NCBI RefSeq assembly: GCF_030296915.1
Contig: NZ_AP028031.1
Span: 2,361,001-2,425,000 of the forward strand
Origin: Anaerostipes hadrus ATCC 29173 = JCM 17467
Lineage (GTDB): Bacteria > Bacillota > Clostridia > Lachnospirales > Lachnospiraceae
DNA: 64,000 bases
Direction of reading: 5' to 3'
Position numbers and translations under genes: made by a program. This document shows positions 1 to 64,000 of this stretch, in pieces (position 1 is the first letter of the stretch; each line of letters begins with the position of its first letter). Below the pieces are notes generated by a model. That model was not told the origin of the DNA, searched no databases, and was given only the letters and a program-made list of their open reading frames with translations.

Positions 1-4
1 ATGA

Positions 5-472
5 TCAAAACAATTTGACCACCCCTCCCACCTCTGAATTTTCCTTTTTCTTCCATTTCTCTTTGTATTCAAGAAGCAAGCGGATCATCTCTTCTTCTCT
101 TCCTTCTCTCATTGCTTTATGCACTATCCCATGACTCTTGTCGCTTAGCGCTATAAGATTCCCTCTGTCTAGTCTCTTCGCATAGTCTGTCGATATCGGA
201 ACAATGTGATGAACCATTGTCGCTGGTATGAATTTGCCATCGTGATAGTATGCATAGAGATCTATATACATGTAATGTGTGAGTACATCTTCCTTTGTCA
301 GTCTCCAAGCTTTTGTCTTGTAGAATGCAGCGCGTGTCTTGTTCCTTCGGTGCTGATCGTAGTCCTTATCTCGTTCCTTCTTCTGCTGCCGTCTGATCTG
401 CTTAATGCATTCACATGTTGTACCGGATGGAATTCTTTTCCCACATTTGCTGCATCGTTTATAAATTGGCAT
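5..472 (-). CDS. HNH endonuclease, phage packaging type
   Basis: 155 aa, complete. An N-terminal zinc ribbon has C7, C10, C20 and C22. The HNH core follows at about residues 85-120: HHIVPIS, then NLIALSDKSHGIVH, the layout of small phage HNH nicking or cutting enzymes that work with terminase. A good GAAGGA site precedes the ATG. It lies 19 bp downstream of a tRNA gene and is the last gene before the window edge. Family knowledge: such HNH proteins usually flank terminase small-subunit genes, so packaging genes are expected to the left. The packaging role is inference. Confidence 0.85.
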   Translation of the reverse strand: MPIYKRCSKCGKRIPSGTTCECIKQIRRQQKKERDKDYDQHRRNKTRAAFYKTKAWRLTKEDVLTHYMYIDLYAYYHDGKFIPATMVHHIVPISTDYAKRLDRGNLIALSDKSHGIVHKAMREGREEEMIRLLLEYKEKWKKKENSEVGGVVKLF

Positions 473-490
473 TGTATCACTTCCTTCTAC

Positions 491-564
491 TGGACCTCCA
501 GGGACTCGAACCCTGGACCGATCGGTTATGAGCCGACTGCTCTGACCTACTGAGCTAGAGGTCC
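491..564 (-). tRNA. phage-borne tRNA with CAU anticodon (Met or Ile2)
   Basis: 74 nt on the minus strand: 7-bp acceptor GGACCTC/GAGGTCC plus discriminator A, D-arm, anticodon arm with CTCATAA loop (CAU), and T-arm with GGTTCGAGTCC. No CCA is encoded. It is closely similar to the host copy at 61218-61291 but differs in the acceptor and T stems with base pairing kept. The GGACC acceptor and CTCATAA loop resemble the tRNA-Ile2 that TilS modifies; elongator Met is the alternative. It lies inside the prophage between a methylase module and an HNH nuclease. Confidence 0.93.
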
Positions 565-568
565 ATAA

Positions 569-1006
569 TTAAATCATCATCTTTTTCAGATACCATCTTT
601 TCTGTTCTTTCTCTAATCGTATCTGTTCTTCTAATAGCTGTATCTCATCATTAACCATCCTCATATTATTAACCACATATCTCTGCACATCCTCGTTGTC
701 ATGCCAATAAATTTGGAAGTGTTTTAATGTCCCAAATTGTAAATTGATTGTTGTCCTGTATCGTCTTAAGAAGTTTGGAAAACACCTCTCAATTGCAATA
801 AACATATAATCAGTATTGATCTTATCTTTTGGTTCAAACACTGCATATCTTTGATCTATCAATCCTTTATCCTTAATTTGTCCAACACTTTCATCTACCG
901 CACTCAGCTTTATAAAGCAAGTACCTGCTTTATACTCTTTCCCAGATACTGCACGTTCTACATTACATATGTCATAAATATTTATTTTTCTTGTATTTAA
1001 ATTCAT
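569..1006 (-). CDS. type I restriction specificity-like half S subunit
   Basis: 145 aa. It has one target-recognition-like domain (about residues 1-105, with a segment around YRTTINLQFGTLKHFQI) followed by a C-terminal helix rich in Glu and Lys (about 110-140), as in the single-TRD half of an HsdS subunit. A normal HsdS has two TRDs and about 400 aa, so this one would have to dimerise. Its start overlaps the end of the upstream methylase by 4 bp (ATGA), so they are translated as a pair. No HsdR or other nuclease gene is nearby. Likely role, inferred: directs protective methylation of phage DNA. Confidence 0.65.
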   Translation of the reverse strand: MNLNTRKINIYDICNVERAVSGKEYKAGTCFIKLSAVDESVGQIKDKGLIDQRYAVFEPKDKINTDYMFIAIERCFPNFLRRYRTTINLQFGTLKHFQIYWHDNEDVQRYVVNNMRMVNDEIQLLEEQIRLEKEQKRWYLKKMMI

Positions 1007-2235
1007 AACAATCCCTCAAATGATAACTGTCCAATTACTTCTTTTGCTGGTTTCTTTGGTTTTAATATGTTTTTATGCATCTCTACAACTTCCATATCTT
1101 CCTTACTTTCTGTCAAATCATTCAACATGCTATACAGATCGGCTTTTATTTTTGTTTCTTCTTCATCTATTTGTTTCAGATCTTTCAAAATCTGTCTAAC
1201 ATCCGGAAGTGGTTCTTCTTCAAATGTGTCTACATATCTTGGGATATTTAGGTTAAAATCATTCTCTTCAATCTCTTCATAGCTTGCAATGTATGAATAT
1301 TTTTCAACCTCTTTCCTGTTTAAAAATGTATTCACTACTTTTTCGATATGTTTTTCTTCCATATCGTTTTGTGCTGCTTTCTTTATAAATTCTTTTGATG
1401 CGTCTATAAAAAGCACATCTTTTGAATTATGTTCAATCACTAGCAAAAAAACTGGAATCGAAGTATTCAAGAACAATTTATCAGGAACTCCGATCACTGC
1501 GCTGATCATATGGTTTTCAATTAACCATCTTCTTATCTTTCCTTCCTGTGCTCCTCTAAATAATATTCCATGTGGCAGCACTGCAATCTGCCTTCCATCT
1601 TCCTTTAGATGTTGCACACCTCTTAATATAAAGCCAAAATCTGCTTTGCTCTTTGGAATCTTCCAGCCTAATATTTCATAATCGTCTGTATCCGGAAACT
1701 TCATTGAATATGGCGGATTCATAATAATGTTTTTATATTGATCTGGATTCTGTCTTTCTACCTGTCTTGGTATTGATATTTCTCCGCACTGTTCAAGCGC
1801 ATAGCTTTCAAATATCTGTGATCTTAAGCAATCAGCTCTACTAATCATTCCGGTCATTCCATTTACACATGCATCCAATAACGCAAACGGAATTGTTCTT
1901 TCCGAATATTCGTATTCGTTGATTTTTATTCCTCTTGTTTTATTCGCCCATTTACTCAATGCTCCTGTGCCTGAACACATGTCAATATTGTCTCCATCTT
2001 TCATAATTTCGGCTACAATCTGGCATATGCAATCTGGTGTGAAATCCTGTTTAAGATTTTTTCTATCTCCTTGCTCTTCCTGGAAGATGTCCCGAATTTC
2101 TGTATATCCTTCATCTTTAACTTCTTGTATCTTATCTGCTGCCTGATCAGATAGCAGATATTCCAATATTTTATCCGACAGTTTATAGCTTTCTTTTACT
2201 CCAAATATCTCTAACAGACTTTTTCTATCTTCCAT
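1003..2235 (-). CDS. N6-adenine DNA methyltransferase, HsdM-like
   Basis: 410 aa. An SAM-binding motif I-like segment DMCSGTGALSKWA lies at about residues 85-97, and the catalytic motif IV NPPY in IIMNPPYSMKF at about 170-180, the arrangement of type I M subunits. A C-terminal helical region (about 330-400) would contact the S partner. It starts at an ATG behind GGAGAATAAGTA and is coupled by a 4-bp overlap to the half-S gene. There is no restriction subunit, so it is an orphan methylase, typical of phage anti-restriction. Shorter than many HsdM proteins (about 500 aa), it lacks most of the usual N-terminal helical bundle. Confidence 0.85.
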   Translation of the reverse strand: MEDRKSLLEIFGVKESYKLSDKILEYLLSDQAADKIQEVKDEGYTEIRDIFQEEQGDRKNLKQDFTPDCICQIVAEIMKDGDNIDMCSGTGALSKWANKTRGIKINEYEYSERTIPFALLDACVNGMTGMISRADCLRSQIFESYALEQCGEISIPRQVERQNPDQYKNIIMNPPYSMKFPDTDDYEILGWKIPKSKADFGFILRGVQHLKEDGRQIAVLPHGILFRGAQEGKIRRWLIENHMISAVIGVPDKLFLNTSIPVFLLVIEHNSKDVLFIDASKEFIKKAAQNDMEEKHIEKVVNTFLNRKEVEKYSYIASYEEIEENDFNLNIPRYVDTFEEEPLPDVRQILKDLKQIDEEETKIKADLYSMLNDLTESKEDMEVVEMHKNILKPKKPAKEVIGQLSFEGLL

Positions 2236-2388
2236 TACTTATTCTCCATGTTGTAAATTAAAAAAGGAAACCAGATCTGCTGCCGTATGGCTTACATTCT
2301 CGTTCCCTTTTTTATTCATGCTACTATAATAGCACTTTGAATTGTATGTGAGTCCCTCTCTTTCCTTTATTTTCTTTAATTTACATTT

Positions 2389-2802
2389 TTAGTCGTCTAA
2401 CTTTTTGGATAGGATGTAGTAGAACTTTCTTCGCTTTTCATAGAAGTAGTTCCTTCCGGCTGGTATATTCATCACCGTTTTCAGGTACTTGTATGTTATT
2501 CCTTCTTCTGTTACTGCTTTTAGAATGTACTTATACAGCTGATGATCCGCTTGCTTTGCTGATTCTTCTATCATCTTGCAATTCTTCTTTGCCCATGCTC
2601 TTTTGATTGCCAATTCCTCTGTTACACTCTTTGTTACTCCAGATCCTGTCGTATCTCCAAATTTTGGACTACCAACAGTATTTGTTTTGTATCTAAGAAT
2701 GTCCTTAAATTCTTTGTATCTCATTGCAAAATGATACGCTTGATAAAACGCGTGATTGCTTATGTCCCATTTCTTTTCTGATACCGGTCTTATATTCTGC
2801 AT
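2389..2802 (-). CDS. phage regulator, RinA/ArpU-like (tentative)
   Basis: 137 aa, starting at an ATG 42 bp inside the longest frame because GGAGGAG sits six bases before it. The middle has the SPKFGDTTGSGVTKSVTEELA stretch and the C-terminus a short helix-turn-helix-like region (about residues 100-137, IPAGRNYFYEKRRKFYYILS). That layout resembles RinA/ArpU-type activators of late phage genes, which lie just upstream of packaging genes as here. Family assignment rests on pattern and position, not a strong motif; it could be another HTH protein. Confidence 0.5.
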   Translation of the reverse strand: MQNIRPVSEKKWDISNHAFYQAYHFAMRYKEFKDILRYKTNTVGSPKFGDTTGSGVTKSVTEELAIKRAWAKKNCKMIEESAKQADHQLYKYILKAVTEEGITYKYLKTVMNIPAGRNYFYEKRRKFYYILSKKLDD

Positions 2803-2827
2803 CCTATCTCCTCCAGTCGACGATCTG

Positions 2828-3049
2828 CTACCTTTTCCGTCCAAATTTTTTGCTCATCGCTTTTCGCCTGTAATATTTTAGTTTCGTTTCCGAATAGAAT
2901 TTATTCTTATCTTCTTTCTTCTTTTCTCTTATCGCCTGCATACTTAGTTTCCATGCAACAAACTCTGTGCACTTTCTTCTGCATTCGACTCGCTTTTCTC
3001 TTTCTCCTCCGTGATCGCATTTAAGGCACGGACAATCTTGCTGCCCCAT
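2828..3049 (-). CDS. small Cys-rich basic phage protein
   Basis: 73 aa. The N-terminal part has CPCLKC plus two later cysteines (C23 and C27 region), suggesting a zinc-binding knuckle, then a strongly basic tail ending KKFGRKR. AAAGGAG is spaced nine bases before the ATG. It overlaps the 3' end of the upstream membrane-protein gene by 106 bp in another frame; both keep good start signals, so both look real. Function unknown; a DNA- or RNA-binding accessory is a guess. Confidence 0.6.
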   Translation of the reverse strand: MGQQDCPCLKCDHGGEREKRVECRRKCTEFVAWKLSMQAIREKKKEDKNKFYSETKLKYYRRKAMSKKFGRKR

Positions 3050-3312
3050 TTTGTATCACTCCTTTTGTTCAATTCTTCCGGCTTCTTTTCTTTCTCTTGC
3101 ATTTCTATTTTTTGCTCTATTATCGTCATTTTTTCCCATACATTATCTATTTCTTGTTTTGTTAATGCTGCTCCAACTGAAACTGCCATTAATACCGTCA
3201 ATGTTAAAAATCTTAGGCTTTGGTAGACATTCTTTTTATAAGCATAATAAAAATGCATTCCTGCATCTATTACCATTACTGTAATAAGTGCTTTTATTAA
3301 TAAATTGTTCAT
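2944..3312 (-). CDS. small membrane protein with coiled tail
   Basis: 122 aa from the ATG behind GTTAGGAGGCAAA. Two hydrophobic segments (about residues 3-22 and 34-50) are followed by a hydrophilic Glu/Lys-rich tail that is probably coiled coil (about 55-90). It is followed by, and overlaps, a Cys-rich gene. No family recognised. Position among early phage genes and two membrane segments would fit a superinfection or host-envelope factor, but nothing in the sequence proves that. Confidence 0.6.
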   Translation of the reverse strand: MNNLLIKALITVMVIDAGMHFYYAYKKNVYQSLRFLTLTVLMAVSVGAALTKQEIDNVWEKMTIIEQKIEMQEKEKKPEELNKRSDTKWGSKIVRALNAITEEKEKSESNAEESAQSLLHGN

Positions 3313-3320
3313 TTTGCCTC

Positions 3321-3626
3321 CTAACATTCAATCTTAATTTTGCCAAATTTCCTTATCTTGTCATAAGCTTCATTTGCCAGCTTATTAACGTTATCCATAT
3401 CTTTCATGAGCCTGTCCAATTCTTCACGTTCCACAGATACTCTAATTTTTACTTGGTTTTCTTTGTTTCCGCGTACAGTCGGAACTCCTAGCATCCGAAG
3501 TGGTCCGCCTCCACATTGCGAACAGCTTTCTCCGTCTCTCCATTTCCTGAAATACACATGTATTCTTCCGCAATTTGCGCACTGTACAACCAAGCACGCA
3601 TTTTCTTCATCATTCCTCTTGTTCAT
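3321..3626 (-). CDS. zinc-ribbon phage protein
   Basis: 101 aa. CANCGR (about residues 16-21) and CSQCGG (about 36-41) form a four-cysteine zinc ribbon; the C-terminal half is a probable helix (EREELDRLMKDMDNVNKLANEAYDKI). Perfect AGGAGG upstream. It lies between an XRE regulator and a membrane protein in the leftward unit. No named family recognised. Confidence 0.65.
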   Translation of the reverse strand: MNKRNDEENACLVVQCANCGRIHVYFRKWRDGESCSQCGGGPLRMLGVPTVRGNKENQVKIRVSVEREELDRLMKDMDNVNKLANEAYDKIRKFGKIKIEC

Positions 3627-3636
3627 TTTTTTCCTC

Positions 3637-4053
3637 CTATAATTTATTTAACGGACATTCCATGCAAGGACTGTCATCCGCAAATAGATCTTCTCTGTCA
3701 TTTACAATAGTTGGATACTTGCAATAATCATCGCATATCTCCTGCTTCACTTCTTCCAGGATGTCAGTTACCGTTTTGCTTTTCTCTCGATCTTCTTTTA
3801 CAGCTCCTGCGATTCCGGCAATGGTTTTTTGTTCCTTCGTGATATCTTCTTCTGTCCCCAATAAGTAATCAGAAGTGGTGTGTAACGCATTTGCTATATT
3901 GGAAATAGTTGGTCCTTTAGGGATTCGGCCTCCGCTGATATATCGTGACATGGAAGCTTCAGTAACACCAACTTTGTTAGCAAGCTCTCTCTGTGTCAGT
4001 CCGCTTTTTTTCAATAAATCAGCAATCCTACCTCCTAAGTTATTTTCGTTCAT
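3637..4053 (-). CDS. XRE-family DNA-binding protein with Cys-rich tail
   Basis: 138 aa. An N-terminal helix-turn-helix (about residues 8-65: GLTQRELANKVGVTEASMSRYISGG) is typical of the lambda-repressor-like XRE family. The C-terminus has C..C...C..C spacing (EICDDYCKYP and PCMECPLNKL) that could bind a metal. It has no peptidase domain, so it is not a LexA-type repressor. Sitting inside the leftward early/middle unit rather than at the lysogeny switch, it is probably a timing regulator; target unknown. Confidence 0.75.
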   Translation of the reverse strand: MNENNLGGRIADLLKKSGLTQRELANKVGVTEASMSRYISGGRIPKGPTISNIANALHTTSDYLLGTEEDITKEQKTIAGIAGAVKEDREKSKTVTDILEEVKQEICDDYCKYPTIVNDREDLFADDSPCMECPLNKL

Positions 4054-4086
4054 TGTATTTACCTCTTTCTAAATATGGATTTGTCA

Positions 4087-4320
4087 TTACTTGATCTTAA
4101 TGACTCTCTGCCCTCTGTCGTACTGACTAAGTATTTGTTCTAGTGCTTTTTCTGCTTCCTCTCTTGTATTACATGTCTTAACAGTTTTAGACATACCTCC
4201 TGTCATGTCACATTCAACATAGTATTTATTTTCATTATTTTTTAACTGATGTTTGTAAATCCATATATCTCGTATACATTGTGTATTCACAATTGTTTTA
4301 TCTTCTGCTTGTATTAACAT
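4087..4320 (-). CDS. small phage protein, unknown
   Basis: 77 aa, no family recognised. It has alternating hydrophobic and charged residues with a central CDMTGGMSKTVKTC segment and a helix EEAEKALEQILSQY near the end; compact alpha/beta looks likely. AAAGGAG lies about 13 bases before the start, a longer spacing than its neighbours. Confidence 0.55.
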   Translation of the reverse strand: MLIQAEDKTIVNTQCIRDIWIYKHQLKNNENKYYVECDMTGGMSKTVKTCNTREEAEKALEQILSQYDRGQRVIKIK

Positions 4321-4360
4321 AGATCTTCACTATCTCCTTTCCCATGCATATAATACTTCT

Positions 4361-4564
4361 TTATCTGAATCTGTCATGTTCTTCTTCCTTTTCTACTTCT
4401 TTTGTTTCGAATGCTTCGATTGCCAGCATCCCGTCGTCTATTCCGTTTCTCACATATTCTACATTTACATCCAATCCTTTTTCTGCAAGGTATTTAGGTA
4501 TGCCCAAATCTCGTCCTTGTGTAAACATATGAATTTTTCCTAACCTGTTTCTAATCGTTGCCAT
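4361..4564 (-). CDS. small phage protein, unknown
   Basis: 67 aa, acidic C-terminus (EVEKEEEHDRF), no family recognised. Its start codon shares one base with the stop of the preceding gene (TAATG), so it is translationally coupled to the 113-aa protein upstream. Confidence 0.55.
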   Translation of the reverse strand: MATIRNRLGKIHMFTQGRDLGIPKYLAEKGLDVNVEYVRNGIDDGMLAIEAFETKEVEKEEEHDRFR

Positions 4565-4905
4565 TATTTTTTTGCCTCCTCATCCATCATTCCGCCATGT
4601 ATTTTTATAATTACATCAACCAGGTTTGCTGGTACGTATGCATATATTGTTTCCAATAAATTTTCCGGATCTTCTGCATATGGTTTTAGGGCTTCTTCCT
4701 CTGCATTTAGCGCTCCGCATTCTACACATATATATCTTTTTCCGTTTTTCCATTCTTCAGCGCTAATAATATGCTTCGGGATGCTGTTTATTCCGTGTCC
4801 AACTTGTACACTCATCCTGAATCCATCTCTGCACATGATCCATGGTAGCGGACGTATGTCGTCATTTTTCTCATAGAATACCTTTATATATTCGTTTATC
4901 TTCAT
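4564..4905 (-). CDS. phage protein with CxxC pair, unknown
   Basis: 113 aa from the ATG behind AATAGGAGAAAAA; the longer frame begins inside the upstream gene and lacks a ribosome site. CVECGALN at about residues 60-67 is a single zinc-ribbon knuckle preceded by a tryptophan-containing region. Acidic C-terminal half. Function unknown. Confidence 0.55.
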   Translation of the reverse strand: MKINEYIKVFYEKNDDIRPLPWIMCRDGFRMSVQVGHGINSIPKHIISAEEWKNGKRYICVECGALNAEEEALKPYAEDPENLLETIYAYVPANLVDVIIKIHGGMMDEEAKK

Positions 4906-4913
4906 TTTTTCTC

Positions 4914-5321
4914 CTATTCGTACCTTCCTGCTCCTGCTCCGTATCGGTGCCACGTTGCTCCTGTTTTAACTTTCTTTCTTCTTTTGTTTATCATTTTTTC
5001 ATGATCGGCGATTATTATATAGCGATACTTGTTATCCCAGTACTCCAGCATTTGTGGACTGATTCCTGTTTTCTTTGCCATCGTTTTGTATGTTATTCCA
5101 TCAAATAACATTTGAGTTACTATTCTTTTTTTGTATTCTTCGCTGTATTTTTTTCGATTGTTATCGTCTACCTTTTCTATCTCTTCATCTTTATATTGCT
5201 TTACCCACTTTCTTAATGTCATCAAGGTTATTTTTGTTTTGTCTGCAAATTCTCTCCTCGTCATCCCTGATGCTAGTAGCGTTCTTACGATGCCTCGTTT
5301 AAATTCTTCTGTATATTGCAT
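4914..5321 (-). CDS. double helix-turn-helix protein, IS3 OrfA-like
   Basis: 135 aa with two tandem transposase-type HTH units: YTEEFKRGIVRTLLASGMTR (residues 3-22, then TLRKWVKQY) and YSEEYKKRIVTQMLFDGITY (from about 59, then EYWDNKY). A basic tail follows. Such duplicated HTH domains occur in OrfA-like transposase subunits and phage regulators. No transposase catalytic partner or terminal repeats are present, so it is probably a domesticated DNA-binding phage protein. Its ribosome site is weak (GAGAAC). Confidence 0.6.
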   Translation of the reverse strand: MQYTEEFKRGIVRTLLASGMTRREFADKTKITLMTLRKWVKQYKDEEIEKVDDNNRKKYSEEYKKRIVTQMLFDGITYKTMAKKTGISPQMLEYWDNKYRYIIIADHEKMINKRRKKVKTGATWHRYGAGAGRYE

Positions 5322-5690
5322 AATTTTGTTCTCAGACAGCTTAGTTCTTCACCTGATGCAGTGTATTTAACCGTGATCACTGGTTCTTTCTTTTTGTCTA
5401 ATCATGTTAAATCCCTGTGATTCTTCGTTTGTGGTTTGTGATTTGTAAAAAAATAATAATGATTGTGTTATAAATAAACAGAAACTTGATAATGTATAAT
5501 AAAACTTTGTTAATAGTTGCTAAAAGAATCTCTCAGGTAAAGAATTAAGCTGTCTGTTCTCCTTTCTGCCTGCTGCCTTTTCGGCAGTAGGCTAATAGAT
5601 CTCATGGCTTATACATGACTTCTTTGTTTCTTATGCGTTTTGTTAATAGTTACTTGTGGTATATTGCATCTGGTTACTACCAGTAGTGCA
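5322..5690. other. 369-bp intergenic stretch with a hairpin
   Basis: No convincing gene. A ten-pair hairpin lies at 5568-5592 (GCCTACTGCC, loop GAAAA, read on the minus strand) without a following T-run, so it is not a standard terminator. TTTGTTAATAGTT occurs at about 5512 and again near 5639. The minus-strand AT-rich part (5440-5510) could hold the promoter for the downstream leftward genes. Confidence 0.4.
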
Positions 5691-6158
5691 TCATTTCATT
5701 GTGTCCGATTCGGACACCTTTCTTTTTCGGACCTTTTGCTTTGCTATAAATCTTTTTAGTGGCTGTCCATTCATTTTTCTTTTATTGTTTCCTGCATTAT
5801 GCAGCTTTCTCTTTTGCTTTCTTGTTTCTCTTTTTATATCGCTTATATCAATTTCCCATTCATACACTTTTGGCATTTTTAGTTCTATCGTCCCATATAC
5901 AATCTTGCTGCCTTTTGCTGCTTCTTCCTGCATTTGAACATTTTTAATGTTCGTTAATTTTGCGACTTTTTCTCCGTCGGCAAATATTATTGCTTCTCCT
6001 GGTACTTCTATTTTTTTATTTGTGTGCCTTTCTCCTTCTTCTAACTTTTCTTTTATGTAACTCTCGCATTCTGGATGTACGTTAATCGTTCCATCTTTCC
6101 TTAGTCCTGTCGTTATCTTTCTAAGTGCTTCTCTGATCTTCTTTATCCCTTCGATCAT
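5691..6158 (-). CDS. phage protein following SSB, unknown
   Basis: 155 aa from the ATG behind AGAAAGGAAAGAAC; this start overlaps the SSB stop by 4 bp (ATGA). It has a central beta-rich region (GEAIIFADGEKVAKLTNIKNV) and a very basic C-terminus (KQKRKL, KQKVRKRKV) that may bind nucleic acid. No family recognised. Its place directly after ssb suggests replication or recombination. Confidence 0.55.
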   Translation of the reverse strand: MIEGIKKIREALRKITTGLRKDGTINVHPECESYIKEKLEEGERHTNKKIEVPGEAIIFADGEKVAKLTNIKNVQMQEEAAKGSKIVYGTIELKMPKVYEWEIDISDIKRETRKQKRKLHNAGNNKRKMNGQPLKRFIAKQKVRKRKVSESDTMK

Positions 6159-6475
6159 TGTTCTTTCCTTTCTGCAAACTCCATACTTTCTGCCACGATC
6201 TCCGTCGTGTACACTTTTGTTCCGTCTGTTTTTGTATAGCTCCCTGTTTGGATTCTTCCTTCCAGTGCGATCTTGATTCCTTGATCCAGCCATTTGTCTG
6301 CAAATTCTGCCCCTTTACCAAATGCAACGCATCCGATAAAGTCTGCATCCTGCTGCCCTTCTCGCTTAAATCTGCGGTCTACCGCTAAAGTAAATCTTGC
6401 TATACACAGATCGTCTTCATTCCAACTTATCTCAGGCTTCCTGGTTAATCTGCCCATTAGCATTACTTTGTTCAT
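6155..6475 (-). CDS. ssb: single-stranded DNA-binding protein
   Basis: 106 aa. OB-fold SSB signature MNKVMLMGRLTRKPEI at the start, then FTLAVDRRFKR and DFIGCVAFGKGAEF, GIKIALEGRIQTGSY. It covers the OB domain only and lacks the acidic C-terminal tail that recruits host replication proteins, so it is a short phage version. The start is chosen for the GTGGAGGATAT site and a 4-bp overlap with the ParB-like gene. Role: coats single-stranded phage DNA during replication. Confidence 0.9.
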   Translation of the reverse strand: MNKVMLMGRLTRKPEISWNEDDLCIARFTLAVDRRFKREGQQDADFIGCVAFGKGAEFADKWLDQGIKIALEGRIQTGSYTKTDGTKVYTTEIVAESMEFAERKEQ

Positions 6476-7941
6476 ATATCCTCCACTTCTGAGAGTCCCA
6501 GGATGCAATATCCTTCTTCCAAGCCTTTAAACCCTTCCATGATATAGATCACTTGTTTCTCTGTTACTCTTCCTGTTTCTTCTCCGTCACTCATCTCGTG
6601 CAGTTCCAGGACGTCTCCGATCTGATAGTTTCTATCATTTTTTTGCAGTTCGAATGACTTATTTCCTGTGTCCACTGCATCAAAGAACATCTTTGCAAGC
6701 TTTAGGCGGTGTCTTCGCTCGTCTGATTTGCTTCCTGGTACTTCCACCTTGTTCATCTGCGGAATCTCCACACGTTCTGTTTCTTCTTTCTGCTCTTCTG
6801 ATCTTAGTATTTGATATGTAACATTTGCTGCCATTGTTAGCGTCATGTCTACAATTACATTGTCATATGGATCGCTTATTTTAACTCTGTCATTTTTCAC
6901 TTCCCACCATCCGGAGAATCTCAAATCTACCAGCGCCCCTTCACTGGTTGTGCCTTCGAATCTTGCTATAAAATATTCTCTTAATTCCGATAGGCTGTTT
7001 ACCGCTGTGTTTCCTATGTCTTCTCTTATTTTTTCTGCAAATGCTTTGATTGCAAATTCAAATCTATGTTCTGTCGGGCAATATTTCGGAAAATCTCTTT
7101 CCTCTTCCATCTGTCCTTCAATCTCTGTTTCTTCCTCTTCTTCGGTTTCGTCCGCTTCTGCTTCCTGTCTTGTTTCCTTTAGCTCTGCTTCTTGTTGTTC
7201 TTCCAGGATGCGTTGCTTGTATTCTCTTATCTTTTTTACAGTTATGATCTTGTCCGGATACCATCTATATATTTCTTCCTGTTCATCTTCTTCCAGTCCT
7301 GCGATCTCCACTGCTGTCGAAAAGCTGATTTCCTGTTTTTCTAACAGCTCTCTCAGTTCCGGAATCAAATTGTTGTTGATGCTCATTGCATTTGCGATCT
7401 GTGTCGGTTTCTTTCCAAGAATCTTTGCTGCTATGTCTCTCAGTCTTCCAGATTCTAGATCGTAGCCCATTATCTTCTCTCCTGCTGCCTTTGCATCTTT
7501 CAGTGCATCCGTCAATAATTTGATTCTTTCCAGTTCTTTTTCTGGTGTTGCTTTTCTGTAACTGTTGGAGATGCATAGCTCTATGATCTCTTCATTTTTG
7601 CTTCGTGGCTTTCTGATCTGGCATGTTGCTTCCCTAAATTCCTTGAGATCTTCTTCCTCTACCAGTTTCTTTAATGCTCTCCATCTTCGTTCGCCACCGA
7701 TCAGCTTGTATTCTTCTCCGCTCTGGTTAGGCTCATACATAACTTCTAATGGCTGTAGCAGTCCAAGAAGTTTGATCTCTGCTGCCTTTTCATCGATGCC
7801 GATCTGATCACTTATGTTGTCTTCGTTTGCGTAAATGTTATAGATATCTATGTCTTTTGTTCTGAATCGTGCCTTTGGCTTCTCTTCGATTCCTTCTTTG
7901 CTTGTCTTATTAAGCATGTCCATTACGTTAAATCCTGCCAT
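6472..7941 (-). CDS. ParB-like protein fused to a DUF3850-like domain
   Basis: 489 aa from the ATG behind AAAGGAGGGAAAAG. The N-terminal ParB/Spo0J domain (about residues 45-160) contains IGGERRWRAL; an HTH region follows (about 165-240, RDIAAKILGKKPTQIANAMS). An acidic linker rich in Glu comes next, then a middle domain, then about 80 residues (HRLKLAKMFFDAVDTGNKSFELQKND ... GYCILGLS, split here) matching the DUF3850/ASCH-like pattern. Paired with ParA 17 bp upstream, it should bind parS-like sites for partition. The fused C-terminal domain is unusual for ParB. Confidence 0.85.
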   Translation of the reverse strand: MAGFNVMDMLNKTSKEGIEEKPKARFRTKDIDIYNIYANEDNISDQIGIDEKAAEIKLLGLLQPLEVMYEPNQSGEEYKLIGGERRWRALKKLVEEEDLKEFREATCQIRKPRSKNEEIIELCISNSYRKATPEKELERIKLLTDALKDAKAAGEKIMGYDLESGRLRDIAAKILGKKPTQIANAMSINNNLIPELRELLEKQEISFSTAVEIAGLEEDEQEEIYRWYPDKIITVKKIREYKQRILEEQQEAELKETRQEAEADETEEEEETEIEGQMEEERDFPKYCPTEHRFEFAIKAFAEKIREDIGNTAVNSLSELREYFIARFEGTTSEGALVDLRFSGWWEVKNDRVKISDPYDNVIVDMTLTMAANVTYQILRSEEQKEETERVEIPQMNKVEVPGSKSDERRHRLKLAKMFFDAVDTGNKSFELQKNDRNYQIGDVLELHEMSDGEETGRVTEKQVIYIMEGFKGLEEGYCILGLSEVEDI

Positions 7942-7958
7942 GTCTTTTCCCTCCTTTC

Positions 7959-8780
7959 CTAGTCTACTTTCTGGAATCTTCCAGTCTTCTTGTTTCTTCG
8001 CTTTGATTCGATATACGCTTGTGCTGCATTCCATTCTTCGTCTGTCATAATTTCTCTGATCACGTTGTTGTAATCTTTCGCTGCATTGCTTCCTCTTGAC
8101 ATTTCTGGAAGTGGTCTTTTTGCTGTTTCTGCTTTTTCTGCAACAACTGATCTTCTAATTTCTGTTTTGAACATCTTGTCTTTATATGTATCTCTTAGCC
8201 ACTGTGCTGTATCTTTGTTTGTTATATTCCCAGTTTTCATCGTCATTAAGACCTTGACCTGCTGCCCTTCATGAATTCCTTTTGTCTGCTCAATCATGTT
8301 TTCAACCGCATCAATTCCATAACCTCCTGCTTTGACCGGAATTATTAACAAATCCGATGCTTTAACCACATTTAGCACTGTTACATCAAGCAACAATCCA
8401 CAATCACAGATCACATAATCATATTTGTTGTTGATACATTCATCATTCAGCATTTTTTCAATGCGATCTATCTGGTTTTCCATACTATAGAGCAGTTGAG
8501 CGTTTGCCTGCATCAGCCACATGTTTGCCGGGATAATATCCACATTCTCATATCTTGTGCGTCTGATCGTTTCTTCTGTACTTTGCTGCTCCAGTAATAT
8601 TCCGGCAAGTCCTTTTTCGTTCGGATCATATACCCCCATAGTTCCTGAAGCATTTCCTTGTGCATCTGCATCTACCATCAGCACCTTCTTCCCATATCTT
8701 CCTAACAGATACGCCAGAGATGTTGATGTCGTTGTTTTTCCGACTCCACCTTTTAAGTTTCCAACTCCAACTACTTTCAT
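7959..8780 (-). CDS. ParA-family partition ATPase
   Basis: 273 aa. Deviant Walker A KGGVGKTTTS at residues 10-19, Walker A' VLMVDADAQGNAS (about 34-46) and Walker B-like YDYVICDCG (about 119-127): a Soj/ParA ATPase without an N-terminal HTH (type Ib size). AGGAGG precedes the ATG. Forms an operon with the ParB-like gene. Phage ParA/ParB pairs occur in prophages kept as plasmids (P1, N15); here an integrase is also present, so the element may have an episomal stage (inference). Confidence 0.92.
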   Translation of the reverse strand: MKVVGVGNLKGGVGKTTTSTSLAYLLGRYGKKVLMVDADAQGNASGTMGVYDPNEKGLAGILLEQQSTEETIRRTRYENVDIIPANMWLMQANAQLLYSMENQIDRIEKMLNDECINNKYDYVICDCGLLLDVTVLNVVKASDLLIIPVKAGGYGIDAVENMIEQTKGIHEGQQVKVLMTMKTGNITNKDTAQWLRDTYKDKMFKTEIRRSVVAEKAETAKRPLPEMSRGSNAAKDYNNVIREIMTDEEWNAAQAYIESKRRNKKTGRFQKVD

Positions 8781-8816
8781 GATTTTTCCTCCTAATATGG
8801 CTATTTATTTGTTATC

Positions 8817-9029
8817 TTAGTTTTCTTTGTTTCCTTTTAACCATTTATTTAATTCTTTGCTGCATTTTCCGCAGACGTCATATTCTTTATATCTATTTGC
8901 GTTTTTTAATCCCATCCTTTTTTCTTTTACTATTATCTCGTTATATGAATCACTTTTACCGCCAATCTTATTTGATGCTATATATGGCAAAAAGAATCCT
9001 CCACACACATCACATTTTCTTGCTTCCAT
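8817..9029 (-). CDS. small zinc-finger phage protein
   Basis: 70 aa with CDVCGGFF at residues 5-12 and CGKCSKEL at about 53-60, two CxxC knuckles of a treble-clef or ribbon type. Good RBS (GAGGAGAAACAAA). Ends in a basic tail. Function unknown; lies immediately upstream of parA in the operon. Confidence 0.6.
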   Translation of the reverse strand: MEARKCDVCGGFFLPYIASNKIGGKSDSYNEIIVKEKRMGLKNANRYKEYDVCGKCSKELNKWLKGNKEN

Positions 9030-9048
9030 TTTGTTTCTCCTCTGTTTT

Positions 9049-9237
9049 CTACAATTCAGTTTCTTCGTAAACTTTAATACGTTTTCCTTCAGTTTGCATA
9101 AGCATCATGTCTATTTTGCCGATTTCTACTTTGTAACCTTTTTCGGTTATTCTTTCTACAATCTCTTCTATCGGCAATACTTTTTCCATTGTATTCGGAT
9201 AGTCAAACGCTGCGACCATCTTTATTACTTTTGCCAT
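9049..9237 (-). CDS. small phage protein, unknown
   Basis: 62 aa from the ATG behind GGGAGGAAAAGAA. Compact, with a PIEEIVERITEKGYKVEIGKI segment predicted as helix then strand. Its first 13 bases overlap the end of the nuclease gene upstream. No family recognised. Confidence 0.55.
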   Translation of the reverse strand: MAKVIKMVAAFDYPNTMEKVLPIEEIVERITEKGYKVEIGKIDMMLMQTEGKRIKVYEETEL

Positions 9238-9680
9238 TTCTTTTCCTCCCATCTTTTCAACACCTGGTTGTTCTCAATCGGCATTATCTCTCCTGTTTTT
9301 AGTGTTACATAATCTTCGATCACTTTTAGCGCGATCTCTTGGCTGTAGCAGACAGCAACGAAGTTTCCATAATCTGCTGCCTGTTTTAAGAATTCTTTCT
9401 GTTCCTTTTGAAGCCTCCCATCTCCGTACTTCATTTCGATGTACAAACTTGCATACTGTCCTTTTGGCACTGGAAGGTGCAGATCTGGCACTCCTGCCTT
9501 TACTCCCTGTCGTTTCAGGACTGCTGCACTTACGCGATCACGTTTCCCTCCGTTTGGGCAATGATGTAGTAGTTTCAATTCTGGATAACGATTCTCCATA
9601 AACTTACAAATTGTGATCACTGCTTCTTGCTCGCTTGCTTCTGTTCTTAGCATGTACTGTTGTCTTCTTGCTCTGCTCAT
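9225..9680 (-). CDS. VRR-NUC domain nuclease
   Basis: 151 aa. The VRR-NUC fold is clear: HCPNGGKR (about residues 40-47), the active-site run GVPDLHLPVPKGQYASLYIEMKYGDG (split motif PD...E-K at about 64-90), and KEQKEFLKQAADYGNFVAVCYS. These PD-(D/E)XK-type phage nucleases act on branched or Holliday structures near replication genes. Located between the HUH protein and the par genes. Complete. Confidence 0.88.
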   Translation of the reverse strand: MSRARRQQYMLRTEASEQEAVITICKFMENRYPELKLLHHCPNGGKRDRVSAAVLKRQGVKAGVPDLHLPVPKGQYASLYIEMKYGDGRLQKEQKEFLKQAADYGNFVAVCYSQEIALKVIEDYVTLKTGEIMPIENNQVLKRWEEKKWQK

Positions 9681-9682
9681 CT

Positions 9683-10445
9683 TTACCCTCCATCGTCTAT
9701 GTTCCAGGATCTGTATCCATTTTGAACTAAAATGTACTCTACAAATTTATATCCTCTTTCTGTACTTCCTTTTCGTACTCCGCCATTGTTTTCATCGTGT
9801 CGTTTGTCTATGTAGTATCCTTTTGGACTTTTTGCATCCTCTCTGAAGAAATCACATTCCCAGATCACATCTTTCTCGATGTGTGGTTGTTTTAAATTCC
9901 TAGATGGGGGAGTATGTCTTACCCCCGTATTTCTCCATTTTTTTACGTCCTTTTTCTTTCACCAGATAGGATGCTAGTTTCCCATATTGCCCTGTGTCGT
10001 CAAGAAGCTTGATGTGAATTCGTCCACGATCCCAGCATTTTTTTATTGCTTTTGTATCAATGCTTTCAATCACCATGTGTATGTGCCTTGCGCCTTTGTC
10101 TCCTGTTTCCAACACATATACATACTTAAATTCTTTTCCAATCTTTTTATACTGTTTTCTTAGATCTCTGATCAGTTTATCCTTCTGCTTTAACATCTCT
10201 TTGTATGTGTCTGGTCTTTCGTCCTTTCTGTAAGAAAATGTTATGAACATGTCTCCTGCTTGGAAGTTGCAGTTTAATTTCCATCTTAGCTGTTCTGTTT
10301 GTCTTCTGATATTTACATTCTCCTGTTCTAGTCTACTTGGTTCTCCAGTTTTGGCTCTCTTCTCTTTTGGTTTATGCTTTCGGCTGTAGTATTTCTTTAT
10401 CTCTACTGTCTTGCCCGCGTACACTCTTCTAATCCAATATGGCAT
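9683..10445 (-). pseudogene. HUH-type replication initiator-like gene, broken by a +1 frameshift
   Basis: Upstream frame (9900-10445, 181 aa) has FITFSYRK, then the HUH motif KGARHIHMVIE (about residues 122-132) and a later YLVKEKG that supplies a Tyr-x-x-Lys motif, as in rolling-circle Rep proteins. It stops at 9900. Removing one base from the G run at 9906-9910 joins it to the frame ending at 9683, reading YSPSRNLKQPHIEKDVIWEC and about 75 further residues. The count is exactly one base over 254 codons. Either a real mutation, a slippage site or a sequencing error. Family assignment from the HUH motif is moderate. Confidence 0.75.
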
Positions 10446-10518
10446 CTTGTCTCTCCTCTTTGTACTGTTCGTTTAATCTATTAGTATTTACTCAAACTTA
10501 ATACTTTTATCGAGTCTT

Positions 10519-10646
10519 AAAAGCGGATTCGAACCGCTTATTTCCTTGCTTTTTCGTTTTTAATTTGCTATACTATATTTGTGGTTTTTAATCCACAATA
10601 TGGCATTGAAAAAGCATCCCAGTTTACTGTTCCGGGATGCTTTTTT
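10519..10646 (-). promoter_or_regulatory. promoter with leader hairpin ahead of the HUH gene, behind a terminator
   Basis: Minus-strand promoter TTGTGG (10593-10598), 17 bp, TAGTAT (10570-10575). Downstream in the leader a hairpin AAGCGG...CCGCTT (10521-10539) is followed by a short T-run and could attenuate. Just upstream, a GC-rich hairpin with T-runs on both sides (10609-10646, GCATCCC/GGGATGC) ends the preceding small gene. Inference: the replication block is a separate transcription unit. Confidence 0.55.
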
Positions 10647-10800
10647 CTTTTACTATTTCTTTCAATCTCTCCGGATCATCACATATGTCCTCATATTTAC
10701 CAAGCTTGTCCACAATGTCCCCGATCGCGCAGTTATTATCCACGCGAATCAAGGAAGCTCTGTATGTATAAGATTTATGATTTCTCATCGTCAATCTCAT
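10624..10800 (-). CDS. 58-aa phage protein
   Basis: Starts MRLTMRNHKSYTYRASLIRV at an ATG behind AAGGAGATCAAG, and ends inside the terminator stem at 10609-10646. The C-terminal half DIVDKLGKYEDICDDPERLK resembles small regulatory-looking phage proteins that carry a KLxxYED segment. Ten bases from the DUF3846-like gene upstream, so same operon. Function unknown. Confidence 0.6.
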   Translation of the reverse strand: MRLTMRNHKSYTYRASLIRVDNNCAIGDIVDKLGKYEDICDDPERLKEIVKEKSIPEQ

Positions 10801-10810
10801 CTTGATCTCC

Positions 10811-11260
10811 TTATTCTAAATGCTGTCTAATTGTTATTAGTCGTTCACGTAATTCTACGGCTTGCTCTTCATTCATTCCACAGAATTCCATTCCGTCTAA
10901 CCCTTCTTTCGTTCCAATAATCAGAACGTTCCCATTGATTGGATGTCCATGAACATCTGTTCCGTACAGATATGAAGCAATCGGATTGACCTGCGCTGTT
11001 TTATGATACAAATACTCTTCATCTACAAGCATTAGCACTGGATACTGTTCTTCTGTTAGTGTGTATAGTCTCTTTGGATGCACAGCTTCTACAATCTCAC
11101 ATTCTTTTCCTATTAGCTTATAAAACTCATGCAGCTGCTCCATGTTCGTTCCTTCTGGATAATCAAACATCAACACTCGATCACTCATATTTTTATCATC
11201 AAAGATGTCGATATTTACTCCATCTTTGATCAGAATCATTTTCCCTGTCTTATCACTCAT
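10811..11260 (-). CDS. DUF3846-like phage protein
   Basis: 149 aa. The segment NPIASYLYGTDVHGHPINGN (about residues 92-111), followed by VLIIG, matches the core of DUF3846 proteins found in Firmicutes phages and conjugative elements. No known enzymatic activity. Its start overlaps the upstream gene by 8 bp. Belongs to the early leftward operon. Confidence 0.6.
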   Translation of the reverse strand: MSDKTGKMILIKDGVNIDIFDDKNMSDRVLMFDYPEGTNMEQLHEFYKLIGKECEIVEAVHPKRLYTLTEEQYPVLMLVDEEYLYHKTAQVNPIASYLYGTDVHGHPINGNVLIIGTKEGLDGMEFCGMNEEQAVELRERLITIRQHLE

Positions 11261-11717
11261 TTTTTGCTCCTTTACACATATCTACGATCATCAATTTTCC
11301 TACTATTTCTTTTTGATCAAGTTCCAAGATATACCTGTCTTTAAACTCTATATAATTAATCAGCTCATCTGCCATTCCTATAGCAGAGCCTTTCTTTACA
11401 TGTTCAATGTTTCCATCTCTATATAATTCATTTGGAATCACAGTTTTTTGATATACTATTTTAATATTTTCCAGTATTTCAACTGCTTTTCTCATTGCAG
11501 AGATTGTCGGATTTTCATCCAATAAATCTCCTCCCATTATTCCATGCATCTTCATTTGCTCATCATATCTTTCGATATCATTTTTCAGCACGCTCACAGC
11601 TGTACTGATATTCATCTTGCTTTCTTCGTTTCTTTCATGATATAATTTGTTTGAACTTTTATTTGTGCCTTGGGAGTTAGCTAGGCTACTTCCTGGGCCT
11701 TTTTTATTTTCACTCAT
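11253..11717 (-). CDS. phage protein, unknown
   Basis: 154 aa from the ATG behind AAAGAGGAGAAAAAATAGTG; that RBS lies inside the 3' end of the frameshift-extended upstream gene. Low-complexity N-terminus (Ser/Asn/Lys) then a helical domain (about residues 36-90: SVLKNDIERYDEQMKMHGIM, then SAMRKAVEILENIK). An internal ATG at 11615 is a weaker start. No family recognised. Confidence 0.55.
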   Translation of the reverse strand: MSENKKGPGSSLANSQGTNKSSNKLYHERNEESKMNISTAVSVLKNDIERYDEQMKMHGIMGGDLLDENPTISAMRKAVEILENIKIVYQKTVIPNELYRDGNIEHVKKGSAIGMADELINYIEFKDRYILELDQKEIVGKLMIVDMCKGAKNE

Positions 11718-11719
11718 CA

Positions 11720-12038
11720 CTATTTTTTCTCCTCTTTATACTTGTATGCTTCTACTGTCGTTGAGCTATGTAGGGCTTCTTGCACTTTTTTTGCCATTTC
11801 TTTTCCTGATTCATCTAGCCCCCCCCTCCTCTTCCAGGAGATCTGCAACATATCTTAATACTCCAATCGTAATGTGTACTGTTGCGTCACATAACGGAGA
11901 TATGTACTCGTTTACATCTCTTGCTGCTTCTACACATGCTTCCTGCAGCGTTACCACCGATGCTATATTCATTCCATTTTCCTTCAATCTCATTGACTTC
12001 TCTATCTCGTTTAATAATTTCATTTGCATTGGTCCCAT
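11720..12038 (-). pseudogene. phage gene interrupted at a G8 tract (possible phase-variable or error)
   Basis: The open frame at 11811-12038 (75 aa) ends LLEEEGGAR right after a run of eight G (11819-11826 as C on the plus strand). With seven G the frame continues GLDESGKEMAKKVQEALHSS and on to a TAG at 11720-11722, giving 105 aa and touching the next gene's start. The extended end fits the operon spacing exactly. The body has SPLCDATVHITIGVLRYVAD, probably a helical protein. A plain 75-aa product is the alternative. Confidence 0.55.
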
Positions 12039-12066
12039 TTTATGCTTGTCCTTCCTGCCCGGAATC

Positions 12067-12198
12067 TCACCGGGCTGTTTTCTTTTCTTTTGCTCCGATG
12101 GCTCTGATCACTGTCACTGCCATCATCTTTTTCTGTTCTTGTGTCAGTTTTCTTACTTCTTTGTCATTTACGAATCGTCTTACCTTATATTCTTCCAT
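12067..12198 (-). CDS. 43-aa basic phage protein
   Basis: Reads MEEYKVRRFVNDKEVRKLTQ, then EQKKMMAVTVIRAIGAKEKK, behind GAGGAGGGAACGCT. A hairpin CCGG...CCGG follows its stop at 12056-12073. Function unknown; a small early regulator is possible. Confidence 0.55.
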   Translation of the reverse strand: MEEYKVRRFVNDKEVRKLTQEQKKMMAVTVIRAIGAKEKKTAR

Positions 12199-12243
12199 AG
12201 CGTTCCCTCCTCTCTTTTCAGTCTATTTGTATCTGCTTGTCTG

Positions 12244-12393
12244 TTATGCAGCATTCGTTGGTGTGTTCTCATCCATCTGCTGACGTGCAGCCAAGATCTC
12301 GATGCTCGCCTTTACGATCGCCAAGGATTCCTTGTCCAGTTTCTTAAGATTCTCCACTGTTCTTTCAAACATGTCTTTTCTTTTCTCTGTCAT
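12244..12393 (-). CDS. 49-aa phage protein, first gene of the leftward run
   Basis: Reads MTEKRKDMFERTVENLKKLD and continues KESLAIVKASIEILAARQQM; mostly helical. RBS AAGAAGGTG precedes the ATG. No family recognised. Confidence 0.55.
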   Translation of the reverse strand: MTEKRKDMFERTVENLKKLDKESLAIVKASIEILAARQQMDENTPTNAA

Positions 12394-12425
12394 ATTTTTC
12401 ACCTTCTTTCTTTTGTTTCGTTGTT

Positions 12426-12574
12426 CAGATGGATTGACACTCCGCCCGATTTATTCACATATAGATAAACGATTAATTGGGGAGGCTCCGCGTGGTTTCG
12501 GAGCTAAGGATTTCTTTTTGGATCGCAGTCAGGAATCGCCTGCATCTCGATCGGACGGAGTGTCAATCCATCTG
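12426..12574. repeat. 19-bp perfect inverted repeat enclosing nested hairpins
   Basis: Arms 12426-12444 and 12556-12574 are exactly complementary over 19 bp; CCGAT/ATCGG extends the pairing. The 111-bp interior has further stems, notably GGCTCCG...CGGAGCT (near 12483-12506). Each arm contains TTGACA. Could be a structured RNA, a hairpin origin for the nearby HUH protein, or paired operators. No terminal transposon signature or gene inside. Confidence 0.75.
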
Positions 12575-12626
12575 TTGTCTTATTTGCTATTTACTTTTTT
12601 CCTGTGTTGCCAAAACAGTATTCTCC

Positions 12627-12686
12627 TTGTCTATTTACATCTTTCTTCCTATAATGAACTTACAGGACACTGCCACGTCCAAGTAA
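12627..12686 (+). promoter_or_regulatory. cassette promoter 1 with 5' hairpin leader
   Basis: TTGTCT (12627-12632), 17 bp, TATAAT (12650-12655). A stem-loop at 12660-12686: outer TTAC/GTAA, inner GGAC...GTCC, loop region ACTGCCAC. The predicted transcription start (about 12662) falls at the hairpin foot, so the mRNA would begin with it. Same layout recurs at 13926 and 14465. Confidence 0.8.
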
Positions 12687-12707
12687 ATAAGGAAGGAGAA
12701 CACTATT

Positions 12708-13019
12708 TTGGCAACACATAAAGAGTTATCTAATTTCACGAATGAGAAGTTATCTGAATATCGAAACTTTGAGTTGAAAATTGCTAAATTAAAAGCTGAC
12801 CTTACTGTAGAACAAGCTAATATGTCAGTACCTCAATCTATAGCTGATAAGCTTGATAAGTTATATGATCAATATCCAGAAGCTCCAAAGCCAAAGAATT
12901 ACATCATTTCTGTTATTCTTGAATCTTTATTGGTAGCAATAGCAGAAAAGATTTCTGACGTTTTGATTGATCAAGCTTTAAAAATTATCACTGAATTCTT
13001 AAATAATTTTGTTTTATAA
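12708..13019 (+). CDS. small phage cassette protein, unknown
   Basis: 103 aa, TTG start behind GGAAGGAG. N-terminal helix (about residues 5-40), then a spacer with PEAPKPKN, then a hydrophobic/amphipathic helix (ISVILESLLVAIAEKISDVL) that may associate with membrane. Own promoter and own terminator (13026-13060), placed antisense to the leftward early genes: a moron-like gene. No family recognised. Confidence 0.6.
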   Translation: MATHKELSNFTNEKLSEYRNFELKIAKLKADLTVEQANMSVPQSIADKLDKLYDQYPEAPKPKNYIISVILESLLVAIAEKISDVLIDQALKIITEFLNNFVL

Positions 13020-13023
13020 TTTC

Positions 13024-13617
13024 TCAACTCTCCGATATTGCTTCGGAGAGTTCTCTTTTTATATTCTCAAAGAATTCTTCCTCAGCTCCAATTAGTCCAC
13101 TACATACAAACTTTAATATTTTTCCTTCATCCTGTACCAACACCAAATTCCCACATACATTCATTATGTTTATAATTTGCTGCACTTTATTTTTAAACTC
13201 TTCTTCTTTATTTTCTTTTTTTGCCTTCTCCTTTTCTTTGCGTATAATTTTTTTAGCTACTTTTAAACGAGCTTTATATATGCCTCTTATTAATCGTCCT
13301 GGTTCTCTTAGTTTTACCGGACATTTTGTTTTAATGTCTAATGACATTCCTTTTTCATTTTCATTCACAATAACTTCCATGCTTTTCATTCGATATAGAT
13401 TTATTGTTCCACCTACTAAATCGGTGTTATATCCTGCTTCGTCTGCAATCTTTTTTGTCGTTGTACTGCAATCACAGTTGCATGATTCTATATCTGGACA
13501 GTTCTTGCATGGTTCTGTAAAATCTGCTTTTTTCTCTTCCTTCGCCTGCATTCTTAGAGAATCCATATGCCTTAATGCACATCTGATTCCTATGTCTCTG
13601 ATCTCTTGCTCTGTCAA
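13024..13617 (-). CDS. Cys-motif phage protein, paralogue of 14210-14431
   Basis: 197 aa from a TTG behind GAAGGTGAAACA; that start aligns with the TTG of the paralogue (LTEQEIRDxGxRCALRHMDS in both). Residues 35-55 have CKNCPDIESCNCDC, a zinc-binding candidate. The remainder is helical and Lys/Glu-rich (KARLKVAKKIIRKEKEKAKK). The terminator stem of the convergent cassette gene lies within its last codons. Function unknown. Confidence 0.6.
   Translation of the reverse strand: MTEQEIRDIGIRCALRHMDSLRMQAKEEKKADFTEPCKNCPDIESCNCDCSTTTKKIADEAGYNTDLVGGTINLYRMKSMEVIVNENEKGMSLDIKTKCPVKLREPGRLIRGIYKARLKVAKKIIRKEKEKAKKENKEEEFKNKVQQIINIMNVCGNLVLVQDEGKILKFVCSGLIGAEEEFFENIKRELSEAISES
13026..13060 (+). terminator. 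terminator of cassette 1
   Basis: Stem AACTCTCCGA/TCGGAGAGTT, 7-nt loop, then CTCTTTTT. It starts 7 bp after the stop of the 103-aa gene and overlaps the 3' end of the opposing gene. Confidence 0.88.
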
Positions 13618-13621
13618 TGTT

Positions 13622-13891
13622 TCACCTTCTTTCCTGGTTAAGATTACGTTGAAATTTCTCTGGCAGATTACTTGCATTCAATCCCATATCCAAGCCAGTA
13701 ATCTGTTGGAGTTTGTTCATAATCACGTCATAATGCATTTTCCCATTTTCATTTTCAAAAGACTTTTCGCATTCTTTCCAGTATTTACAATATTGGCATC
13801 CATAAAATATCCATCCGCCTGCAAATACAGAACTTTGAATAATTCTTGCAATGCAATAAATGTCCTTTTCTGTTAGTTCTGTTTTTTCTAT
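13622..13891 (-). CDS. 89-codon frame without a standard start codon
   Basis: Open from an ATA at 13891 to TGA at 13622; a stop lies just upstream and no in-frame ATG, GTG or TTG occurs in the first half. A strong AAAGGTGAAAGG site precedes the ATA. The product would read LTEKDIYCIARIIQSS then YGCQYCKYWKEC, Cys-rich like its neighbour, and the stop sits 4 bp before the next gene's TTG. Coupling and coding quality argue that it is translated, perhaps from ATA. Function unknown. Confidence 0.5.
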   Translation of the reverse strand: MEKTELTEKDIYCIARIIQSSVFAGGWIFYGCQYCKYWKECEKSFENENGKMHYDVIMNKLQQITGLDMGLNASNLPEKFQRNLNQERR

Positions 13892-13925
13892 TTCCTTTCA
13901 CCTTTCTTTCCTGCTGTTCGTTATC

Positions 13926-13985
13926 TTGTTTAATTACATCCTTTTCCGTATAATTAATTTACAGGGTGCTGTCACACCCAAGTAA
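13926..13985 (+). promoter_or_regulatory. cassette promoter 2 with 5' hairpin leader
   Basis: TTGTTT (13926-13931), 17 bp, TATAAT (13949-13954); hairpin 13959-13985 with outer TTAC/GTAA, inner GGGTG/CACCC and loop CTGTCA. Spacing is identical to the other two copies; stem bases differ but still pair. Confidence 0.85.
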
Positions 13986-14004
13986 TTACGGAAGGAGGTT
14001 CATT

Positions 14005-14202
14005 ATGTGTGAATTAAAAACAAAACATTTTAAAGCAGTCTGTCCTTACACTAATTCAGAAATGGAAATTTCCATTTTGTGTCAAAGAATTCATAAGACA
14101 CAAACATTAAACAAACATTATAAAAAAATGGATTTTTCATGTCCTAAAATCTCTGAATGTACTTATGGAAAAAGAAATTGTCCACTTTTCCAGTCCGCTT
14201 AA
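14005..14202 (+). CDS. Cys-rich 65-aa phage cassette protein
   Basis: Starts MCELKTKHFKAVCPYTNSEM behind GGAAGGAGGTTCATT. Six cysteines (about residues 2, 13, 26, 46, 52, 59) suggest zinc binding. Second of three independent rightward cassettes. Unknown function; position and autonomy suit a moron gene expressed in the lysogen. Confidence 0.6.
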   Translation: MCELKTKHFKAVCPYTNSEMEISILCQRIHKTQTLNKHYKKMDFSCPKISECTYGKRNCPLFQSA

Positions 14203-14209
14203 GTACTAT

Positions 14210-14431
14210 TTATGGCACCGATTTATTCGGTGCTTTTTTGATGTATCCAGATTCTTCTCTATTTAGTCTTGTAGTCTTTGACCAATCAGCTCCACAAGTT
14301 TCTAGTTCTGGACAATTCTCGCATGGTTCTATAAATTCTGCCATTCTTTTTTCTGCTGCCTGTATTCTCAGAGAATCCATATGTCTTAATGCACATCGGA
14401 CTCCCATGTCCCTGATCTCTTGTTCTGTCAA
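14210..14431 (-). CDS. short paralogue of the 13024-13617 protein
   Basis: 73 aa, TTG start behind AAAGGAAGGTGAAGTA. Its first 45 residues match the larger paralogue (TEQEIRDMGVRCALRHMDSL; CENCPELETC) and then diverge and stop. Either a truncated duplicate or a stand-alone zinc-binding domain. The terminator of the convergent Cys-rich gene lies in its 3' end. Confidence 0.6.
   Translation of the reverse strand: MTEQEIRDMGVRCALRHMDSLRIQAAEKRMAEFIEPCENCPELETCGADWSKTTRLNREESGYIKKAPNKSVP
14215..14239 (+). terminator. terminator of cassette 2
   Basis: GCACCG, 7-nt loop, CGGTGC, TTTTTT; 12 bp after the stop of the Cys-rich gene. Confidence 0.88.
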
Positions 14432-14464
14432 TACTTCACCTTCCTTTCCTGTTGCTTCGTTATC

Positions 14465-14524
14465 TTGTTTAATTACATCCTTTTCCGTATAATTGACTTA
14501 CAGGGAACTGCCATTCCCAAGTCT
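14465..14524 (+). promoter_or_regulatory. cassette promoter 3 with 5' hairpin leader
   Basis: TTGTTT (14465-14470), 17 bp, TATAAT (14488-14493); hairpin 14498-14524 with inner GGGAA/TTCCC and loop CTGCCA. The bases upstream, including the RBS region of the opposing gene, are nearly identical to copy 2, showing recent duplication. Confidence 0.85.
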
Positions 14525-14541
14525 TACGAAAGGAGTTTTTT

Positions 14542-14775
14542 ATGAAACGTTCTGAATTAAATTCAATTTGTGCAGAAATACAAAAACGTCAATTAATTGA
14601 ATTAAAAGCTGATTTTTTAGAAATGTCTAAGTTGTCCCATGATGAATCATCACATTTTGAAGATTTCTTTGCAGCTCTTATGGCAAATTCTCTTCCTATT
14701 CTTTCTAAATTATCTGTTCAATGCACTATTGACACATTAGAAAATCTAGGTCTTATTAAGATTGAAGATGATTAA
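14542..14775 (+). CDS. small phage cassette protein, unknown
   Basis: 77 aa behind GAAAGGAGTTTTTT. Helical, acidic C-terminus (LIKIEDD); no cysteine motif beyond C10 and C61 region. Third rightward cassette. Its end overlaps the end of the opposing 54-aa gene by 20 bp. Function unknown. Confidence 0.6.
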   Translation: MKRSELNSICAEIQKRQLIELKADFLEMSKLSHDESSHFEDFFAALMANSLPILSKLSVQCTIDTLENLGLIKIEDD

Positions 14776-14920
14776 TTTGGTTTATTATTTTTTCACAAAT
14801 TGTATCAACATCATTTTTGCTAGTTTGTTTTTTGTTGATCCATTGTCTAAAACAAGCTAGCGCTAAAATAACTGTGCTTATTAAAATGAGTACAGTTATT
14901 TTAGTATCCTTAAATTTCAT
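14756..14920 (-). CDS. 54-aa single-pass membrane protein
   Basis: Starts MKFKDTKITVLILISTVILA at an ATG behind AAAGGAGATGAGAAAGA; one transmembrane segment (about residues 7-24), then a basic, hydrophilic tail. It is the first leftward gene after the consensus promoter at 14994-15022. The TM coding region forms a 13-bp inverted repeat (about 14864-14908). Function unknown; might be a lysis- or exclusion-type peptide. Confidence 0.65.
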   Translation of the reverse strand: MKFKDTKITVLILISTVILALACFRQWINKKQTSKNDVDTICEKIINQINHLQS

Positions 14921-14993
14921 TCTTTCTCATCTCCTTTCCTGGTGCTTCGTTTACTTGTTGCTGTATATCATTTTATCTTGTGCTTATGTTGCA

Positions 14994-15022
14994 ATTATAT
15001 GTCACGTAGTTGCATTTGTCAA
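14994..15022 (-). promoter_or_regulatory. consensus leftward promoter with operator-like repeats
   Basis: TTGACA (15017-15022), 17 bp, TATAAT (14994-14999), on the minus strand: a perfect sigma-A promoter. GTTGCA occurs at 14989 and 15010 within it. Likely the main early promoter of the phage (inference). Confidence 0.88.
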
Positions 15023-15032
15023 TAGTTTTTCC

Positions 15033-15045
15033 GCAACAATGTTGC
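15033..15045. promoter_or_regulatory. palindromic operator candidate GCAACA-A-TGTTGC
   Basis: Perfect 6+1+6 palindrome between the divergent leftward promoter and the repressor promoter. Half-site GTTGCA recurs twice in the leftward promoter. Probable binding site of the XRE repressor encoded next door. Confidence 0.7.
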
Positions 15046-15053
15046 TTTTTATC

Positions 15054-15082
15054 TTGATTACATTTTTTTCTTGTGCTATTAT
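15054..15082 (+). promoter_or_regulatory. repressor promoter
   Basis: TTGATT (15054-15059), 17 bp, TATTAT (15077-15082), driving the XRE gene at 15119. Confidence 0.75.
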
Positions 15083-15100
15083 GGATACATAAAGGAAAGG

Positions 15101-15112
15101 AGGTGTACACCT
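15101..15112 (+). promoter_or_regulatory. palindrome overlapping the repressor ribosome site
   Basis: AGGTGTACACCT is a perfect 12-bp palindrome beginning inside AAAGGAGG, between the Shine-Dalgarno and the start codon at 15119. SD-to-ATG spacing is long (about 14 nt); a folded hairpin would shorten it or mask the SD. Could also be a DNA operator. Confidence 0.6.
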
Positions 15113-15118
15113 AGTTGT

Positions 15119-15508
15119 ATGAATAATCGTATTAAATTTCTTAGAAAATCTTTAAATCTAACACAACAAGAATTCGCTGACAAATTAAACATAAAACGTG
15201 GAGCTGTATCTAATTATGAGATTGGTCGAAACCAACCGATAGATGCCGTGATTTCTTTAATATGCAGAGAATTTAATGTAAACGAGAATTGGCTTAGATC
15301 TGGAGAAGGAGAAATGTTCCTTCCGGTAGAAGATGAAGTTGGAGAAGTTGTTTCTAAATTGGTCGATGAATTGAACCCTTTTTATGACATGATTATTGAT
15401 ATCATGCACACTTTTAACAATTTAGATGATAAAGGTCAGGAAATTATTTGTAATTTCACGTCAGATCTTGTTGATAGAATGGCAAAAAGGAATAAACAAG
15501 ACAATTAA
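15119..15508 (+). CDS. XRE-family prophage repressor candidate
   Basis: 129 aa. N-terminal HTH RIKFLRKSLNLTQQEFADKL with RGAVSNYEIGRNQPID (residues 3-45), then WLRSGEGEMF, the typical junction of CI-like Firmicutes repressors, and a helical C-terminal oligomerisation region. No S24 peptidase, so induction would not be by self-cleavage. Own promoter, next to a divergent consensus promoter with palindromic sites: a genetic-switch arrangement. Confidence 0.85.
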   Translation: MNNRIKFLRKSLNLTQQEFADKLNIKRGAVSNYEIGRNQPIDAVISLICREFNVNENWLRSGEGEMFLPVEDEVGEVVSKLVDELNPFYDMIIDIMHTFNNLDDKGQEIICNFTSDLVDRMAKRNKQDN

Positions 15509-15535
15509 TTTTTACACTAAAGATAGGAGGATACT

Positions 15536-16594
15536 ATGGCAATAACTATTTCTTTCAATCAAGATACTGGTTCTATATCTGTTGAAGATTATAATTTCAA
15601 AAAGATTGAACGTCATAAAGGTAAAAGTCTTTTAGATTTTCCAAAAAATTATATTGTGATCGATATTGAAACAACTGGTTTGGATACTTCCATTGACTCT
15701 ATTATTGAGATTGGTGCCATTAAAGTTGTAAATAATTCTGTAGAATCGACATTTTCTTCTTTGGTAAAACCTCCAGCTCTCGAATTTGATCCTGAATTTG
15801 ACGATTGTGATTTTTTATTTAATAGTACTGGTCAGAAATATTATTATATTGATTCTTATATCACTAACTTGACTCATATCACTAATGAAATGCTTGACTC
15901 TGCTCCAGAGCCACAATCTGTATTAAAAGAATTTCTTGATTTTATTTCCAATGACATTCTAGTTGGTCATAATGTCAATTTTGATATCAATTTCTTGTAC
16001 GATAGCATTTTGAAATATTTCAATCGAGAATTACATAATGATTTTGTTGATACTTTGAGGCTTTCAAGAAGATTACACAAAGATCTCACACACCATAGAT
16101 TAGCTGATATGGCAAATTATTATCAAATTGATGTTCCAGAAGCACACCGTTCTTTGGCTGATTGTGTCACAACGAACGAATTGTTTCATCGATTACAAGA
16201 TTCTATGATTGAAAAATATGGATCTTCTGAGAATTTTACTGAATCTATTAAAAATCAATATAGTGGAATTGATATAAATTCAATAACTACAACTAACACA
16301 GACTTTAACCAATTTCATCCTTTATATCAAAAAGTTTGCTGTTTCACTGGAAAATTAGAAAATATGCCACGAAAAGACGCAATGCAGCTTGTCGTTGATC
16401 TTGGTGGTATCGTGGCTAATTCTGTAACCAAGAAAACTAATTATCTTATTCTTGGCAATAATGACTACTGTACTCAGATCAAGGATGGTAAAAGCAATAA
16501 ACAGAAGAAGGCTGAAAAATTAAAATTATCCGGACAAGATATAGAAGTAATTTCAGAAAATACATTTTATGAAATGCTAAATTTTGAAGCATAA
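15536..16594 (+). CDS. DnaQ-like 3'-5' exonuclease with BRCT domain
   Basis: 352 aa. DEDDh exonuclease (about residues 35-225): Exo I VIDIETTGLD, Exo II VGHNVNFDINFL, Exo III HRSLADCVTT. C-terminal BRCT (about 262-350): CCFTGKLENMPRKDAMQLVV, with TNYLILGNND. This DnaQ-BRCT pairing is seen in Firmicutes repair-type proteins and mobile elements. 28 bp after the repressor gene with a perfect AGGAGG, so co-expressed in the lysogen. Role in DNA repair or invader processing is inferred. Confidence 0.87.
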   Translation: MAITISFNQDTGSISVEDYNFKKIERHKGKSLLDFPKNYIVIDIETTGLDTSIDSIIEIGAIKVVNNSVESTFSSLVKPPALEFDPEFDDCDFLFNSTGQKYYYIDSYITNLTHITNEMLDSAPEPQSVLKEFLDFISNDILVGHNVNFDINFLYDSILKYFNRELHNDFVDTLRLSRRLHKDLTHHRLADMANYYQIDVPEAHRSLADCVTTNELFHRLQDSMIEKYGSSENFTESIKNQYSGIDINSITTTNTDFNQFHPLYQKVCCFTGKLENMPRKDAMQLVVDLGGIVANSVTKKTNYLILGNNDYCTQIKDGKSNKQKKAEKLKLSGQDIEVISENTFYEMLNFEA

Positions 16595-16622
16595 GGATTT
16601 GAATTTCAAAGAAGGAAGACGA

Positions 16623-16736
16623 TTAGCCTTCCCTCTTGATGTGATTTCTGATGATGATAAAGATTCTTTTCAAGAATAATTCATCATTGATGTGCATGAT
16701 CATTTGATTGATCTGTTGTCTATACCACTCTTTCAT
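16623..16736 (-). CDS. 37-aa small protein downstream of XRE
   Basis: Starts MKEWYRQQINQMIMHINDEL from the ATG behind GAGAGGAGGATAAAGAG; the longer 66-aa frame has no RBS. Then FLKRIFIIIRNHIKREG, one amphipathic helix. Small proteins of this type often follow phage or element XRE regulators in Lachnospiraceae (recollection, not tested). Confidence 0.6.
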   Translation of the reverse strand: MKEWYRQQINQMIMHINDELFLKRIFIIIRNHIKREG

Positions 16737-16798
16737 CTCTTTATCCTCCTCTCTCTGTATTATAGTCTTTTCAGAGTGTACTGGAAGATGTTGGGATG

Positions 16799-16818
16799 AT
16801 ATGTCCAATATGTTGGAC
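16799..16818. promoter_or_regulatory. palindromic operator candidate ATGTCCAA-4-TTGGACAT
   Basis: 8-bp perfect arms with TATG spacer, just after the small XRE gene and before the 37-aa gene. AGAGTGTAC also occurs at about 16772 and 17053 on either side of the XRE gene. Candidate autoregulatory sites. Confidence 0.55.
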
Positions 16819-16819
16819 A

Positions 16820-17032
16820 TCATGGTGTAACATTATATGAATACAAATCTTCTGGAGACATATGCAATGCTTCTGCAAGCATGCAGATCGTTAATAATGT
16901 CGGTTCATAACGATTGTTTTCGATATTGTTGATCGTACTTTTACTGACTCCGGATAATTCAGCAAGTTTCCTGCTGCTGATTCCTTTATCAGATCGGATC
17001 TGGTAAAGATGATATTCAATTTTAACATTCAA
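16820..17032 (-). CDS. small XRE-family regulator
   Basis: 70 aa, essentially one HTH domain: YQIRSDKGISSRKLAELSGV, then SKSTINNIENNRYEPTLLTI. AGGAGGTACAGACTTGA precedes the ATG. Divergent from the integrase, so it may control integrase or excision (inference). No second domain. Confidence 0.8.
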   Translation of the reverse strand: MNVKIEYHLYQIRSDKGISSRKLAELSGVSKSTINNIENNRYEPTLLTICMLAEALHMSPEDLYSYNVTP

Positions 17033-17118
17033 GTCTGTACCTCCTGGTATATCTTTAGAGTGTACAGTATTGTAATTTAATATTAACCATTTTGCTGATA
17101 TCGGGAAAATGGTAAAAA

Positions 17119-17249
17119 AATACCGCCCAGCTGGTAACTAGGCGGTATTCAGAAAAACACTTGCACCTGTCAAGAACAGATGAAATACTTTTCCCTCAAC
17201 AAGTAAAGTATATCATTTTTTCTTGGCACCCGGCAAGGGTGTATTTTTT
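17119..17249 (+). terminator. two hairpins upstream of the integrase
   Basis: AATACCGCC...GGCGGTATT (17119-17149) and CACCC-GGCAA-GGGTG followed by TATTTTTT (17227-17249). The second is a plausible rightward terminator only 43 bp before the integrase start; together they may insulate or attenuate integrase expression. Confidence 0.55.
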
Positions 17250-17291
17250 GTACAAATTTTTAATATTTTATAAAAAGGAAAAGGTGATAAC

Positions 17292-18755
17292 ATGAAAAAA
17301 ATTGCAGCTGCTTATATAAGAGTCAGCACGCATATGCAAGAAGAGCTGTCTCCTGATGCACAACTTCGATGCATTAGAGTCTGGGGAGATGCACATGGTT
17401 ATTATGTACCAGACGAATATGTTTTTATCGATAATGGAATTTCTGGAAGAAAAGCAAAAAAGCGTCATGATTTCTTGCGAATGATCGGATTGGCAAAAAC
17501 GAAGCCTGCTTCTCCTTTTGAAGCAATACTTCTTTGGAAATTTAATCGTTTTGCACGAAACCAAGAAGAAAGCATTGTTTATAAATCTATGTTACGCAAA
17601 AAATGCAATGTTGATGTAATCAGTACTACTCAGCAAACAACAAAAGACATTTATGGAGATCTTATTGAGCGCATCATCGAATGGACTGATGAATTTTATT
17701 CTATCCAGTTAGGGGAAGACGTTTTTCGTGGTATGACAGAAAACGCCCTTCGCGGAAATTTCCAGGCATCTCCGGCTTTTGGATACAAGGTAGAAAAAGG
17801 ACTAGGACTAGTCATTGTTGAAGATCAGGCAAATATCGTTCGCATGATTTTTAATTTATATGCCAATACTAGGATGGGATTTTATGAGATCGCTCGTCAT
17901 TTGAATCGCTTAGGCTACAAAACCAAGAAAGGTGGAGCTTTTGAGGCTCGCGCAATTAGGTATATTATCCAAAATCCAATCTATAAAGGATACCTTAGAT
18001 GGAATTATGCAAATGGTACTACACGTGTTGTTAATGATGAAAGCGAATGGATTATTGTAAAATCTCCACTAGTTCCTATAATTGTGTCTGAAGAACTTTG
18101 GGATCGGGCAAACGAACGTTTAAAAAATGAGTATCGTCCTAAAAACGGAAAACCTGTAACAAAGCATCGACATTGGCTGTCCGGGCTTGTTAAGTGTTCT
18201 TCCTGCGGTGCTTCTCTTTCTACGTCTGTGCAATACCGTCATGATCGCACCTACATTAATTTTCAGTGCTACAAATACCTTAAAGGAAAATGCATGGTTT
18301 CTCATGGAATTTCTGAAAAGAAGCTTGTTCCATTGGTTTTAAATGTCTTGAAAGAAGATATGAGTAAATCTTACATAGAGTGCGAACGTATAGAAAAGGT
18401 TGTTGAAAATCAACAGGATATCCTGGATGTTCAGTTGAAACGTTTGGCTACCAGAGAAACACGAATTAAAGAAGCATATCTGAATGGTATTGATTCTTTG
18501 GCAGAATATAAGGCTAACAAGGAAGAAATTCAAAAAGAACGTGAGTTTCTTCTTCAGCAATCACAGGATCATAACAAAACGGAAAATGAATCTAATGAAC
18601 TTCCCAACAAAATTCGTGGTGTTTATGATATACTGGTATCTGATCAATGCAGTAAGGATGAAAAGCAAGCTGCAATCCGTTCGATCGTGAAAAAAATTGT
18701 ATTTGACAAAGAGAATAAAACATTAGATTTTCACTATTACATAAAAGAAGATTAG
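17292..18755 (+). CDS. large serine recombinase (phage integrase)
   Basis: 487 aa. Resolvase domain (residues 1-150) with YIRVSTHMQEE holding catalytic Ser12 and the LWKFNRFARN region; recombinase domain (about 165-260, AFGYKVEKG ... IIQNPIYKGYLRW); zinc ribbon CSSCG...CYKYLKGKC (about 302-335); coiled coil (about 370-430). It is the last rightward gene before the host junction, as expected for attP next to int. No recombination directionality factor is identifiable. RBS AAAAAGGAAAAGGTG. Confidence 0.95.
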   Translation: MKKIAAAYIRVSTHMQEELSPDAQLRCIRVWGDAHGYYVPDEYVFIDNGISGRKAKKRHDFLRMIGLAKTKPASPFEAILLWKFNRFARNQEESIVYKSMLRKKCNVDVISTTQQTTKDIYGDLIERIIEWTDEFYSIQLGEDVFRGMTENALRGNFQASPAFGYKVEKGLGLVIVEDQANIVRMIFNLYANTRMGFYEIARHLNRLGYKTKKGGAFEARAIRYIIQNPIYKGYLRWNYANGTTRVVNDESEWIIVKSPLVPIIVSEELWDRANERLKNEYRPKNGKPVTKHRHWLSGLVKCSSCGASLSTSVQYRHDRTYINFQCYKYLKGKCMVSHGISEKKLVPLVLNVLKEDMSKSYIECERIEKVVENQQDILDVQLKRLATRETRIKEAYLNGIDSLAEYKANKEEIQKEREFLLQQSQDHNKTENESNELPNKIRGVYDILVSDQCSKDEKQAAIRSIVKKIVFDKENKTLDFHYYIKED

Positions 18756-18786
18756 ATCATTTCAGATTTTTTAGAAATCATGTATA

Positions 18787-18815
18787 TTGTTTTTCCGAGA
18801 TACATATGCTATAAT
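18787..18815 (+). promoter_or_regulatory. promoter of antitoxin RNA
   Basis: TTGTTT (18787-18792), 17 bp, TATAAT (18810-18815). No open frame follows; transcription would start at about 18822 and meet the terminator at 18862-18896. Confidence 0.8.
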
Positions 18816-18821
18816 GCCAGT

Positions 18822-18899
18822 AGGCAAAATGATAGCAATGTTTCAAGTTGAAACAAAAAAGAAAAAAACCTCAGTACTGCAATACTGGGGTTTTTTCTT
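18822..18899 (+). ncRNA. candidate type I antitoxin RNA (Fst RNAII-like)
   Basis: About 78 nt from the promoter above to the shared terminator. It contains the repeat at 18831-18854, which resembles 19007-19031 in the same orientation. It is therefore complementary, with a few mismatches, to the start region of the opposing peptide mRNA. Convergent transcripts sharing a bidirectional terminator and linked by direct repeats are the hallmark of the Fst/par family. Confidence 0.65.
18862..18896. terminator. bidirectional terminator shared by the RNA and the peptide gene
   Basis: A-run, CCTCAGTA, short loop, TACTGGGG, T-run; symmetrical, so works on both strands. Lies 41 bp beyond the peptide stop. 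Confidence 0.88.
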
Positions 18900-18936
18900 G
18901 TCTATAATGGGACAAGATCCACGGTTAGGTTGTACG

Positions 18937-19023
18937 CTATTTATGCCTGTCTAACCATTTGCATAGGTAGTAGGCAACTACGCTAGCCAATACAGACATA
19001 ATAAATGATAGCAAATTTTCCAA
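18937..19023 (-). CDS. 28-aa hydrophobic toxin-like peptide
   Basis: TTG start behind AAAGGGGGTTTCAGC. One transmembrane helix (LLSFIMSVLASVVAYYLC) then a charged tail KWLDRHK, the layout of Fst- and TxpA-type membrane toxins. It faces the small RNA and shares its terminator. Prophage-end position suggests an addiction role. Toxicity is inferred; too short for family assignment by sequence alone. Confidence 0.65.
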   Translation of the reverse strand: MENLLSFIMSVLASVVAYYLCKWLDRHK

Positions 19024-19149
19024 GCTGAAACCCCCTTTCTGTTGCCAGATTGGGTGCGACAACATTGATATGTTATCACAAAAGTATTTTTTGTGCTATA
19101 CTTAATTCATATAGCTACATAATTTTTAGCCTTTTCTTATTTACTTTAT

Positions 19150-19553
19150 ACGCACTTGCAGAATGGATGACGCAGTGGGGTTCTAAATACTTAGGCGATC
19201 AGGGATATGCTCCGATTGAAATCCTGAGATATTATTATGGAGAGAGTATGTACATCAATACCGCAGAACAGATTTCAGGAATTCCTTCTTCCTGGCCGGG
19301 ATATGATCTGACGATCGGCAGCAGAGGAGATAAGGTTCGACAAATACAACAACAATTGAATCGTATTGCTAAAGATTATCCTTCTCTGCCTACGATTGCT
19401 GTGGATGGTGTTTATGGAGAATCTACTGCGAATGCTGTTCGGAAATTCCAGAATGTTTTTGGACTGCCACAGACTGGGATTGTTGATTACCCTACTTGGT
19501 ATAAGATCAGTGAGATCTATGTTGGAGTTAGCCGGATTGCGGAGTTGAATTGA
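19150..19553 (+). pseudogene. 3' part of a host peptidoglycan-binding (SpoIID-like) gene split by the prophage
   Basis: In frame from about EWMTQWGSKYLGDQGYAPIE to the stop. The first part matches the end of a SpoIID-like catalytic region (QWG...QGY...EILRYYYG); then a linker ISGIPSSWPGYDL and a peptidoglycan-binding repeat (GDKVRQIQQQLNRI; DGVYGESTANAVRKFQNVFG), ending VGVSRIAELN. Intact homologues are several hundred residues; here nothing coding lies upstream except phage. The 5' part should sit beyond the left end of the prophage. A short fused frame extends into phage DNA but has no proper start. Confidence 0.8.
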
Positions 19554-19568
19554 AATCTTAGATACACC

Positions 19569-19606
19569 AAAAGCCCCACAAAGTTCATCCTTGTGGAGCT
19601 TTTTTT
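19569..19606 (+). terminator. terminator of the split host gene
   Basis: AAAAGCCCCACAA...TTGTGGAGCTTTTTTT, 15 bp past the stop; also usable on the minus strand. Confidence 0.88.
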
Positions 19607-19617
19607 CATTTCTTATT

Positions 19618-21276
19618 CTATTTACTCTTCACCAAACACCGCTTTTTATAAAAAGCAATTCCATAACACAATACTTCCTCATAAGCATCTTCAAACTCTT
19701 TTGCATACATCTTTGTGTTGATCTGATCTAACGCCTTTTGACAGTCTTTTTCCAAATCTTCTAATTTCCTTGAATACTTTGCTTCAAATACTGCAACTTG
19801 TCCTGTTACATCATTGTAGATTACAATATCACTTCGTCCTTCTCCATGCTCTCTATTCGACTCTACACTATAACCTGCTCCTGCAAAGATTCCTGCAAGA
19901 AATGCATGATAGAAATTTTCTCGGTAATCATAATAACTGATCGTCATTCGCAGTAATGTGCTGATTTCTTTTGTTGCCTTATCCGCATCTTTGTTCCACA
20001 CTGCATCAAATAAATCTTTCCGATTCGTAACTCTTGCACTGTCTTCAAACCATTTCCTTACGGTTGATTCGAAAATTTCTTTTACTTCTTTGTTTGGAAT
20101 TCTTAATTCTATCTGACCATCTTTATCACGTTCTCCGACTTTTGTAAGATATCCAGTAAGATAGAGAATACTCCATAAATTATCTTCTGATGAATGTAGA
20201 TAATCATATGTGAGGTCTTCTTCTATTTTCTGGCAGATGCTTCCACCTGCGATCAATACTTCTAGTTTTTTTCGTATAGCAGCTCCTGTATAATCAATAA
20301 AGGAGCGAATGATCGCATTATCACTGGTATTCTTCCAGTAGCTGACTGGTCTTGCATTCAGATCATTTTGAAGATCTCTTAGATAATTCATGACATCCCA
20401 TGGACAATATACTTCAAACTCTCCAAAATTATATCCATCATACCATTCTTTAATCAGCTCCGCTTTCTCTTCAATCTCCGCATCTGCTAAAAGCTTATCT
20501 ACATCCTGTTGTGTAAATCCATAATATTCATTGTATCTTGTGGATGAAATCGTATCTGATACAAAGTTATTTGTTCCAGTGAAAATACTTTCTTTGGCAA
20601 TCTTTAGGCATCCTGTGATGACTGCAAACTTTAATGAAGAATTATCTTTTAAGGCTGTACTAAGCAAACCTTTCATAATTTCTAACATCTCTTTGTAGTA
20701 ACCATTACTACTTGCTTTTGCAATTGGAACATCATATTCATCAATTAAAAGGATCACTGGCTTTTTATAATAACTTTTCAGCATATTGGTAATTCTTAAT
20801 ATACAACTTTGAATTTCCATCATACTTGCACTACAAGTCTTTAATTTTTGAAATACCAGTTTATCCCCTTCATCTATCTCATCACTATCCAACAAGTATA
20901 CATGTTGTTTACATACTTCAGATATAATAAATTTCAAAAAATTAAACGCATTCTCAAATGTAGTTCCATCTACATCCTTAAAAGACAAAAATAATGTCGG
21001 ATACTGATTCATCCATTTCTCACAAATCTCGACCTCATCAGATATCTCAAGTCCTTTAAACAAATGTCTGCTATCTTTCCTGATATCCAAAAAACTGTTC
21101 AACATATTCATCGCCATCGTTTTTCCAAACCGTCTAGGCCGCGTAATCAACGTCACCTGATCCATCTCACCCTGTAACAACGTCTTGATCAATCCGGTCT
21201 TATCCACATAATAATAATTCAACTCTCGAATTCTCTCAAAATCCGAAATCCCAACAGGAATATTTAGATTCTTCAT
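19618..21276 (-). CDS. AAA-ATPase-like protein with PD-(D/E)XK nuclease domain
   Basis: 552 aa. N-terminal AAA-ATPase-like domain (PF09820 type): IPVGISDFERIRELNYYYVD, then the P-loop-like ITRPRRFGKTMAMN (about residues 43-56) and ILLIDEYDVP (about 172-181). C-terminal nuclease-like domain (PF08011 type, about 450-540): GRSDIVIYN...VAVFEAKYS, the PD-(D/E)XK core. Widespread in Bacteroides and Clostridia; activity unproven, suspected to be a mobile or defence-related ATPase-nuclease. Complete and monocistronic. Confidence 0.9.
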   Translation of the reverse strand: MKNLNIPVGISDFERIRELNYYYVDKTGLIKTLLQGEMDQVTLITRPRRFGKTMAMNMLNSFLDIRKDSRHLFKGLEISDEVEICEKWMNQYPTLFLSFKDVDGTTFENAFNFLKFIISEVCKQHVYLLDSDEIDEGDKLVFQKLKTCSASMMEIQSCILRITNMLKSYYKKPVILLIDEYDVPIAKASSNGYYKEMLEIMKGLLSTALKDNSSLKFAVITGCLKIAKESIFTGTNNFVSDTISSTRYNEYYGFTQQDVDKLLADAEIEEKAELIKEWYDGYNFGEFEVYCPWDVMNYLRDLQNDLNARPVSYWKNTSDNAIIRSFIDYTGAAIRKKLEVLIAGGSICQKIEEDLTYDYLHSSEDNLWSILYLTGYLTKVGERDKDGQIELRIPNKEVKEIFESTVRKWFEDSARVTNRKDLFDAVWNKDADKATKEISTLLRMTISYYDYRENFYHAFLAGIFAGAGYSVESNREHGEGRSDIVIYNDVTGQVAVFEAKYSRKLEDLEKDCQKALDQINTKMYAKEFEDAYEEVLCYGIAFYKKRCLVKSK

Positions 21277-21407
21277 CTCTTCCTACTGCCTCCTTTCTTT
21301 TATTAATTATATATTGATAAACATATATTCGCAGTTCAATTATGTTAAATCTTTAAACCAATACATGTTATAGCCAACAACCTTCCAGAATCAATAGTTG
21401 ATCATTT

Positions 21408-22112
21408 CTATTTATTCACTTCGAAATGCTGATAATCCTTAGAGCTTCTCCACTCACCACCCCAGCTGAATCCATATTTCTTAAAGATCTTATAAGCTGT
21501 GTCATTCTTATGGATCATATATCTTTTATATTTTCCTTTACATTTTGACGTCTTTCTCTGCTTATACACCTTACCATTTGCCGGTGATACCTTATTTCCT
21601 TTGACCCACGGATTGATCCTTGGATTGATATCGATAGCCATTCCATAAGAATGGTTGGAAAGTTTCGTCGTTCCACTGATCACACGATAATTAAACGCAG
21701 AGGTATTATTTGCAGCCATAGACTTCTCATCATTCGCACCATAATCATCGATCAATCTCATTCTCTCAATTCTGTATTTCTTCTGATAAAGAGCATAAAA
21801 GACCTTGACCGTTTTCTTCGCGATCTTCTTGTTAACGATCAACTCACCCTCTTTTACCTTCCCATCAAAACCATAATGAAGAACCTGTACATATCTTAAA
21901 TCAGACAATTTAATATTATTATTCTTACGATAAGATTTTCCCGTGATCCTCTTTTCAATGTTCGGAGAAATCTTCTCATAAGTAAAGCCTTTTTTATAAG
22001 TATATTTCGAAGCCGCATTCGCAGATTTTCTCTGTAAACAAGCCGGAATCACAGCCACTGTAAACGCTGTCAATGCAATTATCGTAGTTAATTTCAATTT
22101 TGATCGATTCAT
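21408..22112 (-). CDS. secreted M15-family D-Ala-D-Ala carboxypeptidase
   Basis: 234 aa. Signal peptide at residues 1-34 (LTTIIALTAFTVAVIPAC, processed near ANAAS). The C-terminal catalytic domain has the zinc/active motif SNHSYGMAIDINPRINPW (about 150-167) and the final HFEV histidine (about 228), as in VanY/peptidase M15. Cleaves peptidoglycan peptides outside the membrane. Monocistronic; no vancomycin genes nearby. Confidence 0.85.
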   Translation of the reverse strand: MNRSKLKLTTIIALTAFTVAVIPACLQRKSANAASKYTYKKGFTYEKISPNIEKRITGKSYRKNNNIKLSDLRYVQVLHYGFDGKVKEGELIVNKKIAKKTVKVFYALYQKKYRIERMRLIDDYGANDEKSMAANNTSAFNYRVISGTTKLSNHSYGMAIDINPRINPWVKGNKVSPANGKVYKQRKTSKCKGKYKRYMIHKNDTAYKIFKKYGFSWGGEWRSSKDYQHFEVNK

Positions 22113-22224
22113 TTATTCTCATCCTTTCCAAAACTTCAATCATTTATCTTAATCGGTTTCATTATAACATATATTCCAAAGCCCCACACTCCATACCTTG
22201 CTTCTGCTAATAACCTACAGCTAA

Positions 22225-22371
22225 AATATTTTAAATATCAACTGCCCCGGGACCGTATGAACACGTCTGCACTTAGCGAATGGATGATCGTAAGATCATT
22301 CATGAGCTTAGTACAGCTACGTGAGAATCCGAATGCGAATGGGTCCCGGGGCAGTTGATATTTAAAATATT
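22225..22371. repeat. hairpin repeat family A, copy 1
   Basis: 30-bp perfect terminal arms (22225-22254, 22342-22371) enclose an 87-nt core that recurs, inverted, at 46217-46312. Core hairpin GATGATC-GTAA-GATCATT here is GATGGTC-GTTA-GACCATT there: compensatory changes. Positioned 16 bp downstream of folA, so it also may end that transcript. Confidence 0.88.
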
Positions 22372-22386
22372 CATTGAAAGAGTGAA

Positions 22387-22872
22387 TTATTTTTGATATA
22401 CAAGAAATTGATATTCAATATCAAAGTAAGTCTCTTCTTCACTCTCTTTCACAAGTTTCCACTCTGGCATCTCATCCAGATCTGGAAAATAAGTATCTGC
22501 ATCATATGCGAAGTCTGTTCTTGTAACATAAGCTGTATCACAATAAGGAAGCATCATGCGGTAAATGCTTTCTCCACCGATAATAAAAATATCTTCATCC
22601 TTATATTCTTCTAGCTCATCTAACAATTCTTCTTTACTTCCAACTACGATCGCTCCTTTTGCATCGTAGTCTTTATCATGTGTTAATACAATATTCGTTC
22701 TCTTTGGAAGCGGCATTCCATTTGGAAAGCTTTCTAATGTTTTTCTTCCCATGACAACGACTTTTCCTGTTGTCATCTGACGAAACATCTTCATATCATT
22801 TGGAATATGGACTAAAAGTTCATTGTTCTTTCCAATTCCCCAGTTCTTATCTGCATTTACAATAAGATTCAT
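22387..22872 (-). CDS. folA: dihydrofolate reductase
   Basis: 161 aa. WGIGKNNELLVHIPNDMKMF near the N-terminus with catalytic Asp26; GKVVVMGRKTLESFP (NADPH-binding) and IFIIGGESIYRMM later. Reduces dihydrofolate to tetrahydrofolate, regenerating the cofactor used up by the thymidylate synthase encoded 15 bp upstream. Usual length. Part of the exporter-thyA-folA operon. Confidence 0.96.
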   Translation of the reverse strand: MNLIVNADKNWGIGKNNELLVHIPNDMKMFRQMTTGKVVVMGRKTLESFPNGMPLPKRTNIVLTHDKDYDAKGAIVVGSKEELLDELEEYKDEDIFIIGGESIYRMMLPYCDTAYVTRTDFAYDADTYFPDLDEMPEWKLVKESEEETYFDIEYQFLVYQK

Positions 22873-22887
22873 CTTACTTTCTCCTTC

Positions 22888-23736
22888 TTATATTGCGATC
22901 GGAATATCTTTGATCTGTTCTCCTGCCTGATAGTCTTCGATCTTAAAGTCATCTGTTGTGAATCCATAGAAATCTTTGACTTCTGGATTAAGCGTTACTT
23001 TCGGTGCAGGATATGTCTCTCGTTTGATCATCTCTTTGATGATCGGAATATGGCGATCATAAATATGTGCATCTGCGATCACATGAACTAATTCTCCTGG
23101 TTCCATATCACATACCTGAGCCATCATATAAACTAATGCTGCATACTGTACAACATTCCAGTTATTTGCTGCTAAAATATCCTGAGAACGCTGGTTCAAG
23201 ATTGCATTCAATGTGAGCTTATCATGTCCTGGTTTCTTTGTTACATTAAATGTCACACTATACGCACATGGATAAAGATTCATCTCATGAAGATCTTGGT
23301 GGACATAAATATTTGTCATGATCCTTCTACTGTATGGGTTGTGTTTCAGATCATAGATCACACGATCTACCTGATCCATCATTCCTTCTTTGTATTGGTG
23401 CTTTACACCCATCTGATATCCATAAGCCTTTCCAATCGAACCATCTTCATCTGCCCATTCATCCCAGATATGACTCTTCAGATCATTTACATTATTTGAT
23501 TTCTTCTGCCAGATCCATAATAATTCATCAATAGCTGACTTAATATATGTCTTTCTTAAAGTCAATGCTGGAAATTCTTTGGACAGATCGTAACGATTTA
23601 CAACACCAAACTGTTTGATCGTATAGGCAGACTCTCCATCTGGCCAGTGCGGACGGACTTTCTCTCCCTCTGTACTAGTTCCATTCTCTAAAATATCTTC
23701 GCACATAGATATAAATACCTGATCTGCATAACTCAT
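22888..23736 (-). CDS. thyA: thymidylate synthase
   Basis: 282 aa. Catalytic Cys in LYPCAYSVTFNV (about residue 159), then LNAILNQRSQDILAANNWNV, where other ThyA proteins have QRSxDxxLGxPFN, and DAHIYDRHIPII near the end. Converts dUMP to dTMP. It belongs to a divergent clostridial branch by motif. Its start overlaps the upstream membrane-protein gene by 4 bp. Confidence 0.93.
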   Translation of the reverse strand: MSYADQVFISMCEDILENGTSTEGEKVRPHWPDGESAYTIKQFGVVNRYDLSKEFPALTLRKTYIKSAIDELLWIWQKKSNNVNDLKSHIWDEWADEDGSIGKAYGYQMGVKHQYKEGMMDQVDRVIYDLKHNPYSRRIMTNIYVHQDLHEMNLYPCAYSVTFNVTKKPGHDKLTLNAILNQRSQDILAANNWNVVQYAALVYMMAQVCDMEPGELVHVIADAHIYDRHIPIIKEMIKRETYPAPKVTLNPEVKDFYGFTTDDFKIEDYQAGEQIKDIPIAI

Positions 23737-24878
23737 TCTTTCTTGTTCTCCTTTTCTTCTTCCTCGCTGTTGATCGTAAGCATCTCAAATCTTCGTTTAA
23801 AAAATGCGATCTTACGGTCAAACACTCCTAATCGGTATAAATTGATCACAAACATTCCTAGGATCAGGGCTAATAACATTCCTCCTAATCCTCCGAATTT
23901 CAGACCAACGTAGATCAAAAAGATCGTTGTCAGTGCTGAGATTCCCATACTGTCTCCCATCATCTTTGGCTGCAAGACCTGTTTCAATACCAGACAGATC
24001 GCATAAATGATCAGTAAGATAACTGCTGTTTTGATATCTCCTGTGATCAGCTTAAATATTGCCCATGGAATGATCACAGTCCCTGTTCCAAGGATTGGAA
24101 ATATATCGACAATTCCTACTAATACCGAATAGATAAAAGAATGTCCAATCCCTGCAATAAAAAATCCGATCCAAAGGATCGCTATGATCACTATCATGAT
24201 CTTTAACTGCGCAAGGCAGTAACTTACTAAGACTCCAACTGAGTTCTTCATAAATACATTGATCTTATGCTTCACAAATCCTGGAATACATTTTTCATAC
24301 CATGCTATGAGTTTTTCTCGTTCCAGTGAAAACATATAAGCTGCAAATAACATAACAACAAGCCCTAACAGACCGCTTGTCACACCCTTTGCAACACCAC
24401 CTGCATGTGCTACCCCATAATCTCCTGCAGAAGATGCCGCTTTCTTGAAAAGCTCTCCGATCGATCCGCTCCACTGATCAAACTGTTTTCCAAAAGATGG
24501 TGGAAGAATACTTAAAAATTGCTCTATCTTCTTCTGAAAGATCATTCCTTGTCTCATGATCTCATGACGGATATCTGGTGCATCCTGTATAAATCCGATG
24601 ACTTGCAGTGCGATACCTCTGACTGCAAAATAAAGAACCACTATAATTCCTGTGATAACTGCCGCGATCAAGATCGCAGAACCGAACTTCTTCGGTAATT
24701 TTACCTTCTTCTCCAGATATTCGATCACTGGGTGGGCCATCATTGAAATAATCCATCCTGCTACAAATGGCCATAAAAATACGATTGATTTTGGTAATAC
24801 AAAGATCAAAAGCAATGCACCTGCTAATATGACCAACAGTTCCATGATAATATCCAGATAAATTTCCCAACGTTTCAT
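23733..24878 (-). CDS. AI-2E family transporter (YtvI-like)
   Basis: 381 aa with about eight hydrophobic segments. Matches the AI-2E exporter fold: LLVILAGALLLIFVLPKSIV, SGLLGLVVMLFAAYMFS, and VGIVDIFPILGTGTVIIPWA (the conserved DxxPxxG region). In spore formers, the YtvI branch is linked to sporulation. Substrate unknown. Translationally coupled to thyA. Confidence 0.87.
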   Translation of the reverse strand: MKRWEIYLDIIMELLVILAGALLLIFVLPKSIVFLWPFVAGWIISMMAHPVIEYLEKKVKLPKKFGSAILIAAVITGIIVVLYFAVRGIALQVIGFIQDAPDIRHEIMRQGMIFQKKIEQFLSILPPSFGKQFDQWSGSIGELFKKAASSAGDYGVAHAGGVAKGVTSGLLGLVVMLFAAYMFSLEREKLIAWYEKCIPGFVKHKINVFMKNSVGVLVSYCLAQLKIMIVIIAILWIGFFIAGIGHSFIYSVLVGIVDIFPILGTGTVIIPWAIFKLITGDIKTAVILLIIYAICLVLKQVLQPKMMGDSMGISALTTIFLIYVGLKFGGLGGMLLALILGMFVINLYRLGVFDRKIAFFKRRFEMLTINSEEEEKENKKE

Positions 24879-24967
24879 AATTTTTTCACTCCCTGATGTA
24901 ATTAGTATATTCTTGAATTTTCATACCATTTTCCATCTCTTAATGAACTATTATACGTTACAAATTA

Positions 24968-25849
24968 TTACTTGGCAATTCTAATCTCATCTTTCTCTCT
25001 GTCGTAATGATATATGTGATCTGATAAAACTTCTTCCTGATCCACAACCATACGGTTTGTCTCTCTAACCATTTCTCGTAGTTCCTCTGAACTTTGCACA
25101 TATTCATCATCCAGTAAAAGGATCACTTCATGAATACTGCTTGGAAGAATATAAAGATCATGTCCCATATAATTCGCGAAATCTCTCAGTGGATCTTTAT
25201 AAAGCATGACGGATGCTCCATTCATATAATCTCCATTTGATAATACAAACAATGGAATCTCCATATCCGTGATCTTTACTGGTATCACAGACTGAATCTT
25301 GCGCATCACTGGTGGGAAGATCTTCTCCGTGTTCTCCTTTGCATCCTTCATCATCTGTTCCTTTGTCACACCCCATAACAGCAACTCTTTGTTCCTCACT
25401 AATGCACTCGCCATCCCGTCATGATTCCGGTATGCTGCCCAACGATATGTAACTGCCAGATCTAAGAACCGCTCGTATGGTGTATACTTTAACATCTCTT
25501 TATTCTTCTCATAATTAACCACACGATAAAACAGATTCTTCTTAATATGCTCATAATCTGAAACTTTATCCTCATCCAGATAAAATCCAACCTGATGTCC
25601 TCGATAAATTCTGGCGATATCTTTCATCGTATCTGATAATTCCTGTCCCCTTAAATAATTTCGATAAAATATCTCCAAATACAACACTGGTACCAGATAA
25701 TTCTTGGTCTCTCCGATCGACAACCCCATCATCGATATCTGATTATTCCTCTTAACCCTCTGCACCATAACTTTCTTTCCTTCCATCTCTGGAAGATAGT
25801 TTAAAATATTCGCTTCTACATACTGATAAAATTCTTTCTCATTCAACAT
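24968..25849 (-). CDS. DUF5688-type protein
   Basis: 293 aa, start at the ATG behind AAAAGGAGAAGACC. Features such as YLVPVLYLEIFYRNYLRGQE, LFYRVVNYEKNKEML, GDYMNGASVMLYKDPLRDFA and YILPSSIHEVILL are the ones known for DUF5688, a Lachnospiraceae family often present in many copies per genome. No signal peptide. Function unknown. Followed by an AT-only hairpin terminator. Confidence 0.78.
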   Translation of the reverse strand: MLNEKEFYQYVEANILNYLPEMEGKKVMVQRVKRNNQISMMGLSIGETKNYLVPVLYLEIFYRNYLRGQELSDTMKDIARIYRGHQVGFYLDEDKVSDYEHIKKNLFYRVVNYEKNKEMLKYTPYERFLDLAVTYRWAAYRNHDGMASALVRNKELLLWGVTKEQMMKDAKENTEKIFPPVMRKIQSVIPVKITDMEIPLFVLSNGDYMNGASVMLYKDPLRDFANYMGHDLYILPSSIHEVILLLDDEYVQSSEELREMVRETNRMVVDQEEVLSDHIYHYDREKDEIRIAK

Positions 25850-25972
25850 GGTCTTCTCCTTTTCTGTGGATGAAAACGCATGCCATAACCCCATTTTATT
25901 TGTTTCCCTCATTTGTCTTCATATGTAAATAATTTCCATATCATCATACAATATTTTCCAGTTGATTGCAAT

Positions 25973-26009
25973 AAAAAAAGAAATTTATTTTTCAAAATTT
26001 CTTTTTTTA
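25973..26009. terminator. bidirectional terminator
   Basis: AAAGAAATTT...AAATTTCTTT with A- and T-runs on either side. It lies beyond the ends of hisC (minus) start-side neighbour and separates hisC from the DUF5688 gene. Confidence 0.75.
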
Positions 26010-26017
26010 TTCAATCT

Positions 26018-27073
26018 CTATTTTGTTGCTGTAAATTCTTTTAAGAAATCAAGTAATGTTTCCATTTCTTCTCTCGTACCGATTGTAATCCTTAAATAAT
26101 TATTGATTCTTGGCTGATCAAAATAACGGACATAAATCTTTGCTTTCTTCGCTGCTTCAAAAATCTCTTTGGCAGGTACGCTTTCATGTGTCGCAAAGAT
26201 AAAGTTTGCTTTGGAATCTGCAAAACTAAATCCGATCTTTCTCATCTCAATCTGGAACCATTCTCTTGTATCAATGATCTTATTTCTTGTCTCCTGGAAA
26301 TATTCTTCATCTTCTAAGACAGCTGTTCCAAGAACAATGGATGGCTCATTCATCGTATAAGAGTTGTAGGAATATTTCACATCATTCATTGCCTTGATCA
26401 GTTCCTTGTTACCAATCGCATATCCGATACGAAGTCCTGCTAAAGATCTTGATTTGGAATATGTCTGAACGACTAAAACGTTATCATATTTTCTTGTCAG
26501 TTCTTTCGCTGTGTCGCCGCCAAAATCAATATAGGCTTCATCAACGATCACAACGACATCCTGATTGTGTTGGATGATATCTTCCACAACCTCTAAAGAT
26601 AAAAATGCGCCTGTTGGTGCATTAGGATTTGGGAATACCACCCCGCCATTTTCTGCGTAATAATCTTCTTTCTGAATCTCAAATGCATCATTGACTGCTT
26701 TCTTCTCATATGGTATTCCGAATAATTCTGCCCATACAGGATAGAAGGAATATGTGATATCTGGGAAGAAGATTGGTTTCTTACCGTTAAAAAATGTCAT
26801 AAATGCAACGGCAAGCACATCATCAGATCCCACTCCGACAAATACTTCTTCTTTATTAAATCCATGATAAGAAGCGATCGCTTCTACCAATTTAGTTGCT
26901 GCAGGATCAGGATATTTGCGCAGATTCTTGATCCCACTCATCGCTTCCTTGATCTTATCGGATGGCGGATAAGGGTTTTCATTTGTATTTAACTTGATCA
27001 CACCTTCTTCTTTTGGCTGTTCACCCGGTGTGTAAGGTTCTACTTTTCGTACATTGTCTCTCCAGCTGTTCAT
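26018..27073 (-). CDS. hisC: histidinol-phosphate aminotransferase
   Basis: 351 aa. Fold type I aminotransferase with LNTNENPYPPSDKIKEAM at residues 28-45, NPNAPTGAF, VDEAYIDFGG, and the PLP lysine in TYSKSRSLAGLRIGYAIG (about 205-222). NPNAPTG with LNxNENP defines HisC. Transfers the amino group from glutamate in histidine synthesis; may also act on aromatic substrates. 26 bp from a second aminotransferase, so co-transcribed. Confidence 0.9.
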   Translation of the reverse strand: MNSWRDNVRKVEPYTPGEQPKEEGVIKLNTNENPYPPSDKIKEAMSGIKNLRKYPDPAATKLVEAIASYHGFNKEEVFVGVGSDDVLAVAFMTFFNGKKPIFFPDITYSFYPVWAELFGIPYEKKAVNDAFEIQKEDYYAENGGVVFPNPNAPTGAFLSLEVVEDIIQHNQDVVVIVDEAYIDFGGDTAKELTRKYDNVLVVQTYSKSRSLAGLRIGYAIGNKELIKAMNDVKYSYNSYTMNEPSIVLGTAVLEDEEYFQETRNKIIDTREWFQIEMRKIGFSFADSKANFIFATHESVPAKEIFEAAKKAKIYVRYFDQPRINNYLRITIGTREEMETLLDFLKEFTATK

Positions 27074-27099
27074 TGAAAGTCTCCTTTATCTATATTGGC

Positions 27100-28290
27100 T
27101 TATTTGCGATAGTCATCGATCAGTTTCTTAAATAATGGAAGGGCTTTTTCGATACGTTCTGTTGGTACACAGTAAGAAATACGCACATATCCTGGGCATC
27201 CAAAGCTGTCCCCAGGTACGATCAACAGATCATATTCTTTCGCCTTCTCGCAAAATGCATTGGCATCTTCTTCTAATGCTTTCGGGAATAAATAGAAAGC
27301 TCCACCTGGTTCTACACATTCATATCCCATATCCACTAATGCATTATAGAATAAATCTTTGTTCTTCTGATAGATTGAAAGGTCAGAAGTTAAATCTACA
27401 CATTCTCCAACAACTTTCTGATATAAGGTTGGCACACAGACATAAGAAAGTAAACGTGCAGATGCGATAAACGCTGGCAGTAACTGTTCAAAATCTTCTG
27501 CCTCATTTGGTGCTACGATATAACCGATACGTTCTCCCGGCAGTGATAAGGATTTACTAAAAGAATATGCTACTAATGTATTGTTATAAAAATGTGGAAC
27601 ATATGGCACTTCAAATCCATCATACGCGATCTCTCTGTATGGTTCATCGGAAATGATGTAAATACTGTGTCCATATTCTTTTTGTTTCTTCTCTAATAAT
27701 GCAGCTAATTTCTCAATCGTCTCTCTGGAATAAACAACTCCGGATGGGTTGTTTGGAGAATTGATCAAGATTGCTTTGGTATGCTCATTGATCGTTTCTT
27801 CTAATTCTTCGAAATTAATCTGGAATGCTCTGGTATCTGCAGAAATGACCTTTAATCTGCATCCTGCTCCCTGTGCATATACTGCATATTCTGGGAAATG
27901 TGGTGCGAATGTGATAACTTCATCTTCTGGCCCATCAACTAATGTCTTAAAGCAGATACCAAGGGCTGCTGCCGCTCCGATCGTCATAAAAATATTCGCT
28001 GCTGTATAATTTGTATCAAATCTTTTATTTAAAGACTTGGCAATGTTTTCTCTTACTTCCAGTACTCCAGCATTGCTTGTATATCCATGAATATCCACTG
28101 GATCTGCTGTTTTTAACAGGCGAAGTGCTGTCTCATCAATTTCTTTTGGTGCTGGAACACTTGGATTCCCGATACTGAAATCAAATACATTTTCTGCTCC
28201 GACTTCTTTTGCTCTCTTCATTCCATATTCGAAAATATCACGGATAATAGAATGCTGTTTCGATAATTCTACTACTTCTTTTGATAACAT
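27100..28290 (-). CDS. pyridoxal-phosphate aminotransferase, aspartate/aromatic type
   Basis: 396 aa. Class I aminotransferase: DFSIGNPSVPAPKEI near the start, INSPNNPSGVVYS, ISDEPYREIAYDG and PLP lysine in SFSKSLSLPGERIGYIV (about 231-247). Resembles AspB/PatA-type enzymes. Placed between the trp and his aminotransferase genes, so could transaminate aspartate or aromatic amino acids; the exact substrate cannot be read. Confidence 0.85.
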   Translation of the reverse strand: MLSKEVVELSKQHSIIRDIFEYGMKRAKEVGAENVFDFSIGNPSVPAPKEIDETALRLLKTADPVDIHGYTSNAGVLEVRENIAKSLNKRFDTNYTAANIFMTIGAAAALGICFKTLVDGPEDEVITFAPHFPEYAVYAQGAGCRLKVISADTRAFQINFEELEETINEHTKAILINSPNNPSGVVYSRETIEKLAALLEKKQKEYGHSIYIISDEPYREIAYDGFEVPYVPHFYNNTLVAYSFSKSLSLPGERIGYIVAPNEAEDFEQLLPAFIASARLLSYVCVPTLYQKVVGECVDLTSDLSIYQKNKDLFYNALVDMGYECVEPGGAFYLFPKALEEDANAFCEKAKEYDLLIVPGDSFGCPGYVRISYCVPTERIEKALPLFKKLIDDYRK

Positions 28291-28341
28291 GATCTGTCTC
28301 TTCCTTTCTTTGCCATTAGTTTTATTTTACAAAAAAATGCA

Positions 28342-28379
28342 GAAAATTACAACAACCCTCGCTGATTGCTGTAATTTTC
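28342..28379 (-). terminator. trp operon terminator
   Basis: GAAAATTAC...GTAATTTTC then TGCATTTTTTT on the minus strand, 25 bp after trpA. Confidence 0.85.
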
Positions 28380-28403
28380 ACGTAATATCATTTGACGATC
28401 ATT

Positions 28404-29192
28404 TTATTCATCTAATGCATCTCTTAAGCTCTTTGTAAACTCATAAACCTTTTCAGGACTTTCTTTACCATATTGACTGATCAATTTGACGATCGCACTT
28501 CCGACAATGACACCATCACAGTATGTACTCATTTTCTTTGCCTGTTCTGGTCCTGAAATACCAAATCCCACTGCACAAGGAATTGTTGCATTCTTCTTGA
28601 TCACACCGAAGAATTCATCAAAATCTGTTGTAAATTCACTTCTTGTTCCTGTAACTCCGATGGAGGATACACAGTATAAGAATCCTTCTGCTTCTTTTGC
28701 GATCATTGCGATACGATCATGAGATGTCGGTGTTACAAGACTGATATTGTCAACTCCATGAGCTGTTGCCACGCCCTGAATCTCGTCTTTTTCTTCATAT
28801 GGCATATCAGGCACGATAACGCCCTGAATCCCACATTCATTACAAAGATCAAAGAATCTTTCGGTTCCAAAACGATAGATCGTATTGAGATACATCATCA
28901 TGACAAATGGTGTTTCTTTGATCTCTTCTCTTAATTCTTTTACCATCTGAAAGATTCCCTTTAGTGTTGTACCACCTGCAAGTGAATGCTGGCTAGCTTC
29001 CTGAATGACAACACCCTCAGCGATCGGATCTGAGAATGGTATACCGATCTCGATCACATCTGCTCCTGCTTTTACCATAGCTCTGATATTTTCTTTTGTT
29101 GTTTCGTACCCATAATCTCCAGATACGATGTAAGTTACTAATGCTTTTTGCCCATTCTTTTTTCTATTCTCAAATGTCTCTCTAATTTTCAT
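28404..29192 (-). CDS. trpA: tryptophan synthase alpha chain
   Basis: 262 aa TIM barrel. Catalytic Glu49 equivalent in [12 protein letters not shown] is present. The second catalytic residue, Asp60 in enteric TrpA (LADG), is Glu here ([11 protein letters not shown]). [11 protein letters not shown] and [11 protein letters not shown] also match. Cleaves indole-glycerol phosphate and feeds indole to TrpB. Last gene of the operon; start overlaps trpB by 11 bp. Confidence 0.95.
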
Positions 29193-30372
29193 CTAACTGC
29201 ACTCCTCTGTATCTTGCTACCTGATAAACGTCTTTGTCTCCACGGCCAGACAGACAGATAACGACTGACTGGTCTTTACTCATTGTTGGAACGATCTCCA
29301 TTGCCGCTGCAACTGCATGAGATGATTCGATCGCTGGGATCACTCCTTCTGTTTTGGATAAATATTCAAAGGCTTTGACTGCCTGTTCATCTGTGATACT
29401 CACATATTCTGCTCTTCCGATTTCATGAAGATGTGCATGTTCTGGTCCGATTCCCGGATAATCAAGTCCTGCTGAAATAGAGTATACAGGATCGATCTGG
29501 CCTTCTTCGTTCTGTAAAAACAAACTCTTCATTCCATGAAAAATACCTTTACTTCCTTTTGCGATCGTTGCTGCATGATCTAACGTATCAATCCCTCTTC
29601 CAGCTGCTTCTGCCCCGATCAGTCTGACACTTTCATCTGGGATAAAGTCATAAAACATTCCCATTGCATTCGATCCGCCTCCTACACAAGCAAATACAGC
29701 ATCTGGAAGTTTTCCTTCGATTTCCTTCATCTGTTCTTTTGTCTCTTCTCCGATGATCTTCTGGAAATCACGAACCATCGTTGGATATGGATGAGGTCCC
29801 ATAACAGAACCGATGCAGTAAAATGTTGTCTCAATATTTGTAGCCCAGTCTCTCATTGCCTCGTTAATAGCATCTTTTAAAGTTCTTGTTCCACTCTCTA
29901 CAGCATGAACTTTCGCTCCAAGAAGTTCCATACGGTATGCATTCAGACTCTGGCGTTCCACGTCTTCTGCTCCCATATATACAACACATTCCATGTCAAA
30001 TAATGCTGCAACAGTCGCTGTAGCAACTCCGTGCTGTCCTGCACCTGTCTCTGCGATGATTCTTTTTTTTCCCATTCTCTTTGCAAGTAAAATCTGACCT
30101 AATACATTGTTGATCTTATGGGCACCTGTATGATTCAAATCTTCTCGTTTTAAATATACTTTTGCCCCTCCAAGATCTTTTGTCATCTTCTCTGCGTAGT
30201 ATAAAAGAGATGGACGGTTTGCGTAATCTCTGTATAACTGACGTAATTGAGCTAAGAATTCTGGGTCATTTTTGTATGTTTCATAAGCCTCATTTAACTC
30301 GTTTACCGCGTTCATTACAATTTCTGGTACATACTGTCCACCGTACTCTCCAAATCTTCCTATTTTATTCAT
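29182..30372 (-). CDS. trpB: tryptophan synthase beta chain
   Basis: 396 aa. PLP lysine in [16 protein letters not shown] (about residues 76-91), the phosphate loop [10 protein letters not shown] (about 228-237) and [12 protein letters not shown]. Condenses indole with serine. TrpB1-type (pairs with TrpA). Overlaps trpF by 8 bp. Normal length. Confidence 0.97.
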
Positions 30373-31024
30373 GTCTTCCTCCTGTTATCTGCATGATTTC
30401 TTTCATTTTTTTCAAATCTTTGTATCCATCCGTTTCGATTCCACTGGAAATGTCGATCCCGTATGGATGAACTTTTTTTGTGATTTCTTTTATATTTTTA
30501 CTGTGAAGCCCGCCTGCAATGAAAAATGGTTTTCTGATTCCTTCTTTTGGAATCAGGTCGTAATTCATTACTTTTCCGGTACCTCCATACATATCTTTTT
30601 CTTCTGTAAATGTATCCAGTAACAGTTTATCAACTGGAAGCTGTTGGGCTTTCTTGATGTCTTTTGTATCTTTTACTCTGACCGCTTTCCAGATTTCTTT
30701 ATCTGTCTGCTGTCTTAACTGTTCAATATAAATAACATCTTCATCGCCATGTAACTGGATCACGTCTAATGGAACTTCATTGGCGATTTCTGTAACTTTC
30801 TCAATTGTTTCATTGACGAATACTCCGACACTTAAGATCTTTTGATCTAAGTTTTGATCAAGTTCTCTTGCCTGCTGGCCTGTGACATAACGCTTGCTTT
30901 TTGAAAAGAAAATATATCCAATTGCATCTGGTTTTACTTCATTTGCATATGCGATATCTTCTTTTCTGCGCATGCCGCACATCTTCACTTTCAGACTTTG
31001 TTCTTTGATCTGATTTTGTATCAT
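30365..31024 (-). CDS. trpF: phosphoribosylanthranilate isomerase
   Basis: 219 aa TIM barrel. [20 protein letters not shown] near the start has the catalytic Cys (normally KICG); VIQLHGDED and [14 protein letters not shown] and [12 protein letters not shown] complete the family pattern. Fourth step of tryptophan synthesis. ATGA overlap with trpC. Confidence 0.93.
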
Positions 31025-31800
31025 AGGCAGCTCCGTAACTGTTTCATTGTTTCTTTGATGTTATCGGATCTCATAAATGTTTCACCAATCAAAACTGCAT
31101 CGGCTCCTTGCTCTTTGACATTTTTCATATCATTTTCATCCTTCATTCCACTTTCGGAAACTAATACTGCTTCGTATGGAATAAGTGGAGCAAGTTTACT
31201 TGTTGTATTTAGATCAACATCAAATGTTTTTAAATTCCGATTATTGATTCCGATAATATCGCATCCACATGCAACGACTTTCTTTAATTCTTTTTCGTTA
31301 TGAACTTCTACCAGACAATCAATCTCTAAACTTTTTGCCAGATCATAAAATTCCTTTATCTTTTCTTCAGAAAGAATTGCTGCGATCAGAAGGATTGCAT
31401 CGGCTCCTAAGACTTTTGCTTCATAAATCTGATATTCATCGAAAATAAAATCTTTTCTTAACATTGGGATATCTACCTTAGCTCTGATATCCGCAAAATA
31501 TTTGCTGCCACCTTTAAAATAATGTTCTTCAGTCAAGCAGGAAATGGCTGCTGCCCCTGCATCTTCATAGGCAATGGCTGTCTCCACTGGGCGAAAATCT
31601 TCTGCGATCACACCTTTGGATGGAGACGCTTTTTTAACTTCTGAGATCACGGATAATCCAGATTTCTTTAAGGCCTCTTTAAATCCATGATTTTTATTCT
31701 TAGAATTTAATGCCATCTCTTTCATATCCTGTGGCTCGATATTGTCTTTTTCTCTTTGTAATTGTTCTTTTCTTTTTTCTACGATATCATCTAAGATCAT
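31021..31800 (-). CDS. trpC: indole-3-glycerol phosphate synthase
   Basis: 259 aa from the ATG behind GAGGTGGAAC. SVISEVKKASPSKGVIAEDF holds the catalytic Lys and PSKG loop; DAILLIAAIL, LVEVHNEKEL, GINNRNLKTF and SESGM follow. Closes the indole ring. Between trpGD and trpF; single-domain (not fused to TrpF). Confidence 0.96.
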   Translation of the reverse strand: MILDDIVEKRKEQLQREKDNIEPQDMKEMALNSKNKNHGFKEALKKSGLSVISEVKKASPSKGVIAEDFRPVETAIAYEDAGAAAISCLTEEHYFKGGSKYFADIRAKVDIPMLRKDFIFDEYQIYEAKVLGADAILLIAAILSEEKIKEFYDLAKSLEIDCLVEVHNEKELKKVVACGCDIIGINNRNLKTFDVDLNTTSKLAPLIPYEAVLVSESGMKDENDMKNVKEQGADAVLIGETFMRSDNIKETMKQLRSCL

Positions 31801-31812
31801 GTTCCACCTCAT

Positions 31813-33456
31813 TTATTTTACATTTGTGTATGCAATAAACTGTTCTAATTTCTCATTTGCCTTTCCAGAATCGATCATCTCGGCTGCCAGTTTCACTCCA
31901 TCTTTGATCGTCTCTGCTTTTCTGATCGTATAAAGAGCTGCTCCTGCATTTAATAAAACGATGTCTCGTTTTGCTCCCTGTTCTTTTCCAGTTAGGATAT
32001 CTTTTGTAATGATCGCATTTTCATCTGCTGTCCCACCAACAATATCTTCTTTCTTGGCAAGTGTTAATCCTAATTCTTCTGGATTGATCGTATATCCTTT
32101 GATCTCATCTCCATCGATCTCACAGACACTTGTTGTGGATGAGATTGAGATTTCATCTAATCCGTCGTCTCCATATACGATCAGGGCTCTTTTAACTCCA
32201 AGATTCTTCATAACATCTGCCATCGGACGAACCAGCTCTTTTTCATAAACACCGAGAACAATATAGTTTGTCATTGCTGGGTTTGCTAAAGGTCCTAAGA
32301 TATTAAATACAGATCTTACCCCAAGCTGTGCTCTGACTGGTCCGGCATATTTCATAGATCCGTGATGTGTCTGTGCAAATAAGAAAGCTGCTCCAACTTC
32401 ATCCAAACATTTTTTGCTTTCTTCTGGTGTTAATCCGATTTTTGCTCCTAATGCCTCTAAGACATCGGCTGCACCACTCTTTGAGGATACACTTCTATTT
32501 CCATGTTTCGCAACTTTTGCTCCTGCTGCTGCAATGACAAATGCAGATGTTGTAGAAATATTAAAGCTGTTTGTAAGGTCTCCTCCAGTTCCTACGATAT
32601 CGATCGCTTCTGTTTCTTCTGGCACGATCGCTGCTTTTGCTCTCATCACTTTGGCAAATCCTGTGATCTCTTCTGGTGTTTCATGATTCATACGAAGACC
32701 CGTCAGGAAACTTCCCATCTGAGCATCTGTCGCATTTCCAGACATGATGCAGTCCATGGCCTTATAAGCTTCTTCTTCTGTTAAATGATTTCCTTCCACG
32801 ATCTTTGTTAAAAATGGTTTTAATGTTTCCTGATTGACTGCGCTCATAGTTTCCTCCTTTTTAGAATCTCCAAGTCTGATTCCTGCGATGTTTGTTAAAA
32901 AGTTTTCTAAGATCCTCATTCCCATTTCAGTTAAGATCGATTCTGGATGGAACTGAATTCCATAGACCGGATATTCTTTATGACATACTGCCATGATCTG
33001 TCCTTTTTCATCTCTTCCGATAACTTTTAAATCTTCTGGAAATGTCTCATCGTCGATGATCAGTGAATGATATCTTGCTGCATATATTTTATCTTCTAAT
33101 CCTTCAAATAAAGGATTCTTGTTATTGATTGTGATCTCACTCATTTTTCCATGCATCAATTCTTTTGCTGGAACGACTTTTCCGCCATATACTTCTCCGA
33201 TCGCCTGATGTCCCAGACAGATTCCCAAGACTGGGATTTCTTTTCCGAATGTTTTAATTGCCTCTTTTGAAATCCCTGCACTGTCTGGATATCCAGGTCC
33301 TGGTGAGATAACAAGTGCTTCTAGATTTTGTAAGTTTCTGATCTCATCAATCGTTATTTCATCGTTTCTTACAACCTGAATCTGTGGATACAAAGATCCA
33401 ATGTACTGATATACGTTATAGGTAAATGAATCGTAATTATCTATCATTAAAATCAT
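31813..33456 (-). CDS. trpGD: fused anthranilate synthase component II / anthranilate phosphoribosyltransferase
   Basis: 547 aa. Residues 1-190 are a class I glutamine amidotransferase: LMIDNYDSFTYNVYQY, PGPGYP, GICLGHQAIG with catalytic Cys (about 80) and GIQFHPES. Residues about 205-545 are TrpD: FLTGLRMNHETPEEITGFA, DIVGTGGDLTNSFNIST, KHGNRSVSSKSGAADVLE. Supplies ammonia to TrpE and attaches phosphoribose to anthranilate. Overlaps trpE by 4 bp. The fusion is known in several lineages including enterics. Confidence 0.96.
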   Translation of the reverse strand: MILMIDNYDSFTYNVYQYIGSLYPQIQVVRNDEITIDEIRNLQNLEALVISPGPGYPDSAGISKEAIKTFGKEIPVLGICLGHQAIGEVYGGKVVPAKELMHGKMSEITINNKNPLFEGLEDKIYAARYHSLIIDDETFPEDLKVIGRDEKGQIMAVCHKEYPVYGIQFHPESILTEMGMRILENFLTNIAGIRLGDSKKEETMSAVNQETLKPFLTKIVEGNHLTEEEAYKAMDCIMSGNATDAQMGSFLTGLRMNHETPEEITGFAKVMRAKAAIVPEETEAIDIVGTGGDLTNSFNISTTSAFVIAAAGAKVAKHGNRSVSSKSGAADVLEALGAKIGLTPEESKKCLDEVGAAFLFAQTHHGSMKYAGPVRAQLGVRSVFNILGPLANPAMTNYIVLGVYEKELVRPMADVMKNLGVKRALIVYGDDGLDEISISSTTSVCEIDGDEIKGYTINPEELGLTLAKKEDIVGGTADENAIITKDILTGKEQGAKRDIVLLNAGAALYTIRKAETIKDGVKLAAEMIDSGKANEKLEQFIAYTNVK

Positions 33457-34910
33457 AACCTTGCTGCCTCCTTCACTGCATTTACAACGGCTAATGCTTT
33501 ATTCTTTGTCTCCATAAATTCTTTCTCTGGAACAGAGTCATTAACGATTCCTGCTCCTGCCTGCACATATCCTTTTCCATCTTTAAATACGACGGTCCGG
33601 ATTGCAATACAGGTATCAATATTTCCATCAAATCCAAGATATCCAACGGTTCCACCGTAAACACCTCGTTTTTTATTTTCCAGCTCATCAATGATCTCCA
33701 TGGCCCTTACTTTTGGTGCTCCGGATAATGTTCCTGCCGGGAGAACACTCATCAGTGCGTTGATCGGATTTTCATCATCTCTTAATTTTCCCTGTACATC
33801 ACTGACTAAATGTGTAACTTTGGAATATTTTTCAACGGTCATAAAGTTTTTTACTTCTACAGTTCCAAACTTACTGACTTTTCCGACATCATTTCTTCCA
33901 AGATCAACTAACATCGTATGTTCTGCTCTTTCCTTTGGATCATTGACTAACTGTCTTACCAACATATCATCTTCTTCTTTTGTCTTTCCTCTTGGAACCG
34001 TTCCTGCGATCGGTTTGGTTGCTACAATTCCATTTAAGACACTGACTAACTTCTCTGGTGAAGCTCCAACCACCTGATAGTCAATGAAATCAAAGAAGTA
34101 AAGGTATGGAGATGGGTTTGATGTTCTTAAGCATCGATAGACATCAAATGGATCAACATCTGTCTCTACCTCAAATCTCTGGGATAAGACCACCTGGAAA
34201 ATGTCACCGTTTTTGATATATTCTTTGGCTTTCTTTACGTTCGCTTCGTATTGTTCTTTTGTAAGATTCGATGTTACTTCTGCCTTCGCAGGTGTAAATC
34301 TGTCTTTGGAAAGTGATACCGGACGTTCCATCTTGTGAAGGATCAATTCTGCTTTATCTTCTAATTCTTCATATTTTTGTTTGATATTATCACCTTTGTG
34401 GATGTTCTGGATGATCACAGCTTTGTTTGCTAAATGATCGAATGCGATGATCTCATCGTACATGCATAAGTGGCATTCTGGCATCTTCAGATCATCTTCT
34501 GGTACATTTGTTAATTTTTTTTCCACCTGACGGATCATGTCATATCCAAAATATCCAATCAATCCTCCAGTTAATTTGGGACAATCTTCCATAACTGGAG
34601 ATTTATATTTCTTGATCAGATTACTTAGATAGCTCATCTTGAATTCTTCTTCCTGCTTTACTCCATCGACTTCTAATTCTTTTCCTGAAATCTTGATCTC
34701 TGACTTAGGATTGATCCCGATAAAGGAATATCTTCCCCACTGATCTTTATTTTCCACACTCTCAAGCATGAAACATGGCGTTCCTTCTTTTCTCAGTGCC
34801 TGGAACATACGGATCGGTGTCATATAATCTGCCAGTACTTCGTAAAATACAGGTACCATCTGATATTCTTTTAATAGTTCTTCAACTTTGTTTAATGTCG
34901 GATATAACAT
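33453..34910 (-). CDS. trpE: anthranilate synthase component I
   Basis: 485 aa. N-terminal domain with the feedback site LLESVENKDQWGRYSFIG; chorismate-binding domain with IFQVVLSQRFEVETD, VATKPIAGTVPRGKT, LVDLGRNDVGKVS and PAGTLSGAPKVRAMEII. First gene of trpE-GD-C-F-B-A, expressed through the T-box leader, so starvation for charged tRNA-Trp turns it on. Confidence 0.97.
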   Translation of the reverse strand: MLYPTLNKVEELLKEYQMVPVFYEVLADYMTPIRMFQALRKEGTPCFMLESVENKDQWGRYSFIGINPKSEIKISGKELEVDGVKQEEEFKMSYLSNLIKKYKSPVMEDCPKLTGGLIGYFGYDMIRQVEKKLTNVPEDDLKMPECHLCMYDEIIAFDHLANKAVIIQNIHKGDNIKQKYEELEDKAELILHKMERPVSLSKDRFTPAKAEVTSNLTKEQYEANVKKAKEYIKNGDIFQVVLSQRFEVETDVDPFDVYRCLRTSNPSPYLYFFDFIDYQVVGASPEKLVSVLNGIVATKPIAGTVPRGKTKEEDDMLVRQLVNDPKERAEHTMLVDLGRNDVGKVSKFGTVEVKNFMTVEKYSKVTHLVSDVQGKLRDDENPINALMSVLPAGTLSGAPKVRAMEIIDELENKKRGVYGGTVGYLGFDGNIDTCIAIRTVVFKDGKGYVQAGAGIVNDSVPEKEFMETKNKALAVVNAVKEAARL

Positions 34911-35029
34911 ATCTGCCTCCTGATCAAAATTTATCGCCGTGGTTTTGTTTTTTCATAGTTTGTATATCTGTATACTATGATTTATAGATAGGGCCGTTTT
35001 GCATAAGCAGTACATTTTCTTTTATTTAT

Positions 35030-35345
35030 GAAATAAAAAAGGCCCATCGTTCCTACTACTAGGGACGATAGACCGTGGTGCCACCCATATTCAAGAAATA
35101 TCTTCTGATCTTCTCTTCTTGTTAAAATATCTTAGAAAATATCTCTCCTCACTTAAGATACTCCGCTTTGTTCGATAATAAAAAGCTTTTATATCTCGTT
35201 CCCGTAACGTGGGATAACGGCGACAGTTACTAAGTTTCATAAACAGTTCTCTGTGCTCCTCACAAATCCATTCGCTTATCACATATCTATGACCTTCCAG
35301 CAACCGGTCACTCTCTGTAAGACTGTTTGATGAGCTACTTACTTT
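35030..35345 (-). promoter_or_regulatory. tryptophan T-box riboswitch
   Basis: Minus strand. T-box motif GGGTGGCACCACGG at about 35075-35089. Stem I base AAACAGT (35322-35328) pairs with ACTGTTT (35241-35247); a UGG codon in GCGAATGGATTTG (35268-35270) fits a Trp specifier. The terminator stem (35044-35072) ends in a T-run at 35032-35042. Uncharged tRNA-Trp would pair with UGG and the T-box to favour the antiterminator and trpE expression. Confidence 0.95.
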
Positions 35346-35389
35346 TGTTCATCGGATTTATCACTTTAACTTGTTAAATATTTGTTTAT

Positions 35390-35418
35390 ATTATATGAGT
35401 CGATTTTTTATTTGTCAA
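35390..35418 (-). promoter_or_regulatory. trp operon promoter
   Basis: TTGACA (35413-35418), 17 bp, TATAAT (35390-35395) on the minus strand: full consensus. Transcription would start near 35383 and run through the T-box. Confidence 0.92.
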
Positions 35419-35471
35419 GAATTTTCTGATTATAATTTTTGATTTGTTGAAAATTCGCATATTTTATTTTT

Positions 35472-35936
35472 CTATTTTAACATTTTATAAATCTCTTCTT
35501 TATCAGCTTCTGGATGCTCTTTGATTGCTTCGTAAATTGGTTGAATTTTGATCACTTCTTCCTCTACTTCATCTGCAATCTGATGTAACTCTTTATTTTT
35601 TTGAATTTTCTTTTGTATTTGTAATATTAACTTTAATAATTCCCCTTCTCGTCTTCCACGATTCTCTGCACTTCGCAACTGGCTTTCCTTATCCCTGATT
35701 GCCATTTGTTCTCTCAGATATAAATATCTTTCACTCTCATCTCGACTCATCTTAATCATTTCATCCCTCACCTTTTCCATGTAATGATTTCCTTCAGATT
35801 CTTCTCTGACTTCTTCCCAAGTACTGGCTGAAATTAATTTTGCCCATCGATATAATTCTTGCTTCCTTGCCTTTCCTTTTGTACTTTTTAATTTACTTAA
35901 TTCTATCACATGGAATTGAAATTTACTACTGTACAA
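35472..35936 (-). pseudogene. C-terminal remnant of an Rpn/PD-(D/E)XK transposase-like nuclease
   Basis: 155 aa. YSSKFQFHVIELSKL is the end of the nuclease core, followed by a helical arm and a Lys/Glu-rich coiled tail (KKIQKNKELHQIADEVEEEV). Family members are about 280-330 aa with the catalytic D and ExK residues in the missing N-terminal half. A second, internally deleted remnant is at 41023-41286. Non-functional as nuclease. Confidence 0.75.
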
Positions 35937-35975
35937 TTTATAATTACTTTTTTGTAGAAAATTGTAATATCAAAC

Positions 35976-36004
35976 TAAAAAAGACAGGAGCCTAAACTCC
36001 TGTC
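35976..36004 (-). terminator. terminator of the MMPL operon
   Basis: GACAGGAG...CTCCTGTC then TTTTTTA on the minus strand, 32 bp after the 656-aa gene. Confidence 0.88.
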
Positions 36005-36035
36005 CTAAACCACATATCATTATAACAAATAATCT

Positions 36036-38006
36036 TTATTTCTCAAGTTCTTCCGTCTCAATAATAAACTTCACACTACCCTTCGTTCCACTAGCCTTCT
36101 TCGTAAATGTCTGATAGTTTTCTCCTTCATCCATCACTGCATCAGCTCTGTCTAAGATTTCTTTTGCATCATCATTGATCGTATTGACAAGTTTCTCAAT
36201 ACCGTCTTTTCTAAAGGTTAACATTCCTTTGTTCAAGGTAACAGCTCCATTTTTCAGAGTTGCAATTCCTGTTGTCATCTGTCCCATTCCATTATCCAGT
36301 GTTTTGGCACCTTTGCTTAACTTCTTCGCTCCATTTGCTGCTGTTTTTGTTCCACTGTTTAACGTCTTGGCTCCTTCATCTAATTTCTTGATGGAAGATG
36401 CCAGTGTCTTAGATGATGTCTTTAACTGTCCGGTTCCTGCCGCGATCTGTTTTAATGCAGATTCTAACTGTGCTGTGGATGTCTTTGTCTTTGTTAGCAG
36501 ATTTTGAATCTGGGTTAAGCATCCTGATACGATCTGAAGGTCTGTCTGTGTTTCTTGCAAGCTTGTTCCGATAGATCCTGCGTAGGTTCCTAAATTCTTT
36601 GCCTGACCTCCTACGGATTGTGCATAACCGCCTAAGTTTTCTGCATCTGTCTTTAAAGAACCTGCAATCGTTGTAAGCTGTGCTTTCTGCTCATCTGTAA
36701 GAGAACTATAATTATTCTTGATAAATTCTCCAATTGCTCCTGCCTGATTTCCAACATCTGCTGCTGATACTCCAATAGACTCTGCTAATGCACCTAACGT
36801 CTTCGCTGACACACCAACACTTTCTGTCTGTGTCTTAATATTCATTAATTCTTTTGTGATTCCTGTCTGTGCACTCTGTAAGTTAGACTGTAATTTTGCC
36901 TGATCACTTTCGCTTGGTGTACTATTCTGCAGTTCTTTGAGAATCTGTCTCACTCCATTATCTAACTTCTCTGTAGATGATGGTAAAACACTGGTTCCTT
37001 TCGCTAACTGACTAGTTCCATTCTTTAATGTTGTAGATCCATTGACCAGTTTGTCAAGTCCTGTTGCTAACTGTTTGGAACTGACTGCAATCTGTTTTGT
37101 TCCTGATTTTAATTTTCCAGAGGCTGTGACTAATTTTTCAATTCCCTTTACTAAATCTCCAGAACCATCACATAACTTATCTGTCGCATTTTCAAGGTCC
37201 TTTAAGGAATCTGTTAATTCACTTAAATCTCCTGCATCATCTAAACCGAACTCTGATAATGTATCGGAATTCGCAACTGTCGCTGTGACTGTCATCTGGA
37301 AGTCTTCTACATCAGCTGTGATCTCGAAATCTTCTGGAATATCGAAATTTGACCCAATACTTGTATTCTTAAGGTTTAAGCTGTCTGCTAATCCTGGCAT
37401 TGCAACTCCGATAACGATATGTTTGTTACCATCGGAGATAACTTTTCCGTTTGTTGCTTTGACATTAGAGAAGTTATCTGTATTTAAGATCGCTGCTGTG
37501 ATCATTGTAAATGGTGTATAGACTGTTGTCTGTTTTCCATTGATCGTTTTGGTTACGGCGGAATGATTTTCATATTCATAACGAATCTTTACTTTTCCTG
37601 ATTTACCAACCAATTTCTTTGGTGAAATTTCTTTTCCATCCAGATAGTATGTGACTTTCATGGATACTGGCAGATTTTTGTCACTTGTTCCCTGATAGTA
37701 AATATCTTTTCCATTGGCATTCCATGTAATACTGTCCTTTTTGCCTCGTTTGTATGTCTCATTTCCCTTAACGTTTTCAACGTCTGTCAGGTCCGTAGCA
37801 TCTTTGATCTTTGCTTCACCTGAGAAATTCTTTAACCAGTCACTGACAATAACTGTTTTCTCTTCTCCATTCGCATTCGTTTTTACGTATACGGTTTCTT
37901 CTTTATCTGCAGTGGACTCGCTGGCTGCTACCGGTACTGCTGCCGGAATTGTAAGAGCTGCAGCGAGAAACATTGCTAATGCTTTCGATAATCTTCTTTT
38001 TCTCAT
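36036..38006 (-). CDS. secreted coiled-coil protein partnered with MMPL transporter (YhgE/Pip-like)
   Basis: 656 aa. Signal peptide at residues 1-28 (LAMFLAAALTIPAAVPVAAS). A beta-rich N-terminal region (about 40-235), then long heptad-like repeats with recurrent LxxGxxxLxxGxxxL (KLCDGSGDLVKGIEKLVTAS; LDEGAKTLNSGTKTAANGAK), the pattern of YhgE/Pip and related envelope proteins. No membrane anchor at the C-terminus. 13 bp from the MMPL gene, so one transport system. Substrate unknown. Confidence 0.75.
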   Translation of the reverse strand: MRKRRLSKALAMFLAAALTIPAAVPVAASESTADKEETVYVKTNANGEEKTVIVSDWLKNFSGEAKIKDATDLTDVENVKGNETYKRGKKDSITWNANGKDIYYQGTSDKNLPVSMKVTYYLDGKEISPKKLVGKSGKVKIRYEYENHSAVTKTINGKQTTVYTPFTMITAAILNTDNFSNVKATNGKVISDGNKHIVIGVAMPGLADSLNLKNTSIGSNFDIPEDFEITADVEDFQMTVTATVANSDTLSEFGLDDAGDLSELTDSLKDLENATDKLCDGSGDLVKGIEKLVTASGKLKSGTKQIAVSSKQLATGLDKLVNGSTTLKNGTSQLAKGTSVLPSSTEKLDNGVRQILKELQNSTPSESDQAKLQSNLQSAQTGITKELMNIKTQTESVGVSAKTLGALAESIGVSAADVGNQAGAIGEFIKNNYSSLTDEQKAQLTTIAGSLKTDAENLGGYAQSVGGQAKNLGTYAGSIGTSLQETQTDLQIVSGCLTQIQNLLTKTKTSTAQLESALKQIAAGTGQLKTSSKTLASSIKKLDEGAKTLNSGTKTAANGAKKLSKGAKTLDNGMGQMTTGIATLKNGAVTLNKGMLTFRKDGIEKLVNTINDDAKEILDRADAVMDEGENYQTFTKKASGTKGSVKFIIETEELEK

Positions 38007-38019
38007 AACAATCGCTCTC

Positions 38020-40089
38020 CTATTCTAAATGACCCATCTTGAGGGTTGTTTTACAGATCAATTTATCAAATATCATAAACATTGCCGGCAGAATAAAGAT
38101 TACGGCAACGGTACTGATCACAGCTCCTCGTGCAAGTAAGGTACAGATCGCACTGATCATATCAATATTTGAGTAAATCGCAATACCGATCGTTGCTGCG
38201 AAGAAACTTAATCCACTTGTAATGATAGACTGCATGGATGTTTCATGTGCAATACGGATCGCTTCCATTTTCTTCTTGCCATTTATACGCTCTTTCTGAT
38301 AACGGCTTGTCATCAGGATCGCGTAGTCAACGGTTGCACCTAACTGAATCGTTCCGATAACAATACTTGCAACAAACGGCAGTGATAATCCCGTGTAATA
38401 TGGAACTGCCATATTGACACAGATCGCAAATTCGATCACGGCTACCAGGATCACCGGTAAGGAAATAGATTTAAATACAATTAAAATGATCACAAAGATT
38501 GCCGCGATCGACGCGATATTTACATTTCTAAGGTCAACATTGGTTACTGTCTCCAAGTCATTCATCAATGGTGCTTCTCCAATGACCATAGAACCTGGAC
38601 TGTATTTCTTCACAATGTTGTTGATCTCGTTAATCTGTTTATTTACTTTCTCGGTTGCTGATTTGTAATTTGAACAGATAAACTGCATCTCATACTCATC
38701 ACTTTGCAACATTTCTTTCATGGAAGAAGGAATCATATCGGATGGAATACTAGAACCGATCACGGAGTTCATTCCGAGACACCATTCAACTCCGTCGACT
38801 TTATCGATCTCTTTCTGCATGTTGCTTAATTCCTTCTGACTCATGCCGTTCTTGATCATGACCATATGGATGTTACTCATTCCAAATTCGTCACTTAATT
38901 TCTTATTCGCCACATTACTCGGTAAGCTTTGTGGAAGTGATTTGTCAATATTATAGTAAATCTCTGTATGATTATTTCCATAAATTGCTGGGAACAGCAA
39001 AATTAAAAATACTACAATCGTTGTTTTATAATGTTTTGTGATAAAGTGTGATGCATTCGTAAGATCTGGCATCAGTGAACGATGGTGTGTCTTCTCAATT
39101 AATTTATCACAGATCAGGATCAATGATGGCAAAACTGTTACACAACAGATAACCCCGATAATAACACCTTTCGCCATAACGATACCTAAGTTAGCTCCTA
39201 ATGCAAATGTCATAAAGCACAGTGCTGCGAATCCAGCGACCGTTGTAACGGAACTTCCTGTAATGGACTTAAATGTATTCGAAATCGCATGTGCCATCGC
39301 ACGTTCTTTGTCACCTTCAAATCTGATCTTATTACTCTCATAACTGTGCAGAAGGAAGATCGAATAATCCATCGTAACTCCTAACTGCAAGATCGCAGTC
39401 AATGCCATTGTAAGATAGGACACATCGCTTAGGAAAATATTCGTTCCCAGGTTATAAAGAATTGCCATTCCGATACTTAACAGGAATAAAAAAGCAACTG
39501 CAAAGGATTCCATTGTGACAAATAATACGATCAGAGAAAGTACTGCTGCGATCGTTACGTAGATTGGAATCTCCTGCATAACCAGGTTCTTAATATCGGT
39601 AACTACCCCTGACATGCCACTGATAAAGCACTGTTTTCCAACAATCTTACGCATCTGTGTGACTGCTTCCATCGTGTTATCAGATGATGTTGTTTCTTTA
39701 AACATTGCGATCATCATTGTTGCGTTCTTATTAAAGAAAACTTTCCTTACTTTCTCAGGAAGCATCTCTTTGGGAACGCTTAGATCAGCGATGTCATCAT
39801 ACCAGATGATCTTATCAACGTGATTGACTTTCTCTAGTTTCTGTTTTAATTTCTGTACGTCATGAAGATTCATATCTTCGACAATGATCATCGAATAGGC
39901 TCCGGCTCCAAACTGATCTACCATGATATCCTGCCCCTTCACCGTCTCCAAAGAGTCTGGAAGGTAACTTAAGATGTCATAATTGATCCTTGTCTTCACG
40001 ATTCCAATGGTTGATGGAATCAATAAAATGAAAGCCAGGAAGACGATGAATTTTCGATGATGTACTAATTTCTTTGCAAATTGTATCAT
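38020..40089 (-). CDS. MMPL/RND-family transporter
   Basis: 689 aa from the ATG behind GATGGGAGGATGCT; upstream in-frame codons lie in the promoter. Two repeats, each with one N-terminal TM, an extracytoplasmic loop and five to six TMs (clusters about residues 10-30, 175-340, 365-385 and 510-680). ILQLGVTMDYSIFLLHSYES and TIQLGATVDYAILMTSRYQK are the paired RND motifs with proton-relay Asp. Exports lipids or drugs in relatives. Regulated by the divergent TetR. Confidence 0.9.
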   Translation of the reverse strand: MIQFAKKLVHHRKFIVFLAFILLIPSTIGIVKTRINYDILSYLPDSLETVKGQDIMVDQFGAGAYSMIIVEDMNLHDVQKLKQKLEKVNHVDKIIWYDDIADLSVPKEMLPEKVRKVFFNKNATMMIAMFKETTSSDNTMEAVTQMRKIVGKQCFISGMSGVVTDIKNLVMQEIPIYVTIAAVLSLIVLFVTMESFAVAFLFLLSIGMAILYNLGTNIFLSDVSYLTMALTAILQLGVTMDYSIFLLHSYESNKIRFEGDKERAMAHAISNTFKSITGSSVTTVAGFAALCFMTFALGANLGIVMAKGVIIGVICCVTVLPSLILICDKLIEKTHHRSLMPDLTNASHFITKHYKTTIVVFLILLFPAIYGNNHTEIYYNIDKSLPQSLPSNVANKKLSDEFGMSNIHMVMIKNGMSQKELSNMQKEIDKVDGVEWCLGMNSVIGSSIPSDMIPSSMKEMLQSDEYEMQFICSNYKSATEKVNKQINEINNIVKKYSPGSMVIGEAPLMNDLETVTNVDLRNVNIASIAAIFVIILIVFKSISLPVILVAVIEFAICVNMAVPYYTGLSLPFVASIVIGTIQLGATVDYAILMTSRYQKERINGKKKMEAIRIAHETSMQSIITSGLSFFAATIGIAIYSNIDMISAICTLLARGAVISTVAVIFILPAMFMIFDKLICKTTLKMGHLE

Positions 40090-40151
40090 AGCATCCTCCC
40101 ATCTACATTTATGACGAATAGTCATTTTTAATCTATATAATGGTATACACC

Positions 40152-40207
40152 AAAAATGACCAAAAGTCAATAAACTTCTTGAAAGTTTTTGACTTTTGGT
40201 CATTTTT
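40152..40207. promoter_or_regulatory. divergent promoters with TetR operator (19-bp inverted repeat)
   Basis: Perfect arms 40152-40170 and 40189-40207, each containing TGACCAAAAGTCA. Rightward promoter TTGACT-17-TATACT and leftward TTGACT-17-TATACC both begin inside the arms, so a repressor bound there would shut both genes symmetrically. Confidence 0.9.
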
Positions 40208-40242
40208 TCGTTATACTAAAGAAGATGAAAGGAGAAATTACT

Positions 40243-40842
40243 ATGAAAAAGGTCGAATTAAATAAGAAAAAGAAACAAGATGCCCTTTTGAATACGGCAT
40301 ACCAACTGTTTACAGAAAAGGGATTCCAGAAGACCTCCATCTCCGATATCGTAAATGAAGCTGGCGTTGCTAAGGGTACTTTTTATTTGTATTTTAAAGA
40401 TAAATTAGACATCCGATATAAATTGATCGCCAAAAAATCTGCAGAAGTATTTAAACACGCCTATCAGGAACTTCAAAAACAATCCATTGATCATTTTGAA
40501 GACCAACTGATCTTTATCGTTGACCAGGTCATCGGAGCATTAAATGCTAATCCGACTCTGTTAAAACTGATCTCAAAGCATCTAAGCTGGGGAATGTTTA
40601 AGAATTCCTTGGTAGAACCGATCGATGATGCCCAGAGAAATATTTATGATATCTATATGGATCTCTTGAAGAATTCTGGTCATGAATTTGATCATCCGGA
40701 AGTTATGATCTATATGATCATCGAGATGGTCGCAGGGTCTTGCTATAATGTTATTTTGACTGGGGAGCCTGTTTCAGTTGATGAATTGAAGCCTTATTTG
40801 TATCAGTCAATTCGGTTGATCATACAGAATCATATATTGTGA
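40243..40842 (+). CDS. TetR-family repressor of the MMPL operon
   Basis: 199 aa from the ATG behind AAAGGAGAAATTACT. HTH at residues 10-55: ALLNTAYQLFTEKGFQKTSI, then SDIVNEAGVAKGTFYLYFKD. The C-terminal ligand domain is helical. Divergent from the MMPL operon with a shared palindromic operator. Ligand unknown. Confidence 0.92.
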   Translation: MKKVELNKKKKQDALLNTAYQLFTEKGFQKTSISDIVNEAGVAKGTFYLYFKDKLDIRYKLIAKKSAEVFKHAYQELQKQSIDHFEDQLIFIVDQVIGALNANPTLLKLISKHLSWGMFKNSLVEPIDDAQRNIYDIYMDLLKNSGHEFDHPEVMIYMIIEMVAGSCYNVILTGEPVSVDELKPYLYQSIRLIIQNHIL

Positions 40843-40872
40843 TTTGTAGTTTGATGACGGAAATTATTGGTG

Positions 40873-40938
40873 GAATATTATAAAAAGAAATCATGTGTCC
40901 GTACGGTTGCCAACACATGATTTCTTTTTATAATATTC
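40873..40938. repeat. hairpin repeat family A, copy 3 (core mostly absent)
   Basis: 26-bp perfect arms (40873-40898, 40913-40938) with a 14-nt loop. The arms match those of copy 2 at 46188-46342, which has 89 extra bases in the loop (46214-46302). So this is either the empty site or a deletion. Confidence 0.85.
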
Positions 40939-41022
40939 AAATAATTTATGTTATTCAAACCACTACACTGTGTGTATATTTAACGGTATTGGCTAATCAT
41001 TTTTGTATTCGCTAACAGAAGA

Positions 41023-41286
41023 TTATCTTTCACTTTCATCCCTGCTCATCTTAATCATCTCGTCCCTCGCCTTTTCCATGTAATGATTTCCTTTTGTTGT
41101 TTCTATTTTACTTAATTCTATCACATGGAATTGAAATTTACTACTATAGGATTGTCCTGTTTTTAATCCTTCTGTAAACATCCGACAATTGTAAAACAAA
41201 CTTCGTTCCGCCCAGTCCTCTTGATATGTATTTTGCATTTCAATATTAATCTTCTTGCCACCATTCTGCCCTACATACACACCCAC
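41023..41286 (-). pseudogene. internally deleted Rpn-type nuclease remnant
   Basis: 87 aa: N-terminal piece NIEMQNTYQEDWAERSLFYN (catalytic-side segment), then KFQFHVIELSKIETTKG joined directly to NHYMEKARDEMIKMSRDESE. Compared with 35472-35936, the KARKQELYRWAKLISASTWEEV region is missing. Dead copy of the same family. Confidence 0.75.
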
Positions 41287-41328
41287 TTGAATTTTTCAAT
41301 CTTAAATTGTCCACACTCTAGACATCTG

Positions 41329-41560
41329 GTATATGATAAAAAATAAATAAACGATTGGAAGAACAGCATTAGAATTTTGCCACGTTTTTTACAGATTCGC
41401 AGCCGGCTTGGGTGCGTTGTTTGAGCCCCAAAGAGTCCTGTTTTCAATACCCTTGAAGGCGAGTTACGCAAGGAAAGCCGGCGAATCAGCGATTTGTAAA
41501 AAACGTGAGGAAAATTCTCTAGCTGCTCTTCCGATCGTTTATTTATTTTTTATCATATAC
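41329..41560. repeat. hairpin repeat family B, copy 1
   Basis: 232 nt with about 38-bp imperfect terminal arms (ATATGATAAAAAATAAATAA inward, and its complement), further pairing inside through CACGTTTTTTAC/GTAAAAAACGTG and GCCGGCTT/AAAGCCGGC. Copy 2 at 46578-46808 is about 90 percent identical by eye. Confidence 0.88.
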
Positions 41561-41594
41561 TCAAAATCTACAGTTGGCCAACTACAATTAAAAT

Positions 41595-42881
41595 TTAATA
41601 CACTCTGATTACTGTAGAAATCTCACGAGTATGTTCCATTCCCTTAATCTCAACCAAAGCATCTGCAAAGTTCTGCTCCAATACAAGATCCGTGATAACA
41701 ACTAATTCTGCCATATCATTAACCTTGTTCTTCTGAATCACCTGTGCGATACTTACTTGATTCTTTCCTAATGTATCTGCGATTCGAGCAAGAACTCCTG
41801 GTTTGTCATCAACTAACAATCTCATGAAATATTTGCTTTCAATCTCTGTGATCTTCTTGATTGGAAGGTCTTTGTAGCATGTACAATGGATTCTTCCTGT
41901 GCAATAGAACTGAATATTACGTGCGACATCAATGATATCTCCCATAACTGCACTTGCTGTTGGGAATTCTCCTGCTCCTCTTCCATAGAACATTGCATCA
42001 TCAACTGCATCTCCATGTACAAAAACTGCGTTAAATGAATCATTGACAGTTGCTAATGGATGATCACTTGGAATCAGCATTGGATGAACACGTACTTCAA
42101 TTCCAGATTCTGTGTTCTTTGCTACCCCTAACAATTTGATCGTACATCCCATTGCTTCTGCATATTTGATATCTTTTGCTGTGATATTTGTGATTCCTTC
42201 TGTGTATACATCATCAAATGTGACTCTAGAGTTAAACGCAATGGATGCCATGATCGCCATCTTACGTCCTGCATCATATCCTTCGATATCAGCTGTTGGA
42301 TCTGCTTCTGCATATCCTAATTCTGTTGCGAGTGCCAAAGCTTCATCAAATTCCATTCCTTCGTGTGTCATCTTTGTCAGAATGAAGTTTGTTGTTCCAT
42401 TGACAATACCCATTGCTTCTGAAATATAGTTTCCTGCCAGACACTGTTTTAATGGACGGATAATTGGAATTCCACCTGCAACAGATGCTTCAAATAATAA
42501 GTCACATCCATTATGGGAAGCGATATCTAATAATTCACCACCATGCACTGCCATTAAGTCTTTGTTCGCTGTGACAACATTCTTACCTGCCTGAAGAGCT
42601 TCTGTAATATAAGTACGGGCGGGTTCAATTCCACCCATAACTTCCACTACGATCTGAATCTCATCATCTGTGATAATATCTTCCCACTGGTCAGTTAATA
42701 CAGAAGGGTCAATTCCTTCTCTCTTCTTGTTCTTATCTCTAACTAGAACTTTGCTGACAGTCAGACCTGCACCAACTTTGTGAGGTAATTCTTCTCTCTG
42801 GCGTTCGATCAGTTTGTATACTCCTGTTCCGACAGTTCCAGAACCAAGGAGGGCTACTTTGATGTTCTTTAACTCTTCCAT
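41595..42881 (-). CDS. hom: homoserine dehydrogenase
   Basis: 428 aa. NAD-binding GSGTVGTGVYKLIERQ at residues 13-28; VEVMGGIEPARTYITEAL; GYAEADPTADIEGYDAGRKM (catalytic Lys/Asp region); C-terminal ACT domain YFMRLLVDDKPGVLARIADT (from about 348), for feedback control by threonine. Reduces aspartate semialdehyde to homoserine. Monocistronic. Flanked on both sides by B-type repeats further out. Confidence 0.95.
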   Translation of the reverse strand: MEELKNIKVALLGSGTVGTGVYKLIERQREELPHKVGAGLTVSKVLVRDKNKKREGIDPSVLTDQWEDIITDDEIQIVVEVMGGIEPARTYITEALQAGKNVVTANKDLMAVHGGELLDIASHNGCDLLFEASVAGGIPIIRPLKQCLAGNYISEAMGIVNGTTNFILTKMTHEGMEFDEALALATELGYAEADPTADIEGYDAGRKMAIMASIAFNSRVTFDDVYTEGITNITAKDIKYAEAMGCTIKLLGVAKNTESGIEVRVHPMLIPSDHPLATVNDSFNAVFVHGDAVDDAMFYGRGAGEFPTASAVMGDIIDVARNIQFYCTGRIHCTCYKDLPIKKITEIESKYFMRLLVDDKPGVLARIADTLGKNQVSIAQVIQKNKVNDMAELVVITDLVLEQNFADALVEIKGMEHTREISTVIRVY

Positions 42882-43088
42882 GATACACTTCCTTTTCTGT
42901 TTTTGTTTATCTTTGCTTTTATCGAAATGTGATCTTTTAATCTGATAAATTCGTATAAGTAGTTTTTAGTATATCATATTTTTTTTGATTATCCTATATT
43001 TTTTTAATTTCTAGTTAGGAAAAACTATTATGTATAGTTCCAATATTACACCAAACAATACTTCTATTAACTATTTTTCTCATTTCTG

Positions 43089-43117
43089 TTGACATCAATA
43101 TTTAAAAGTATTATATT
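43089..43117 (+). promoter_or_regulatory. promoter of arsR-P-type ATPase operon
   Basis: TTGACA (43089-43094), 17 bp, TATATT (43112-43117). The following AACAATTAAGCAATCATTTA is a likely ArsR/CzrA-type operator (imperfect dyad). The other half of the 287-bp gap (42882-43088) shows nothing further. Confidence 0.8.
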
Positions 43118-43168
43118 TAAAACATAAACAATTAAGCAATCATTTAATCTTACAAAAAGGAGATTTCT

Positions 43169-43561
43169 ATGGATAAAACGGAGAAATATAACATTGCTTC
43201 CATGGATATTCATGGTCATGGATGTGATGTTACAGAATTAAAACATGTTCTTCCACCAGAAGAATTTGCCATTGAAACTGCCAGTTTATTTGGTCTGTTA
43301 AGTGACAGTACCAGACTTCGTATTTTGTATCTTTTATACCACCGTGAAGTCTGTGTTAGAAATATCGCAGAAGCGATTGAGATGAGCCCACCAGCAGTGT
43401 CTCATCATCTTCGCTCTCTGAAGCAATTAGGTGTGATCACAAGCAGACGAATTGGGAAAGAAGTTCATTATACGATCGCAGACACTGCTGACGGAGAGCT
43501 TGTATCTGATCTGTTAAAGACTGTATTTGAAAGGAGGGGTATTTATGAAGAAGACTTATGA
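43169..43561 (+). CDS. ArsR/SmtB-family metal-responsive repressor
   Basis: 130 aa. Winged HTH: FGLLSDSTRLRILYLLYHRE, VCVRNIAEAIEMSPPAVSHH, then LRSLKQLGVITSRRIGKEVH (residues 38-105). The N-terminus has HGHGCD and the C-terminus acidic/His residues that could bind metal. It overlaps the P-type ATPase gene by 17 bp and should derepress it on Zn, Cd or Pb. Confidence 0.9.
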   Translation: MDKTEKYNIASMDIHGHGCDVTELKHVLPPEEFAIETASLFGLLSDSTRLRILYLLYHREVCVRNIAEAIEMSPPAVSHHLRSLKQLGVITSRRIGKEVHYTIADTADGELVSDLLKTVFERRGIYEEDL

Positions 43562-46157
43562 GTTTGAGAATCTTGGCTGTGCTCATTGTGCAGGTAAAAT
43601 GGAAGAAAAAATCGGGAAACTTCCTGATGTTGAAAGTGTAAATCTTTCATTTCCTATGAAAAAAATGTATGTTGAAACTTCTCGTGAAGATCTGCTTCCT
43701 GAGATTCAAAAGATTTGTACGGATATTGAACCGGATGTTATTGTGACGGAAGTTACGAAAAAATCATCTAAACGGAAAAAACATGTGGAAGAAGATTCTC
43801 ATGAAAGTCATGAACATCATCACCATCACGATGAACACTGTGACTGTGGATATGATCACAACCATAATGAACATGAGCACCTCGAACATCATCACCATCA
43901 TGATGAACACTGCGACTGCGGGTGTGAACACGATCACGAAGAACATGAACACCACAAACATCATCACCATCATGATGAACACTGCGATTGTGGCTGCTGT
44001 GATGATGACGATGACGATGATGAATCAATTGCAGCTGCTGCAAATCGTGAAGGAAATGGTCAGGCAACCGTATTTATTGTCGAGAAATTAGGCTGTGCTC
44101 ATTGTGCAGGTAAAATGGAAGAACAGATTTCTCATCTTCCCGGTGTTGAAGCCGTCAATCTGACATTTGCAACAAAGCAGTTACGTGTATGGTCTGATAA
44201 TGCCAAAACATTATTGCCTCAGATTCAAGATATTTGTACTTCCATCGAACCAGATGTCAAAGTCGTTGTCCGTGAAAATACTGTCCGTGCACAAAAAGAA
44301 GCGAAAAAAGCCAAAGAGAATTCTGAAGATAACAGAGAATTCTGGGAACTTGGTGCTGGTATCGTTTTATTTATTGCCGGAAAAGCATTGGAATCTTCCA
44401 AGCCTGTATACAGTATGGTATGTTTTATCCTTGCATATTTAATCTTAGGAATTAAGATCGTATGGACCGCTCTTAAAAATATCTCTAAAGGTCAGGTTTT
44501 TGATGAAAACTTCTTAATGAGTATCGCAACGATCGGTGCTTTCGGCGTCGGAGAATTTGCGGAAGCGGTCGGTGTTATGATGTTTTATCGTATTGGTGAA
44601 TTATTTGAAGAAAAAGCTGTGGAACGAAGCCGTTCCCAGATCATGGATGTCATTGATATGCGACCTGAAGTTGTCAACCTTGTTGATGATCATGGAGATG
44701 TCACTGTAATTGATGCCGAAGAAGCTGAAATCGGAGATATCTTATTAGTACGTCCTGGTGACCGTATTCCATTAGATGGTATCATCACAGATGGGGAAAC
44801 GATGATCGATACTTCTCCTGTTACCGGAGAACCCATTCCTGTTTCTGCCTCTGTCGGAACAGATGTAACTTCTGGATGTTTAAATACTTCTGGTGTTATC
44901 AAGATCAAGGTAGAAAAAGTACTGGAAGAATCTATGGTCACAAGAATCATGGATTCCGTAGAAAATGCAGCCGCAAGCAAACCAAAGATGGATCGTTTTA
45001 TCACACGTTTTTCTCGTGTATATACTCCATTTGTCGTACTTCTTGCCCTTGCAACTGCGATCATTCCTTCTTTAGTGACAGGAAACTGGACACACTGGAT
45101 ATACACAGCTTTAACTTTCCTTGTAATCAGCTGTCCTTGTGCCCTTGTATTAAGTGTACCTCTTGCATTCTTCTCTGGAATCGGGGCTGGATCTAAGATC
45201 GGTATCTTATTTAAAGGCGGAGCTGCACTTGAAACATTAAAAGATATTACTTCTGTTGTCATGGATAAGACTGGAACGATCACAAAAGGAAACTTCAAAG
45301 TTCAGGATGTGATCCCTCTCGGAAATGCAACCAGACATGAAATATTATCACTTGCTGCTTCCTGCGAAGAATCTTCTACTCATCCAATCGGAAAGAGTAT
45401 CATGGAAGCTGCCAAAGATGAAAATGTAACTTATAAAACACCTGAAAACGCAAAAGAAATCGCTGGACATGGTTCTGTTATCACAATTGATAACTCAGAA
45501 ATCTTAGCTGGCAATAAAAAATTGATGGCTCAGTATCATGTAACTGGAGACTATCCAAACACAACTTCTTATGGAACTGAAGTTTTTCTTGCAAAAGATG
45601 GTGTGTTAATTGGTGCAATCGTTATTGCAGATACATTAAAAGACGATGCGAAATCCGCCATTGCTTCCTTAAAAGCACAGAATCTTCACACGGTTATGTT
45701 AACTGGAGATTCCGAAACAACTGCAAATGCGATTGCAAAAGAAACTGGAATTAACGAAGTTTACTCAAGACTTCTTCCTGATGAAAAACTTGCCAAACTT
45801 CAGGAACAGAGAAGCAAACATGGAGCTGTTATGTTTGTTGGTGACGGTATCAACGATGCCCCTGTATTAGCTGGTGCTGATTGCGGTGCTGCCATGGGAA
45901 GCGGTGCTGATGCTGCAATCGAAGCAGCAGATGTTGTATTCATGACCTCAAACGTTGAAGCAATTCCACAGGCAATCTCTATCGGCAAAAAAGCTTGTAA
46001 GATCGCTTGGCAGAATGTTGTATTTGCATTGGCGATCAAGGCATTAGTAATGATCCTTGGACTGCTTGGATTCGCAAATATGTGGATGGCTGTGTTCGCA
46101 GATAGCGGAGTCGCAATGCTATGCGTAATAAACTCTATACGTGCAATGAAATTGTGA
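43545..46157 (+). CDS. heavy-metal P1B-type ATPase with two HMA domains and a His-rich spacer
   Basis: 870 aa from the ATG behind GAAAGGAGGGG. HMA1 at residues 1-70 (GCAHCAGKM), three tandem HHHHHDEHCDCG repeats (about 88-160), an Asp run, then HMA2 (about 175-245, same GCAHCAGKM). The pump has SCPCALVLS in TM6, DKTGTITKG phosphorylation site, HPIGKS and GDGINDAPVLAG. The CPC motif and N-terminal layout fit Zn/Cd/Pb export (ZntA/CadA type). Regulated by the overlapping ArsR gene. Confidence 0.93.
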   Translation: MKKTYEFENLGCAHCAGKMEEKIGKLPDVESVNLSFPMKKMYVETSREDLLPEIQKICTDIEPDVIVTEVTKKSSKRKKHVEEDSHESHEHHHHHDEHCDCGYDHNHNEHEHLEHHHHHDEHCDCGCEHDHEEHEHHKHHHHHDEHCDCGCCDDDDDDDESIAAAANREGNGQATVFIVEKLGCAHCAGKMEEQISHLPGVEAVNLTFATKQLRVWSDNAKTLLPQIQDICTSIEPDVKVVVRENTVRAQKEAKKAKENSEDNREFWELGAGIVLFIAGKALESSKPVYSMVCFILAYLILGIKIVWTALKNISKGQVFDENFLMSIATIGAFGVGEFAEAVGVMMFYRIGELFEEKAVERSRSQIMDVIDMRPEVVNLVDDHGDVTVIDAEEAEIGDILLVRPGDRIPLDGIITDGETMIDTSPVTGEPIPVSASVGTDVTSGCLNTSGVIKIKVEKVLEESMVTRIMDSVENAAASKPKMDRFITRFSRVYTPFVVLLALATAIIPSLVTGNWTHWIYTALTFLVISCPCALVLSVPLAFFSGIGAGSKIGILFKGGAALETLKDITSVVMDKTGTITKGNFKVQDVIPLGNATRHEILSLAASCEESSTHPIGKSIMEAAKDENVTYKTPENAKEIAGHGSVITIDNSEILAGNKKLMAQYHVTGDYPNTTSYGTEVFLAKDGVLIGAIVIADTLKDDAKSAIASLKAQNLHTVMLTGDSETTANAIAKETGINEVYSRLLPDEKLAKLQEQRSKHGAVMFVGDGINDAPVLAGADCGAAMGSGADAAIEAADVVFMTSNVEAIPQAISIGKKACKIAWQNVVFALAIKALVMILGLLGFANMWMAVFADSGVAMLCVINSIRAMKL

Positions 46158-46187
46158 TTTGTCGTTTGAAGACGGAAATTATTGGTG

Positions 46188-46342
46188 GAATATTATAAAA
46201 AGAGATCATGTGTCTGCAACCCACTCGCGTTCGGACTCCCACGTAGCTGTACTAAGCTCCTGAATGGTCTAACGACCATCCACTCGCTAAGTGCAGACGT
46301 GTCCGTACGGTTGCTGACACATGATCTCTTTTTATAATATTC
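46188..46342. repeat. hairpin repeat family A, copy 2 (full core)
   Basis: 27-bp arms (46188-46214, 46316-46342) around an about 100-nt core that is the reverse complement of the core in copy 1 (22225-22371). Ends the P-type ATPase transcript. Confidence 0.88.
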
Positions 46343-46577
46343 AAATAATTTACGTGATTCAAACCACTATACAGTGTGTATGTTATATGGTATTGGTTAA
46401 TGATTTTTGTGTTTATTAACAGAAGGTAAAAGGGCTTCTACAGCACCGATTTGACGAGATGTTTTAGAATATAATAAACATCTGTCTACCACTACAAAAA
46501 TTGAAAACCAATAACGTTTAACATACACACCCACTTAAATTTTTCAATCTTGTAATTGTCCACACTTTAGACTTCTG

Positions 46578-46808
46578 GTATATGATAAAAAATAAATAAA
46601 CGATCGGAAGAGCAGCATTAGAATTTTGCCACGTTTTTTACGGATTCGCAGCCGGCTTGGTGCGTTGTCTGAGCCTCAAAGAGTTTCTGTCTTGAATACC
46701 CTTGAAGGCGAGTTCGCAAGGAAAGCCGGCGGATCAGCGATCTGTAAAAAACGTGAGTAAAATTCTCTAGCTGCTCTTCCGATCGTTTATTTATTTTTTA
46801 TCATATAC
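46578..46808. repeat. hairpin repeat family B, copy 2
   Basis: 231 nt; terminal arms of about 38 bp, ends GTATATGAT/ATCATATAC. Nearly identical to copy 1 with flanks kept on both sides (left ...CAATCTT...; right CTACAGTTGGCCAAC). Confidence 0.88.
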
Positions 46809-46837
46809 TCAAAATCTACAGTTGGCCAACTTACAAA

Positions 46838-48094
46838 TTAAAATTTTTTAAAATGATCAAGCAGTATCTTCTCTGCTTCTGGATTCCACAATCCACCATG
46901 TCGTTTACAGGATTCATCTAATTCTCCAAAGACTGGATCTTTCTCAGCTAATTTCCCAAAGTCCTCTATTGCTGTCAATGGCAGGTTGATCTGTGGGTAT
47001 GTAATCTTCTTTGATCCTGGTATCTTATTTAAATATAATGTTGTATCGACAATCGCATTGATTCCTCCAATGTGTGTGATTCCAACTGCTGGATTGATCT
47101 TGCCTGTTGTGATCAGGTCTAAAGCTTCGATCAGGTCTGAACGAAGTCCTCCAGATGAACCGATCAGTTTAGTTTTTAAATAATGGCTTCCGTATATATT
47201 CATTCCAGCACGATAATTTTTATCTGCTGTTGATGCATAAATATTCATGCAGCCATCCATTGCCATAATACGATTCCCTATTTCAGCTACACATTTGGGT
47301 GGTGCATAGACAAACACATCATCGTATCCTTTTTCATTGGTTATTGCCAGTAACACTGGAACGGAATCTGTAAAAATCGATGGATTGATATAATAAAGCT
47401 CTATTCCATGCCTGGTTCCTTCCTGCATCGGTATCATTTTCCTTACTTTTTCCAAACGCTCTTGATTCGTATCTGTGATCACGAGTCTTCTTGGCTTTTT
47501 CTTCATTCCAAGGACATAACGGATTGCCATTAGTCCCATGGGACCGGCTCCTCCAAGGATGATGGTATTCCCACCTTCTTTAATTCCAGATATATGATCG
47601 TGGGTTCCCTCTTTACTGTGATAGTTTGAATGAAAACTTCCCACTATACTATATAAAGCCTGAGCCTGTGCAAGTTCATAGAATGAATCTGCTTCATATT
47701 GCAACAAACATCCTTTCTCAATTACATCTGCTGGTATGATACAGTATGTTGCTGCACCTCCAAAATAAGGGTAAGAATATCCTGGTGATTCGATCTGGTG
47801 AGGAATCTCTGGTACTAATACAAATTGTTTTCCTTCCTGATAATCCTCTTTCCATCTTGTTCCGACTTTTGCTATCATTCCAGAAAATTCATGTCCGATC
47901 AGTACAGGATTCTTTTTAATATTCTTTGGTACTCTTAAATGTCTCTGTGCCAATGTGATCTCTTTTAAAGTTGATACTGCAATTCCGTTACATTCTATCT
48001 TCAAGAGAATCTCATCTTCAGCTATCTCAGGGATCTCAAATTCTTCCAAACGTATATCTTTGACTCCATAAAGTCTGACTCCTTTAACTTTCAT
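46838..48094 (-). CDS. zinc-type dehydrogenase, sorbose-1-phosphate reductase-like
   Basis: 418 aa. Medium-chain dehydrogenase: IECNGIAVSTLKEI near residue 33 supplies the catalytic Cys; GHEFSGMIAKVG; nucleotide fold GGNTIILGGAGPMGLMAIRY (about 172-191). The extra C-terminal region and order resemble SorE-type L-sorbose-1-phosphate reductase rather than simple alcohol dehydrogenases. Substrate uncertain. Monocistronic; no PTS genes adjacent. Confidence 0.75.
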   Translation of the reverse strand: MKVKGVRLYGVKDIRLEEFEIPEIAEDEILLKIECNGIAVSTLKEITLAQRHLRVPKNIKKNPVLIGHEFSGMIAKVGTRWKEDYQEGKQFVLVPEIPHQIESPGYSYPYFGGAATYCIIPADVIEKGCLLQYEADSFYELAQAQALYSIVGSFHSNYHSKEGTHDHISGIKEGGNTIILGGAGPMGLMAIRYVLGMKKKPRRLVITDTNQERLEKVRKMIPMQEGTRHGIELYYINPSIFTDSVPVLLAITNEKGYDDVFVYAPPKCVAEIGNRIMAMDGCMNIYASTADKNYRAGMNIYGSHYLKTKLIGSSGGLRSDLIEALDLITTGKINPAVGITHIGGINAIVDTTLYLNKIPGSKKITYPQINLPLTAIEDFGKLAEKDPVFGELDESCKRHGGLWNPEAEKILLDHFKKF

Positions 48095-48224
48095 AACCTT
48101 CGCCTCCTAAACTTAGTCAAATATTTATGTCTTGTTAAATTTAATTAATCTTTTTCATTATAACATATTCTCAAACTTCTGTCTGCGAATTCATAAAGAT
48201 CTGAATTGTTATGGAGTCTTTTCT

Positions 48225-49337
48225 TTATTTTTGATTTTTACTATATAAAAATGCTGCGATCCAGGAGGTCACTGGAACTGCCATGATAACTCCGAGACTT
48301 GATGATAATCCCTGCATGATCTCAATCCCTACGGAATACATATTGATCACCTGTTGATATTCGTAATTGTATGCAAAGATAAATACTAATGTGTTGATCG
48401 ATCCACCTGTAAATGCAAGAATCAGTGTATTGGTCATTGTTCCCATCATATCTCTTCCGACATTCATTCCTGATTGAAACAGTTCTTTTAACATCATCTG
48501 TGGATTTTGTTCTTTTAATTCATTGAGTGTAGAAGCGATTGACATTCCAACGTCCATGACTGCACCTAATGATGCGATCAAGATTCCTGCAAATAACAAT
48601 TCACCAATTTTTATGTCTGTCATTTCTCCGACATAGACCAGATTCTCTATATCAGACACATTATATCCGGTAATCGATGTCACTTGTCCAAAGATCAATG
48701 CAAATGCTCCAGAAAATACCACACCTATGATCGTTCCAAGCATCGCGGCTACTGATTTCTTCGTAATTCCATCAACCATACACATCGTCACAACTGTTGT
48801 AAATGCGACCACTAATACAGCCGCCAGTATCGGGGATATTCCTTTGTAGATCATCGGAAGAAAAATAAAAAAGATACAAAGCATTGTAAATACCAAGCTT
48901 AATATTGATGAAATTCCTTTTCTTCCACCGACTGCAACCACGATTGCTACAAACACTGCTGCCATCAGCCATACCATAGGTCCTCTGTTTACACTATATA
49001 CAGACGCCAGCAACTCTCCTTTCGATTCATTAATGATCGCTATGACTTTCATTCCTTTTTTACATTTTGCACCAAATAAATAACTTTGAGAGCTTGTTGC
49101 CTGTATTATTTTTCCTTTATGATCCCCTGAGAGAAGTTTTAATTCTACGGTTTGTTTTCCACTTCCACTATTTGATAAGTTTCCAGAGATCACGTTTGTT
49201 ACTTCTGCTTTTTCAAAATTTCTTCCATCTGTATCTAGAAGTTTTGTCTTCTCAATTCCAGAAAAAGAAAAAAACAGCAGAAGAAAGAGAATGCCTGCGA
49301 TCAGCAGACACACTCCTTTCATCTGTTTTTGTTTCAT
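48225..49337 (-). CDS. YibE/F-family membrane protein
   Basis: 370 aa. N-terminal TM, an extracytoplasmic beta domain (about residues 40-115, GDHKGKIIQATSSQSYLFGA), then about seven TMs with GAVMDVGMSIASTLNEL and SGMNVGRDMMGTMTNTLILA, the signatures of YibE/F. Function unknown; some relatives affect metal or lantibiotic response. Lies 2 bp after the phosphoesterase gene, so co-transcribed. Confidence 0.88.
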   Translation of the reverse strand: MKQKQMKGVCLLIAGILFLLLFFSFSGIEKTKLLDTDGRNFEKAEVTNVISGNLSNSGSGKQTVELKLLSGDHKGKIIQATSSQSYLFGAKCKKGMKVIAIINESKGELLASVYSVNRGPMVWLMAAVFVAIVVAVGGRKGISSILSLVFTMLCIFFIFLPMIYKGISPILAAVLVVAFTTVVTMCMVDGITKKSVAAMLGTIIGVVFSGAFALIFGQVTSITGYNVSDIENLVYVGEMTDIKIGELLFAGILIASLGAVMDVGMSIASTLNELKEQNPQMMLKELFQSGMNVGRDMMGTMTNTLILAFTGGSINTLVFIFAYNYEYQQVINMYSVGIEIMQGLSSSLGVIMAVPVTSWIAAFLYSKNQK

Positions 49338-49339
49338 TG

Positions 49340-51553
49340 TTATTTCACAGTCACTTTCAGAACTTTACTGTAAGAACCGTAGATTTTCTTACCTTTAACT
49401 ACTTTGTATGCACGAACCTTTACATAACATTTTTTCTTTGATCTTAATGACTTGATCGTATAAATTGTTTTTCTTGTATTTCTTGTCTTTGCTTTTTTAA
49501 AGTTCTTGTTTGATGCATATTTAATCTGATATCCAGATACAGATGCTTTTTTGATCTTAACTGTTACTTTCTTTTTGCCAGATTTTAATTTTGCAGATGC
49601 TTTTGCTACTACAACTTTCTTCTCTGCTGTTGTTTTCTTTACTGTTACTGGTTTTGTTGTTGCTTTCTTTTCTAATCCTGCTTTTGCATTTGTCAGAACT
49701 TTTAATGCATTTTCAACTTCATCTTTTGTTGCTTTTTTGTCTGCTGCAACTTCTTTGGCTCCTGTAAGTGCCTGTTCAAAGACTCTATAGCTTTCCGTTG
49801 TATATGCATCTTTTTGCTTTACAATGCTTTCAGATGCTTTAATTTCTGCATTAAGTGATGTCGTATCTCCTTTGCTCTTTGTGATAGAAAATGTTTCATC
49901 AATCTTTTCATCATTATCTGTACGATATGTATTGATCGTTAAACTATTTTCTGTTACATCAACAACTGAATATGTTGGGACATCTTCCTGCCAACGGTGT
50001 GCAATATATGTCTGCTGTCTTGGTACCAGATCATAATATTTACTTCCTGAAGAAGAACCTGCTGTCATATAAAGGACACCTTCTGGATTGATTACAGAGC
50101 TTCCCTGTTTTTTGACGGTCTCAATTGCTTTTTCATCCATGATACTTTTAAGATATGCTAAATATTTCTGATCTTTTTCATCTGTGCTGTCATTTTTAAT
50201 ATTTCCTGGTGCCACTGTTTTTGTCGTTGGATTTTCACCCGCATCCATATCTTTCTCTAATTCTGCATCAAATTCGTCATCTGTATAATCATTCGCTTTT
50301 GTTCCACCTAATAACATTTTAGATCTTGAATAAGCATGATCATGACCTGTTAATACAGCATCAATATCATTTTGTTCGAAAATCGGTGTTAACTGATATC
50401 TTAAATTTGTGATCTCTGGCTCATTAGAATGTTCTGCTGATCCATAAATATCCTGATGCAGTGTTACGATTCTCCATTTGCAGTCTTTATTCGCTGCAAC
50501 TGTCTGCTCAATAAACTGTTTATGTTCTGCTACATTTGTATCCTGTGTATTTAACATGATAAATAATGCATTTCCATATTTGAAATAATAATCTCCACCG
50601 ACTACCTTATTACTTCCAAGTTCACTTGCATTTGTTCTGTTAAAATGGTATGTATAGTTTGCATTATCTGCATCATGGTTACCGACTGTCGTTGCCACTG
50701 GAAGTGATTTTAATGCTTCTGGACTTAAATATCCTGTATACTCAATTTCACTTTTTGATGCATCTTTGTTTGGTAACTTTTTCTTTGTTGTCTGAATCTG
50801 GTCACCTGCGGATACAACAAAACTTAACTGATCATCTGTCTTTTCTAATGCTGCGTTTAACGTAGAAGACCAGTTAAATGCATCACTCTTTACTGCATTT
50901 GACTGTGCATCGTAAAATTCTTTCGTATCTTTTCCCTTTAATTCATTTGAAGATCCGATCTGTGGGTCACCTACAAATGCAAATGAGAAATTGTTTGTAG
51001 ATTTTGTCGTGTACGAAGCTGGCTTTGTATACCCATTTCCATTGTCGTAACTATAATAATATGTTTTATTTTCTTTTAATCCTGTTGCTGTTACTTTATT
51101 AGAATTATAAGTTTCCCCATTGTTATCCTGTTCATCTTTTACCGCTGTTTGTTCTGCCTCATACACCTTGGCATTTTTCATATTACGGCCTTCACCAATG
51201 ATCAGTTTTGGAACATTACTATTTGCCTGTTCTGGAGAAATTGCCTGTACTTTTGCCTGTACCGCTGCATTTGAATTACTATCATTTGTCTTCTTTGGTG
51301 TATACCATGCAAAATTCAACTCCGTTGCATTGCTTCCTGGTGATAATGAAATTTGTGTCCAGTCATTTTTTAAAGTTTCCCATTCTTTCTCCCAACGATT
51401 CCACTGTGCCGTTGTTCCCATTGTCTGTGCAATGTCTGCTGCATTTGTCTTGCCATCTGGAGCGGCACTTGCAAATACTGGTGCTACATTTGTTGCAGAA
51501 AGTGTCAATGCTAATGCACTGATCATCATTTGTTTTCTCCAATTAGATCTCAT
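49340..51553 (-). CDS. secreted metallophosphoesterase with FIVAR-like and C-terminal repeat domains
   Basis: 737 aa from ATG behind AGGAGGTATAT. Signal peptide residues 1-31 (MMISALALTLSATNVAPVFAS). Purple-acid-phosphatase-like N-domain (about 40-190) then calcineurin-like core: FVGDPQIGSS, SAGDQIQT, GNHDADN, TLHQDIYG and TGHDHAYSR (about 195-430). FIVAR-like three-helix region (about 575-650, YRVFEQALTGAKEVAADKKA) and a basic C-terminal fibronectin-like region. No sortase motif. Acts outside the cell on phosphate esters. Confidence 0.87.
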   Translation of the reverse strand: MRSNWRKQMMISALALTLSATNVAPVFASAAPDGKTNAADIAQTMGTTAQWNRWEKEWETLKNDWTQISLSPGSNATELNFAWYTPKKTNDSNSNAAVQAKVQAISPEQANSNVPKLIIGEGRNMKNAKVYEAEQTAVKDEQDNNGETYNSNKVTATGLKENKTYYYSYDNGNGYTKPASYTTKSTNNFSFAFVGDPQIGSSNELKGKDTKEFYDAQSNAVKSDAFNWSSTLNAALEKTDDQLSFVVSAGDQIQTTKKKLPNKDASKSEIEYTGYLSPEALKSLPVATTVGNHDADNANYTYHFNRTNASELGSNKVVGGDYYFKYGNALFIMLNTQDTNVAEHKQFIEQTVAANKDCKWRIVTLHQDIYGSAEHSNEPEITNLRYQLTPIFEQNDIDAVLTGHDHAYSRSKMLLGGTKANDYTDDEFDAELEKDMDAGENPTTKTVAPGNIKNDSTDEKDQKYLAYLKSIMDEKAIETVKKQGSSVINPEGVLYMTAGSSSGSKYYDLVPRQQTYIAHRWQEDVPTYSVVDVTENSLTINTYRTDNDEKIDETFSITKSKGDTTSLNAEIKASESIVKQKDAYTTESYRVFEQALTGAKEVAADKKATKDEVENALKVLTNAKAGLEKKATTKPVTVKKTTAEKKVVVAKASAKLKSGKKKVTVKIKKASVSGYQIKYASNKNFKKAKTRNTRKTIYTIKSLRSKKKCYVKVRAYKVVKGKKIYGSYSKVLKVTVK

Positions 51554-51655
51554 ATATACCTCCTGATACCTTTGTCTTTTCATATCTTTCTGACTCTTAA
51601 AGGATTCTATCATATATATGTAAATTCTAATTGCATTGAATCGTAAATAATATGT

Positions 51656-51697
51656 AAAAAAAGATTCTGAAATATCAATCTATCTCAGAATCTTTTT
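51656..51697. terminator. terminator downstream of pyrG
   Basis: AAAAAGATTCTGA...TCAGAATCTTTTT, symmetrical, 26 bp beyond the pyrG stop. Confidence 0.88.
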
Positions 51698-51722
51698 GAT
51701 GATGTTATATTAACTTTTTGTG

Positions 51723-53330
51723 TTATTTACCTTGATGTTCTAAGGCTGCTTCTACAAATCCTTTAAATAATGGATGTGCTTTATTAGGTCTTGATTTAAA
51801 CTCAGGATGTGCCTGTGTTGCCACAAACCATGGATGTTCTGGAATCTCTACCATCTCTACGATTCTTCCGTCTGGTGAGCATCCGGATAACATCATTCCA
51901 TTCTCCTGAAGGATGTCACGATATTCGTTATTTACTTCATATCTATGACGATGTCTTTCGTGAATCTCTTTCTCTCCATATAATTCATATGCTTTGGATC
52001 CTTCTGTTAATACACATGGGTAAGATCCTAAACGTAATGTTCCACCAAGATCTGTGACTCCATCCTGATCTGGCATGATATGAACCATTGGATGTGTTGT
52101 GTCTGGATTAAATTCCTGACTGTGTGCATCAGAGAATCCTAAGACATGTCTTCCGAATTCTACTAATGTAAGCTGCATTCCTAAGCACAGTCCAAGATAT
52201 GGGATCTTGTTCTCTCTTGCGTATTTGATCGCACAGATCATTCCTTCGATTCCACGATCTCCGAATCCACCTGGAACTAAGATTCCGTGAACTCCACCTA
52301 ACATCTCATCGACATTGTAAGAGCTGATTCTCTCTGAATCTACCCAGCGGATCTTCACATCTGCTGAATTTGCGACTCCAGCATGCTCTAAGGATTCTAC
52401 GACACTGATGTAAGCATCATGTAAAGATACGTATTTACCAACTAATGCGATCTCTACTTTATGTTCTGGATGTTTCCATGCATCGATCATCTTCTTCCAG
52501 TCATCAAGATCTGGATCTGGGCATGGCATGTTCAGACATTCACATACTTCATGTGCCAAATGTTCTTTCTCCATCATCAAAGGTACTTCGTATAATACTT
52601 CTGCATCTAAGTTCTGAATAACTCTTGAACGTTCAACGTTACAGAACTGTGCGATCTTTCTCTTGATTCCGTCATCTAATGGATAATCAGAACGGCAGAC
52701 AAGGATATCTGGCTGGATTCCCATTCCCTGTAAGTCTTTGACACTTGCCTGTGTTGGTTTTGTCTTTAATTCTCCTGAACTCTTTAAGTATGGAATTAAT
52801 GTTACATGAATTAAAATACAGTTTTCATGTCCTACTTCATGCTGGAACTGTCTTAATGCTTCTAAGAATGGCTGGCTTTCGATATCTCCTACAGTTCCTC
52901 CGATCTCAATGATCGCTACTTCCTGATCGCTTGGATCTTCACTTCTGTAAAAACGGCTCTTGATCTCGTTTGTTACGTGTGGGATTACCTGTACTGTGTT
53001 ACCACCATAATCTCCACGACGTTCTTTGGATAAGATACTCCAATATACTTTACCTGTTGTAACGTTTGATTTCTTATTCAGTCCTTCATCGATAAATCTT
53101 TCATAATGTCCAAGGTCTAAGTCAGTCTCTGCTCCGTCATCTGTTACGAAAACTTCTCCGTGCTGGATTGGGTTCATTGTTCCTGGGTCAATGTTGATAT
53201 ACGGATCAAACTTCTGGCTTGTGACATGATAGCCTCTGGCTTTTAGTAATCGTCCCAGAGAAGCTGCTGTGATTCCTTTACCTAATCCAGATACAACTCC
53301 TCCTGTAACAAATACATACTTTACTGGCAT
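51723..53330 (-). CDS. pyrG: CTP synthase
   Basis: 535 aa. Synthetase domain starts [20 protein letters not shown] (P-loop), with [21 protein letters not shown]-terminal glutaminase has [17 protein letters not shown] (catalytic Cys about 380) and [11 protein letters not shown]. Converts UTP to CTP with glutamine. Monocistronic with promoter-like ATGACA-17-TATGAT upstream. Confidence 0.98.
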
Positions 53331-53442
53331 GTTTCTTCCTCCTATATGTGAATTTCTACTACTTTCTTATATTATCCCATTCAAAATAATATCATATCAT
53401 ATTATTTTTGATTTGTCATTGTGATTTGTTAAAAATAATGAA

Positions 53443-53485
53443 AAGGATTCTTATGTTTCTATATCATAGAATCATAGGAATCCTT
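53443..53485. terminator. long AT-rich hairpin between the 6S-like RNA and pyrG
   Basis: AAGGATTCTTATG...CATAGGAATCCTT; followed by T-rich sequence on the minus strand. Could end the upstream RNA or separate it from pyrG. Confidence 0.7.
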
Positions 53486-53496
53486 ATTTTCATATT

Positions 53497-53686
53497 TTAA
53501 AAATCGAAAGTGCTCACATCACAACTTAGATAGAGGATTGCAGATAAATATAAAATGATTGTTGATGATGATAATCTAAAATACAATTCTTTCGAGATTC
53601 TATGGGGTATGGGCGATGAACAATCGCAGGAAAACCGTAGTTCTCGAACTGTTTATTAAGGGGAGTTTGTGCTGTAAGCACTTTCT
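53497..53686 (-). ncRNA. ssrS: 6S RNA candidate
   Basis: No coding frame. A consensus promoter (53693-53721) would start an RNA at about 53686, and the first bases GAAAGTGCT (53677-53685 on plus as AGCACTTTC) pair perfectly with AGCACTTTC at 53506-53514, just before a T-run. The resulting 185-190 nt with a terminal closing stem and large internal loop has the size and architecture of 6S RNA. Primary-sequence proof is lacking; another structured RNA is possible. Confidence 0.5.
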
Positions 53687-53692
53687 ACCCAT

Positions 53693-53721
53693 AATTTACC
53701 ATATCATTTTGTATTTGTCAA
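53693..53721 (-). promoter_or_regulatory. promoter for the 6S-like RNA
   Basis: TTGACA (53716-53721), 17 bp, TAAATT (53693-53698) on the minus strand. The -35 lies in the last codons of the DUF6449-like gene. Confidence 0.82.
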
Positions 53722-55124
53722 TTATTTCCTTTACTTTTTTTGTAAAAATTTACATAATTATTATTTTCATTATGATTGATCAATGATATTACCTGATTTT
53801 TACTATTTCCTTTGCTGTATGTCCAGCTTCCTAACTTACCGCTCTGTGGCGTTTTCTTGATCATAAATGTATTTAACCATTCTTGTGCATCCTTGGATGA
53901 GATACCCATTTTTTCGAAACAGCCTTTTAAGAATATCTTTTCTTCTTTTGTGAATCCTTTGAATGCCTCTGTTTCATCCCAGTAGATCAACATCTGTTTG
54001 ATCTTGTGATCTTGCAAAAAGATCTGAACATTTTTCCTTGCATATAATTCTTCATCATTATAAGAACGAAGAATAACTTCATTCGCAGCTGATCCACTAT
54101 GATCCGATATAGCTGTCCACATTTCTCTGCCACTTTGTGGAAGGTCAGATAGATTACTCCTAAGCCCAATCACTTTGTTAAAATCAAATCGAATGATAAA
54201 ACGTTTGTAATTATACAGACATGTTAATCCATTTTTCTTGAATGTATGCCATTTGTCTGTATTATGGAACAAGTATGTTTTATCTCCAGCTTTTACTTTA
54301 ATCCCTGCTGTATCTTTTTCGCATTGTTCCATCCATTTTTTGATTCCTTTGTATCCTGAATTCTCCATCGTATTGATCAATTTGGAGTTTTTCATATAAT
54401 ACTGGGATGTTCCATTGATACATCTCTTATGATTTTCATTTGTTGCATACAAAAGACCGTCTTTGTAATTCCAATTAAGATTCTGAATCTCTTGTTTTTC
54501 TGAATCTGTAAGCTTTTGATAATTTTCTTCAAATGTATTGTCTGGTCTTTGAATGATATCATAAAATCCGTCGGTATCATAACGGTCGAAATCTCCGTCA
54601 GAATCAATATCTTCATCCGGTTGCTGTATTGATAATCTATGAAGAACGGTGTCTTCTGCTCTTAAACGCAGCTCATACTCACCTGTTTTATCTTCCAGGA
54701 TACTCGTTTTCCATACTTCATAACTTCCACTGTCATCTAAAAGAGTCGAACTTTCATCGTCTGATTTCATCATCTTATAAAATTTTTTCAGCCATTGCTC
54801 ATTTTTTATTTCTCTTCTGTCTTCTGAAATCTGATTGATCTTATCTTCTGTGATAAAATTGTTTTCATTTGCTGACAGACTGATCGTTGATACGAACTGT
54901 TTTTTGCTTGTCAAAGGATAGATAAATAGTCCTGCTGCTATACAAAATCCAAGAAAGATCGCTATTTGTTTGACTCTTTTTCTTTTCTTAAATGATATGC
55001 TATACCATTTTCTCTGTAATTTTGACGGATGACGATAAAGCACGATTCCGATCGTTGCCAATAAAGCTAGAAGGATCAGTGGTGATAATATGATAATATA
55101 ACCAGTTGCAGTTGAATAATACAT
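53718..55124 (-). CDS. membrane-anchored extracytoplasmic protein of the ABC operon (DUF6449-like)
   Basis: 468 aa. Two TMs at the N-terminus (about residues 9-28 and 50-70), then a large hydrophilic domain with many acidic residues (DEDIDSDGDFDRYDTDGFYD). ATG shares a base with the preceding permease stop. Often found as the last gene of GntR-YtrA-type exporter operons. No enzymatic motif recognised; probably works with the permeases. Confidence 0.65.
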   Translation of the reverse strand: MYYSTATGYIIILSPLILLALLATIGIVLYRHPSKLQRKWYSISFKKRKRVKQIAIFLGFCIAAGLFIYPLTSKKQFVSTISLSANENNFITEDKINQISEDRREIKNEQWLKKFYKMMKSDDESSTLLDDSGSYEVWKTSILEDKTGEYELRLRAEDTVLHRLSIQQPDEDIDSDGDFDRYDTDGFYDIIQRPDNTFEENYQKLTDSEKQEIQNLNWNYKDGLLYATNENHKRCINGTSQYYMKNSKLINTMENSGYKGIKKWMEQCEKDTAGIKVKAGDKTYLFHNTDKWHTFKKNGLTCLYNYKRFIIRFDFNKVIGLRSNLSDLPQSGREMWTAISDHSGSAANEVILRSYNDEELYARKNVQIFLQDHKIKQMLIYWDETEAFKGFTKEEKIFLKGCFEKMGISSKDAQEWLNTFMIKKTPQSGKLGSWTYSKGNSKNQVISLINHNENNNYVNFYKKSKGNN

Positions 55125-56173
55125 TATACTGCCCTCCTTTTCTTACGCTTTTCTACTATATAATATATGATCGTTGCGATCACTGCTGCCAGAATGCCGC
55201 CTGTGTATGACTGAATCTTGAACCCTGTCACTACAATGAATAGTGAAACACAGAATGGAAAGATCCATACAAACAGATGCTCCATCCATGGAAAATACAT
55301 AAAATTATTCCTCTTTGCCATATCTGACTTTTGAAATACATAAAATGCAACTCCAAAAAATACCGCGATCAATACGATCTGAATCAGAAGGATCTGTGCA
55401 AAATGATCAAACGAAGCCATCGTTACCAGCTGGTTCACACCTTTATCCCATATAAACTGTTTTGTGATCGGTCCATTTTCAAAAAATGTAGCCATCCACC
55501 AGCCATGATATATTGTATCTGGGAATGATAATACTTTGGGCATCATATAATCCATAAAATTTGGAAATAACATTGCTCCGATTCCGATCGCTCCTGCGAT
55601 CCATGGTCTTTTGCAGATATTCTGAAAAAATATGGCAATGGCATAGATGAGTGTCAGTGATACCCATATAAATAGAAGATACGCACACAAATGTATAATG
55701 TTATCATTTCCAAGAAGTACTGCTCCGTTCTTACATACGGATAGATTCATCTCATACCATGACTGTGCCTTTGTTCTCATCATGATCATTCCGAATGAAA
55801 GGAAAAGCCATGGAATCGTATATGTCATCATTCCTGTGATCGTCCTTGTCAAGAAAATCTGACCTCTCTTGATCGGAAGCTGCATTAGAAATTCACCACA
55901 TTTTGATGTACTGCTTTCCCGATACTGTATTACCGCTACAAAACTAATCGGTATCATAAGAACGATAATAAACATTTCATAGTATTGATCTAATGTTCCT
56001 AAAAACAGATTGCCATAATCATTATAACTTCCTCCATAAAAATTATTGATCTGATCTGCAGTTCCTGAAATATCGTTTGCGATCACATATTGTAATATAA
56101 AACATATCACTATGGTATACACTAATGTTATGGCTAGCAGATTTCGTTTTTCATGATTAACAAGCCCTCTCAT
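55124..56173 (-). CDS. ABC-2 type permease
   Basis: 349 aa with about eight TM segments (YTIVICFILQYVIAND; FIIVLMIPISFVAVIQYRES; VTGFKIQSYTGGILAAVIAT near the end). FLMQLPIKRGQIFLTRTITG is the usual ABC-2 cytosolic loop. Overlaps the next permease gene by 17 bp. Pairs with the other permease and the ATPase at 57262. Confidence 0.82.
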   Translation of the reverse strand: MRGLVNHEKRNLLAITLVYTIVICFILQYVIANDISGTADQINNFYGGSYNDYGNLFLGTLDQYYEMFIIVLMIPISFVAVIQYRESSTSKCGEFLMQLPIKRGQIFLTRTITGMMTYTIPWLFLSFGMIMMRTKAQSWYEMNLSVCKNGAVLLGNDNIIHLCAYLLFIWVSLTLIYAIAIFFQNICKRPWIAGAIGIGAMLFPNFMDYMMPKVLSFPDTIYHGWWMATFFENGPITKQFIWDKGVNQLVTMASFDHFAQILLIQIVLIAVFFGVAFYVFQKSDMAKRNNFMYFPWMEHLFVWIFPFCVSLFIVVTGFKIQSYTGGILAAVIATIIYYIVEKRKKRRAV

Positions 56174-57251
56174 AACATTTCCTCCTTATTGTCTGAATGA
56201 TCGATACAGCAAAATATGTGATCACTAATATTACTACCAAATATATAAGCCAATGTACTGCATTTAATTTCTGTATGATCAGTTTATAACTGTCTGATGA
56301 AGACATAAATTCTTTTCCCCATGCGATCAATCCATAAATTATGGTTCGAAGTGTCTTGTCATACTTAAATATATGAACATATATCTCATGATTACTTAAT
56401 GCATTAAAACATAGGATCGTGATCACTATCGTCGTAATGACTTTATTCTGCATCCCTGATAACCTTGTTAACATTCGGTTCTGTGCCTGCTCCTGCTTGA
56501 TAAACTGTCGTTTTGCAAACCAGATACCAAAGACTCCTGCTGCAAATAAAACGGCAATACAGATAATAGCAGAATTTACATATTGTGCTTTCCAGATTGG
56601 ATTGCTATCCAAGATATTCGCATCTAGCTGATAATTTAATGGATATAAAAATGTTCTGCCGAATCTTCCATAAATAACCCACTCGAGTATCGCAAATCTA
56701 GAAGATCTTACCTTAAACAGCAACTGGAGTAAAAATGCCAGATTCTGAAGGATCATCGGCAATATCACATAAAATGTAGCGACTGCTATGATAAGCCCTT
56801 GCCAGATATATGCTGTCACGATCAATGAAATCTGTATGAGTGCACAAAATGCAAAACACATTACTGCATTCCATAATGTGCATATGATCACATTCGTGAT
56901 TGATTCCGCATTCGGAATCGTTACGATCTTCATTGCAAAGAAAATTCCATAGATGATCTCCGCGAATAAAAGTGATATATGCAGTTTTGTAAGACTCTTT
57001 TGGTAAATATCTTTCTTTGTCCATGGAAAGCTGTAAATATATTGCTGTTTCTTATTTTGCTGCAACTGATATACAATTCCTGCTGATAATGCTGCAAATA
57101 AAACTGTAATCAAAAGCCAGCCATTGATAAGATTATCCATTATCTCTACCAGTTCATCCACCGGATATTTCATGTTCCATACGAAAATCCCATATAACAA
57201 TGCTGCTGGTGGAAGTACCAGAGCATATTTTCTAAAAAATTTCATCTCCAA
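56157..57251 (-). CDS. ABC-2 type permease
   Basis: 364 aa, about eight TMs. YSFPWTKKDIYQKSLTKLHI matches the cytosolic loop of ABC-2 permeases. Likely forms the exporter channel with the neighbour permease. 10 bp from the ATPase gene. Confidence 0.8.
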   Translation of the reverse strand: MEMKFFRKYALVLPPAALLYGIFVWNMKYPVDELVEIMDNLINGWLLITVLFAALSAGIVYQLQQNKKQQYIYSFPWTKKDIYQKSLTKLHISLLFAEIIYGIFFAMKIVTIPNAESITNVIICTLWNAVMCFAFCALIQISLIVTAYIWQGLIIAVATFYVILPMILQNLAFLLQLLFKVRSSRFAILEWVIYGRFGRTFLYPLNYQLDANILDSNPIWKAQYVNSAIICIAVLFAAGVFGIWFAKRQFIKQEQAQNRMLTRLSGMQNKVITTIVITILCFNALSNHEIYVHIFKYDKTLRTIIYGLIAWGKEFMSSSDSYKLIIQKLNAVHWLIYLVVILVITYFAVSIIQTIRRKCYERAC

Positions 57252-57261
57252 GTTCCTCCTC

Positions 57262-58134
57262 TTAGCGGTTGCTGTAGACGAATACTTCTTCTAAACTTAA
57301 TGGAATTTCCTCTACTACAATCGCTCCTGCTTGTTTTAATGCCTCATGAATTGGCTCTCCATACCCTTCTAATATTACTGTGTATACACTTCCAAGATTA
57401 GAATACGTGATCACTCCCGGAAGTTCTTTGAAGATCTCGCTTTTTGATTCTCCAAATACAACCTGTAATTTTGTAAATCGTTCTTTCATCTGATCCATTG
57501 TTCCATGATAAAGGATCTTTCCGTCCTTCATCATACTTGCGGAATCGCAGAAACTTTCTAAATCCTTTAAATCATGTGATGAGATCAGAACACTCATCCC
57601 ATTCATATCGACTTCATTGACAATAAAATCTTTGATCTGTTTCTGTGCGATCACATCCAGTCCTGACATTGGTTCATCCATGATCATCACTTTTGGATGG
57701 ATGGACAGATTCAACATCGAAGCTAATGACATTGCCTGTCCTTTAGATAATTCTTTGATTCTTTTACTTACATCTAATCCGATACTCTGATTGTAGTCCC
57801 TAAATACTTTCTCATCGAATGTTGGGTAGATCTGTTTATAAAATTCTACCATCTCATCGATATGATACCCTTCAAAATACTGGTTGCTGTCCGCAACATA
57901 TCCTACCTGTGCTTTTACTTTTGGATTCTCGAAAATTTCTTCTCCACAGACCAGAATCTGTCCTTGATCCTGTTCATAAATTCCTGTTAGACATTTGATC
58001 AGTGTTGTCTTTCCACATCCATTGCGTCCTACCAGCCCATGAATGCTTCCCTCTTCTATATCCAGGCTGATTCCATGAAGAATCTCATTCTTTCCATATG
58101 ATTTTTTCACGTCCTTTAGTTCGATCACTTTCAT
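57262..58134 (-). CDS. ABC transporter ATP-binding protein (YtrB-like)
   Basis: 290 aa. Walker A GRNGCGKTTLIK (about residues 36-47), signature-like LSKGQAMSLASML where LSGGQ is usual, Walker B VMIMDEPMSGLD and H-loop ISSHD. C-terminal regulatory region. Exporter partner of the two permeases. Signature Lys for Gly is common in this branch (recollection). Confidence 0.93.
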   Translation of the reverse strand: MKVIELKDVKKSYGKNEILHGISLDIEEGSIHGLVGRNGCGKTTLIKCLTGIYEQDQGQILVCGEEIFENPKVKAQVGYVADSNQYFEGYHIDEMVEFYKQIYPTFDEKVFRDYNQSIGLDVSKRIKELSKGQAMSLASMLNLSIHPKVMIMDEPMSGLDVIAQKQIKDFIVNEVDMNGMSVLISSHDLKDLESFCDSASMMKDGKILYHGTMDQMKERFTKLQVVFGESKSEIFKELPGVITYSNLGSVYTVILEGYGEPIHEALKQAGAIVVEEIPLSLEEVFVYSNR

Positions 58135-58137
58135 ATC

Positions 58138-58515
58138 CTATCCCTCCAAATCCTGATAGATCTCATGTATCAGGCTTGCTATCTTCTCTTCATCATACCC
58201 TTCATAACGAAGCTCACTTAATATCTCTTTTAAACTTGTCTTGATCTCCTGCATCTTTTCTTTGTCTACCTCTTGTGAAGCATTCTCTGCCAAAAATGCT
58301 CCCTTTCCTCGTATTGTTATAATTACTTTCTCTTTCTCCAACAACTGATATGCTTTCGCTACGGTGTTGGGTGTTACACTGAGACTTAATGCTAATTTAC
58401 GAACGGACGGCAAAGCATCTCCAGGTTTTAGATATCCTTTCCACGCTGCTTCTTTTACTTGTTCCATGATCTGTTCATAAATTGCCTTGCCACTGGCAGG
58501 GTTGATTCGAAACAC
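58138..58515 (-). CDS. GntR-family repressor, YtrA subfamily
   Basis: 125 aa. GntR wHTH: SGKAIYEQIMEQVKEAAWKG, YLKPGDALPSVRKLALSLSV, TPNTVAKAYQLLEKEKVI. The C-terminal part is too short for a sugar-binding domain, as in YtrA. First gene of the operon; a 10-bp-arm palindrome lies 55 bp upstream. In YtrA systems, cell-envelope antibiotics induce expression. Confidence 0.93.
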   Translation of the reverse strand: MFRINPASGKAIYEQIMEQVKEAAWKGYLKPGDALPSVRKLALSLSVTPNTVAKAYQLLEKEKVIITIRGKGAFLAENASQEVDKEKMQEIKTSLKEILSELRYEGYDEEKIASLIHEIYQDLEG

Positions 58516-58569
58516 ATCTGTACCTCCTTATTGTTTTTGTCATACTGTATGCCATACTGTATTAGCTGT

Positions 58570-58631
58570 ACTAACTGTACCATTTCATATGATACAGTTA
58601 GTTTATATACTTTTTTCTTATTTGTCAATAA
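58570..58631 (-). promoter_or_regulatory. promoter and GntR operator
   Basis: Palindrome ACTAACTGTA-13-TACAGTTAGT (58570-58602) with additional TACTGTAT half-sites to 58545. TTGACA (on minus, about 58624-58629) and TAAACT at 17 bp lie just upstream, so bound repressor would cover the start. Confidence 0.85.
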
Positions 58632-58672
58632 CTTTTTTAAAAATGTCAAGAAAATTTCCTATGAAATGAAAA

Positions 58673-58706
58673 AACCTCAAAGCTTCTTTCCGAAACTTTG
58701 AGGTTC
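58673..58706. terminator. bidirectional terminator
   Basis: AACCTCAAAG...CTTTGAGGTT between the GntR operon promoter and the dhaL remnant. Confidence 0.8.
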
Positions 58707-58766
58707 TTCCTAAACAAATTGTATGAATATATAGAGGGTTCATTGCTTTCGCAATATAAATCATTC

Positions 58767-59009
58767 TTATAACAGGCTCTTTGCTGTGCTTCCAATGGTT
58801 GTGATGATGAAATAACAGCTGGTTGCTCCTGCATCAAGAACACCTCGAGAGCGTTCTCCAAGGCGGCTTGCTCGTCCGATCTTGGCTACAAGATCTTTTG
58901 TAGACTGCCATCCTTTTTCTGCTGCGGCATTCATAGCATCCAAACATTCTGCAAAGTCTTTTCCTGCTTCTGTTGTACTTTTCTTATCTGTGTTTATTTT
59001 AACATACAA
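58767..59009 (-). pseudogene. 3' remnant of dhaL (dihydroxyacetone kinase L-like)
   Basis: 80 aa. AGKDFAECLDAMNAAAEKGW then IGRASRLGERSRGVLDAGAT matches the last third of DhaL (conserved GRASYLGERS...DPGA). The DhaL N-terminal ATP-binding two-thirds is absent, and no dhaK is nearby. The last residues also diverge. A decayed gene. Confidence 0.75.
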
Positions 59010-59088
59010 TCTTTTTTACCTGAAATGATTTTCAGTTCAAATATGGCACTCATTATGGCGCTATGTTTCACTTTGGGTTGTTGTTGGT

Positions 59089-59754
59089 TTATATAACGTA
59101 CTCTAAAATCGCTTCCGGTTTCTCTACAATATATGTAGCATTATTCTCTCTTAACTCCTCTGCTCCTCGAAATCCCCATGCTACACCTATCGTATCCATC
59201 TTGGCATTCTGTCCTGTTTCCATATCTGTTTTTGAATCACCAATATATAAAACTTCTTCTGCTGGCAAATTCATATGATTAGCAATCTCTAATGCCGCGC
59301 TTGGATCCGGTTTCTTAGGAATTCCTTCTCTTTCACGTTCCCCATACACTGCAACCCATGGAAACTGTGAAAAATATTTATTTACCAATGCACTAGTATA
59401 ATCTCCTCGTTTATTGGAATTTACTGCAATTTTAATTCCTTTTTCTTCTAAAGTTCCCAGTAACTTAAGAATTCCTTCATACGGAATCGTTTTGTTTAAA
59501 TATCTCTTCTGATATGCTTTTGAAAATTGATCAACTGCCTCATCAAGAAACATTTCGTCTTTCTGTTTCTCTTCTGGCAATGCTCTCTGGATTAATTTAC
59601 GAAATCCATTTCCAACCATCATCTTACATGCTTTGCTATCATATTCTTTCCATCCGTAGATTTTCATTACGTCATTGACACTATCTGTAAGATCATTGAT
59701 CGTATCTAATAAAGTGCCATCTAAATCAAAAATAATTCCTTTGTATGTTTTCAT
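59089..59754 (-). CDS. gph: HAD phosphatase, phosphoglycolate-type
   Basis: 221 aa. HAD motif I IIFDLDGTLLDTINDL (Asp10 and Asp12), motif II VNSNKRG, motif IV-like YIGDSKTDMETGQNAKM. Helical cap between motifs I and II. Clears 2-phosphoglycolate or related sugar phosphates. Monocistronic, good ribosome site (GGAAGACAAAG). Confidence 0.85.
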   Translation of the reverse strand: MKTYKGIIFDLDGTLLDTINDLTDSVNDVMKIYGWKEYDSKACKMMVGNGFRKLIQRALPEEKQKDEMFLDEAVDQFSKAYQKRYLNKTIPYEGILKLLGTLEEKGIKIAVNSNKRGDYTSALVNKYFSQFPWVAVYGEREREGIPKKPDPSAALEIANHMNLPAEEVLYIGDSKTDMETGQNAKMDTIGVAWGFRGAEELRENNATYIVEKPEAILEYVI

Positions 59755-59858
59755 CTTTGTCTTCCTTTCTACCTGCTTCTAGTCAATATTATACAATTGC
59801 AACTCATTAATAGCAAAGATTACTTTTACTAATTCATAGGGGAATTTCCTATAAATCG

Positions 59859-59904
59859 AAAAAAAGAACCCCTACATAATCTAATCTGATCATGTAAAGG
59901 TTCT
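59859..59904 (-). terminator. terminator downstream of the NlpC/P60 gene
   Basis: GAACC...ATGTA with complement, then TTTTTTT on the minus strand. Confidence 0.75.
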
Positions 59905-59921
59905 TCCAATTCTTTATGTAA

Positions 59922-60593
59922 TTATTCCACTACTCGTCTTACACAAACAATTCTACGGTAGTTTGCTCTTGGCGAAATTTTGATTCCTGTTCTTCTGTTA
60001 CTTGCATGTACAATCTTTCCATTTCCAATATACATCGCTACATGTCCATTATAACAGATGATATCTCCTGGCTGTTTCTCATTATAAGAAACTTTTCTTC
60101 CTGCTCTTCTTAATTCAGAAGAAGTTCTTGGAAGATTATATCCAAATGATCTGTAAACTGATCCGATAAATCCTGAACAGTCAGCTCCTCTGTTTAAGTC
60201 TGTTCCACCCCATACGTAGGAGTTTCCAACAAAACGCTGTGCAAATTGTGCTACTGTCTGTCCTTTGTCATATGTTGTTCCTTCTAATGCAGGAGCATCT
60301 GTGTTAATATAAACATATTTCTTTAAGACATATCCTGTCTTACCGTTTACAGAAACCTTTCTCCACTTTCCACTTGTTGAATAGACTGTGACAGGTGTTC
60401 CAATCTCTAATCTCTTTAAAACTTTTGATCTTTTTGATTTGCTGGCTCTTAATTTGCACCAGTGTCTGAAGATTTTTCCATTATATCCATCATCAGCCTT
60501 AACCTGCTGTTTTGGTGTTGTTGTGATTGCTGTACCAAATATAAATAAAAAGACTAATGAGAAAATTGTTATTTTCTTTAATCGTGATTTCAT
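59922..60593 (-). CDS. secreted SH3-NlpC/P60 cell-wall hydrolase
   Basis: 223 aa from ATG behind GAAAGGGTTATCA. Signal peptide (ITIFSLVFLFIFGTAITT). SH3-like domain (about residues 35-90: LRASKSKRSKVLKRLEIGTP, then GKTGYVLKKYVYI). NlpC/P60 domain (about 105-222): GADCSGFIGSVY (catalytic Cys), GHVAMYIGNGKIVHAS (His). Cleaves peptidoglycan stem peptides outside the cell. Confidence 0.92.
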   Translation of the reverse strand: MKSRLKKITIFSLVFLFIFGTAITTTPKQQVKADDGYNGKIFRHWCKLRASKSKRSKVLKRLEIGTPVTVYSTSGKWRKVSVNGKTGYVLKKYVYINTDAPALEGTTYDKGQTVAQFAQRFVGNSYVWGGTDLNRGADCSGFIGSVYRSFGYNLPRTSSELRRAGRKVSYNEKQPGDIICYNGHVAMYIGNGKIVHASNRRTGIKISPRANYRRIVCVRRVVE

Positions 60594-60752
60594 TGATAAC
60601 CCTTTCAATTGTTACACTTCTGTTACATACTTGAAGAATTTTACCATATAACGACACAAATGTAAAGGAAATAGTGTATTGTTTTGAATTTTATAATTAA
60701 CAAATGAAATAATTGTAAAATTTGTATCATTGTGTTCTTTTTTTACATACAA

Positions 60753-60779
60753 AAAGAGACCTGATAAATCAGATCTCTT
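60753..60779 (-). terminator. terminator of the rRNA-tRNA operon
   Basis: AGAGATCTGA...TCAGGTCTCT then TTTTT on the minus strand, immediately after the Arg tRNA. Confidence 0.88.
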
Positions 60780-60782
60780 CAG

Positions 60783-60856
60783 CGTGGGCGAGAAGATTCG
60801 AACTCCCGGCCTTCTGGTCCGTAGCCAGACGCTCTATCCAGCTGAGCTACGCCCAC
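60783..60856 (-). tRNA. tRNA-Arg (ACG)
   Basis: Cloverleaf with acceptor GTGGGCG/CGCCCAC, anticodon ACG in TGGCTACGGACC, T-loop GTTCGAATC. No encoded CCA. Confidence 0.97.
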
Positions 60857-60903
60857 ATATTCAATTGTCAAATATGACAATTCAGATGTTATTCACATCT
60901 AAA

Positions 60904-60989
60904 TGCCGCAGACCGGAATCGAACCGGTACTCGATTTAACTCGAACAGGATTTTAAGTCCTGCGCGTCTGCCAGTTCCGCCACTGCGGC
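60904..60989 (-). tRNA. tRNA-Leu (TAA)
   Basis: 86 nt with long variable arm; acceptor GCCGCAG/CTGCGGC, anticodon TAA in GACTTAAAATC. Confidence 0.97.
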
Positions 60990-61020
60990 ATATACATACC
61001 TTAATTATCTGGCATATAAG

Positions 61021-61093
61021 TGGGACCAATAGGACTCGAACCTATGACCCTCTGCTTGTAAGGCAGATGCTCTCCCAGCTGAGCTATGATCCC
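61021..61093 (-). tRNA. tRNA-Val (TAC)
   Basis: Acceptor GGGATCA/TGGTCCC, anticodon TAC in CCTTACAAG. Confidence 0.96.
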
Positions 61094-61119
61094 AAACGAT
61101 TGGTTTAAACACAATCTAG

Positions 61120-61193
61120 CGACCCGGATGGGAATCGAACCCACGACCTCCGCCGTGACAGGGCGGCGCTCTAACCAGCTGAGCCACCGGGCC
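61120..61193 (-). tRNA. tRNA-Asp (GTC)
   Basis: Acceptor GGCCCGG/CCGGGTC, anticodon GTC in CCTGTCACG; discriminator G. Confidence 0.97.
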
Positions 61194-61217
61194 AGAATGT
61201 AAATTATTTAGTTTAAA

Positions 61218-61291
61218 TGGACCCTCGGGGACTCGAACCCCGGACCGATCGGTTATGAGCCGATTGCTCTAACCAACTGAGCTAAAGGTCC
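61218..61291 (-). tRNA. tRNA with CAU anticodon (Met or Ile2)
   Basis: Acceptor GGACCTT/AGGGTCC, anticodon CAT in GCTCATAAC. Closest relative of the phage tRNA at 491-564. The GGACC acceptor resembles Ile2. Confidence 0.95.
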
Positions 61292-61297
61292 GTTTAA

Positions 61298-61370
61298 AGC
61301 CGTTGACCGGACTTGAACCGGTAACCTGCTGATTACAAATCAGCTGCTCTGCCAATTGAGCCACAACGGC
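61298..61370 (-). tRNA. tRNA-Thr (TGT)
   Basis: Acceptor GCCGTTG/CAACGGC, anticodon TGT in ATTTGTAAT; discriminator T. Confidence 0.96.
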
Positions 61371-61404
61371 ATATTAGACGATATCACTCATTTATGAATC
61401 GTAA

Positions 61405-61476
61405 TGACTCCAACGGGATTTGAACCCGTGTTACCGCCGTGAAAGGGCGGTGTCTTAACCACTTGACCATGGAGCC
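61405..61476 (-). tRNA. tRNA-Glu (TTC)
   Basis: Acceptor GGCTCCA/TGGAGTC, anticodon TTC in CCTTTCACG. Confidence 0.97.
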
Positions 61477-61523
61477 TGATTGTTCGACCGCTTCACGGTC
61501 TTAATACTTTATTCAGTATTTAA

Positions 61524-61596
61524 CTCCCCGAGCCGGGCTCGAACCAGCGACAGCACGGTTAACAGCCGTGTGCTCTACCAACTGAGCTATCGAGGA
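61524..61596 (-). tRNA. tRNA-Asn (GTT)
   Basis: Acceptor TCCTCGA/TCGGGGA, anticodon GTT in GCTGTTAAC. First tRNA after the 23S gene. Confidence 0.97.
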
Positions 61597-61682
61597 TTAT
61601 TATAAGGTCTATTCTTATTATATCATATACCTTCAAAACAACATACAAGAATCTTTCTACATCTCTTACACTTCAGCCTTCT

Positions 61683-64000
<2,318 letters not shown>

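Follow-up and report, generated by a model that had tools for sequence, protein, structure and literature searches.

An apparently undescribed control element, widespread in Lachnospiraceae, that probably serves genes expressed in dormant phages

A conserved, structured 5' leader preceding unrelated phage genes, as had been proposed in the initial annotation of a 64,000-nucleotide stretch of the Anaerostipes hadrus ATCC 29173 genome (the window), is strongly supported by covariation, by a near-invariant spacing to the -10 box and by the fact that no Rfam family reaches its gathering score. The control element appears to be undescribed, and it probably serves genes that are kept on in dormant phages. 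It is widespread in Lachnospiraceae, where it usually runs opposite to the early lytic genes within phage immunity regions. Searches yielded 278 distinct copies, many of them in Lachnospiraceae genomes and viral contigs. Further copies with preserved pairing, on which the proposal had been made to depend, exist: pairing is kept in more than 200.

At three sites in the window the layout is the same, as originally described (Table 1), in promoter, in spacing, in the hairpin where the RNA is predicted to begin and in the ribosome-binding site; the hairpin motif was counted three times, against 0.01 expected. The small genes of 103, 65 and 77 aa behind Shine-Dalgarno (SD) sites were found as annotated, the 103-aa reading frame starting with TTG. 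Equally, the terminators ascribed to two cassettes correspond to terminator-like sites 3' of cassettes 1 and 2; the terminator scan of the window listed none 3' of cassette 3. The hairpin was recovered at all three sites, but its described form holds only in part, as the third copy has AAGTCTTA instead of AAGTAA, with a different outer-stem pairing. In stem 1, an A.C mismatch takes the place of the top pair. A local duplication accounts for part of cassettes 2 and 3 (67 nt at 90% identity, adjoining a 215-nt repeat at 74%), so the window alone offers little independent covariation. Single folds of the three window hairpins were not better than those of shuffled sequences (z 0.21, -0.53 and -0.66). 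The proof of the hairpin is to be sought in its relatives, not in the window copies. DNA similarity searches with positions 12590-14800 against phage and plasmid records found nothing.

Table 1. Features of the three cassettes and their surroundings, by position in the window.
Feature	Position	Strand	Details
Cassette 1 promoter	12627..12655	+	TTGTCT-17-TATAAT, spacer pyrimidine-rich
Cassette 1 5'-terminal hairpin	12662..12684	+	ACA-GGACA-CTGCCA-CGTCC-AAGT; RNA start predicted at 12662; model R1 60.8 bits, copy itself in model
Cassette 1 Shine-Dalgarno	12691..12698	+	GGAAGGAG
Cassette 1 gene	12708..13019	+	103 aa, TTG start
Intrinsic-terminator-like site 3' of cassette 1	13026..13052	+	
Cassette 2 promoter	13926..13954	+	TTGTTT-17-TATAAT
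Cassette 2 5'-terminal hairpin	13961..13983	+	ACA-GGGTG-CTGTCA-CACCC-AAGT; model R1 55.5 bits, copy itself in model
Cassette 2 Shine-Dalgarno	13990..13998	+	GGAAGGAGG
Cassette 2 gene	14005..14202	+	65 aa, Cys-rich
Intrinsic-terminator-like site 3' of cassette 2	14214..14234	+	
Cassette 3 promoter	14465..14493	+	TTGTTT-17-TATAAT
Cassette 3 5'-terminal hairpin	14500..14522	+	ACA-GGGAA-CTGCCA-TTCCC-AAGT; model R1 55.3 bits, copy itself in model
Cassette 3 Shine-Dalgarno	14528..14535	+	GAAAGGAG
Cassette 3 gene	14542..14775	+	77 aa
Promoter-like site reading into opposite (early lytic) genes	14994..15022	-	consensus TTGACA-17-TATAAT
HTH (XRE) regulator, likely repressor	15119..15508	+	cassette strand; PF01381 7e-12
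Integrase (serine recombinase)	17292..18755	+	cassette strand; phrog_95

The relatives provide this proof. When the three inner pairs were left free, all three paired in 136 of the 143 unique matches from genomes and in 76 of the 98 from viral sequences, with 5% expected in each case. In the viral set, where the pattern did not include the -10 box, a -10 box of at least 5/6 was found at the fixed place in 63 of the 76 paired matches vs. 8 of the 22 others. The copies in alignment A2 and in model R1 (46 of 48 chosen copies, omitting the chance match L241 and L247, plus the three window copies) were prefiltered for full pairing, so that the covariation signal of A2 is overstated; on A2, two of five covariation measures did not exceed shuffles (pairs with changes on both sides, 6 vs. 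6.1; pair types, 23 vs. 20.7). The pairing test was repeated without this filter: in 163 non-redundant matches, 448 of 489 free cells were paired, compared with 249.9 in column shuffles (sd 9.0, maximum 277). By this test and by that with free inner pairs, the stem is maintained by selection. A further 48 copies that break the search pattern were obtained from 59 hand-picked model matches, mostly below 58 bits, after removal of pattern matches and duplicates. In this set, which like the A2 test is biased towards paired copies, the pair between +1 and +23 is AU in 44, GU in 3 and GC in 1, and the pairs that could form furthest out (columns 13-15 with 41-43) are kept in just 15, 28 and 23 copies. 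Nearest-neighbor folding gives the +1/+23 pair a probability of just 0.16. The use of G.U vs. A.C at the free stem positions to identify the folding strand was abandoned, as they were near balance (18 to 12).

Between the -10 box and the hairpin lie 6 nt in 268 of 275 copies; for viral loci alone, the count is 90 of 95. With the hairpin starting 6 nt past the -10 box, the first base of the RNA, at its predicted start, should itself be paired. The loop is conserved as C-YGSC-A or U-NNNN-G, and the stem is interrupted by an internal loop, A x RA. Copies of types II and III have other loops in the same layout, and phage phiRM10, a weak match to the model (24.1 bits), carries a hairpin of different sequence in this position, followed by a gene of 75% identity. 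An intrinsic attenuator or terminator was rejected, as there is no T run and positions 27-36 in the table of 199 copies, which come directly behind the hairpin, are A/G-rich; so was a CsrA site at UACAGG, as GGA is rare, with an A following GG in 5% of the 199 copies.

The small proteins encoded behind the element fall into 112 clusters with a median length of 72 aa. The cassette 2 protein belongs to the largest of these families (profile E 1e-25, the profile containing its own copy), whilst the cassette 1 protein has weak relatives behind elements in two other loci (L188 and L192) and the cassette 3 protein has one in L172. An Abi_alpha protein was recognized once among 108 tested cassette products. 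Of 189 copies, 123 have both neighboring genes on the opposite strand and 7 have both on their own, and loci coding mostly on the element's own strand hold 66 of 205 copies. A cluster of HTH proteins (representative: HTH_3 + Peptidase_S24) is present in 123 of 161 loci.

Six records of named phages also contain the element, five from Ruminococcus gnavus and one from Acetoanaerobium. With a short element query, ten phage records matched, i.e., three R. gnavus phages, two unannotated fecal phages and five chance-like ones, and no plasmid record did. Seven named phages carry the cassette as a plus-strand gene flanked by minus-strand genes, and the six stretches that reach far enough have a plus-strand HTH regulator or repressor after it. 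Phages phiRg519T2 and phiRgPS_6 have leaders that are 99% identical over 100 nt, and their cassette proteins do not align. Published superinfection data do not support the idea that the cassette decides exclusion in R. gnavus: phiRg507T2_2 and phiRg507T2_3 share the same cassette gene, yet of their lysogens only that of phiRg507T2_3 excluded phiRg519T2 in the table of that study (PMC10072058).

We consider it somewhat probable that these leaders are portable phage expression modules, in which the 5'-terminal hairpin protects the mRNA of cassettes that are on in the prophage, whilst a host factor perhaps also reads the hairpin. The modular make-up, the covariation, the spacing, the distribution, the exchange of genes behind the leader and the strand can be read from the sequence; its role in stability, translation or partner binding is what we infer. 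The module would consist of a sigma-A promoter and, at fixed spacing, an RNA hairpin at the 5' end with a strong SD behind it, and temperate phages, mostly of Lachnospiraceae, would use it for small accessory genes, typically against early lytic genes in the immunity region. If transcription begins with the A of ACA, +1 would pair with +23 and +2 with +22, thus burying the 5' end and shielding the mRNA from RppH and RNase J, as was proposed for the aprE and ompA leaders, whilst the SD immediately downstream of the hairpin would remain more open. BsRppH requires a 5' end with two or more unpaired bases and a G in second position (PMC3997798); the element's 5' end is predicted to be paired and has a C at +2. 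Judging from strand and place, the cassettes would be expressed in the prophage and shut off by antisense lytic transcription upon induction. The conserved loop is not needed by a plain end-protector, which counts against pure end protection; together with the A x RA internal loop, it suggests recognition as well, most likely by a host protein.

Recognition could even be the main function. The hairpin may primarily bind a trans-acting factor, i.e., an RNA-binding protein or RNA of host or phage, that recognizes the letters of the loop and of the A x RA internal loop and tunes translation of all cassettes jointly, an option that we hold only tentatively. It would account for one element standing before so many protein clusters and for features preserved beyond the needs of a plain stem: in the 48 pattern-breaking copies, the loop closing position is C.A in 26, U.G in 11 and C-G in 3, and the A and RA letters are retained in nearly all. 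However, no partner gene was identified, the commonest neighbor being an HTH regulator, a DNA binder, and copies with other loops (types II and III; phiRM10) keep the layout. In a separate reading, the hairpin would pair with the antisense lytic mRNA. Any transcript crossing from the opposite-strand flanking genes would carry the complement of the hairpin, and contact between the GC-rich loops could start pairing that silences the cassettes on induction or damps the lytic mRNA in lysogeny. Yet, any loop complements its own antisense, leaving loop conservation across phages unexplained, and we regard this mechanism as unlikely.

Other readings place the function outside the RNA hairpin. The spacer is 86% pyrimidine in 146 elements vs. 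58% in 347 other promoter-like sites of the same loci, and could pair with the SD in upstream readthrough RNA, so that only RNA from the cassette's own promoter is translated. Indeed, the mean probability of the SD being unpaired falls from 0.53 in own RNA to 0.23 in readthrough RNA (112 copies), but shuffled upstream sequence of the same composition also gives 0.23 (p 0.72), and cognate spacer-SD duplexes (207 copies) barely surpass shuffled and non-cognate ones (-8.87, -8.44 and -8.40 kcal/mol; p 0.03 and 0.02). Sequestration of the SD by the spacer was rejected as mostly a composition effect, and such a lock is very improbable. Least probable of all is a DNA element, either a dyad operator or a single-stranded DNA hairpin such as a single-strand promoter. 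The near balance of G.U and A.C leaves RNA unproven as the strand that folds, the window's phage encodes a rolling-circle-type Rep, and a Rep family is present in 37 of 161 loci (representative REP_ORF2-G2P). However, the stem letters vary whilst pairing holds, and the conserved letters (ACAGG, CYGSCA and CCRAGT) lack the symmetry of a dimer operator. In a Frpo-type single-stranded-DNA promoter, the -35 and -10 boxes lie within a duplex formed by the single strand. On inspection, the -10 box is not under a complementary arm, as such a promoter would need: the 36-nt repeat arms of cassette 1 cover the -35 but not the -10 box, and no comparable repeat is listed for cassettes 2 and 3.

The element offers a sequence tag that unites some 200 and more unstudied small genes of gut-bacterial phages into one class with a shared leader, and suggests that temperate phages retain a standard expression module and swap the genes behind it. 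Its presence in cultured R. gnavus phages already brings transcript starts, stability and the function of the genes within reach of experiment, and it might be used as an expression part for Lachnospiraceae. In a broader and more speculative form, to which we give limited credence, a regulatory RNA family of Clostridia phages might exist, in which swappable prophage small genes (candidate exclusion and host-control proteins) form a lysogeny-specific regulon held by RNA, not by an operator; a single 5'-terminal hairpin would coordinate them and would be read by antisense lytic RNA or by a conserved RNA-binding factor of the host.

That no element of such form is described was borne out for the window region and four multi-copy loci, where no Rfam 15 family reached its gathering score, and a search of the open-access literature found no description. 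Matches to Rfam microRNA families at 12425-12723 were far below gathering score and are likely artefacts of the long inverted repeats there. The element resembles the cis-regulatory families of Rfam in being a conserved structured leader before genes. Known stabilizer stem-loops, such as the 5'-terminal one of the ompA leader, are single leaders of single genes. The 5' stabilizers (aprE of B. subtilis, ompA and papA of E. coli; STAB-SD) share with the element a strong, purine-rich SD behind a stem-loop that occupies the extreme 5' end, and a 5'-terminal stem-loop is expected to block 5'-end-dependent decay (PMC3997798). Unlike them, the element is a recurring module with a conserved loop, an internal loop and a fixed -10 spacing before 112 protein clusters. 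The SAS/ESAS of cluster K mycobacteriophages are similar in being repeated, bearing inverted repeats (ESAS) and preceding many unrelated small genes, in the non-structural half of the genome; the ESAS repeats are reported generally not to support RNA pairing and were suggested to be DNA-binding sites (PMC3203893). The element differs in its covariation-backed pairing, in the hairpin at the predicted RNA start and in its hosts. The 13-bp SAS GGGATAGGAGCCC, which lies at start codons, has no exact match in 316 loci. Phage morons are gene cassettes with their own promoter and terminator, and are not known to share a structured promoter-leader across phages. The cassettes resemble them as autonomous small-gene units that often oppose the direction of their neighbors; they have promoter-like sites but differ in that terminator-like sites follow in just 31 of 202 by a simple scan, and expression in the lysogen, as expected of a moron, is a prediction.

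The layout described in the initial annotation was borne out. Three sigma-A-type promoter-like sites with a 17-bp spacer are each followed, 6 nt past the -10, by a hairpin of the form ACA-stem-CTGYCA-stem-AAGT, and then by a Shine-Dalgarno (SD) site and a small ORF (see table). The motif occurs three times in the 64-kb window, versus 0.01 times in shuffles, and a covariance model of the element found solely these three copies in the 2.8-Mb host genome at E ≤1 (150 of 779 first-look candidates scored). Terminator-like sites are present after cassettes 1 and 2. Since cassettes 2 and 3 are related by partial duplication and the single folds of the window copies are unremarkable, the three copies by themselves would be no proof of an RNA element.

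Several features surround cassette 1. Its hairpin is bracketed by a 36-nt inverted repeat, the right arm of which overlaps the start of the coding sequence, and the sequence at this repeat is nearly identical in L006, a locus from the searches described below. By inspection, the two proteins part after ~11 residues behind leaders that are nearly identical, which would fit a swap of the gene body. Minus-strand ORFs lying between the cassettes duplicate each other and belong to a single family (215-nt repeat, 74%), of which L006 seems to contain additional copies.

Coordinates of features in the window and in loci (L-numbers) from the searches for relatives
Feature	Sequence	Position	Strand	Remark
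Cassette 1, -35	window	12627	plus	ORF of 103 aa
Cassette 2, -35	window	13926	plus	ORF of 65 aa
Cassette 3, -35	window	14465	plus	ORF of 77 aa
36-nt inverted repeat	window	12603-12638, 12683-12718		86%
Cassette 1 segment compared with L006	window	12655-13019
Counterpart of cassette 1	L006	~1990-1630	minus
ORFs between cassettes	window	13024-13677, 14210-14431	minus
25-nt inverted repeat	window	12426-12574		96%; encloses ~100 nt with more hairpins
Rolling-circle-type Rep gene	window	9900-10445
Consensus promoter-like site	window	15022-14994	minus	directed into minus-strand genes
Regulator	window	15119-15508	plus
Integrase	window	17292-18755	plus
Other hairpin type	L312	2563
Other hairpin type	L229	928
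Other hairpin type	L053	1708
Other hairpin type	L122	1743
Other hairpin type	L177, L054, L136, L138, L148
Longer apical part	L111	3021-3088		68-nt model match
Longer apical part	L147	6418-6485		68-nt model match
Longer apical part	L175	2895-2962		68-nt model match

A covariance-model search, of the kind proposed with the initial annotation for Lachnospiraceae phages, yielded further copies in genomes of this family: model R1, built from an alignment of diverse copies, matched 50 of 397 genomes at E ≤0.01, where ~4 are expected by chance. A fixed pattern with ≤2 mismatches matched 38 of 299 genomes of this family, about ten of which, the own genome counted, have the same hairpin by eye, several in multiple copies. 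A scan of genome contigs, in which the inner six stem letters were left free, gave 115 stretches, many of them labelled Lachnospiraceae or as genera of this family; others were labelled just Clostridia, Eubacteriales or bacterium, with one Bacteroidales and one Bacilli. A viral scan with a pattern lacking any -10 gave 104 stretches. There are 226 unique perfect-stem copies across 176 loci, with seven copies on a single contig (L086); relaxed loop letters and an obligatory -10 gave 278 unique copies, 264 with an SD site. In broader samples, R1 matched 4 of 291 genomes at the class level, two of them outside Lachnospiraceae (one weak, 36.7 bits), and at E 0.001 it matched 5 of 398 at the phylum level, including the own genome; among the other four matches, L314 and L315 also satisfy the strict pattern.

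Rarer forms with other stems have the same arrangement: six of type II and, among five listed for type III, four that are convincing. In three copies, the apical part is much longer. Hairpins of the types ACC..GGAATA and AT[C/T]AGNN-loop-NNCT..AAAT also lie 6 nt from a -10, from which it follows that the element belongs to a wider set of start-site hairpins.

Among 275 perfect-stem hairpins, 268 begin exactly 6 nt past the -10, and the remaining seven lack a script-recognised -10. For the viral loci alone, whose search pattern left this distance free, the figure is 90 of 95. Position -1 is T in 90% of 199 copies. The patterns fixed the first hairpin base as A; among 48 pattern-breaking copies also found by R1, 44 have A and 4 have G at this position. 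Gap, T and A together place the predicted RNA start at the A of ACA. The RNA is predicted to begin with two pairs, +1/+23 and +2/+22, across an A x RA internal loop; support for the end pair comes from conserved pairing, as thermodynamic folding alone gives it a probability of 0.16. Pyrimidines make up 86% of the promoter spacer in 146 elements, versus 58% for 347 other promoter-like sites from these loci.

The compensatory stem changes claimed initially hold in the relatives, where pairing is retained far above shuffles. Since pattern searches fix some letters, only positions left free were considered. All three were paired in 136 of 143 unique genome matches (two in 5, none in 2), with a 5% chance expectation for three, and in 76 of 98 viral matches (two in 11, one in 9, none in 2); a -10 of at least 5/6 accompanies 63 of these 76 and 8 of the 22 others. 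Without any pairing filter, 640 of 684 free cells were paired in the 228 unique matches of both sets, versus 370.9 after column shuffling, and 448 of 489 in 163 non-redundant matches, versus 249.9 (maximum 277). In 49 diverse copies, nearly all pre-filtered for pairing, both sides changed at the free pairs 19, 26 and 27 times, and the covariation score was 0.408 versus 0.125 in shuffles and ≤0.105 when slid; two of five measures (pairs with both-side change, pair types) were not above shuffles in this alignment. The 48 pattern-breaking copies, divergent matches chosen by score and biased to what R1 accepts, have AU (44), GU (3) or GC (1) at +1/+23, pair at +2/+22 in 41, close the loop with C.A (26), U.G (11) or C-G (3), and have pairs beyond -1 in just 15-28. 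The stem, already near certain, is strengthened by the test without a pairing filter, which has no bearing on function.

An ORF with an SD-like site follows 212 of the 226 copies, starting 19-25 nt past the hairpin (5th-95th percentile). Of these ORFs, 208 are closed, with a median length of 72 aa; clustering of all 212 gives 112 groups. For each of the three window proteins, relatives occur behind other elements, clear for cassette 2 (single-sequence E down to 1e-10) and weak for cassettes 1 and 3 (1e-5 and 3e-4). Among 108 products tested against Pfam, i.e., 105 cluster representatives (109 listed) and the window proteins, matches were few, to 14 families including Abi_alpha (9.7e-37 in the L131 product), YozE, KTSC, DUF2513, YjcQ and zinc ribbons. 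Matches were also obtained to four PADLOC models, of which three are for the candidate defence protein PDC-S47, and a function is attached to 2 of 25 PHROG families among the matches listed (34 in all).

The region around the cassettes is a prophage. The window encodes an HNH protein, a methyltransferase, SSB, ParA/ParB, a rolling-circle-type Rep and an integrase, and minus-strand genes upstream of the window encode both terminase subunits, portal, major head, tail sheath, tape-measure, tail and baseplate proteins (8 of 8 proteins scanned gave matches). The three cassettes share the plus strand with the regulator and integrase and are flanked by minus-strand ORFs that run against them. Elsewhere in this prophage, the 25-nt inverted repeat may be a single-strand origin, because as single-stranded DNA its region folds far better than shuffles (z -6.0), an arm is common to L006 and the Rep gene is near.

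Among 189 copies with both neighbours called, both are on the opposite strand in 123, only the upstream one in 37, only the downstream one in 22 and none in 7; the coding majority of the locus is opposite to the element for 139 and the same for 66. A single-linkage HTH cluster (representative HTH_3 + Peptidase_S24) occurs in 123 of 161 loci, its members within 6 kb being on the nearest element's strand in 134 cases and opposite in 46. Two integrase families, Resolvase (24 members) and Phage_integrase (20; assignment below the Pfam cut-off), share the element's strand where counted. The opposite strand carries a small HTH family of 26 members, which match Cro/DUF739 weakly, and a Rep family of 36. 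The loci resemble phage immunity regions in which most cassettes would be on the lysogeny strand; strand and place suggest expression in lysogeny.

A short element query matched R. gnavus phages, and a second one listed six of these and an Acetoanaerobium phage. R1 scores six of the seven named phages at 55.7-67.9 bits and phiRM10 at only 24.1. All seven carry the cassette on the plus strand, flanked by minus-strand genes, and a plus-strand HTH regulator or repressor was reached in six, the phiRgIBDN1 stretch being too short. The leaders of phiRg519T2 and phiRgPS_6 are 99% identical over 100 nt, and their cassette proteins (74 and 118 aa) do not align. The phiRM10 gene is 75% identical to that of phiRg507T2_2, and the hairpin in front of it has the same position but a different sequence. 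In the Acetoanaerobium phage there is a KTSC gene, a family also element-driven in Lachnospiraceae. The superinfection table of PMC10072058 does not single out the R. gnavus cassette.

The probable mechanism is end protection, since an mRNA starting with a paired base resists the end-dependent decay of Firmicutes. RppH of B. subtilis requires two or more unpaired bases at the 5' end and G as the second base, according to PMC3997798; the predicted RNA start of the element has neither. Its design, a 5' hairpin and then a strong SD site, fits the stabiliser leaders discussed with that work. End protection would explain the stem and the spacing, and leaves over the conserved loop and internal loop, for which reason its rival is a trans-acting partner that would recognise these two parts.

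As the initial annotation had supposed, an element of this form appears undescribed: Rfam gave no match at the gathering score in the window region or in four multi-copy loci, and full-text searches of open-access literature gave no description. The nearest analogue is SAS/ESAS of cluster K mycobacteriophages, for which RNA pairing is generally unsupported according to its authors (PMC3203893); the 13-bp SAS sequence is absent from the element loci searched. The element thus varies a known theme, the 5'-terminal structured leader, in being portable, promoter-bound and distributed over the phages of one bacterial family.
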